Shown piece by piece: positions 1-32,667 of a stretch of 32,667 bases of DNA. The position numbers and the translations under genes were made by a program. The notes beneath the pieces are model-generated. The model was not told the DNA's origin and ran no database searches. It saw only the letters and a program-made list of their open reading frames with translations. This DNA is from Oscillospiraceae bacterium. GTDB lineage: Bacteria; Bacillota; Clostridia; Oscillospirales; Oscillospiraceae. Position 1 is the first letter of the stretch; the number at the start of each line of letters is the position of its first letter. The DNA lies in the NCBI GenBank assembly GCA_022799035.1, contig JAAWNQ010000025.1, positions 1 to 32,667 of the forward strand, given 5' to 3'.

Positions 1-24
1 AGGGGGAGATCTCCCCCTCTTTGC
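1..24 (+). terminator. Intrinsic terminator of an upstream gene (cut by window edge)
   Basis: Positions 1-18 form a perfect palindrome (AGGGGGAGATCTCCCCCT) followed by CTTTG. It probably ends transcription of a gene lying left of the window. The stem may extend beyond the edge and the U-tract is short. Confidence 0.5.
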
Positions 25-49
25 ATTTTCTCCCCGCCCGTGGTATACT
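21..49 (+). promoter_or_regulatory. Sigma-A-type promoter for the ornithine-cyclodeaminase-like gene
   Basis: A weak -35 box TTGCAT (21-26) is followed after 17 bp by TATACT (44-49), preceded by TGG, an extended -10. Transcription would start near 56, giving a leader of about 20 nt that carries AGGAGG at 65-70. Confidence 0.5.
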
Positions 50-78
50 TTTCCAAAACACCACAGGAGGATCCCGCT

Positions 79-1167
79 ATGGCTTTCACGCTCCCCCGGT
101 ACCACGCTCCCGATTTCAACCGCCCCCCGCTCCTCTCCGCCCCCGACGCCGCCCTTGCCCCCGCCCCCCGGGACGGGGTGGCCCCCCAGGGCTACCACGC
201 CACCTCCATCTTTCCGGAGTATTTCAAGGTGAAGGGGGTCTGGCTCCTGGCGTCCGAGAGCCGGATGGACTGTGTGGCCGTCCTCCGGGAGGGGGCCATC
301 GCCGTGGTGGAATTCCGGAATCTGAGGACGGGGGACCCGGTCTTTCTGGGCCGCAGCGAGGACGGCAGCCAGGGGATCTACGTTCATCCCCACGGCTTCT
401 CCGCCCCGGACCAGAGGGAGGAGTCCTTTGCCTTCCGCCAGTCCCGCTCCCGGGAGACCGCCTACTCCAAGGATTATGATGCCATCTACGACCTTCTCCG
501 CCACGAGAGGGAGCACGGTCATATCCTCTGGGTCATGGGTCCCGCCTGCGCCTTTGACGCCGACTCCCGCGCCGCCTTCGCCGCGTTGGTCCGCTCCGGC
601 TATGTCCACGGCCTTCTGGCGGGCAATGCCCTGGCCACCCACGATCTGGAGGCGGGATACCTCCACACCGCCCTGGGCCAGGATATCTACACCCAGGAGA
701 GCCGCCCCAACGGGCACTACCACCACATCGACACCATCAACGCCGTCCGGGCCGCCGGCTCCACCGCCGCCTTCATCGGCTCCGGCGCGGTGAAGGATGG
801 TATTCTTTACGAGTGCGTCAAGGCCCATATCCCCTATGTGCTGGTGGGGTCCATCCGGGACGACGGCCCCCTGCCCGAGGTGTACGGCGACGTCTACGCC
901 GGACAGGACGCCATGCGGGAGCAGGTGAGAAGGGCCACCACCGTCATCTGTATGGCCTCCACCCTCCACACCATCGCCACGGGGAACATGACCCCCGCCT
1001 TCCGGGTGGTGGACGGGACCGTCCGCCCCCTGTATCTCTACTCGGTGGATATCTCCGAGTTCGCCGTCAACAAGCTCCGGGACCGGGGAAGTCTGGCGGT
1101 GCGCACCATGGTCACCAACGCCCAGGACTTTGTGGTCAACGTAAGCCGGGGTGTAAACGCTCAATAA
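79..1167 (+). CDS. Ornithine cyclodeaminase-like protein (TIGR00300 / AgrE-ArgZ C-terminal family)
   Basis: The protein has 362 residues from the ATG at 79, chosen because AGGAGG lies eight bases upstream; an in-frame start at 40 has no such site. The C-terminal two thirds recall the family known as 'LOR/SDH bifunctional enzyme conserved domain', which includes the archaeal ornithine cyclodeaminase and the C-terminal domain of cyanobacterial AgrE/ArgZ. The recognisable stretches are LLAGNALATHDLEAGY, HHIDTINAVRAAGS, ILYECVKAHIPYVLVGSI followed by RDDGPLPE, and a late VDISEFAVNKLRDRGS. Characterised members convert ornithine to proline and ammonia with NAD as cofactor. The first ~120 residues correspond to the beta-rich N-terminal part of the family. 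The protein is probably cytoplasmic; no membrane segment is visible. It stands alone between its own promoter and terminator. Family assignment is firm, substrate is inferred. Confidence 0.75.
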   Translation: MAFTLPRYHAPDFNRPPLLSAPDAALAPAPRDGVAPQGYHATSIFPEYFKVKGVWLLASESRMDCVAVLREGAIAVVEFRNLRTGDPVFLGRSEDGSQGIYVHPHGFSAPDQREESFAFRQSRSRETAYSKDYDAIYDLLRHEREHGHILWVMGPACAFDADSRAAFAALVRSGYVHGLLAGNALATHDLEAGYLHTALGQDIYTQESRPNGHYHHIDTINAVRAAGSTAAFIGSGAVKDGILYECVKAHIPYVLVGSIRDDGPLPEVYGDVYAGQDAMREQVRRATTVICMASTLHTIATGNMTPAFRVVDGTVRPLYLYSVDISEFAVNKLRDRGSLAVRTMVTNAQDFVVNVSRGVNAQ

Positions 1168-1205
1168 TGTCCCGGATCCGGAATGACTCCCCTCCCCCAT
1201 ACATT

Positions 1206-1250
1206 AAGAAGGGCCACGCTGTACCCAGGTACAGCGTGGCCCTTCTTTTT
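1206..1250 (+). terminator. Strong intrinsic terminator
   Basis: A 19-20 bp perfect inverted repeat (arms 1206-1225 and 1228-1247) is followed by a T-rich run on the + strand. It ends the ornithine-cyclodeaminase-like transcript. The hairpin also lies beyond the 3' end of hpf on the minus strand, where the U-tract is weaker. Confidence 0.85.
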
Positions 1251-1279
1251 CACTTTTCATTTTTCACTTTTAACTTTCC

Positions 1280-1816
1280 TCAGTCTCCGTCCTGGATCAG
1301 GCCATACCCGCCGTCATCCCGCTTATATACCACCGCAAAGGCCTCGCTCTCCTCCTCGTTCCGGAAGGCGAAGAAGGTGTGGCCCAGCAGGTTCATCTGG
1401 AGCACCGCCTCCTCCGGGGACATGGGCTTCATGGCAAAGCGCTTGCTGCGGATGATCTGGTACTCCTCCTCCGGCTCGTCGGGGGCAAAGCTGGTCTCCT
1501 CCGCCGTACGGACGAAGGCGTCCTTCCGCAGCCGTTTTTCCAGCCGGGCCTTGTTCTTGCGAAGCTGCCGTTCAATGTCGGCCACCGCCGCGTCGATGGT
1601 GGCAAACATGTCGGAGGTGCTCTCCCGCACCCGGTAGATGGTCCCCCGGTCCCGCACCGTCACCTCGGCGTTGTTCCTGCCCTTCTCCACGCTGAATACC
1701 ACCGTGGCCTCGGCCTCGGCGGGGAAATAACGGTCCAGCTTCCCCACCTTCTTCTCGGCGTACTCGTGGACCGATCTGGGCAGCGTTACCTTCTTGTCGG
1801 TAAAGGTGAACTTCAT
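1280..1816 (-). CDS. hpf: Ribosome hibernation promoting factor, long form (HPF)
   Basis: This 178-residue protein binds the small ribosomal subunit in the decoding region and, through its C-terminal domain, joins two 70S ribosomes into inactive 100S dimers under starvation. The S30AE/HPF domain covers about residues 1-95 (it starts MKFTFTDKKVTLPRSVHEYA and contains DMFATIDAAVADIERQL). A charged linker leads to the long-form C-terminal dimerisation domain (about 120-175, with RSKRFAMKPMSPEEAVLQMN). The length matches long HPF of Firmicutes rather than the ~95-residue short form. The start at 1816 is chosen because AAAGGAG lies just upstream; an in-frame extension of 25 residues has no ribosome site. 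It is monocistronic, with a sigma-A promoter at 1887-1915. Confidence 0.93.
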   Translation of the reverse strand: MKFTFTDKKVTLPRSVHEYAEKKVGKLDRYFPAEAEATVVFSVEKGRNNAEVTVRDRGTIYRVRESTSDMFATIDAAVADIERQLRKNKARLEKRLRKDAFVRTAEETSFAPDEPEEEYQIIRSKRFAMKPMSPEEAVLQMNLLGHTFFAFRNEEESEAFAVVYKRDDGGYGLIQDGD

Positions 1817-1886
1817 ACAGCCGTCAACTCCTTTTGCCATGTGGTTTCTTTGGTTCGGGATGCCAGGCCGGCCTCCCTCTACCTGT

Positions 1887-1915
1887 ATCATACCACATCT
1901 TCAACAAGAAGTCAT
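1887..1915 (-). promoter_or_regulatory. Promoter of hpf
   Basis: On the minus strand ATGACT (1915-1910) and TATGAT (1892-1887) are spaced by 17 bp. This gives an hpf leader of about 65 nt. Confidence 0.5.
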
Positions 1916-1997
1916 CCCTTTTTTGTCTTTCTTTTGTGGTTTTTTACCTTTCCTCCATCCCCGCTCCACGGGGGCCTCCCTTCGACAAAACTTTCGG

Positions 1998-2026
1998 TTG
2001 ACAATATCTGGAAATTATGGTATATA
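1998..2026 (+). promoter_or_regulatory. Strong promoter with no ORF downstream (drives sRNA candidate)
   Basis: A perfect TTGACA (1998-2003) is followed after 17 bp by TATATA (2021-2026) with an extended -10 TGG (2018-2020). It points rightward, against both flanking genes, which are on the minus strand. The only thing downstream before the terminator at 2096-2128 is about 65 nt of non-coding sequence. Confidence 0.7.
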
Positions 2027-2032
2027 TTTCTT

Positions 2033-2128
2033 GTGGTCGGACCGGTGAGCCGGTCCCAACCCGTGTTCATTCCATTCTCCCCAGTACTATGCTTTGGGCG
2101 TCCCGTTTCCGGGACGCCCGCTTTTTTT
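2033..2128 (+). ncRNA. Candidate small RNA antisense to the htrA 3' region
   Basis: A near-consensus promoter and an intrinsic terminator bracket about 95 nt with no plausible ORF. The predicted transcript has a 7-bp hairpin with a TGAG loop (2039-2045 pairing with 2050-2056), then a pyrimidine-rich segment likely to be unpaired (about 2061-2085, including TTCTCCCC), then the terminator hairpin (2096-2119). The C-rich segment is complementary to Shine-Dalgarno-like sequences, as in several trans-acting sRNAs of Firmicutes. It lies between htrA and hpf on the opposite strand, so it would also be antisense to any htrA mRNA extending past its stop. I do not recognise it as 6S, SRP or another known RNA family. 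Confidence 0.55.
2096..2128 (+). terminator. Intrinsic terminator, + orientation
   Basis: A 10-bp perfect stem (2096-2105 with 2110-2119, loop TTTC) is followed by seven T at 2122-2128. No such U-tract exists on the minus strand, so it cannot be the htrA terminator. This is the main argument for a separate + strand transcript. Confidence 0.85.
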
Positions 2129-3535
2129 CTATTTCCGCTTTTCGTAGGAGTCCTCGCTGTCCAGGATGGAATTGCTGTAAACCAGGGGAAGGGAGATCTC
2201 CAGGATCCGCTTCTCCCCGTCCCCGGTGAGGGTCCCGTCCCAGACCTGGAGCCCCAGCTCCTCCCCGGCACCCAGGCCCTCCCTGGCCTCCAGCAGGTCC
2301 TGGGTACAGGTCACAGGCCGGTCGCCCGCCCGGAGGATGATATCCCCGGAAAAGAGCCTGCCCTCGGCCCCCGAGCCCTTCTTCACGTTCACCACCATGG
2401 CCCCGTCGGGCTCCCCGTTGGCGTCAAAGTGGTCCTGGACCCGGATCCCCAGGGCGGGGCGGCCCAGATAGCTCCCTGTGGCGATGATCTGGTCCACCAC
2501 CTCCTTGGTCAGGGCTGAGGGGACGGCGAAGCCCAGACCCTCGATGGTCTCCCACTCGGACATCATCTTCATGTTGGTCACTCCCACCACCTGCCCCGCG
2601 GCGTTGATGAGGGCGCCCCCCGAGTTGCCCGAGTTCAGGGCGGCGGTGGTCTGGAGGAGGGTCATGGACTGTCCGTCCATATCCACCGACCGGTCGATGG
2701 CGGAGATGATGCCGTCGGTCATCGTGCCCCACAGCTCCTCCCCCAGGGGGTTGCCGATGGCGTAAGCCGCCTCCCCCACCTGGAGCAGGGCGGAATCCCC
2801 GAAGGTGGCGGCGGGCAGGTCCGTCCTGTCGATCTTCAGCACCGCCAGATCGGTCCCCTGGTCATAGCCCACCAGCCGTGCCTTGGCCTTGCTGTTGTCG
2901 GAGAATACCACGTCGGCCCGCTTCCCTCCGGCGATGACATGGGCGTTGGTGATGATGTATCCGTCGGAGGAGAGGATGATCCCCGTTCCCAGATAGGTCT
3001 CCTCCCCCGCGAAGGTCCGCACCCCCACCACCGAGGGACCCACCTGCTGGTAGATCTCCTGGGGGGAAAGGACCGCGCCCTCCGAGGGGGTCAGGGTGAG
3101 GGTGAGCTCCCCCCCGGTCTCGGCCCGCTCGATGGAGGTGTCCTTCAGCTCCTCGGTCCAGTCGATCTCCTCATAGATCCCGTAGTCGTAGCGGTCCCAG
3201 CCCCGCCAGCCGTCCTCCCGCCACCAGCTGTCCTGGAGGGGGAGGGAGGGAAGCCCCCCTTGAAAGTAGAGGCCCACGCACACCGAGATCAGCACCATGG
3301 CCAGCAGGAAGAAAAAGCCCGCCGCGCCGTCGGTCTTCTCGGTCCCCTGCCGCCGTCTTTTCTTTTCCGCCGGGGCTTTGCGCCCCGGGCCGGGGCGGCG
3401 GGGCTCCTGCCCCACCGGATTTTTCTCCTCCCCCGGCACCTCCCCGTAGGGGCCGGGCTTCTCCCCCGGCTCCCACTTGCGGGGCTCCATGCTCTCCCGG
3501 CTCCAATTATTGAAGTCGAAATAATTGTTCCGCAT
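2129..3535 (-). CDS. htrA: HtrA/DegP-type membrane-anchored serine protease with PDZ domain
   Basis: This 468-residue protease would degrade misfolded proteins outside the membrane. It has a charged, proline-rich cytoplasmic N-terminus (1-68) and one membrane anchor (about 71-91, AAGFFFLLAMVLISVCVGLY). An acidic, tryptophan-rich linker leads to a trypsin-like domain with the catalytic triad His199 (NAHVI), Asp229 (GTDLAVLKI) and Ser305 (NSGNSGGALI). One PDZ domain follows at about 360-450. This is the usual architecture of Gram-positive HtrA. The start at 3535 has AAAGGAGG just upstream. The gene follows the sensor kinase by 115 bp on the same strand, with no clear terminator between, so co-transcription is likely. 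That context resembles CssRS control of htrA in Bacillus; the functional link is inferred. Confidence 0.92.
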   Translation of the reverse strand: MRNNYFDFNNWSRESMEPRKWEPGEKPGPYGEVPGEEKNPVGQEPRRPGPGRKAPAEKKRRRQGTEKTDGAAGFFFLLAMVLISVCVGLYFQGGLPSLPLQDSWWREDGWRGWDRYDYGIYEEIDWTEELKDTSIERAETGGELTLTLTPSEGAVLSPQEIYQQVGPSVVGVRTFAGEETYLGTGIILSSDGYIITNAHVIAGGKRADVVFSDNSKAKARLVGYDQGTDLAVLKIDRTDLPAATFGDSALLQVGEAAYAIGNPLGEELWGTMTDGIISAIDRSVDMDGQSMTLLQTTAALNSGNSGGALINAAGQVVGVTNMKMMSEWETIEGLGFAVPSALTKEVVDQIIATGSYLGRPALGIRVQDHFDANGEPDGAMVVNVKKGSGAEGRLFSGDIILRAGDRPVTCTQDLLEAREGLGAGEELGLQVWDGTLTGDGEKRILEISLPLVYSNSILDSEDSYEKRK

Positions 3536-3650
3536 AGGCCCCCTCCTTTCCTCTCTATTCTTCTCACCGCAAAGGCGGGCGCAGACGGGGACCGGTCCAG
3601 GCCCGGCGCTTACGGATCCCTCCGGCCCTCCCCCGCCGCACCGCTTGCTC

Positions 3651-5093
3651 TCACGCGATGGTCAGCGTAAAGGTAAACTCGGTCACTCCATCCTCGCTTT
3701 TGGCGGTGATGGTCTCCCGGTGGTTATTGATGATGGTCTTTACGATATACAGCCCCAGACCGACCCCCTCCCGGTCCACGCTCCGGGAGCGGTCCGTCTT
3801 ATGGAAGCGGTCAAAGATCTGGTTCAGCTCCTGGGGGGGGATGGTCTCCCCCCGGTTTCGTACCGTCACGTAGGCCTTCTCCCCCTTCACCTGGATCCCG
3901 AGACCCAGGGCACTCTCCGGAGCGGCGAACTTGGCGGCGTTGTCCAGCAGGTTGTAGCACACCTGGGTGATGGCGTCCGGATCCCCCCAGACCATCACCG
4001 GCCCTCCGGGCAGGTCGGTCTCCACATCCAGGCCCCGGCCGGTGATCTTTCCCTCCAGGCTCACCAGCACCCGCAGCAGGAGCTCGGATATGTCGAACCG
4101 CTCCTGGGCGGTAACGTTCTCGCTGGACTGGAGCCGGGAGATATCCAGCATCCGCCGCACCAGACGGCTCAGGCGCCTGGTCTCCGAGGAGATGGTGGTC
4201 AGGGCATCGGCCTCCCGCTCCCGGGGGATGGTCCCGTCCAGGATCCCGTCGGCAAAGCCGGCGATGGTGGTCATGGGGGTCTTCAGCTCGTGAGAGACGT
4301 TGGCGATGAATTCGCTTCTCTGGGCCTCCCCCTTGGCCAGGGAGTCGGCCATGGCGTTGAAGGCCTCCGCCAGCTCCCCCACCTCGTCCTTCCGGTCCTC
4401 ACAGCCCTCCACCCGCACGTCAAACTCCCCCTGGCCGAAGCGGCTCACCGCCTGGGCCATATCCTTCAGGGGCTTGGTCTGCCAGTGGGAGGTCACCGAG
4501 CTCAGGACCGAGGCCAGCAGGAGGACCGCCATGGCCGAGAGAAGAAAGATGGCCGCCAGATCCTGCCACATGGTGGTGAGGGTGGTGGTATCGCTGACCA
4601 CCAGCACCACCCCCCGCTGGTAGGTCCGGCCGGTGATGTAGGAATTTTGCAGGATGGGGACCCCTGTGACAAAGCATTTGTCGCTGAGCAAGCCCCCCAG
4701 GCTGCTGCGCTGGGCGTACTTCCCCTCGTTGGTGATCTGGGCCATGCAGTCCCCCGGCACTGTGCCGCTGAGAAGGCTCCCCGCCCCCGCTCCGGAGGAG
4801 GCGTAGACGATCTCCCCCGTGTTTTCCGCCAGGATCACTGTGGAGCCCGAGATATTGGCCAGGGAGGCCACATAGAGCTGGTAGCCCGTATCCTGGATAC
4901 TGGAGCCAAACCCGTTGGACAGGTAGGAGTTGGTAAAGCCGGCCACATAGCTGGCGTTGCGTCCCATGGCCTCCTGCTTATCCCGGATGATGTACTGGTA
5001 ACTCAGGGCGGCGAAGGCTCCCCCCAGCAGGAGAAAGGCCACCAGGATCACCGCCGCCATCATGGTAAAATGCTTTCGGTAGAGGGTCTTCAC
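3651..5093 (-). CDS. Membrane sensor histidine kinase (HAMP-HisKA-HATPase)
   Basis: This is a 480-residue orthodox sensor kinase. The first membrane segment is at about 11-31 and the second at about 180-200, enclosing an outer sensing region of about 145 residues. HAMP spans about 203-255. The HisKA box has phospho-acceptor His268 in NVSHELKTPMTTIAGFADG. The ATPase domain has an N box (CYNLLDNAAKFA) and a G box (DREGVGLGLYIVKTI). The start is GTG at 5093, and its first bases overlap the TGA of the response-regulator gene (GTGA), so the two are translationally coupled. It should phosphorylate the adjacent regulator. HtrA next door suggests it senses envelope or secretion stress, as CssS does; the ligand is unknown. 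Confidence 0.93.
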   Translation of the reverse strand: MKTLYRKHFTMMAAVILVAFLLLGGAFAALSYQYIIRDKQEAMGRNASYVAGFTNSYLSNGFGSSIQDTGYQLYVASLANISGSTVILAENTGEIVYASSGAGAGSLLSGTVPGDCMAQITNEGKYAQRSSLGGLLSDKCFVTGVPILQNSYITGRTYQRGVVLVVSDTTTLTTMWQDLAAIFLLSAMAVLLLASVLSSVTSHWQTKPLKDMAQAVSRFGQGEFDVRVEGCEDRKDEVGELAEAFNAMADSLAKGEAQRSEFIANVSHELKTPMTTIAGFADGILDGTIPREREADALTTISSETRRLSRLVRRMLDISRLQSSENVTAQERFDISELLLRVLVSLEGKITGRGLDVETDLPGGPVMVWGDPDAITQVCYNLLDNAAKFAAPESALGLGIQVKGEKAYVTVRNRGETIPPQELNQIFDRFHKTDRSRSVDREGVGLGLYIVKTIINNHRETITAKSEDGVTEFTFTLTIA

Positions 5094-5785
5094 GGCCCTG
5101 TCACCTCGAATTTATAGCCCACGCCCCACACGGTCTTCAGGCTCCATTTCTCGCTGACGTTCTCCAGCTTCTCCCGCAGACGTTTGATGTGAACGTCCAC
5201 CGTCCGGGAATCCCCAAAGTAGTCAAAGCCCCAGACCTCGTCCAACAGCTGGTTCCGGGTAAAGACCCGGTTGGGGGCGGAGGCCAGATGGTAGAGCAGC
5301 TCCAATTCCTTGGGAGGGGTATCCACCCGCTTGCCGTCCACCATCAGCTCGTAGGCGTCCAGGTTGATGACCAGCTTGTCGAAGGTGAGCCGCTTCTCCC
5401 CGCCGGTCTCCTCCTCCCCGCCCAGGGTACGGCGGAGCACCGCCCGGATCCGGGCCAGCACCTCCTTGGTCTCAAAGGGTTTTACGATATAGTCGTCCGC
5501 CCCCTGCTCCAGGCCGGTGATCCGGTCTGTAGTCTCCCCCTTGGCGGTGAGCATGATCACCGGGGTCTTGCTCTCGGAGCGGATCTTGGTCAGAACGGAC
5601 CAGCCGTCCATCACCGGGAGCATGATGTCCAGCAGCACCAGGTCGGGGACAAAGGAGCGGAACAGCTCCACCGCCTTGCCTCCGTCTGGCGCGATCTGGG
5701 TCTCATAGCCCTCCTTCTCCAAATAGAGATGAAGAAGCTGGGCGATATTGGCCTCGTCCTCCACGATCAGGATCTTTTGCGGCAT
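5090..5785 (-). CDS. OmpR/PhoP-family response regulator
   Basis: The protein has 231 residues. The N-terminal receiver domain starts MPQKILIVEDEANIAQLL, with phospho-acceptor Asp53 (LVLLDIMLPVMDGW), the switch residue in MLTAKGE and the lysine of DDYIVKPF. The C-terminal winged helix of the Trans_reg_C type carries TPPKELELLYHLA and TRNQLLDEVWGFDY and ends with RTVDVHIKRLREKLE. The ATG at 5785 is preferred because GGGAGG lies seven bases upstream; an in-frame ATG eleven codons earlier has weaker support. It is the first gene of an apparent regulator-kinase-protease operon. The family is clear; target genes (htrA and perhaps itself) are inferred from neighbourhood. Confidence 0.93.
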   Translation of the reverse strand: MPQKILIVEDEANIAQLLHLYLEKEGYETQIAPDGGKAVELFRSFVPDLVLLDIMLPVMDGWSVLTKIRSESKTPVIMLTAKGETTDRITGLEQGADDYIVKPFETKEVLARIRAVLRRTLGGEEETGGEKRLTFDKLVINLDAYELMVDGKRVDTPPKELELLYHLASAPNRVFTRNQLLDEVWGFDYFGDSRTVDVHIKRLREKLENVSEKWSLKTVWGVGYKFEVTGP

Positions 5786-5886
5786 ATAGTATCCTCCCTC
5801 TTTTCCCCTTTTTGTCACTTCATGAAATTGATCAAGGGAATAATATGGCAGATATCCCGCCGGAAAAACCGGGATTTTTCCCTTAA

Positions 5887-5914
5887 ATCATACCCGTTTC
5901 CCGCCATTTTTCCA
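5887..5914 (-). promoter_or_regulatory. Possible promoter of the two-component operon
   Basis: TATGAT (5892-5887) follows TGGAAA (5914-5909) at 16 bp. The -35 match is only four of six. The ~100-nt leader downstream contains two mutually exclusive short hairpins (around 5854-5878). Confidence 0.35.
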
Positions 5915-5943
5915 TGAACAGACTGTGAATATTTTTCTGTCCC

Positions 5944-7110
5944 TTATACGTAGCTGTGGTCCACCTGGATCACGGTGATGTACCGGGGGTCCTTCTCCCG
6001 GGCCAGCCGGCCCAATTCCCGGCGGACCTCCTCATCGGAGAGGGCGCAGCCGTGGGGCACCACCACATCGAAGATCAGGTTGGTGTGGCTGGGGCCCTCG
6101 GTCATGCGGAAGTCGTGGATGGTCATGTCCGGGTGGAGCCGCCGGGCCAGGGAAAGCACCTCTCCCCGGGCCTCGTTGACCCGCTGGTCGTTGGTGGCGA
6201 TGGGATCCATGTGGATGGTGGCGATAATGTGGAATTTGTGGTGCAGTTCCCGCTCCACGTTGTCGATGACATCATGGGTGGCGGCCATGTCCGCGTCGAT
6301 GGACACCTCGGCGTGGAGGGAGGCCATCACATGGCCGGGACCGTAGTCGTGAACCATCAGGTCGTGGACCCCCACGATCTCCGGGTGGGCCAGAACGGTA
6401 TCCCGGATCCCCTCCACCAGGGCCGGGTCAGGGGCCTGACCCAGCAGGGGGTCGATGGTGTCCCTGGCGGCCTCCCACCCCGCCCGGAGGACGAAGGCGG
6501 CCACCAGGATCCCCACCCAGCCGTCGATGGCCACCTGGAGGAAGTGGCCCGCCAGCAGGCCCAGCAGGACCGCCGAGGTGGCCACGCAGTCGCTGAGGGA
6601 GTCGGCGGCGGTCGCCCCCATGGCCGCCGAGGATATCCGGCGGCCCAGATCCTTGTTAAAGAGGTACATCCACAGCTTCACCAGGATGGAGGCGCAGAGG
6701 ATGCCCACGGAGAGCCAGGAGAAGCGGACCATCTCGGGGTGGAGGATCTTATCGATGGCCCCCTTGGCCAGCTCCACCCCCACCAGCAGGATGGCGATGG
6801 AGACCGCCAGCCCCGCCAGATACTCCATCCGGCCGTGGCCGTAGGGGTGATCCTCGTCAGCCCCCCGCCCCGCCAGCCGGAACCCCACCAGGGTCACCAC
6901 CGAGGTGGCGGCGTCGGACAGGTTGTTGAAGGCGTCGGCGGTGACCGAGACCGCCCCGGTGGCCAGTCCGGCCAGGAATTTCCCCCCGGACAGGCACAGG
7001 TTCAGAAAGATCCCCGTCAGGCCGGACAGAGTGCCGTACCGCTCCCGGACCCCCGGGTCGGCGGTATTCTCCCAACCGTGGACAAAATGACGCAGCAGAA
7101 ATTGGGTCAA
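5944..7110 (-). CDS. Cation diffusion facilitator (CDF) family transporter
   Basis: This is a proton-coupled divalent-metal efflux protein of the inner membrane (388 residues from a TTG at 7110). The family's paired metal-site motifs are visible: DAFNNLSDAATS in one helix with HPYGHGRMEYLAG in the following loop, and TAADSLSDCVATS in the later helix. The cytoplasmic C-terminal region contains VHDLMVHDYGPGHVMASLH and is longer than in minimal ~300-residue members, with about 90 extra residues. Start choice: an ATG at 7143 gives 399 residues but overlaps the promoter and has no ribosome site. The TTG has GGGGAG about seven bases upstream and lies ~30 nt after the predicted transcription start. 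Substrate metal (Zn, Fe, Mn or Co) cannot be told from sequence alone. Confidence 0.88.
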   Translation of the reverse strand: MTQFLLRHFVHGWENTADPGVRERYGTLSGLTGIFLNLCLSGGKFLAGLATGAVSVTADAFNNLSDAATSVVTLVGFRLAGRGADEDHPYGHGRMEYLAGLAVSIAILLVGVELAKGAIDKILHPEMVRFSWLSVGILCASILVKLWMYLFNKDLGRRISSAAMGATAADSLSDCVATSAVLLGLLAGHFLQVAIDGWVGILVAAFVLRAGWEAARDTIDPLLGQAPDPALVEGIRDTVLAHPEIVGVHDLMVHDYGPGHVMASLHAEVSIDADMAATHDVIDNVERELHHKFHIIATIHMDPIATNDQRVNEARGEVLSLARRLHPDMTIHDFRMTEGPSHTNLIFDVVVPHGCALSDEEVRRELGRLAREKDPRYITVIQVDHSYV

Positions 7111-7146
7111 GTCCCTCTCCCCTTCTATGTAATATGGTATCATGAT

Positions 7147-7175
7147 ATTATCTCACGAAAATGGCGGAACGTCAA
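7147..7175 (-). promoter_or_regulatory. Promoter of the CDF transporter gene
   Basis: On the minus strand TTGACG (7175-7170) and GATAAT (7152-7147) are separated by exactly 17 bp. Transcription would begin near 7140, downstream of the ATG at 7143, which supports the TTG start at 7110. Confidence 0.65.
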
Positions 7176-7228
7176 CGGGGGAAATCCCACATCCTTATAT
7201 CTTTCCCAGGCCCCTCCGGCTATGCCGA

Positions 7229-7257
7229 TTGAATTGCCCCGGAGCCCATGCTATAAT
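7229..7257 (+). promoter_or_regulatory. Promoter of the 115-residue protein gene
   Basis: TTGAAT (7229-7234), a 17-bp spacer and a perfect TATAAT (7252-7257) preceded by TGC, an extended -10. Confidence 0.7.
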
Positions 7258-7308
7258 CAGGATGAAAAGCCAGGGTCACATACTCTTTCGGGGAAAGGAA
7301 GTGTTGAG

Positions 7309-7656
7309 ATGTTTCACGAGATCTGCATTTATGAGGCAAAGACGGATAAGCAGGAGGAGATCGAGGCCTTGATGGGGGAGGTCGCCCAGTTCTATCTCTC
7401 CCAGCCCGGAGTGGTGGACGTAACGTATATCAAGCGCACTCACCGGCAGGAGGACTTTGCCGCCGTCAGGGAGGGAAAGCCCCCCATCCGCCTGACAAAA
7501 TGGGTGGGCAAGGTCACCTATATCCTGCACTGGACACTTGAGGACGAGAACGCCCACGCCCGGGTTTCAAAGCTCGGGCTGGAGCGATTCTATAAAAGAT
7601 GGAACCGCTGTCTGACCACCATGCCCAAAATACTGCTGGGTGAAAATGTCCTGTAG
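7309..7656 (+). CDS. Small uncharacterised protein, possible dimeric alpha/beta-barrel (ABM-like) fold
   Basis: The protein has 115 residues from the ATG at 7309, with GGAAAGGAA upstream. It begins MFHEICIYEAKTDKQEEIEA, followed by LSQPGVVDVTYIKRTH and late VTYILHWTLEDENAHARVS. This alternation of a short strand, a helix and a 'self-reporting' strand is reminiscent of antibiotic-biosynthesis-monooxygenase/Dabb-like ferredoxin folds. No catalytic motif or signal peptide is visible, so this is a fold-level guess. It has its own promoter and is followed after 76 bp by another small gene of similar fold class. I do not know a function. Confidence 0.65.
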   Translation: MFHEICIYEAKTDKQEEIEALMGEVAQFYLSQPGVVDVTYIKRTHRQEDFAAVREGKPPIRLTKWVGKVTYILHWTLEDENAHARVSKLGLERFYKRWNRCLTTMPKILLGENVL

Positions 7657-7662
7657 CGGCTC

Positions 7663-7692
7663 TTGCCCATCCCCCCGGAGCTATGATACAAT
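7663..7692 (+). promoter_or_regulatory. Probable promoter of the YCII-like gene
   Basis: TTGCCC (7663-7668), an 18-bp spacer and TACAAT (7687-7692). It lies just after the preceding stop codon, so the second small gene may be transcribed independently. Confidence 0.45.
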
Positions 7693-7732
7693 GGACCGGT
7701 CCAAGCCTTGGATCAGAAAGGATGGGAGATCA

Positions 7733-8020
7733 ATGTATCTGGCTATGCTTGAAAAGACCAAGACCTACAACAGGCTCACCAAAAAGGTGATCGAGGAGCA
7801 TGTGGAGAACCTCCGGAGACTGGACGACGAGGGGCTTCTGGAGCTGTGCGGAGTGCTTCAGGGCTGGCCGGGGATGGCGGGAATGTATATCCTGAGAACC
7901 GAGGACAAGGCGGAGGCGAAGGCCCTCTGCGACAGGGAGCCTCTGGTGGCGGGAGGATACGCCGTCTGCAAGCTGGCCTCCCTGCTGCCGGCCAACCGGG
8001 AGAACAATTATCTGCTGTGA
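7733..8020 (+). CDS. YCII-like small protein
   Basis: The protein has 95 residues from the ATG at 7733, with GGGAG six bases upstream; in-frame upstream starts lie in the promoter. The pattern resembles the YCII/YciI domain: a helix with KVIEEHVENLRRLDDEGLLE, then a strand with LCGVLQGWPGMAGMYILRTE, then a helix AEAKALCDREPLVAGG and a last strand. YciI-type proteins form ferredoxin-like dimers of mostly unknown role. It is followed immediately by a strong terminator, so it ends its transcript. The product is probably cytoplasmic; the biochemical function is unknown. Confidence 0.65.
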   Translation: MYLAMLEKTKTYNRLTKKVIEEHVENLRRLDDEGLLELCGVLQGWPGMAGMYILRTEDKAEAKALCDREPLVAGGYAVCKLASLLPANRENNYLL

Positions 8021-8030
8021 GCCGGACGAA

Positions 8031-8064
8031 AGAGGACCCCGCCCAATGGGCGGGGTCCTCTTAT
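8031..8064. terminator. Bidirectional intrinsic terminator
   Basis: A perfect 14-bp stem (8031-8044 with 8048-8061, loop AAT) is flanked by T-rich sequence on both strands. It serves the YCII-like gene on + and the kinase-like gene on -, whose stop codon overlaps the stem. Confidence 0.8.
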
Positions 8065-8834
8065 TCCATATCTTCCGCTCCAAAGACTTCGATGGGGAGC
8101 AGGGGGGAAAACTCCACCTTTGCGGGGGAGAACCCGCCCCAGGCGTCCCACGGGGTCACGGGGGTGTGGAGCAGTTCCTCCCGGGTAGGCTTCTTTACCG
8201 GAAGGGTCATCACCGCCCGGACGCCCCCCTCCTTGCCATTGTCCAGCATCAGGGAGCCGCCGTGGAGGGATAATATCCTGCGGGCCGCCTCCAGCCCAAG
8301 GCCCACGCCGCCGGGCTGTTTGAGAAGGGGGTCCGCTTCCTCCCCCCGGAGGGTGAGCCCGGGGCCGCTGTCCTCCACCGTCACCCGCCAGGTCCCCTCC
8401 GTCAGTCCCGCCTTCATCCGCACTTCTCCCCCCTGCCCCGCCGCCTGGAAGGCGTTGGTCAGGATGTTGAACAGGGCCATCTCCAGCAGTTGATCGTCCG
8501 CCAGGGAGATCACGCTGGATTCTCCCAGGGACCAGTCGAAAGAGACCTCCAGGACCTTTGCCATATCCTCGCAGTGACGGCCCAGATCCCGGCACAGGCC
8601 CGCCAGGTCGATGGGCTCCTCCCTGTGGGACACCTCCTCCAGGTCGCAGAGGTCCGCATGTCGGAGCAGGCGGACCAGCTGGTAGAGGCTTTTGTTCACC
8701 GCCGCCAGATATCCTTTTTCCGCCCGGCTGCCCGAGTGCCGAACCAGGGGCGTCAAAAGCTGCACCGCCGCCAGCATATCGCTGGTGCGGTCCCGCAGCT
8801 CGGCCAGCACCGCCTCGGTCTGATTCTCATTCAT
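8061..8834 (-). CDS. Soluble GHKL/HATPase kinase-like protein without a recognisable H box
   Basis: The protein has 257 residues. The C-terminal half is a clear HATPase_c domain with N box LFNILTNAFQAAGQGG, G1 box VEDSGPGL and G2 box GGVGLGLEAARRIL. The N-terminal half is helical (begins MNENQTEAVLAELRDRTSDM). It has no membrane segment, no PAS or HAMP, and no canonical HELRTPL-type phospho-acceptor box. The most N-terminal His candidate is in LVRHSGSRAEKG. It could be a histidine kinase with a divergent HisKA-like helix pair, or a non-phosphorylating GHKL ATPase. No response regulator is adjacent. The start at 8834 has GGAGGG just upstream. Its ~45-residue proline-rich C-terminal tail lies beyond the ATPase fold. 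ATPase identity is firm, role unknown. Confidence 0.75.
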   Translation of the reverse strand: MNENQTEAVLAELRDRTSDMLAAVQLLTPLVRHSGSRAEKGYLAAVNKSLYQLVRLLRHADLCDLEEVSHREEPIDLAGLCRDLGRHCEDMAKVLEVSFDWSLGESSVISLADDQLLEMALFNILTNAFQAAGQGGEVRMKAGLTEGTWRVTVEDSGPGLTLRGEEADPLLKQPGGVGLGLEAARRILSLHGGSLMLDNGKEGGVRAVMTLPVKKPTREELLHTPVTPWDAWGGFSPAKVEFSPLLPIEVFGAEDME

Positions 8835-8909
8835 GTTGGACCCTCCGTTTTCTCTGTCTGGTCTCAAATCTTTCAATCAAGGGTATCTTATGCGGTTCCT
8901 ATTCTTTGC

Positions 8910-8938
8910 AGTATACCAAAATTTGCCCTCCTCAACAA
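8910..8938 (-). promoter_or_regulatory. Promoter of the kinase-like gene
   Basis: TTGTTG (8938-8933), a 17-bp spacer and TATACT (8915-8910) preceded by TGG. The leader would be about 70 nt. Confidence 0.6.
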
Positions 8939-9055
8939 TCCCTTTTGCCGAAATTTCTCACCTATTGTCGAATTCGTAAAATTATCCCCGGCTTTTTCCA
9001 AAAAAATTTTTCCCAATTCAGCAAAATTTCCCTTCCATATTTGCAAATTATGGTT

Positions 9056-10136
<1,081 letters not shown>

Positions 10137-10158
10137 GATCCGCCCTCATAAAGACATG

Positions 10159-10194
10159 ACGGAGCCCCCGCTGTTTGGCGGGGGCTCCGTTTTT
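10159..10194 (+). terminator. gapA intrinsic terminator
   Basis: A 13-bp perfect stem (10159-10171 with 10178-10190, loop TGTTTG), followed by TTTTG. Confidence 0.9.
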
Positions 10195-10225
10195 GTCCTT
10201 CCCCCTCAAGGCCATCCTGTTTTGT

Positions 10226-10254
10226 TTGACAGACTCCCCCAAAAGGTCTACAAT
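10226..10254 (+). promoter_or_regulatory. Promoter of the first MATE gene
   Basis: A perfect TTGACA (10226-10231), a 17-bp spacer and TACAAT (10249-10254). Confidence 0.75.
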
Positions 10255-10288
10255 AGTGCCATCTTTTTCCTTGCGAGGTAGATCCGAC

Positions 10289-11632
10289 ATGAACCAAGAC
10301 CTGACCCAGGGGCCTGTGATGGGCTCCATGCTGCGGTTTGCCCTGCCTATGATCCTGGGGAACCTGCTCCAGCAGTGCTATAATATCGCCGATACCCTTA
10401 TCGTGGGGAAATTCCTGGGGCCCAACGCCCTGGCGGCGGTGGGCTCCTCCTTCACCCTGATGACCTTCCTCACCTCCATATTGCTGGGGCTGTGCATGGG
10501 CTCGGGGGCGGTGTTCTCCATCCGGTTCGGACAGAGGGACGACAAGGCTTTGGGGGAGAGCGTGTCCGCCTCCTTTGTCCTTATCGCCGCCCTCACTGTG
10601 GCCCTCAACGTGCTGGCCTTTGTCTGCCTGGACGGCATCAAGGGCTTTCTCCGGGTGCCGGAGGAGGTTTGGCCCCTGATGCGAGAGTATCTGGCGGTCA
10701 TCTACTGGGGCATCGGGGCCACCTTCCTCTATAATTACTTCGCCTCCTTCCTCCGGTCGGTGGGCAACTCGGTGGTGCCCCTGGTATTTCTGGGGGTCTC
10801 CGCCGCCCTGAACATTGGGCTGGACCTGTGGTTCGTGCTGGGGCTCCGGCGGGGAGCGGCGGGGGCCGCGGAGGCCACCGTCATCGCCCAGTATGTGTCC
10901 GGGGTGGGCATCCTGCTCTACTGCCTGTTCCGCTCCCCCCAGCTTCGGGCCTTGAAGGGATGTCTGAGCCTGCGGTGGCACCGGGTGAAGGAGATCACCG
11001 GGTTCTCTATCCTCACCTGCGTGCAGCAGTCGGTAATGAACCTGGGCATCCTCATGGTCCAGGGGCTGGTGAACAGCTTCGGCCCCACCGTCATGGCCGC
11101 CTTCGCCGCGGCGGTGAAGATCGACGCCTTCGCCTACATGCCCGTCCAGGATTTCGGCAACGCCTTCTCCACCTTCATCGCCCAGAACTACGGCGCCCGG
11201 GACCGGGAGCGGATCCAGGCGGGGCTGAAGGGGGCGGTGGTCACCGCCGTGGGCTTCAGCGTTGCGGTGTCCGTCCTGGTCTTTGTCTTTGCCGGGCCTC
11301 TCATGGGTCTATTCACCGAGCCGGGGGAGGTGGCCATCGTGGCCGAGGGGGTGCGCTACCTGCGGATCGAGGGGGCCTTCTACTGTGGCATCGGGTGCCT
11401 GTTCCTCCTCTACGGCCTATACCGGGCCCTGGGGCGGCCGGGGATGTCGGTGGTGCTCACGGTGGCCTCCCTGGGCACCCGGGTGGCCCTGGCCTATCTT
11501 CTCTCCGCCATCCCCAGTCTCGGGGTGGTGGGGATCTGGTGGTCGGTACCTATCGGTTGGTTCCTGGCCGACGCGGTGGGAGCTGGGTACTATTTTCTTA
11601 AAAAAGAAAAGCTGTTTGATTGGAAGATATAA
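10289..11632 (+). CDS. MATE-family efflux transporter
   Basis: An inner-membrane multidrug/cation antiporter of 447 residues, the usual MATE length, with about twelve hydrophobic segments. Typical MATE landmarks are an N-terminal GPVMGSMLRFALPMILGNLL, then CYNIADTLIVGKFLGPNALA, AVGSSFTLMTF, and in the second half MNLGILMVQGLVNSFGPTVM and AQNYGARDRERIQAG. This sequence style is that of the NorM/DinF-like clostridial group, probably Na+- or H+-driven. The ATG at 10289 lies ~35 nt after the predicted transcription start, with only a weak GAGGT ribosome site. It is monocistronic, with promoter and terminator. The substrate cannot be predicted. Confidence 0.92.
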   Translation: MNQDLTQGPVMGSMLRFALPMILGNLLQQCYNIADTLIVGKFLGPNALAAVGSSFTLMTFLTSILLGLCMGSGAVFSIRFGQRDDKALGESVSASFVLIAALTVALNVLAFVCLDGIKGFLRVPEEVWPLMREYLAVIYWGIGATFLYNYFASFLRSVGNSVVPLVFLGVSAALNIGLDLWFVLGLRRGAAGAAEATVIAQYVSGVGILLYCLFRSPQLRALKGCLSLRWHRVKEITGFSILTCVQQSVMNLGILMVQGLVNSFGPTVMAAFAAAVKIDAFAYMPVQDFGNAFSTFIAQNYGARDRERIQAGLKGAVVTAVGFSVAVSVLVFVFAGPLMGLFTEPGEVAIVAEGVRYLRIEGAFYCGIGCLFLLYGLYRALGRPGMSVVLTVASLGTRVALAYLLSAIPSLGVVGIWWSVPIGWFLADAVGAGYYFLKKEKLFDWKI

Positions 11633-11670
11633 AGGAAGGCCCTCCCGGCTTGGGGAGGGCCTTCCTTTTT
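11632..11670. terminator. Intrinsic terminator after the first MATE gene
   Basis: A 15-bp stem (11632-11646 with 11653-11667, loop GGCTTG), then a run of T. It begins at the MATE stop codon and also ends the minus-strand operon from the other side, overlapping the stop of the small ORF at 11669. Confidence 0.88.
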
Positions 11671-11767
11671 ATTCCCGGCATACCTGCTCCAGAAACTCTC
11701 CCAGGGAGTGGATCGTATAGACACGCGCCAGCTCCTCCCCGGCGGCGTCATAGGTCAGCATGGTCAT
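11669..11767 (-). CDS. Small ORF (32 residues) coupled to the pentapeptide gene
   Basis: A 32-codon ORF (begins MTMLTYDAAGEELARVY, ends FLEQVCRE). Its ATG overlaps the TGA of the pentapeptide-repeat gene (ATGA), with GGAGG just before it inside that gene. The ATG two codons on is an alternative start. It ends exactly at the shared terminator. The sequence is acidic and amphipathic with no membrane segment. The arrangement favours a translated third cistron, but it may also be a remnant of a longer gene. I do not recognise a family. Confidence 0.4.
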   Translation of the reverse strand: MTMLTYDAAGEELARVYTIHSLGEFLEQVCRE

Positions 11768-12372
11768 CCCTCCACCTTTATCCCCAGGATCCGGGCCAGG
11801 CCCACAGTCTGGTGGGCCCCCACGGTGAGGCCCCGGAGCTCCGAGAAGGTCTCGGAGACGGTGATGCCCTCAATATCGCAGGTGGACAGATCCACCCCCT
11901 TCAAGGGGGTACGGAAAAAGCTGACCCCGGTAAGGTCGCATTTGGCGGCGCTCCATTTGCTCAGCTTACACTCCATCCACAGGGACTGGCGCAGATCGCA
12001 CTCCCGCCAGGCGCAGTCATTCCAAAGGGTCTGGGCGAAGTTGGCCATGGGGAGGGCGCACTCGGTCAGCCGGCACCCCCGCCAGTGGCTGGCGCGGAAG
12101 TCCGCCCCCATCCCCTTGCAGCCGGTGAGGGTGCAGTCCTTCCAGCGGCTGTCGGTGAAGGAGCAGTTGGAGAAATCGCAGCCCTCGATCTTCACCTGGT
12201 AGAAGGAGCTTCCGCTGAAGCGGCAGTCCACAAAGCGGCATTTTAGAAAGGTCACGCCGGTGAGCTCCAGATCCTGAAGATCCTCCCCGGTCACCGTCTC
12301 CCCCTGAAAGACCTCCCCCTCCAGAACCTCGTCCTCCTCCCGGCGGAGCTGGGCCACCCGGTCACTCAGCAT
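11764..12372 (-). CDS. Pentapeptide-repeat protein
   Basis: The protein has 202 residues, and most of the chain follows the A(D/N)LXX-like five-residue period with phenylalanine or leucine at the centre. Examples are CRFVDCRFSGSSF, CDFSNCSFTDSRW, ADFRASHWRGCRL and CDLRQSLWMECKL. Cysteine is unusually frequent at the position after the central residue. Such chains fold into a right-handed quadrilateral beta-helix. Known members include DNA mimics such as Qnr/MfpA, but most have no assigned role and this one lacks a specific signature. The start at 12372 overlaps the end of the AAA+ gene by 11 bases, so the two are co-translated. This genetic link suggests the beta-helix acts with, or is a client of, the ATPase; that is inference. 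Confidence 0.85.
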   Translation of the reverse strand: MLSDRVAQLRREEDEVLEGEVFQGETVTGEDLQDLELTGVTFLKCRFVDCRFSGSSFYQVKIEGCDFSNCSFTDSRWKDCTLTGCKGMGADFRASHWRGCRLTECALPMANFAQTLWNDCAWRECDLRQSLWMECKLSKWSAAKCDLTGVSFFRTPLKGVDLSTCDIEGITVSETFSELRGLTVGAHQTVGLARILGIKVEG

Positions 12373-13828
12373 CTTGGGGTACCTCCTCCGGCTCGTCCTC
12401 CTCCCCCGCCGCCCGCTTCAGGTCGGCGGCGGTGAGGGCCATGAGGGCGTCCTTGTCCACCTGCTCCAGCCCCGCCACCCGGTCGGACTGGAAGGCCACG
12501 CTGCGCTCGAAGAAATTCCGCACGTCCCGGGCGTTGCCGAAGTTCTCGTCCCGGCAGGCGTACAGCTCGTTCAGAAATTCCTTGGCGTAGTCCTCCGCCT
12601 CGGCGTCCGGAGTGTAGCCGTTCTTTTTGCACATGGACTGGAAGATCTGGAGCATCTGCTCCCCGTTATAGTCCTCAAAGTAGAAATATTTGTTGAACCG
12701 GCTCTCCAGCCCAGGGTTGGAGTGGATAAAATCCCCCATCAGGTCGGTGTACCCCGCCACGATGACGATCAGGTCGTCCCGGTGGTCCTCCATGTTCTTG
12801 AGGAGCACCTCCACCGCCTCCTGCCCAAAATCGTTCTGTCCGGTGTGGCTGGTGAGGGCGTAGGCCTCGTCGATGAACAGCACGCCCCCCAGGGCCTTGT
12901 CAATGACCTCCTGGGTCTTGAGGGCGGTCTGCCCCACAAACCCCGCCACCAGCCCGGACCGGTCCACTTCCACCAGCTGCCCCTTGGAGAGGACCCCGAT
13001 CACGTGGTAAATTTTCGCCAACAGCCGGGCCACGGTAGTCTTGCCCGTACCGGGATTGCCCATGAACACCAGGTGGAGGGACAAAGGCGGCACAGGCAGC
13101 CCCTCCTTCTCCCGGAGTTTCCGCACCTTCACCAGATTGATGAGGCTTTTTACGTCGGTCTTCACCTTCTCCAGCCCGCACAGCTCGTCCAGCTGGGCCA
13201 GGAGCTCCTCCAGGGTGGGCTGGGGCTCCTTCTCCTCCGCCGGCTTCTCCTCCGCCGCCGGGACGGGAGTGGGAACCTTGGGGCCTTCCCCGCCCGCGGC
13301 AGGGCGGAGGGTCACAAAGTCCCGTGCGTCCAGGGGCGGGGTAGTTCCCTTCAGGCCATCCTTATCGCACAGACGGGTGAGAGAATCGGCGACGGCGTTC
13401 ACAAAGTCCGCCTCCCCGGGGCTGACGATCCCGTCCACCGAGGCGAAGAGGAGCCCCATGTGGGTCACAATGCCTGTGAACCTCCGGGACAAGTCGCTCC
13501 CCGCCACCTTATCGTAGGCCCGCATCCGGTGGAAAAAGTCGGGAACGGTGAAGCTGGGGCAGTCTGCCACGCTGGTGGCCAGCTCCCAGAAAAGGATGGA
13601 GGGGGTGGGGTTTCCCCGCAGGTAGACGGCGTTATAGTACTCCACATACCCGGTGGTCAAAAGTCCCCCGTCTCCATTCCACACCCCCAGGGCCAGGGTG
13701 CGGAAAAAGTCGTCGGCCTCCCGCCCCAGCCGCAGACGCAGGGTGGCGTCGGGGATGGTCTTTAGAAACGTGGAGAGGTATTTTTCATACTGCTTATGGA
13801 CTTCCGCAGAGGAGAGGGGTGTTTTCAT
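12362..13828 (-). CDS. CbbX/SpoVK-like AAA+ ATPase with N-terminal TerB-like region
   Basis: The protein has 488 residues. The AAA+ core is of the CbxX/CfqX (CbbX, SpoVK) class: Walker A GNPGTGKTT (257-265), Walker B GGVLFIDEAYAL (314-325), sensor-1 IVIVAGY, arginine-finger region ESRFNKYFYF, and a C-terminal NARDVRNFFERSV motif typical of the class. The N-terminal ~160 residues are helical; FASVDGIVSPGEADFVNAV (about 128-146) resembles TerB/tellurite-resistance-like acidic helices. A proline/glutamate-rich linker (about 178-204) separates the parts. CbbX-class enzymes remodel partner proteins by threading their termini. The start at 13828 has GAGGTGA six bases upstream. It heads an operon with the pentapeptide protein and a small ORF. 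There is no rubisco in the window, so the client is unknown. Confidence 0.88.
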   Translation of the reverse strand: MKTPLSSAEVHKQYEKYLSTFLKTIPDATLRLRLGREADDFFRTLALGVWNGDGGLLTTGYVEYYNAVYLRGNPTPSILFWELATSVADCPSFTVPDFFHRMRAYDKVAGSDLSRRFTGIVTHMGLLFASVDGIVSPGEADFVNAVADSLTRLCDKDGLKGTTPPLDARDFVTLRPAAGGEGPKVPTPVPAAEEKPAEEKEPQPTLEELLAQLDELCGLEKVKTDVKSLINLVKVRKLREKEGLPVPPLSLHLVFMGNPGTGKTTVARLLAKIYHVIGVLSKGQLVEVDRSGLVAGFVGQTALKTQEVIDKALGGVLFIDEAYALTSHTGQNDFGQEAVEVLLKNMEDHRDDLIVIVAGYTDLMGDFIHSNPGLESRFNKYFYFEDYNGEQMLQIFQSMCKKNGYTPDAEAEDYAKEFLNELYACRDENFGNARDVRNFFERSVAFQSDRVAGLEQVDKDALMALTAADLKRAAGEEDEPEEVPQDAE

Positions 13829-13859
13829 GGCGCGTCACCTCGGTTGTTTGGTGAGGTCT

Positions 13860-13888
13860 ATTATAGCAATATTTTCAGGATCACACAA
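13860..13888 (-). promoter_or_regulatory. Promoter of the AAA+/pentapeptide operon
   Basis: TTGTGT (13888-13883), a 17-bp spacer and a perfect TATAAT (13865-13860) with extended -10 TGC. Confidence 0.7.
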
Positions 13889-13964
13889 GTGAAGTTTGCT
13901 TCCCAAGACCATGTTCCGGAACATTTCCTCACAACCAAATATTGTTCTCCCTTTAACTACTATA

Positions 13965-14007
13965 AGTTGTTATCTATATTGACAACTAATATTCATTGTG
14001 ATAGACT
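13965..14007 (+). promoter_or_regulatory. Promoter of ferredoxin-XRE operon with overlapping inverted repeat
   Basis: A perfect TTGACA (13979-13984), a 17-bp spacer and TAGACT (14002-14007) preceded by TGA. The inverted repeat AGTTGT (13965-13970) / ACAACT (13982-13987) covers the -35 box with an 11-bp centre. This placement fits repression by the XRE-type regulator encoded as the second gene. Confidence 0.6.
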
Positions 14008-14036
14008 CAAACAAACTTCCTCAGGAGGGCAAAACA

Positions 14037-14285
14037 ATGGGTAGAAGCTTGCTGCATTTTGGACCTGTCCGGCGGCTGTTGGAAAAACGTGGTGTGGTGA
14101 TCCAGGACAAGGTGCGGTGCGTCCTCTGCGGAAAGTGCGCCAAAAGCTGTCCCATGGGGGCCATCCTCCTGGATCGGGAGAACCGCAGCCTGCGCATCGA
14201 CAACTCTCAGTGCGTCAGGTGCGGGAGCTGTGTAAAGCTGTGCCCCAGGGAGGCCCTGGAATTGAAAAAACTGCCCGTGAGGTGA
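14037..14285 (+). CDS. Ferredoxin-like 2[4Fe-4S] protein
   Basis: This is an 82-residue protein with two CxxCxxCxxxCP clusters, CVLCGKCAKSCP and CVRCGSCVKLCP, each able to hold one [4Fe-4S] cluster for low-potential electron transfer in the cytoplasm. An N-terminal extension of about 24 residues (begins MGRSLLHFGPVRRLLEKRG) precedes the first cluster; it is basic and unusual for the shortest clostridial ferredoxins (~55 residues). The ATG at 14037 has AGGAGG eight bases upstream. Only four bases separate its stop from the next start, so it forms an operon with an XRE regulator. That pairing suggests redox or Fe-S-linked control, but the partner enzyme is not identifiable. Confidence 0.88.
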   Translation: MGRSLLHFGPVRRLLEKRGVVIQDKVRCVLCGKCAKSCPMGAILLDRENRSLRIDNSQCVRCGSCVKLCPREALELKKLPVR

Positions 14286-14289
14286 AAGC

Positions 14290-14622
14290 ATGGTAAAAAA
14301 TCTGCGAAGCTTCCGGCTGAACAAAGGTCTCAGCCAACAGCAGCTGGCCGCCGTCATCGGCACCACCCAGCAGTCTATCAACAAGTACGAAAATCACGCC
14401 ACCGAGCCGGACATCCAGACCCTGATCCGTCTTGCGGACTGCTTCCAGGTCTCCATTGATGAACTGGTGGGACACACCCCCCAGCCCAGCGGCGATCCCG
14501 GAGAGGCCCTGATCCTCACCAGGGAGGAGATCCTTCTCATTCAAAACCGCAGAAAGCTGTCCCGCAGTGAGCGGGACAGCATCCGATTGATCCTGGAAAA
14601 CTACCTGAAAAACAAAGCCTGA
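14290..14622 (+). CDS. XRE-family HTH transcriptional regulator
   Basis: The protein has 110 residues. The N-terminal Cro/CI-type helix-turn-helix covers about residues 4-58: LRSFRLNKGLSQQQLAAVIG, then TTQQSINKYENHATEPD and IQTLIRLADCFQVSIDELVG. A ~50-residue helical C-terminal tail (TREEILLIQNRRKLSRSERD) is probably for dimerisation. The start is the ATG at 14290, with AGGTG upstream and only four bases after the ferredoxin stop. A perfect inverted repeat over the operon -35 box is a plausible autoregulatory operator. The pairing of this type of regulator with a tiny ferredoxin is worth noting. Family assignment is firm, target inferred. Confidence 0.9.
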   Translation: MVKNLRSFRLNKGLSQQQLAAVIGTTQQSINKYENHATEPDIQTLIRLADCFQVSIDELVGHTPQPSGDPGEALILTREEILLIQNRRKLSRSERDSIRLILENYLKNKA

Positions 14623-14636
14623 TCCCCCGCTCTCCG

Positions 14637-14741
14637 TAAAGGCTCTGTTAGCCCTGTGTGTTGATTTCCCATCCCTCCTTCCTTTTTCTCCTTTATCCCT
14701 TTTTCATATTTCTTCGACTCTCAGGGCTAACAGAACCTTTA
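14637..14741. repeat. Pair of ~20-bp inverted repeats around a 65-bp pyrimidine-rich core
   Basis: TAAAGGCTCTGTTAGCCCTG (14637-14656) recurs in inverted form at 14722-14741 with a single mismatch. The ends resemble insertion-sequence terminal repeats (GGCTCTGTTA-like). The ~65-bp core is pyrimidine-rich and non-coding. This could be a minimal MITE or IS remnant, or a long stem-loop in the 3' region of the XRE transcript. Confidence 0.6.
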
Positions 14742-14754
14742 TGGCGGTCATTTT

Positions 14755-14783
14755 AATGGAAAGGCCTTCGCCCTTCCATTTTT
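14755..14783 (+). terminator. Intrinsic terminator after the XRE gene
   Basis: An 11-bp stem with one mismatch (14755-14765 with 14770-14780, loop around CTTC), followed by a run of T. It probably ends the ferredoxin-XRE transcript, about 130 nt past the stop. Confidence 0.7.
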
Positions 14784-14817
14784 CTATCCCCTTCCCGCTT
14801 TTTTCTGTCCAACTTTC

Positions 14818-14846
14818 TTGACTTTCCTCCCAAACCGCATTAAAAT
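14818..14846 (+). promoter_or_regulatory. Promoter of the cysteine desulfurase gene
   Basis: TTGACT (14818-14823), a 17-bp spacer and TAAAAT (14841-14846). Confidence 0.7.
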
Positions 14847-14879
14847 GGCAATAATTGTCGCTGTCAAGGAGGGGACCCC

Positions 14880-16013
14880 ATGTCCGTCATCTATCTGGAT
14901 CACGCCGCCACCACCCCCGTCTGCCCCGCCGCCGCCCAGGCGGCGCTGGAGGCTATGACAGAGGGCTTTGGCAACCCCTCCTCCCAGTACCCTCTGGGGA
15001 AGGCCGCCGCCAAACGGCGGGAGGAGGATCGCGGCCTTATCGCCACCGCTTTGGGCTGCGAGCCGGGGGAGCTGTTCTTCACCTCCTGCGGCACCGAGGG
15101 GGACAACTGGGCCATCGCCGCCGCAGTGGAGCTGAACCGGAAAAAGGGCAATCACATCGTCACCACCGCCATCGAACATGACGCGGTACTCCAGCCCATG
15201 AAAAAGCTAAAAAAGGAGGGCTTCGAGGTCACCTTCCTGAAGCCTGACGCTGAGGGCAGCATCGCCCCCGAGGCGGTGAAGGCCGCCATCCGCCCCGACA
15301 CCATCCTGGTGTCCATGATGCTGGTCAATAACGAGGTGGGCTCTATCCTCCCCGTCCGGGCCGCCGCCGACGCCATCAAAGCGTCAAACTCCCCCGCCCT
15401 CCTGCACACCGACGCGGTCCAGGGCTTCCTGAAGGTCCCCTTCACCCTCAGAGACCTGGGGGCCGACCTGGTCACCATCTGCGCCCATAAGGTGCGGGGT
15501 CCCAAGGGTATCGGCACCCTCTACATAAGGAAGGACCTCATCCCCAGAATAAAGCCCCTGCTTCTGGGCGGCGGCCAGGAGGGGGGACTGCGCCCCGGCA
15601 CCGAACCCACCGCCCAGATCGCCGCCTTTGCCGCCGCGGTGAAGGCCTGGGAGCCGGGGACAGCGGATCGTATCCGCGCCGTGAAGGACTACGCCGCAAA
15701 CACCCTTTCCGCCATCGACGGCGTGACCCTCATAAGCCCCGGCGACGCCCCCCACATCCTGGCTATCTCCCTGCCCGACTTTTCCGGTCAGACGGTGGTG
15801 GAGGCCCTGGGTGGCCAAGGGGTCTGCCTCTCCTCCGGCTCGGCCTGCCACCGGGGCAAACCCAGCCACGTCTTCGAGGCCATGCCTCTGCCCCAAAAGG
15901 TGAAGTACGGAGCCCTCCGGGTCTCCTTCGGTCCCGAGAGCACCAGGGACGAGGTGGACGCCCTGGCCCGGCTCCTCTCCCACATCTGCAAAAACAAAAC
16001 CCTGCTCTTTTAG
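14880..16013 (+). CDS. Cysteine desulfurase (NifS/IscS-like, class V aminotransferase fold)
   Basis: This PLP enzyme would take sulfur from cysteine for Fe-S clusters or thio-modification (377 residues, normal length). The N-terminus is the classic IYLDHAATTPVCPAA. PLP-site residues are visible: His100 (AIEHDAVL), Asp178 (LHTDAVQG) and the Schiff-base lysine Lys204 in CAHKVRGPKGIG. The active-site cysteine that carries the persulfide is probably Cys323 in LSSGSACHRG. The short active-site loop region fits the NifS/IscS type. The start at 14880 has AGGAGGGG upstream. No iscU or nifU follows; instead a MATE pump lies 85 bp downstream, perhaps in the same transcript. A ferredoxin operon just upstream makes an Fe-S role plausible. 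Confidence 0.9.
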   Translation: MSVIYLDHAATTPVCPAAAQAALEAMTEGFGNPSSQYPLGKAAAKRREEDRGLIATALGCEPGELFFTSCGTEGDNWAIAAAVELNRKKGNHIVTTAIEHDAVLQPMKKLKKEGFEVTFLKPDAEGSIAPEAVKAAIRPDTILVSMMLVNNEVGSILPVRAAADAIKASNSPALLHTDAVQGFLKVPFTLRDLGADLVTICAHKVRGPKGIGTLYIRKDLIPRIKPLLLGGGQEGGLRPGTEPTAQIAAFAAAVKAWEPGTADRIRAVKDYAANTLSAIDGVTLISPGDAPHILAISLPDFSGQTVVEALGGQGVCLSSGSACHRGKPSHVFEAMPLPQKVKYGALRVSFGPESTRDEVDALARLLSHICKNKTLLF

Positions 16014-16098
16014 GCTTCCCCCAAGGGGGAAGGCCCTTATCCACCCCTGTCCGCTTTTTCCTTTTTCCCTTTTACTTTTTCCTTTTTGAGGTGATCTC

Positions 16099-17475
16099 TT
16101 GTTCTCCTACATGAACCGTGGCAAAGCCTTCTACCGGGACGTGGTCCTCCTTGCCATCCCCATTATTCTACAGAATCTTATCACCAACTCCCTGGGCCTT
16201 CTGGACACCTTTATGGTGGGTATGCTGGGGGAGGCCCCCATGGCCGCCGTCACCCTGGCCAATATCCCCATCTTTGTGGTCCAGCTTATGACCTTCGGCC
16301 TTCAAAGCGGGGCCAGCGTCCTCATCAGCCAGTTCTACGGTAAGGGGGACAAAGGCTCCATCAACGAGGTCCTGGGGATCGGCTTCGCCGTGGCCGGGGG
16401 CATCACCCTGATTTTCGGCTGTATCATGTTCTTCCTGCCGGTACCCTTTATGGCCCTGTTCGGCAACAACGCCGACGTGGTGGCCCTGGCCGCCCAGTAT
16501 GCCCGGATCGTGGCCTTCTCCTTCCTCTTTGACTCCCTGGCCCAGGTCTACATTGCCGCCCACCGCTCCATGGCCAACCCCCTTCTGGGCCTCTATATTC
16601 TGGGTGCCTCCATGATCAGCAACACCGTCCTCAACTGGGTCTTCATCTTCGGCAAGCTGGGGGCCCCCGCCATGGGGGTGGAGGGAGCCGCCCTGGCTAC
16701 CCTCATCTCCCGGGTGCTGGAGTTTGTCATCGCCGTGGGCCACATCGCCCTGGGCAAACGGTTCCGGCTCCAGTTTGACCGGCTCCTCCACCCCAGCCCC
16801 GCCATGCTGGGCAAGTATGTCCGCTTCGCCACCCCCGTGCTTCTCAACGAGACTCTGTGGGGTCTGGGCACCTCCCTCTACCCCACCATCATGGGTCATA
16901 TGGAGGGCTCCCAGGCCATCCTGGCGGCCTACGGCATTGTGGGCAACCTGGTGAATGTGTCCACCGTCATGGTCTTCGCCATCGGCGGCACCACCGCCAT
17001 CATCATCGGCCGGGAGATCGGGGCCGGCCGTCGGGAGGGCGTCTACGAGAAGGGCCTGTGTCTGGATATGCTGGCCTTCCTGGCGGGACTGGTTGTGGGG
17101 GCGGTCTTCATCGTCCTCACTTACACGCTTTTCGAGCCGGTGGTCTACCCCCTGTTCCACCTGTCCCAGGAGGCCTCTGAGATCGCCACCATGATGAGCC
17201 TGGTCTCCTTCGCCATCCTCTCGATCCGCTCCTTCAACACCACCAACGTGGTGGGGGTCCTCCGGGGCGGTGGGGACGTGCGTGCCGCCTCGGTCATCGA
17301 CCTGGCCCCCATGTGGCTTCTCTCCCTGCCTCTGGCAGCCCTGGCGGGGCTGGTCTTCCACTGGGGCATCCTCCCGGTGTACCTGTGTATCTCCCTGGAT
17401 AACGTGGTCAAGCTGGTCCTGGGGGTCTGGCGGCTGCGCAGCGGAGTCTGGATCCGGGACCTGACCTCCATCTGA
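16099..17475 (+). CDS. MATE-family efflux transporter (second copy)
   Basis: This is a 458-residue membrane antiporter with about twelve hydrophobic segments. Landmarks include VVLLAIPIILQNLITNSLGL, LDTFMVGMLGEAPMAAVTLA, QSGASVLISQFYGKGD and IYTLF-like late helices. It is clearly diverged from the MATE gene at 10289, so this is not a recent duplication. The start is TTG at 16099, because GAGGTGA lies five bases before it; the ATG four codons later is too far from that site. A G/C-rich hairpin and T/C-rich tract (16014-16090) separate it from the desulfurase. No strong promoter is visible, so read-through from that gene is likely. The substrate is unknown. Confidence 0.92.
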   Translation: MFSYMNRGKAFYRDVVLLAIPIILQNLITNSLGLLDTFMVGMLGEAPMAAVTLANIPIFVVQLMTFGLQSGASVLISQFYGKGDKGSINEVLGIGFAVAGGITLIFGCIMFFLPVPFMALFGNNADVVALAAQYARIVAFSFLFDSLAQVYIAAHRSMANPLLGLYILGASMISNTVLNWVFIFGKLGAPAMGVEGAALATLISRVLEFVIAVGHIALGKRFRLQFDRLLHPSPAMLGKYVRFATPVLLNETLWGLGTSLYPTIMGHMEGSQAILAAYGIVGNLVNVSTVMVFAIGGTTAIIIGREIGAGRREGVYEKGLCLDMLAFLAGLVVGAVFIVLTYTLFEPVVYPLFHLSQEASEIATMMSLVSFAILSIRSFNTTNVVGVLRGGGDVRAASVIDLAPMWLLSLPLAALAGLVFHWGILPVYLCISLDNVVKLVLGVWRLRSGVWIRDLTSI

Positions 17476-17497
17476 TTGGTACACCCTCTTTTATACT

Positions 17498-17540
17498 GAC
17501 AGAGAATGGACAGATTTTTTCCTCCATTCTCTGTCTTTTT
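17498..17540 (+). terminator. Intrinsic terminator after the second MATE gene
   Basis: A 13-bp perfect stem (17498-17510 with 17523-17535, 12-nt loop), followed by TTTTTATT. Confidence 0.88.
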
Positions 17541-17568
17541 ATTCATATTTTATTTACAACCCCGCCTA

Positions 17569-17597
17569 TTGACTTTTTGGGGGCCAAGTGGTACATT
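17569..17597 (+). promoter_or_regulatory. Promoter of the hrcA-grpE-dnaK-dnaJ operon
   Basis: TTGACT (17569-17574), a 17-bp spacer and TACATT (17592-17597). The CIRCE operator starts four bases downstream, covering the transcription start. Confidence 0.75.
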
Positions 17598-17600
17598 ATA

Positions 17601-17627
17601 TTAGCACTCAATAAACAGGAGTGCTAA
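17601..17627. promoter_or_regulatory. CIRCE operator (HrcA binding site)
   Basis: TTAGCACTC-N9-GAGTGCTAA, a perfect match to the CIRCE consensus. HrcA bound here would block the overlapping promoter until heat or unfolded protein titrates GroE from HrcA. Confidence 0.97.
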
Positions 17628-17650
17628 ATCCAGAAAAGGAGATGACCGCC

Positions 17651-18718
17651 ATGGAGCTGAGCCCCCGAAAAAAAGATATCCTCCGTGCCGTCATCGAGCT
17701 CTATGTCCAGAACGCGGAGCCCGTGGGCTCCAAAGCGGTGGCCCAGTGGGCCAAGCTGGACGTGTCCCCCGCCACCATCCGCAACGACATGGCCGACCTG
17801 GAGGAGAAGGGCTATCTGGAACAGCCCCACACCTCCGCCGGACGGATCCCCTCGGCCAAGGGCTACCGGCTCTATGTCAACGAGCTGATGGGGGACTACA
17901 AGCTCTCCCTCCAGGAGACCCAGCGGATCAACGAGGCCCTGGACCTGAAGATGAAGGCCCTGGACCGGGTCATTGACGAGGCGGGCCGGGCGGTAGCCAA
18001 GCTGACCCAGTATCCCGCCTTCGCCCTCACCGCCCCGCCGGAGCATGTCACCATCCGCCGCTTCGATCTGCTGCTGGTGGAGAAAACCTCCTTCATCGCC
18101 GTGGTGATGACCGACTCCAACACGGTACGCAACAAGCTTTTCCAGTTGGACCGCAGCCTGGACCAGCCCCAGCTTCAAATGCTGGGCACCCTTCTCAACA
18201 CCGGCTTCACCGGCCGCGCTCTGGCCGAGCTGGGCCCCGAGCTGGAGCGGGTCTCCCGCCACGCCGACGCCGAGGCCTATGCGCTTATCGAGCTGGTGGT
18301 CACCTTTGGCATGGAGGTGCTGGAGGAGCTGGGCAAGCTGCCCGTCCACACCGCCGGCATCGCCAACCTGCTGGAGCACCCTGAGTTCCAAAGCCTGGAG
18401 AAGGCCCAGCCTCTGATGAGCTTCCTGGACCACGCCGACTCCGCCCTCCTCCCCGCCAAAGTCACCCCGGCGGAGGGCTCCAACATCGTCATCGGCCCGG
18501 AGAACGTGAGCGAGGCTCTGAAGGACTCCGGGGTGGTCATGGCAAGCTATGACCTGGGGGGCGGCATGAAGGGTCTCATCGGCGTGGTGGGCCCCACCCG
18601 GATGGATTACGCCAAGATCTCCGCCCAACTGGCCTATGTGGCCAAGGGCCTGTCCCAACTCATCGGTCAGGCCGCCCTGCCGGCGGATGACAAGCATACC
18701 AAGGAGGGAACGACTTGA
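17651..18718 (+). CDS. hrcA: Heat-inducible transcription repressor HrcA
   Basis: The repressor has 355 residues. The N-terminal winged helix begins MELSPRKKDILRAVIELYVQ with NAEPVGSKAVAQ and SPATIRNDMADLEEKGYLEQ, followed by PHTSAGRIPSAKGYRLYVN, the family signature. The rest is the GAF-like dimerisation region, ending with GLIGVVGPTRMDYAKI. It binds the CIRCE site 24 bases upstream of its own start, so it is autoregulated, and GroEL normally keeps it active. The ATG at 17651 has AAAGGAG nine bases upstream; an in-frame ATG at 17642 is too close to that site. It ends with a TTGA overlap with grpE. Confidence 0.96.
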   Translation: MELSPRKKDILRAVIELYVQNAEPVGSKAVAQWAKLDVSPATIRNDMADLEEKGYLEQPHTSAGRIPSAKGYRLYVNELMGDYKLSLQETQRINEALDLKMKALDRVIDEAGRAVAKLTQYPAFALTAPPEHVTIRRFDLLLVEKTSFIAVVMTDSNTVRNKLFQLDRSLDQPQLQMLGTLLNTGFTGRALAELGPELERVSRHADAEAYALIELVVTFGMEVLEELGKLPVHTAGIANLLEHPEFQSLEKAQPLMSFLDHADSALLPAKVTPAEGSNIVIGPENVSEALKDSGVVMASYDLGGGMKGLIGVVGPTRMDYAKISAQLAYVAKGLSQLIGQAALPADDKHTKEGTT

Positions 18719-19266
18719 GCAAGAAAGAAAAGAAGCAGCCCGCCTCCCCGGCCCCCGAGGCTGAGGAGACCATGACCCCGGAGACCGCCGCTCCGGAGGA
18801 GCCCGCCCCCGAGACCCAGGCCGGCCCTTCCGAGGCGGAGACCCTGAAGCAGACCATCGCCGACCAGGAGGATAGATTCCTCCGTCTGGCCGCCGAGTAC
18901 GACAACTTCCGCCGCCGGACCCAAAAGGAGAAGGAGGGGATCTACGCCGACGCCACCGCCGCCGCGGTCAGCGCCCTCCTCCCCGTCTACGACAACCTGG
19001 AGCGGGCCCTGAAGCAGGAGACCGCCGACGAGGCCTACAAAAAGGGCGTGGAGATGACCATGACCGGTCTTCTCAAGGCCCTGGAGGGCCTGGGGGTCAA
19101 GGAGATCCCCGCCGAGGGCCAGAGCTTCGACCCCAACGTCCACAACGCCGTCATGCACATCGACGACGAGACCCTGGGGGAGAACACGGTGGCCGAGGTC
19201 TTCCAGACCGGCTTCACCCTGGGGGAGAAGGTCATAAGGTTCGCCATGGTCAAGGTGGCAAATTAG
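18715..19266 (+). CDS. grpE: Nucleotide exchange factor GrpE
   Basis: GrpE releases ADP from DnaK to reset the chaperone cycle. The protein has 183 residues with a TTG start at 18715 that overlaps the hrcA stop (TTGA), with AAGGAGG seven bases upstream. The first ~45 residues are disordered and rich in Pro, Glu and Ala. A long helix (QTIADQEDRFLRLAAEYDNF) follows, then FRRRTQKEKE and a C-terminal beta domain with the signature FDPNVHNAVMHIDDETLGEN and EVFQTGFTLGEKVIRFAMV. Length and order are typical. Translation coupling keeps it in ratio with HrcA. Confidence 0.96.
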   Translation: MSKKEKKQPASPAPEAEETMTPETAAPEEPAPETQAGPSEAETLKQTIADQEDRFLRLAAEYDNFRRRTQKEKEGIYADATAAAVSALLPVYDNLERALKQETADEAYKKGVEMTMTGLLKALEGLGVKEIPAEGQSFDPNVHNAVMHIDDETLGENTVAEVFQTGFTLGEKVIRFAMVKVAN

Positions 19267-19270
19267 CTGC

Positions 19271-19390
19271 GATAAAAGATAACAGAGAAAAGAGAAAAGA
19301 TTTTGACCTGTGGCCGCCTCCGGCGGCATATTAGAAATGGTCCGGCTCCGCCGGACACCACATCTTTACTCTTTTATCTTTTCTCTTTTC
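19271..19390. repeat. Dispersed structured repeat, copy A (MITE/REP-like)
   Basis: A ~120-bp intergenic element between grpE and dnaK. It has a purine-rich left arm (19271-19300) and a pyrimidine-rich right arm (19361-19390) that are largely inverted copies. Between them lie the conserved block TTTGACCTGTGG, hairpin 1 (GCCGCC 19313-19318 / GGCGGC 19322-19327) and hairpin 2 (GTCCGGC 19340-19346 / GCCGGAC 19350-19356). A second copy lies at 29887-30003. Confidence 0.8.
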
Positions 19391-19425
19391 ACTTAAAAAT
19401 TCTACTTTTATTGGAGGTAACACAT

Positions 19426-21279
19426 ATGTCTAAGATCATCGGTATCGACCTGGGCACCACCAATTCCTGCGTGGCTGTTATGGAGGGCGGCGAGGCCGCC
19501 GTTATTGCCAACGCCGAGGGCAACCGCACCACCCCCTCGGTGGTGGCCTTCGCCAAGGACGGGGAGCGGATGGTGGGCCAGGTGGCCAAGCGCCAGGCCG
19601 TCACCAACCCCGACCGCACCGTGGCTTCCATCAAACGGGAGATGGGCTCCGACTACAAGGTCACGGTGGACGGCAAGAACTACACCCCTCAGGAGATCTC
19701 CGCCATGATCCTCCAGAAGCTGAAGGCGGACGCCGAGGCCTACCTGGGCGAGACGGTCACCGAGGCGGTGATCACCGTCCCCGCCTACTTCACCGATTCC
19801 CAGCGCCAGGCCACCAAGGATGCCGGGCGCATCGCCGGCCTGGACGTCAAGCGGATCATCAACGAGCCCACCGCCGCGGCCCTGGCCTACGGCGTGGATA
19901 AGGAGACCGCCCAGAAGGTCATGGTCTACGACCTGGGCGGCGGCACCTTCGACGTATCCATTCTGGATATTGACGACGGAGTCATCGAGGTCCTGGCCAC
20001 CGCCGGCAACAACCGCCTGGGCGGCGACGACTTCGATAAGTGCGTCATGGACTGGATGGTAGCCGAATTCAAGAAGGACACGGGCATCGACCTCTCCTCT
20101 GACAAGGTGGCCATGCAGCGTCTCAAGGAGGCCGCCGAGAAGGCCAAGATCGAGCTTTCCGGCGTGACCTCCTCCGCCATCAACCTTCCTTATATCACCG
20201 CCGACGCCACCGGCCCCAAGCACCTGGACCTGACCCTCACCCGGGCCAAGTTTGACCAGCTCACCGCCCACCTGGTGGATGCCACCTCGGGGCCCGTGAA
20301 GCAGGCTATGTCCGACGCCGGCCTCACCGGCAATGACATCTCCAAGGTCCTGATGGTGGGCGGCTCCAGCCGTATCCCCGCCGTCCAGAACATGGTGAAG
20401 AAGCTCACCGGGAAAGAGGGCTTCAAGGGCATCAACCCCGACGAGTGCGTGGCCATCGGCGCAGCCTTGCAGGGCGGCGTCTTCACCGGCGACACCAAGG
20501 GCCTGCTGCTGCTGGACGTGACCCCCCTCTCCCTGGGCATCGAGACCATGGGCGGGGTGATGACCAAGCTCATCGAGCGCAACACCACCATCCCCGCCAA
20601 AAAGTCCCAGATCTTCACCACTGCCGCCGACAACCAGACCAGCGTGGAAGTCCACGTCCTCCAGGGCGAGCGTGAGATGGCCCAGTATAACAAGACCCTG
20701 GGCAAGTTCAGCCTGGACGGCATCGCCCCGGCGAGAAGGGGCGTGCCCCAGATCGAGGTCACCTTCAACATCGACGCCAACGGCATCGTGGAGGTCTCCG
20801 CCAAGGATATGGGTACCGGCAAGGAGCAGCACATCACCATCACCTCCTCCACCAACATGTCCAAGGAGGACATCGACAAGGCCGTAAAGGAGGCCCAGCA
20901 GTTCGCCGCCGAGGACGCCAAGAAGAAGGAGGAAGTGGAGGTCCGCAACCAGGGCGAGCAGATGGTTTACCAGACCGAAAAGACCATGGAGGACCTGAAG
21001 GATAAGCTGGAGCCGGGCGACAAGTCCACCCTGGACGCCGCCCTCACCAAGCTGAAGGACGCCCTGAAGGGCACCGACACCGCCGCCATCAAGGCCGCCA
21101 GCGAGGAACTGAGCAAGGCCTTCTACCCCATCACCGAAAAGCTCTACCAGCAGGCCAACCCCCAGGCCGGTCAGCCCGGCCCCGACATGGGCGGCGCCGG
21201 CTTCGGCGGCCCCACCGGGGCCCCGGACGACGGCGTGGTGGATGCCGACTACACCGTGGTGGACGACGATCCCCAGTAA
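19426..21279 (+). CDS. dnaK: Molecular chaperone DnaK (Hsp70)
   Basis: An ATP-driven cytoplasmic chaperone of 617 residues. The ATPase domain starts [20 protein letters not shown]. Phosphate and connect motifs [18 protein letters not shown] and [14 protein letters not shown] are intact, and [16 protein letters not shown] is present. The substrate domain has [20 protein letters not shown]. The helical lid ends with a Gly-rich tail and [15 protein letters not shown]. It is shorter than E. coli DnaK, as in Gram-positive relatives that lack a segment in the ATPase domain. The ATG at 19426 has TTGGAGG nine bases upstream; sequence further upstream belongs to the repeat element. It lies in the HrcA-controlled operon, separated from grpE by the repeat. 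Confidence 0.98.
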
Positions 21280-21289
21280 CACAAGTAAA

Positions 21290-21340
21290 ATGGCGCGCCG
21301 GGGCCCCACAACGCTGGGGCACAGCGATCCGGCGCGCCAT
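21290..21340. repeat. Nested palindrome between dnaK and dnaJ
   Basis: A 12-bp perfect outer stem (ATGGCGCGCCGG 21290-21301 with 21329-21340) encloses an inner stem (GCCCC 21303-21307 with GGGGC 21316-21320). No U-tract follows, so it is not a standard terminator. It may stabilise or cleave the mRNA and set the dnaK:dnaJ ratio. Confidence 0.6.
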
Positions 21341-21378
21341 CCCCTGTTTCCCATTCCCCTCAAAAGAGGTGAGCACAT

Positions 21379-22524
21379 ATGCCCGACCAAAAACGAGATT
21401 ACTACGAGGTCCTGGGTGTCTCCAAGGGTGCCAGCGAGGATGAGCTGAAAAAGGCCTACCGGAAAAAGGCCAAGGCCTACCACCCCGACCTGAACCCCGG
21501 CGACAAGACCGCCGAGACCAAATTCAAGGAGGTCAACGAGGCCTATGAGATCCTCTCCGACCCCCAGAAGCGCTCCCGCTACGACCAGTTTGGCCACGCG
21601 GGGGTGGACCCCTCCTACGGCGGCGGAGCCGGCGGCTTCACCGGAGGCTTCGATATGGGGGACCTGGACCTGGGCGACCTCTTCGGCTCCTTCTTTGGCG
21701 GGGGCTTCGGCGGCGGCCAGAGGGCCAATCCCAACGCCCCGCGGAAGGGGGACACCCTCCGGGCCGCGGTGACCATCTCCTTTGAGGAGGCCGCCTTCGG
21801 CTGTGAGAAGGAGATCACCCTCACCCGCTCGGAGACCTGCGGGGAGTGCCACGGCTCGGGCTGCGCCCCCGGCACCTCCGCCGACGCCTGTCCCGACTGC
21901 CGGGGCACGGGCCAGATCCGCATCCAGCGGGGGGGCGGGGCCTTTACCTTCTCCACCTCCGCCCCCTGCACCCGCTGCCGGGGTACAGGCAAGATCATCC
22001 ACCAGCCCTGCAAGGACTGCAGCGGCACCGGCCAGGTAAAGAGACAGCGCAAGCTCACCGTGAATATCCCCGCCGGCATCGACAACGGCCAGGCCGTCTC
22101 CCTCCGGGGTCAGGGCGGAGCTGGGGTCAACGGCGGCCCCGCCGGGGACCTGCTGATCTCGGTCACCGTCCGCCCCAGCAGCAAGTTCCAGCGGGACGGC
22201 ACCGCGGTCTACTACGAGCACGCCGTCACCTTTGCCCAAGCCGCCCTGGGCGACAAGCTGGTGATCCCCACCATTGACGGCAATGTGGAGTACGACCTGC
22301 CCCGCGGCACCCAGCCGGGGACGGTGTTCCGCCTCCGGGGCAAGGGCATTCCCTCAGTAAACGGCCGGGGCCGGGGCGACCAGTTCGTCACCGTCAAGGT
22401 CGCCGTCCCCACCTCCCTGAACAGCCAGCAGGAGGAAGCCCTCCGGGCCTTCTCGGCGGCCATGGGAGAAAATGCCCCTGAAGAGGCCAAAGGTTTTTTT
22501 GACAAACGCAGGAAAAAGAAATAA
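21379..22524 (+). CDS. dnaJ: Co-chaperone DnaJ (Hsp40, type I)
   Basis: This 381-residue protein stimulates the DnaK ATPase and delivers substrates. The J domain has HPD at residues 35-37 ([12 protein letters not shown]). A Gly/Phe-rich linker covers about 75-115. The zinc region has four CxxCxGxG repeats: [24 protein letters not shown] and CKDCSGTG. The C-terminal peptide-binding domain ends in [20 protein letters not shown] lies seven bases before the ATG at 21379. The last ten codons and stop form one copy of a 34-bp direct repeat whose other copy lies at 27530-27563. The gene itself remains intact. Confidence 0.97.
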
Positions 22525-22526
22525 AA
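22493..22526 (+). repeat. 34-bp direct repeat, left copy (dnaJ 3' end; putative attL)
   Basis: The sequence from the G at 22493 to the A at 22526 is identical to 27530-27563. It covers the last ten codons, the stop codon and two following bases of dnaJ. The identity ends abruptly on both sides. Confidence 0.9.
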
Positions 22527-22589
22527 AGAGGCGGCTCTCAGCCGGGTGTTCATAAGGACTCACGGTAAACGGGCAAAATTTTAAAGAGC

Positions 22590-22622
22590 AGAGCGGCGAT
22601 CATTTGACCGCCGCTCTCTTTT
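22590..22622 (+). terminator. Intrinsic terminator downstream of dnaJ
   Basis: AGAGCGGCG (22590-22598) pairs with CGCCGCTCT (22609-22617), followed by T-rich sequence. It lies within the putative island, so it may serve dnaJ after insertion. Confidence 0.75.
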
Positions 22623-22702
22623 CGCCCCCGTATCTACGCCGGGTATGTTCCACGCCGGGGACACTTCTCTTTGTAATTCATAATCTACAAACCACCCGCC
22701 GC

Positions 22703-22727
22703 TCCGTCAGGGGACGACGGATTTTTT
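22703..22727 (+). terminator. Second, weaker terminator on the + strand
   Basis: A 6-bp stem (22703-22708 with 22716-22721), followed by six T (22722-22727). It lies between dnaJ and the convergent regulator gene. Nothing else is recognisable in 22623-22777. Confidence 0.5.
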
Positions 22728-22777
22728 AGTGTTGTCCACCCTTAGAGGAGGAATCCCCGCACCGCCTGACGGAACTC

Positions 22778-24649
22778 CTAATCATCCGCCATTCCCAACT
22801 CTCGCATCTTTCTCCAGAGAGTTGTTCGGCTGATTCCCAAGATATCAGCTGCTTGGGCACGACTGCCAAAAGCCAGACGAAGGGCATCCTTGATCTCTTG
22901 CCGCTCCACATCTTCGTTGGATGGTGTTTTCTCCTCGGATGGGTTTCTACAGACAAGCACATCCTCTATGGCGCTGTCAATATCCGTGCCTGGAGTAAAG
23001 TTTACGCAGAAGCGCTCAATAACATTGCGAAGTTGCCGGATGTTGCCAGGCCAGTCATAGTCCAGAAAACGAGAGGCCTGACTGATGGCTTCCATCTCGC
23101 TATGGGTCAGGTCATTTCGATTTTCATAGAGAAATTCTTTAATGAGCAATGGGATATCACATTTTCGCTGACTTAGATTGGGTAACTGCAGCTCCAAAAC
23201 ATGGATTCGATAGTAGAGGTCCTCTCGGAAAAGCCCCTCTTGCACCAGTTGGTAAAGGTCTTTACGGGATGAGGCAATAAGGCGCACATCCACAGGCACT
23301 ACCTTGTTGCTGCCCATGCGGAAGAACTGCTTTTCCTCAATCGCGCTGAGCAACCGTGCTTGCAGCTTAAGGGGGAGTTCTCCGATCTCATCAAAAAAGC
23401 AAGTCCCCTGATAGGCCATTTCCAGCAGGCCCATCCTTCCTACGCGCCGTCCGTTGGAGATGTCATCACAGCCAAACAATTCGCCCTCCAGCTTGGAACT
23501 GGGGATTGCCCCGCAGTTTATATGAACAAAGTGTTCGTTTTTCCGCAGGCTGGCATTGTGTAAGGCCTGGGCAAAGACCTCCTTCCCTGTGCCGGTCTCA
23601 CCTTGGATAAAAACAGAAACATCGCTGCGAGCATACCGTTCCGCCTTCTCTTTTATGGCGGCAAACTCCGGACTCACTGTACGGATACCAGCGAAGGTCC
23701 CTTTCGCCAGAAAACCGTTGAAACTTTGGCTGCGGCGGACGTTTTCTCCGGCCTGATTGATAGTACTGCCACTGAAAAACGTGGCTAGTGCACCGATGAC
23801 TTCCTTATCGCTGATAATGGGACTACGGTTGGTGACGATCTTCACATTCCCCAGATCCTGCACCTTATTGAACTGGGCACGCTTCTCCCGTATAACGGTA
23901 TGGAGTTGGGTATTGGGCAGCACCTCTTCACACGGACGGCCCACAATACTTTTCCGGCTGCGGCCTATAATCCGCTCGGCACTGTTATTAAAATGAGTAA
24001 TGATACCATTGCGATCCGTCACAATGATCCCCTCTGCGGAGTAGTCCATCAGGTAATCCAGTAAGCGGGCTTTCTCTGCCAAGGCTTTTCGGTTGCGTAC
24101 CAGATTGATGGCCGTCTCCATAGCCCTGCGCACTCCGTCCAGTGACCAGATGTAATGCCCACGCATACCGTATATTTTGGCCTGATCAATAACAAGCGAT
24201 GTGCCGATCACATCACGGATACCCTCGGCATAAAGCGTCTGGAGGAGCAGTTGCAGTTCATCCAGGGTCTTATACACATAGGGTCTCACCTCTGCGCGGA
24301 AAACCTCTCTCAGCTCCTCCAACTGGGGAAGCGCATTGGAGGTGATCAACGCAATACTGTCGCTGAACGCCATGGATTCCTTCACGGCGTTCATGATATC
24401 ATAGCCGGTAAATTCGACCCGGACCAGCGGGATGTTCCGCAGGTATTTTTCCGCATATTCCGCATTTCTGCCTGACGCAATGAATACGTCGATATCCCCG
24501 GAGACCTCCATACGCTGTATGACATCCTTGCTTTCAGAAAAAATGTCGTTGATGATGACCGTTTCCACATCCGCAGGGAGCTCAGGCCGGAGTTTCTCTA
24601 TGAATTGAGAAAATCCCCCATAGTTATTCACAGCGATTTTTATACTCAT
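22778..24649 (-). CDS. PrpR-type sigma-54-like activator lacking the GAFTGA motif
   Basis: The regulator has 623 residues. Residues 1-190 are a PrpR N-terminal sensor domain (start MSIKIAVNNYGGFSQFIEKL; GTSLVIDQAKIYGMRGHY). A PAS domain follows at about 200-310 (LMDYSAEGIIVTDRNGIITH). The AAA+ domain at about 322-555 has Walker A GETGTGKE (350-357) and Walker B GTCFFDEIGELP (about 415-426). The C-terminal Fis-type helix-turn-helix has RAQAADILGISRTTLWRKMR. Where active sigma-54 activators carry ELFG-x-x-x-GAFTGA, this protein reads ELFGCDDISNGRRVGRMG. The sigma-54 contact loop is lost and about two residues are missing, so activation of sigma-54 is unlikely. The start at 24649 has AGGAG upstream. 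It is probably the regulator of the adjacent carrier-lyase operon. Confidence 0.9.
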   Translation of the reverse strand: MSIKIAVNNYGGFSQFIEKLRPELPADVETVIINDIFSESKDVIQRMEVSGDIDVFIASGRNAEYAEKYLRNIPLVRVEFTGYDIMNAVKESMAFSDSIALITSNALPQLEELREVFRAEVRPYVYKTLDELQLLLQTLYAEGIRDVIGTSLVIDQAKIYGMRGHYIWSLDGVRRAMETAINLVRNRKALAEKARLLDYLMDYSAEGIIVTDRNGIITHFNNSAERIIGRSRKSIVGRPCEEVLPNTQLHTVIREKRAQFNKVQDLGNVKIVTNRSPIISDKEVIGALATFFSGSTINQAGENVRRSQSFNGFLAKGTFAGIRTVSPEFAAIKEKAERYARSDVSVFIQGETGTGKEVFAQALHNASLRKNEHFVHINCGAIPSSKLEGELFGCDDISNGRRVGRMGLLEMAYQGTCFFDEIGELPLKLQARLLSAIEEKQFFRMGSNKVVPVDVRLIASSRKDLYQLVQEGLFREDLYYRIHVLELQLPNLSQRKCDIPLLIKEFLYENRNDLTHSEMEAISQASRFLDYDWPGNIRQLRNVIERFCVNFTPGTDIDSAIEDVLVCRNPSEEKTPSNEDVERQEIKDALRLAFGSRAQAADILGISRTTLWRKMRELGMADD

Positions 24650-24725
24650 GAGGTCTCCTCACTTTCCAGGCAGTATTATTTTATATTTTACCAGCTTTTT
24701 CTCTATCTGTCTATGGCTTACACAG

Positions 24726-24756
24726 AAGGAGCTGTCCCATAGAGAGACAGCTCCTT
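24726..24756. terminator. Hairpin between the carrier and regulator genes
   Basis: An 11-bp perfect stem (AAGGAGCTGTC 24726-24736 with 24746-24756). On the minus strand it follows the carrier stop by about 30 nt, but the U-tract is poor. It could be a weak terminator or stabiliser of the operon transcript. The rest of 24650-24784 is AT-rich and probably holds the regulator promoter, which I cannot place exactly. Confidence 0.45.
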
Positions 24757-24784
24757 GCATGTATATGGGGAATATAATACCCGC

Positions 24785-26074
24785 TTAAGAGATTACACCC
24801 AAGACAGTAAGAAAAGAGGCAAAGAGAATAGATCCCACAGACAGGGCCATCAGGGACACAAACAGCTTGTTTTTCTTGACCTCGTCAGTCTCGCCGGCCA
24901 TTGTCATACCGCCGCCGGTAGAGAAGGGAGACACGCCGGCAAAGTGACCACCCACCATGATGGAGGAAATGAGTGCCGTGGCAGAGACACCCGTGGCTGC
25001 AGAAATACCAGAAACGAACGGGATCAGAGTGGGGCCCACAACGCCCAGAGTGCTGGAGAAGAAGCTCATGAAGCCACCAACCATAGCCAGAACGATTTTT
25101 GCCATCACAGGGCTCAGTCCATCGCTGACCCAAGTGGACAGAACCTCGATGGCTCCGGCTTTGTTGGCCACAGCCACCAGCATGGCTGCACCGCAGACCA
25201 GTATGATCGTACTCCAGGGGACGAAAGCCAGGGCCTTCTTCTCATCTCCCAAGTGCATCAGCAGGGAGATTACCAACAGTACGCAGAACAGCAGGCTAGG
25301 CTCGATAGCACTGGAGAGAGTGCTGATAATCGCCACTGTGGGGAACAGGGTCTTGAGCAGGGGGAACAGAACGGCTATCACCAGACCGATGGCAATGATA
25401 ACGGCGGTCTGTACCTGTTTCTTGCTTAAGGCATCGGGCTTGGTCTCATAGACGGGGCTCTCCACCTTCCAAGAGCGGCAGATAATATAGATCACAACGA
25501 AGATAATGACCTGAGCCAGGATGTTGTTGAAGGAAATGCGGGGAAGCATGGCCAATGCCTCGGCCTCCTCATAGCCGGCATTGAGCAGACAGGTCTTAAC
25601 GGTAGCATAGCAGAGGCTGATAGGAGTATACCCACCGGCCACACCGCCGCCCACAATGCAGACTGCCGCCACCAATTTGTTAAGCTTGATACGGTCACAC
25701 ATACCCAGGATAATGGCAGGCATAAAGGCAAAGATCGTGGTGGGTCCGGCGCCAAGACCGGAAAGGGCAAAACAGACGACCCACATCATGATGGGAATCA
25801 AATAGGGATGGTTGCGGAAAGCATAGATAAAGTGCTCACTGATCAGGCCCAGTGTTCCATTGGTAACGGCAATCCCATAGAAGAAGGAAGCCATCATGAT
25901 GAAGAAGAACAGGCTGGTGGGCCACAGGGCAATGATGGCGCTAGTCTTCATGTGAAGCACAAAGGCGCCAAAGATGTAAGAGAAGGCAATGGCAATCAGG
26001 CCCACATTGACTTTTGTTTTATAGCCAACTACCACTGCCACAACAATAGACAGGACAATCAGAAAGCTTATCAC
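24785..26074 (-). CDS. MatC-like dicarboxylate carrier (SLC13-type permease)
   Basis: An inner-membrane transporter of 429 residues with eleven to twelve hydrophobic segments. The N-terminus (start MISFLIVLSIVVAVVVGYKT, then KVNVGLIAIAFSYIFGAFVL) matches the MatC N-terminal family, described for the rhizobial malonate carrier. The second half has repeated small-residue motifs such as FFSSTLGVVGPTLIPF and GVSPFSTGGGMTMAG, as in ion-transporter/DASS-like permeases. The start is GTG at 26074, with GGGGGAA upstream, 22 bases after the lyase stop. It is therefore the second gene of a lyase-carrier operon. The substrate is probably a dicarboxylate or branched C5-C6 acid fed to the lyase; this is inference. 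Confidence 0.82.
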   Translation of the reverse strand: MISFLIVLSIVVAVVVGYKTKVNVGLIAIAFSYIFGAFVLHMKTSAIIALWPTSLFFFIMMASFFYGIAVTNGTLGLISEHFIYAFRNHPYLIPIMMWVVCFALSGLGAGPTTIFAFMPAIILGMCDRIKLNKLVAAVCIVGGGVAGGYTPISLCYATVKTCLLNAGYEEAEALAMLPRISFNNILAQVIIFVVIYIICRSWKVESPVYETKPDALSKKQVQTAVIIAIGLVIAVLFPLLKTLFPTVAIISTLSSAIEPSLLFCVLLVISLLMHLGDEKKALAFVPWSTIILVCGAAMLVAVANKAGAIEVLSTWVSDGLSPVMAKIVLAMVGGFMSFFSSTLGVVGPTLIPFVSGISAATGVSATALISSIMVGGHFAGVSPFSTGGGMTMAGETDEVKKNKLFVSLMALSVGSILFASFLTVLGVIS

Positions 26075-26096
26075 AGAAGATTCCCCCTATCTCAGA

Positions 26097-26972
26097 TTAT
26101 TCCGTGTAGGGATCAACGAAGGTCTTTTCCAGATCCCGCCACTGCTGTACACCAATCATTTTGTTGAAAGTGGGGAAGTCCACCTCATACTCCATGCAGG
26201 GCCGTAGATCCTCATTCTCCTTCAAAATCTGCAGAACCTCAGCCATAGCCTTTGTAGCGGGATAAAGGGTAACAACGGGATAGATGGCAATGCGGAAGCC
26301 CATCTTATAGAGATTCTCGGCAGTGTCCAGCGGAGTCTTACCGTTCTCTACCATGTTAGCCATCAGCGGCGCACCAACCAGCTTCGCGGTGCTTTCCACC
26401 TGTTCGCGGTTCTGGAGGGCCTCCACAAAAATTACGTCTGCGCCGGCCTCTTTGTAGGCGACAGCACGGTCGATGGCATCCTCAAAACCGTTGACCGCAA
26501 TGGCGTCGGTGCGGGCAATGATCACAGTGTCCGGGTTCTTCCGGGCATAGACGGCAGCGCGGATCTTGGCCACCATCTCCTCCTTGGGAACCAGTTGCTT
26601 GCCTTCCATGTGGCCACAGCGCTTGGGCATGACCTGATCCTCCAGCTGAATACCGCATACGCCCGCATCCTCATATCCAGAAACGGTACGGACAACATTC
26701 AGGGCACTCCCATAGCCGTTATCGGCATCGGCAATCACGGGAATAGAGGTAGCATTACAGATGTTGCGTGCAGCGGTCACGATCTCATTATAGGAAATCA
26801 ACCCAATGTCAGGCATTCCGAGAGTGCTTGCAGAAACGCCATAACCGGTCATGTAAACAGCCGAGAAGCCGGCGGCCTCCACCATTCTCGCCGACCAGGC
26901 GTCGTAGGCGCCCGGCGCCATAACGATCTTGTCCCCAGCCAACAGTTCCCTCAGTTTCTTTGCTTTACTCAT
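26097..26972 (-). CDS. Isocitrate lyase/PEP mutase superfamily lyase (methylisocitrate or dimethylmalate lyase-like)
   Basis: The enzyme has 291 residues and a TIM-barrel fold that cleaves C-C bonds of 2-hydroxy di- or tricarboxylates, giving pyruvate or a related oxoacid. Family landmarks are MAPGAYDAWSARMVEAAGF, metal-binding Asp82/Asp84 in IADADNGYGSA, Glu111 in IQLEDQV, the catalytic loop KRCGH at 117-121 (MPKRCGHMEGK) and IIARTDAIAV. KRCGH with its cysteine indicates a lyase rather than a PEP mutase. The -HMEGK continuation is reminiscent of 2,3-dimethylmalate lyase-type members more than of PrpB; this sub-assignment is tentative. No citrate-synthase-like prpC or prpD is present, which argues against the methylcitrate cycle. 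The start at 26972 has GAGGAGG upstream. It is the first gene of the operon with the carrier. Confidence 0.85.
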   Translation of the reverse strand: MSKAKKLRELLAGDKIVMAPGAYDAWSARMVEAAGFSAVYMTGYGVSASTLGMPDIGLISYNEIVTAARNICNATSIPVIADADNGYGSALNVVRTVSGYEDAGVCGIQLEDQVMPKRCGHMEGKQLVPKEEMVAKIRAAVYARKNPDTVIIARTDAIAVNGFEDAIDRAVAYKEAGADVIFVEALQNREQVESTAKLVGAPLMANMVENGKTPLDTAENLYKMGFRIAIYPVVTLYPATKAMAEVLQILKENEDLRPCMEYEVDFPTFNKMIGVQQWRDLEKTFVDPYTE

Positions 26973-27009
26973 GATGTGAATTTCCTCCTCATTTTGTTAT
27001 TTGTTTTTT

Positions 27010-27026
27010 GTGCGGATTTGCCGCAC
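27010..27026. promoter_or_regulatory. Inverted repeat in the lyase leader (possible regulator site)
   Basis: GTGCGGATTTGCCGCAC is a perfect 6-bp inverted repeat with a 5-bp centre, about 30-45 bases downstream of the predicted promoter -10 box. It could be the site of the PrpR-like regulator or an RNA hairpin. Confidence 0.45.
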
Positions 27027-27056
27027 CAGGTTGATTTCAGTTTATCAGTCACCCCA

Positions 27057-27084
27057 TTTATAAAAAAGTCTATCCCTTTATCAA
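27057..27084 (-). promoter_or_regulatory. Sigma-A-type promoter of the lyase-carrier operon
   Basis: TTGATA (27084-27079), a 16-bp spacer and TATAAA (27062-27057), followed by an ~85-nt leader. I see no -24/-12 (GG-N10-GC) sigma-54 element upstream of the lyase, consistent with the regulator's loss of GAFTGA. Confidence 0.6.
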
Positions 27085-27529
27085 GACTGAAATTTCTATT
27101 TTTTTACCCACTTTTTGCCCCGGTATTTGTTCAATCAGACGGAAAGCGTTTCAAAAAAAGTATTTGGCTGTTGCAAGCCTTTGCAACAGCCAAGTTTGAT
27201 CTATCTTAACAGCGTCTTTTTGTTGAAACATTGCGAAACATTTTGTTCCGCAATAGTAAGCGCCATTTGGATTTTTACGTCATCGAAAATACTTACTCAA
27301 CAAAGAAAAGGGGCGGGTAGCCCTTCCTTTTTCTGCCAAGGGGAATGGCGTATCTTCCCTGATTCCCCCCGGCAATTATTGATCGTGGGCAGTTTGGCCG
27401 GGTGCAGGAGTTGCGTCGGCACCGCCGCCGTTCCACCAGGCAGGGGCTTTTCTCCAGGGTAGCCTACTGTGCCGACTGTAGCTTAAAGCTGTGCTTTGCC
27501 GCTTGTAAGTCTTTCACAAGTAGGGATAA
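27085..27529. other. Non-coding right end of the putative island
   Basis: About 445 bases without a convincing gene on either strand. It holds a minus-oriented terminator (27153-27193) and AT-rich DNA to ~27310, then a GC-richer stretch. Just before the right direct repeat is a small inverted repeat (CTTGT 27503-27507 / ACAAG 27516-27520) that could be a recombinase site. Confidence 0.5.
27153..27193 (-). terminator. Intrinsic terminator, minus orientation
   Basis: A 13-bp perfect stem (27164-27176 with 27181-27193, loop GCCT), followed on the minus strand by ATAC and seven T. It would stop leftward transcription entering the lyase promoter region. Confidence 0.75.
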
Positions 27530-27563
27530 GTTTTTTTGACAAACGCAGGAAAAAGAAATAAAA
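27530..27563 (+). repeat. 34-bp direct repeat, right copy (duplicate dnaJ 3' end; putative attR)
   Basis: Identical to 22493-22526. It carries the last codons and stop of dnaJ but no coding frame leads into it. The next base starts a terminator hairpin. Confidence 0.9.
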
Positions 27564-27564
27564 T

Positions 27565-27601
27565 GGTGGGCAGAGCATTCCATGCTCTGCCCATCTTTTT
27601 T
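27565..27601 (+). terminator. Intrinsic terminator, probably the original dnaJ terminator
   Basis: A 14-bp stem with one G-T pair (27565-27578 with 27582-27595, loop TCC), followed by six T. It directly follows the duplicated dnaJ 3' end, with no gene upstream to terminate here now. Confidence 0.88.
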
Positions 27602-27621
27602 GAAAACAGGAGATTTTGGTA

Positions 27622-29886
27622 ATGTCCCAGTATATCAAACCACCCATTCTCTTTGCCCTTCTGACCCTGGCCGCCATCCTCCTCTTCCTGGTCCGGTACG
27701 CCCTGGCCCGGGGGGAGGGCTCTCCCCTGCCTCCGGAGCCGGAAAAGAAGCCCCTCTCCTTCGCCGGGAAGCGCCACCCCATGGAGCGGAAGGACCGCCT
27801 GCCCATTCTGGCCATCACCCTGGTCTACGCCCTTACCGCCTTCTTCCAGCTGGGGGACCACGACGCCCCCCAGCTGGTCTGCGAGTTTGCCCCCAGCGTC
27901 TCCTACACCATCCGTATCAGCGGCTCTCCGGTCAACACCACGGGCTTCCGTTATTTCTCCGGCCTGGGCACAGGCAGCTACAACATTGAAGTCTCCCCCG
28001 ACGGCAAGACCTGGTCCACCCTCTGGCAGCGGAAGGAGGATCCCAATGATAAAAACAAGGTGACGGGCTACTACTTCGCCAAGGCGGAGGACTTCCCCCC
28101 CAACTACGCCCTGACCCAGAAATACAACCAGCTTTATAAGTGGATCGATGTGACGGTGGAGAACCCCCTGAACGTCCAGTACCTCCGCATCACCGGGAAG
28201 GCGGACAAAAAAAATCTCCAGCTCGCCCGCTTGTGCCTTCTGGACCAGGACGGCCAGCCCGTCTCCTTCTCCTACGGTTCCGTCTGGGACGACGGCACCG
28301 TTGTGGAGCCCCCCAAGGAGCTGGAGTCCCTTTTCTCCACCCAAAACGTCCCTGAAAAATCCACCTGGCACAACTCCACCTACTTTGACGAGATCTACCA
28401 CGCCCGCACCGCCAAGGAGCACATCGACAACGTCTACCCCTACGAGGTCACCCACCCTCCCCTGGGCAAGCTGATCCTGGGCCTGGGGATCCGCCTGTTC
28501 GGCATGGACCCCTTCGGTTGGCGGTTCATGGGGACCCTTTTCGGGGTCCTCATGCTCCCCCTGCTCTATGTCTTCCTGAAAAACCTCTTCGGCAAGACGG
28601 CGGTAGCCGCCTGCGGTACCATCCTCTTTGCCACCGACTTCATGCACCTGACCCAGACCCGTATCGCCACCATCGACACCTACGCCGTGTTCTTCATCCT
28701 GGGCATGTACTTCTTCATGTACCGCTATCTCACCCTCCCGGCGGGGACCCCACTCCGCAAAAGCGCCCTCCCTCTCCTCCTCTCCGGCCTCATGTGGGGT
28801 CTGGGGGCGGCGGGGAAATGGACCGTCTTTTACGCGGGGATCGGTCTGGCAGTGGTCTACTTTATGGGTCTTTACCAAAAGCTCCGGGACTGGCCCCAGG
28901 ATGATACCGCCCAGACCCGGCGGATCCCCTGGCTCATTCAGACCCTCCTCCTTTCCGTCCTCTGCTTCATCCTCCTCCCCTTCGCCATCTACTGCGCCGC
29001 CTATATCCCCTATGCCCAGGCCCTGGAGATAGACCTGTTCGCCCCCAGCGAGACAAACGGCCTTGCCCTCCTCTTCCAGAACGTCTGGGGCAAGCTCACC
29101 TTCGCCGGGGAGGGGGAGTTCCAGGCCGCCTATATCCCCCAGGACAACCTGCTCAACATCATGGCGGGGAACCAGTGGTACATGTTCAACTACCACAACG
29201 GGGTCACCCAGTCCCACCCCTACTCCTCCTGGTGGTTCCAGTGGATCGTCAACGCCCGGCCCATCCTCTACTACATGGACAACGACGTGGCGGGCTATAC
29301 CACCCGCTTCGCCGCCTTCGCCAACCCGGTCCTGTGCTGGGCCGGTCTCCCGGCCATCCTTCTCTGCGCCGCCCACTCCTTCCGCAGGCTGTGGGCCAAG
29401 GCCGCCTTCCTGGTCGGCCTCGGGCTCTTCTCCGCCGCCGCTGCCCTGAAGATCCAGCAGACCCCCAACGGGGTCTTTGACCCCTCTCTCCCCCCCGAGA
29501 CCATCACCCGCAACGGTCTCATCCTGTTGGCCTGCCTGCTCCTCTATCTGGCGGTCTGTGTCCTGCTCCTCCGCTTCGCCCCCGGGCGCTCAGGCAAGGC
29601 CCCCTTCCTCCTGGTAGGCTTTCTGGCCCAGCTCGTCCCCTGGATGTTCGTGGGCCGCACCACCTTCGAGTATCACTACTTCCCCTCCCTTCTGTTTCTG
29701 GTCCTGGCCGTGAGCTACCTCTTTGACGGCCTTCTGACCCATGACCGGGACTGGCGTACCCCGGTCTACAGCCTCACCGGCCTCAGCGCTGGCCTCTACG
29801 TCCTGTTCTACCCCGTCCTCATCGGCCTCGCCATCCCCACTTGGTATCAACCCCTGGTCAGGTGGCTGGAAAGCTGGCCCTTCTAA
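27622..29886 (+). CDS. PMT-family (GT39-like) membrane glycosyltransferase with discoidin-like insert
   Basis: The protein has 754 residues and uses a lipid-linked sugar at the outer membrane face. Membrane segments lie at about 9-27 and 60-77. Residues ~80-215 are a soluble, beta-rich region (FAPSVSYTIRISGSPVNTTG; SYNIEVSPDGKTWSTLW; VQYLRITGKAD) resembling an F5/8-type (discoidin) sugar-binding fold. The PMT core follows with the catalytic pair Asp256-Glu257 in STYFDEIYHARTA, then VTHPPLGKLILGLGIRLFG, IDTYAVFFIL and many hydrophobic segments. A PMT 4TM C-terminal part has HPYSSWWFQW. The ATG at 27622 is chosen because AGGAG lies nine bases upstream; the in-frame TTG at 27616 is too near it. 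The donor is probably a polyprenyl-phosphate sugar; the acceptor is unknown. Confidence 0.9.
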   Translation: MSQYIKPPILFALLTLAAILLFLVRYALARGEGSPLPPEPEKKPLSFAGKRHPMERKDRLPILAITLVYALTAFFQLGDHDAPQLVCEFAPSVSYTIRISGSPVNTTGFRYFSGLGTGSYNIEVSPDGKTWSTLWQRKEDPNDKNKVTGYYFAKAEDFPPNYALTQKYNQLYKWIDVTVENPLNVQYLRITGKADKKNLQLARLCLLDQDGQPVSFSYGSVWDDGTVVEPPKELESLFSTQNVPEKSTWHNSTYFDEIYHARTAKEHIDNVYPYEVTHPPLGKLILGLGIRLFGMDPFGWRFMGTLFGVLMLPLLYVFLKNLFGKTAVAACGTILFATDFMHLTQTRIATIDTYAVFFILGMYFFMYRYLTLPAGTPLRKSALPLLLSGLMWGLGAAGKWTVFYAGIGLAVVYFMGLYQKLRDWPQDDTAQTRRIPWLIQTLLLSVLCFILLPFAIYCAAYIPYAQALEIDLFAPSETNGLALLFQNVWGKLTFAGEGEFQAAYIPQDNLLNIMAGNQWYMFNYHNGVTQSHPYSSWWFQWIVNARPILYYMDNDVAGYTTRFAAFANPVLCWAGLPAILLCAAHSFRRLWAKAAFLVGLGLFSAAAALKIQQTPNGVFDPSLPPETITRNGLILLACLLLYLAVCVLLLRFAPGRSGKAPFLLVGFLAQLVPWMFVGRTTFEYHYFPSLLFLVLAVSYLFDGLLTHDRDWRTPVYSLTGLSAGLYVLFYPVLIGLAIPTWYQPLVRWLESWPF

Positions 29887-30003
29887 GAGAAAAGATAAAA
29901 GAGTAAAGAGAAAATAGTTTGACCTGTGGCGGCTATAAGCCGCAAGCATTAAAATAGTCCGGCTCCGCCGGACACCATATCTTTTATCTTTTATCTTTTA
30001 TCT
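29887..30003. repeat. Dispersed structured repeat, copy B (MITE/REP-like)
   Basis: A ~117-bp element starting at the base after the PMT stop codon. Its left arm shares 23 identical bases with the inverted right arm of copy A. It keeps TTTGACCTGTGG and hairpin 2 (GTCCGGC 29957-29963 / GCCGGAC 29967-29973), but hairpin 1 has a different, still fully paired stem (GCGGC 29929-29933 / GCCGC 29939-29943). The right arm is a TATCTTT-like tandem (29978-30003). Confidence 0.8.
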
Positions 30004-30033
30004 CCCACCTTTTCCCCTTCAGGAGGAAATGCG

Positions 30034-30837
30034 ATGTTCCTACCCGACTACCACACCCACTCCCTCTGCTCCCCCGACGGCTCCGCCCCCTTGACGGAGC
30101 TCTGTCAGGCCGCCGTAGACGCCGGCCTCTCCGAGCTGTGCCTCACCGACCACTGTGACCTGGTGAACCCTCAAAGCCGGCCCGACCTCTCCTTCCGTTG
30201 GGAGCCCGTGGAGGAGCAGTTCGCCCTGGCCCGCCCCCTTTTCCGGGACAGGCTGGCCCTCCGTATGGGCCTGGAGCTTGGCTCCGCCTGGGAGTTCCCC
30301 GACTTCGCCCAGGCCGTCACCTCCCACCCGGACCTGGACCTCGTTCTGGGCTCGGTCCATAACCTCCGCCTCTCCCAGGGAGGGATCGACTTTTATTATG
30401 TAAACTACCACTCCCCCCAGGACTGCTACGCCGTCCTGGACCCCTACTTCGACTGTATGGAGGAGCTGTCCCACATGGACTGCTGGGACGTGCTCTCCCA
30501 CATCATCTACCCCCTGCGGTACATGAACCGCCGGGACGGCCAAAACGCCTCCCTGGACCGCTACGAGCCTCACCTCCGCCGCATTTTCAAAGCCGTGACG
30601 GACACCGGCCGTGGCATTGAGTGCAACACCTGCCGGGGCCAGACCATAGAGGATTGGCGCTGGGTCCTGACCCTCTACAAAGACTGCGGCGGGACCATCG
30701 TCACCCTGGGCAGCGACGCCCACCGTCCCCAGGACGTGGGCAAGGGCGTCCCCCAGGCCGCCGCCCTGCTGAAGGAGTTAGGCTTCACCCACACCGCCCG
30801 GTATGTCCGCCGCACCCCCCAACTGCTCCCCCTCTGA
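30034..30837 (+). CDS. PHP-domain histidinol-phosphatase-like protein
   Basis: A metal-dependent phosphoesterase of 267 residues. It is similar to HisK-type histidinol-phosphatases, which remove phosphate from L-histidinol phosphate. PHP motifs are visible: DYHTHSLCSPDG near the N-terminus, LCLTDHCDL, LGLELGSAWE, LGSVHNLR, DVLSHIIYPLRYM, IECNTCRG and GSDAHRPQDVGKG at the C-terminus; these His/Asp/Glu residues bind the metal cluster. Length matches the HisK family (~260-280). The start at 30034 has AGGAGG seven bases upstream. There is no histidine gene next to it, so a role on another phosphate ester is possible. It follows the PMT gene by 147 bp, filled by the repeat element. Confidence 0.85.
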   Translation: MFLPDYHTHSLCSPDGSAPLTELCQAAVDAGLSELCLTDHCDLVNPQSRPDLSFRWEPVEEQFALARPLFRDRLALRMGLELGSAWEFPDFAQAVTSHPDLDLVLGSVHNLRLSQGGIDFYYVNYHSPQDCYAVLDPYFDCMEELSHMDCWDVLSHIIYPLRYMNRRDGQNASLDRYEPHLRRIFKAVTDTGRGIECNTCRGQTIEDWRWVLTLYKDCGGTIVTLGSDAHRPQDVGKGVPQAAALLKELGFTHTARYVRRTPQLLPL

Positions 30838-30872
30838 TCCTCCGCAGCGGTCCCCCTCCCCTTAACTTTCTC

Positions 30873-30901
30873 TTGACACCTCCCCCGTTCCGGAGTATAA
30901 T
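30873..30901 (+). promoter_or_regulatory. Consensus promoter upstream of asnB
   Basis: A perfect TTGACA (30873-30878), a 17-bp spacer and a perfect TATAAT (30896-30901). Transcription would begin around 30908. Confidence 0.88.
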
Positions 30902-30919
30902 TCCCCCCATAAAGGCAAA

Positions 30920-30955
30920 GGCGTCTTTGAGGTCACCCTCAAAGACGCCCTTTTT
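30920..30955 (+). terminator. Leader terminator (attenuator) between the promoter and asnB
   Basis: A 13-bp stem (30920-30932 with 30937-30949, loop TCAC), followed by C and five T. It starts only about 12 nt after the predicted transcription start and precedes the asnB start by 40 nt. There is no gene for it to terminate except the leader itself. Confidence 0.85.
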
Positions 30956-30995
30956 CTATTCCGCCTTCAAAAACAAACCCAAGGAGGGATCTGCC

Positions 30996-32579
30996 ATGTG
31001 CTCCATTATCGGTTACTGCGGCCCCGTCCCCGACCGGACCGTCTTTGACGAAGGCTTCTCCCGCACCAAGTCCCGCGGCCCTGACGACACCCGCGTCCTC
31101 CCCGCCGGCCCAGGCCTGCTGGGCTTCCACCGTCTGGCCATCATGGGCCTCTCCCCCGAGGGGATGCAGCCCTTCGCCCTGGGAAGCAGCCTGGCGGTCT
31201 GCAACGGGGAGCTTTACGGCTTCCAGGCCCTTCGGGAGGATCTCCGGCATAGAGGCTATACCTTCCACAGCGACTCCGACTGCGAGCTTCTCCTCCCCCT
31301 CTACCGGGAATACGGCACGGACATGTTTGCCATGCTGGACGCCGAGTTCGCCTGCGTCCTCTACGACGGGGAGACCGGGGAGTTCATCGCCGCCCGGGAC
31401 CCCATCGGCATCCGCCCCCTCTACTACGGCCGCGACCCCCAGGGGACCCTCGTCTTCGCCAGCGAGCCCAAGAACCTCACAGGCCTTGTGGACAGGATCA
31501 TGCCCTTCCCTCCCGGCCACTACTACAAGGGCGGCAAATTCACCTGCTACCGGGACATGACCCGGGTAAAAGAGGTCTGCCGCGATGACCTGGAGACCGT
31601 CTGCCGCACCATCCGGGAAAAGCTTACCGCCGGGGTGGAGAAGCGTCTCATCTCCGACGCCCCCGTGGGCTTCCTCCTCTCCGGGGGCCTGGACTCCTCC
31701 CTGGTCTGCGCCATCGCCGCCCAAAAGAGCAAAACCCCCATCCAGACCTTTGCCATCGGCATGGAGGAGGACGCCATCGACCTGAAGTACGCCCGGGAGA
31801 CGGCGGACTATATCGGCAGCCGCCACACCGAGGTCTACATGACCCGGGAGGAGGTCCTCTCCAGCCTTCCCGAGGTAGTCCGGCTCCTGGGCACCTACGA
31901 TATCACCACCATCCGGGCCAGCATGGGCATGTACCTGTGCTGCAAGGCCATCCACAAGAAAACCGGCCTCCGGGTCCTCCTCACCGGTGAGATCTCTGAC
32001 GAACTTTTCGGCTACAAATACACCGACTTTGCCCCTACCGCCCAGGCCTTCCAGGAGGAAGCCGCCAAACGCCTCCGGGAGCTCCACATGTACGACGTCC
32101 TCCGGGCCGACCGCTGTATCTCGGTCAACTCCCTGGAAGCCCGGGTCCCCTTCGGGGATCTGGATTTTGTGGAGTACGTCATGGCCGTCGACCCGGAGAA
32201 AAAGCGAAACACCTACGGCAAGGGCAAATACCTCCTCCGCCACGCCTTTGAGGGTACCGGCCTCCTTCCCGACTCCATCCTCTGGCGGGAGAAGGCGGCC
32301 TTCTCCGACGCGGTGGGCCACTCCATGGTGGACTACCTGAAGCAGTATGCCGAGAGCTATTACACCGACGGGGAGTACCAAACCCTCCGCCAAAAATACA
32401 CCCACGCCCAGCCCTTCACCAAGGAATCCCTCCTCTACCGGGAGCTTTTCGAGCAGTATTACCCCGGCCAGAGCGAAATGGTCCTGGACTTCTGGATGCC
32501 CAACAAGACCTGGCCGGGCTGCGACGTAAACGACCCCTCCGCCCGTGTCCTCTCCAACTACGGCGCCAGCGGCCTCTGA
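30996..32579 (+). CDS. asnB: Asparagine synthetase B (glutamine-hydrolysing)
   Basis: The enzyme has 527 residues and makes asparagine from aspartate, glutamine and ATP. Its class-II glutaminase domain begins with the catalytic cysteine (MCSIIGYCG), with KSRGPDD, LLGFHRLAIMG and VCNGELYGF. The synthetase domain has the PP-loop SGGLDSSLV (229-237) and downstream LTGEISDELFGYKYTD and EARVPFGDLDF. Length matches the ~525-residue AsnB group related to E. coli AsnB. The start at 30996 has AAGGAGGG upstream, and processing of the initiator methionine would expose Cys2. A perfect promoter and a leader terminator upstream indicate attenuation or antitermination control. The preceding gene has no clear operon link. 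Confidence 0.95.
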   Translation: MCSIIGYCGPVPDRTVFDEGFSRTKSRGPDDTRVLPAGPGLLGFHRLAIMGLSPEGMQPFALGSSLAVCNGELYGFQALREDLRHRGYTFHSDSDCELLLPLYREYGTDMFAMLDAEFACVLYDGETGEFIAARDPIGIRPLYYGRDPQGTLVFASEPKNLTGLVDRIMPFPPGHYYKGGKFTCYRDMTRVKEVCRDDLETVCRTIREKLTAGVEKRLISDAPVGFLLSGGLDSSLVCAIAAQKSKTPIQTFAIGMEEDAIDLKYARETADYIGSRHTEVYMTREEVLSSLPEVVRLLGTYDITTIRASMGMYLCCKAIHKKTGLRVLLTGEISDELFGYKYTDFAPTAQAFQEEAAKRLRELHMYDVLRADRCISVNSLEARVPFGDLDFVEYVMAVDPEKKRNTYGKGKYLLRHAFEGTGLLPDSILWREKAAFSDAVGHSMVDYLKQYAESYYTDGEYQTLRQKYTHAQPFTKESLLYRELFEQYYPGQSEMVLDFWMPNKTWPGCDVNDPSARVLSNYGASGL

Positions 32580-32649
32580 CCTCCCCCGGCCCCGAGGGAC
32601 TCCCTCCCCGGACGGCCGTCTCCATACCTCCCGGCAAGAAAAAGACGGC

Positions 32650-32667
32650 CGGCGGTCATGACCGCCG
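32650..32667. terminator. Palindrome at the window end, probable part of the asnB terminator
   Basis: CGGCGGTCATGACCGCCG is a perfect 18-bp palindrome at the edge, preceded by AAAAAGACGGC. If the sequence continues as its complement and a T run, this is a long intrinsic terminator. It cannot be confirmed inside the window. Confidence 0.45.

Follow-up and report, generated by a model that had tools for sequence, protein, structure and literature searches.

A 5-kb catabolic gene cluster downstream of dnaJ in an Oscillospiraceae bacterium is likely the footprint of a site-specific integration at the dnaJ 3' end, whose mobiliser has since been lost. The window, meaning the whole 32,667-nt stretch of DNA that was analysed, contains the following features around this site:

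21379..22524, + strand: dnaJ (Pfam DnaJ, DnaJ_C, DnaJ_CXXCXGXG; NCBIfam DnaJ_bact above its cut-off)
22493..22526, + strand: left 34-bp copy, attL-like; the final ten codons of dnaJ, its stop and two bases
22527..27529, no strand: inserted DNA, GC 0.511, without terminal inverted repeats
22590..22617, + strand: inverted repeat, candidate replacement dnaJ terminator; 13-nt arms, 92% complementary; absent from the terminator list
22778..24649, − strand: PrpR-like sigma-54-dependent activator (PrpR_N, PAS, AAA+, HTH_8)
24785..26074, − strand: MatC/CitMHS-type dicarboxylate carrier (Pfam MatC_N, CitMHS; without an NCBIfam family)
26097..26972, − strand: PrpB-like lyase of the PEP mutase/isocitrate lyase superfamily (Pfam; NCBIfam below cut-off)
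27267..27518, + strand: broken large serine recombinase gene fragment, stopping 11 bp before the right copy
27530..27563, + strand: right 34-bp copy, attR-like; displaced dnaJ 3' end holding a putative PMT promoter
27536..27564, + strand: promoter-like site TTGACA-17-TAAAAT, near-consensus (11/12 matches), in front of PMT
27565..27595, + strand: hairpin with T tail, ancestral dnaJ terminator or PMT leader hairpin
27616..29886, + strand: PMT-family membrane glycosyltransferase gene, the downstream neighbour (Pfam PMT, PMT_4TMC, PMT_2)
30034-30837: PHP-domain gene, the name being a reading of the sequence

The two 34-bp copies lie in direct orientation 5,037 bp apart and are identical at 34/34 positions, as the original prediction had described. 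Allowing up to three mismatches, the 34-mer matched twice in the window, against a mean of 0 in 100 shuffles. A BLAST search of the whole genome (2,270,656 bases in 65 contigs, 94.95% complete) using a 261-base query that spans the left copy recovered these two copies only, a third, weak match lying in dnaJ codons beyond the 34-mer; a search by a 30-base pattern, tolerating up to three mismatches, again found two. A dispersed repeat, which the prediction had named as one finding that would speak against it, was thus rejected for this genome. The left copy is indeed the real dnaJ 3' end, comprising the ten codons and stop that had been proposed plus two further bases.

Comparison with congeners revealed the corresponding empty site in 12 of the 13 dnaJ junctions fetched, none of these 12 having a counterpart of the insert, and two of them (L030 and L032) carry a single perfect 34-mer at the site. 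At the right end of the insert, the right copy is followed by the hairpin with its T tail and then by PMT; as judged by eye, the congeners too have a corresponding hairpin after the dnaJ end. No Rfam family matched the hairpin at E ≤ 0.1 (positions 21000-28500 searched), and a known RNA was rejected on this basis. These alignments confirm dnaJ-hairpin-PMT as the ancestral order, in agreement with the dnaJ-terminator-PMT order foreseen for an empty site, and the empty sites together with the non-dispersed 34-mer support the dnaJ 3' end as the insertion site.

The insert is compositionally foreign. Its GC content compares with 0.622 in the left flank and 0.625 in the right, and the lowest value among 354 5-kb windows outside the island is 0.599, which bears out the earlier impression of low GC made by eye. 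Codon usage, which had been suggested as a check, deviates as well: the three genes of the cluster have GC3 values of 0.58-0.66, versus 0.87-0.92 in seven flanking genes. Distribution of the cargo is patchy. The lyase was present in one of 16 congeneric genomes, the source genome itself (E ≤ 1e-60), and the carrier in two of 400 family genomes (E ≤ 1e-90); two relatives of the cluster located elsewhere both lack a dnaJ-end copy, a point against the integration reading. Against 160 family genomes, the left island end gave only short weak matches outside its own genome (E 0.003-0.006). The right end matched one genome (G040, region L130) over 33 bp. Neither end matched phages or plasmids.

Domain searches confirmed the proposed regulator, carrier and lyase on the opposite strand. 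The activator scored 375.6 bits against the NCBIfam PrpR equivalog, below the cut-off of 499.2, and the lyase 314.4 bits against the PrpB (methylisocitrate lyase) equivalog, below 354.4. The nearest solved chains of the lyase are the petal death protein, 2,3-dimethylmalate lyase and methylisocitrate lyases.

Judging from its sequence and conservation, the right copy probably persists as a PMT promoter and is not a dead scar. The promoter-like site, with at most one mismatch, occurs in 50 of 55 dnaJ-PMT junctions, and in 21 of the 25 that were collected independently of the 34-mer. The left copy is absent from the list of promoter-like sites and is a weaker match because its -10-like hexamer reads TAAAAA. 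The repeat spans the functional overlap almost exactly, from the T run of the -35 element through the stop codon. Since a predicted, conserved PMT promoter lies within it, the persistence of the right copy would have a functional reason. The original account of this copy, as a gene end followed by a terminator and PMT, held as far as it went; it left out the promoter-like site and the adjacent recombinase relic.

This relic aligns with residues 267-349 of a homologue 553 residues long, retains about 84 codons with two in-frame stops, lacks both protein ends and points towards the right copy. No Pfam family matched it at E up to 1. All five records of its plasmid homologues are annotated as recombinase family or DUF4368, and intact homologues occur in two genomes (G347 and G377). 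The match covers the recombinase and zinc-ribbon region of large serine recombinases with DUF4368 (TnpX/TndX-like); compared with these enzymes the relic is short and broken. The statement that no integrase is visible is thus correct for an intact gene and overlooked the relic.

Speaking against the integration reading, searches for a mobiliser gave no intact integrase inside the island and none at a dnaJ 3' end in our survey of dnaJ ends; recombinase matches in four surveyed regions (L090, L112, L117 and L141) lie 3-19 kb downstream of dnaJ and were judged off-site. No sequence beside 13 recombinase loci of the source genome matched the core at more than 21/34 positions. Three attP-like patterns had no match in viral contigs, and the four matches to a fourth were all rejected as poly-A chance matches. 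The bifidobacterial core described below was not found in the phage collection.

Bifidobacterium prophages have a target of the same type: with tyrosine integrases they enter the dnaJ2 3' end, stop codon included; their 35-bp common core begins at the FF codons and integration rebuilds the gene, as the 34-bp core would do here (PMC6109161). Those prophages are about 39-43 kb long with canonical tyrosine integrases (PMC6109161), whereas the present insert is 5 kb without phage genes or an intact integrase, its cores enclosing three catabolic genes and the serine recombinase relic. In the available text of that report, the published core is without TTGACA and an overlap with a downstream promoter is unmentioned (PMC6109161). 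The dnaJ2 gene is also an actinobacterial paralogue, unlike the dnaJ studied here. In one region (L140), an integrase gene ends 45 bp before a core like the bifidobacterial dnaJ2 one. The island also resembles integrase-less islands and cis-mobilisable remnants at gene 3' ends, which likewise have direct repeats, a restored gene end, empty sites and foreign cargo; the difference is that the core here also holds the putative promoter of the next gene, which would give the displaced copy a function.

Taken together, we infer that the repeat is the product of a site-specific recombinase, and we extend this to the type of enzyme: a now-missing tyrosine integrase is favoured by analogy, because of the Bifidobacterium precedent, with the relic leaving a serine enzyme as an option. 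A mobile element or island would have integrated into the dnaJ 3' end through a 34-bp recombination core that was at once the last codons of dnaJ and the promoter of PMT. Foreign DNA encoding the sigma-54 regulator, the dicarboxylate carrier and the lyase would thereby have been placed between two copies, the left completing dnaJ and the right preserving the promoter of PMT together with the original hairpin. Functions for mobilisation would later have been lost, the serine recombinase fragment being their sole remainder.

In all, 114 dnaJ ends were surveyed: 13 from congeners, 40 and 60 from family regions, and that of the window. The set of 40 was retrieved with a 34-mer-like pattern and is biased towards the 34-mer, several regions are short contig ends, the script-called end in L149 is not a DnaJ tail, and the source genome of L154 has two dnaJ genes, one probably contamination. 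Other DNA separates dnaJ from the promoter in G204 (by 1.75 kb), in G019 (105 bp start to start) and in part of genus g74, where four separated genomes stand beside three overlapped ones. In G318, the genome's own dnaJ end is duplicated around a short insert (33/37, 247 bp start to start). The second copy in G019 matches at 25/37, and an equally good chance match (25/37) lies 8 kb away in L118. The distal copies in G204, the g74 genomes and L143 have kept the promoter hexamers while the remainder has drifted, and the G204 insert gave no match to phages. Compared with a dnaJ-tail profile, the spacer of the right copy in the window fits better than all 20,000 shuffles and that of G019 better than 19,999 of 20,000; the test is weak for G204, L147, L152-L155 and L143, which 475 to 2176 of 20,000 shuffles reach. 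The separated or occupied junctions elsewhere favour the integration reading; the weak displaced tails and the chance match in L118 speak against it.

Homologous, illegitimate or microhomology-mediated recombination could instead have brought the insert in, with the survivors being those that kept a complete dnaJ end and a PMT promoter, so that the repeat mimics att sites. The near-exact coverage of the functional overlap by the repeat, the drifted distal copies with intact hexamers and the failure to find an integrase would all suit this explanation. Selection alone does not create a duplication, however, and the 17-bp spacer is identical in both window copies though a promoter need not conserve it. 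The duplicated end in G318 precedes a gene without this promoter; therefore promoter selection offers no obvious reason for the duplication there. We consider such a route unlikely. Comparably unlikely is that the island's own integrase was the serine recombinase of the fragment, in the manner of SCC-type elements, which enter the rlmH 3' end via large serine recombinases. Its proximity and orientation to the right copy, and the annotation of its plasmid homologues, argue for this; yet a fragment without either protein end could be debris of another element, the 34-bp core is longer than the shared cores usual for serine integrases, and the intact homologues in G347 and G377 may sit away from dnaJ.

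Direct repeats around an insert could also reflect a transposition event whose target-site duplication was unusually long, but this was rejected for lack of terminal inverted repeats (5/20 bases identical). The ORFs of 120 aa or more include no transposase, and the target recurs at the gene end in other genomes, leaving transposition extremely improbable. Misjoins in assemblies typically occur at short identical repeats, and two sequences might have been joined wrongly at the common 34-mer. Two misjoins would need a donor with the island already between two 34-mers, which is itself a real occupied site, and separated junctions recur in other genomes; an artefact is accordingly very improbable.

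Integration often targets gene 3' ends, since the element can re-supply what the gene loses. If site-specific integration is the correct reading, the displaced copy would not be waste here, as it carries the putative promoter of the next gene, which would account for its staying intact. A promoter-bearing core would let integration at a busy junction be harmless to both neighbours, and both dnaJ and PMT could stay functional after insertion. A caution follows, in that selection can keep direct repeats at a gene-promoter overlap, which then resemble att sites. More tentatively, and with somewhat less than even confidence, the dnaJ-PMT junction of this family may be a recurrent integration hot spot at which 34 bp serve as the 3' terminus of an essential-type gene, as the next gene's promoter and as a recombination core, and are duplicated by integration into one copy that is only a gene end and another that is only a promoter. 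Each copy would then be free to diverge, and successive integrations would swap the C-terminal tail of DnaJ and separate the overlapped gene pair. The dnaJ 3' ends outside Bifidobacterium would also join the places to look for islands.

The window contains two identical 34-bp copies 5,037 bp apart, at 22493-22526 and 27530-27563, and searches of the window's own genome gave no third one. The left copy consists of the last ten codons of dnaJ, the stop codon and two further bases, while after the right copy come a T-tailed hairpin and then the membrane glycosyltransferase gene PMT. Computed GC is 0.511 between the copies versus 0.622 and 0.625 on the flanks, and GC3 is 0.58-0.66 in the island genes versus 0.87-0.92 in the flanking genes, confirming the lower GC of the original prediction. 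The island carries:

Minus strand: PrpR-like sigma-54 activator
Minus strand: MatC/CitMHS carrier
Minus strand: PrpB-like lyase

The regulator and the lyase both fall below the NCBIfam equivalog cut-offs; the cargo likely takes up and cleaves, under regulation, an acid resembling a dicarboxylate or methylisocitrate. A perfect 13-bp stem (TTGGCTGTTGCAA/TTGCAACAGCCAA) lies upstream of the lyase operon at 27164-27193. Elsewhere in the window, a GATAAAAGA-type repeat occurs in two intergenic regions (19271-19387 and 29887-30012, 10.6 kb apart), and its two copies have a GTCCGGCTCCGCCGGAC hairpin in common (repeat families D6 and D8, inverted pair I7).

The genus sample comprised 16 genomes, with dnaJ detected in 14 including our own (E<=1e-80), and the 13 other junctions were compared. 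In 12 of these, PMT begins within ~50-130 bp of dnaJ, and the junction has a hairpin and a single dnaJ end resembling the 34-mer, which is free of mismatches in loci L030 and L032. These single-copy empty sites, sought in relatives as a check on the original prediction, settle its proposed ancestral order, dnaJ-terminator-PMT. The lyase was detected in our own genome only (1/16, E<=1e-60), a count in which just 6 of the 16 genomes are at least 90% complete with no more than 5% contamination. As first proposed, the locus is best read as the footprint of an island at the 3' end of dnaJ.

Across 400 family genomes the carrier was found in two (E<=1e-90), and at two loci of genome_contigs, one being the same contig as genome G253. 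Locus L124 holds the full trio in unchanged order (identities 62, 79 and 78%), adjoining uronate genes (UxaC, altronate dehydratase and others), and L123 holds carrier and lyase only; neither a dnaJ-end copy nor a recognised tyrosine integrase was found near the cargo at either locus. DNA similarity between the window and L124 is confined to ~23526-27006, so the island ends are not common to both.

Positions 27365-27492 resemble large serine recombinase genes of genomes G347 and G377 in DNA comparison (71% over 123 bp for G347, E 2e-9 per genome). Protein similarity spans 27267-27518 (45% over 88 columns, residues 267-349 of 553), interrupted by two in-frame stops; around EWRIFPDS a different frame, judged by eye, gives the better continuation. 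No Pfam family was found at E<=1, so the identity of this relic, which stops 11 bp short of the right copy, is based on pairwise similarity. All five matching plasmid records are annotated as recombinase family or DUF4368; the two phage records carry no annotation. Our own genome has nine tyrosine-type recombinase matches, eight above cut-off, and four serine-type; none is on the window's contig, and no core-like sequence was found beside them.

A relevant precedent is known from Bifidobacterium. According to PMC6109161, seven prophages sit at the dnaJ2 3' end with 35-bp cores starting at FF codons, most tolerating 5-7 mismatches; they carry tyrosine integrases, and the paper adds that serine integrases more commonly target coding regions. 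In viral contig L140, a dnaJ2-type core follows an integrase-like gene at a distance of 45 bp; phage relatives of that gene are annotated as integrases in the 15 listed of 572 records, and the core suggests the host of L140. The literature searched gave no account of integration at dnaJ 3' ends in Clostridia.

A new observation is that the core appears to double as the promoter of the next gene, PMT. TTGACA-17-TAAAAT, matching at 11 of 12 positions, lies inside the right copy plus one base beyond and is the top promoter match of 22400-27700, where seven were found versus 4.7 expected. The left copy, whose -10-like hexamer is TAAAAA, is not among the matches listed for that interval. With spacing 17, the promoter occurs with at most one mismatch in 50 of 55 PMT junctions and at most two in 54, a biased sample in that 29 were fetched by a similar pattern; for the 25 junctions fetched by DnaJ protein the counts are 21 and 24, and L142 has no such promoter. 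Mononucleotide shuffles seldom equalled the observed score, the exceptions being L035 (16 of 200), L198 (7) and L142 (192). At sites where dnaJ and the promoter are separated (L147, L152, L153, L155 and genome G019), the promoter reads TACAAT and no dnaJ tail is encoded any more; its conservation therefore cannot be put down to coding. Part of a TAAAAT beside a hairpin could derive from the A tract of a bidirectional terminator; in G019, judged by eye, the hairpin looks weakened and the promoter is kept.

The thirteenth congener, G204 (L035), has dnaJ and PMT ~1.75 kb apart. Its dnaJ tail is spelled differently, with its own hairpin directly after, and the distal side shows TTTACA-17-TAAAAT followed by the genus-typical hairpin. 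The family survey covered 40 regions found by 34-mer-like pattern and 60 found by DnaJ protein. Near second copies of a genome's own dnaJ tail occur in G019 (25/37) and in G318 (33/37, before the PHP-domain gene), at start-to-start distances of 105 bp and 247 bp respectively. A chance 25/37 match lies 8 kb away in L118, so the G019 case depends on position and the spacer shuffle test. The G318 insert (L182:314-530) matches intergenic DNA of L157, L170 and L103 (25-62 bp, 79-96%) and looks as if built from dispersed repeat pieces. In another genus, g74, the arrangement is overlapped in G218, G074 and G150, and the promoter is split from dnaJ by ~80 bp to 3 kb in G329, G360, G385 and G261. The interval in G360 (L152:457-3450) and G385 (L153:400-2643) encodes a large secreted-looking protein of 997 and 747 aa, respectively, whose gene is missing from g74 relatives with short intervals. 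No intact integrase was found at any of these sites; recombinase matches lay 3-19 kb off. Two adjacent large serine recombinase genes lie ~16-19 kb downstream of dnaJ in G118 (L090:16459-19301), and G248 (L141), with no PMT there, has a serine recombinase-like gene ~6.7 kb after dnaJ.

The main rival reading is that the repeats are explained by selection only; a recombinase behind them is putative. The 17-bp spacer, which is not set by the promoter, was scored against 42 overlapped dnaJ tails with 20,000 shuffles. Shuffles equalling the score numbered 0 for the window's right copy, 1 for G019, 68 for L162, 475 for L147, 619 for L152, 835 for L035, 972 for L155, 1,377 for L153, 1,418 for L154 and 2,176 for L143. 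On these counts, displacement of a dnaJ end is strongly supported in the window and G019, and only weakly in the others scored; in G318 it is supported by direct duplication. Beyond the single island, the new finding for the family is that the dnaJ-PMT junction has been opened repeatedly.
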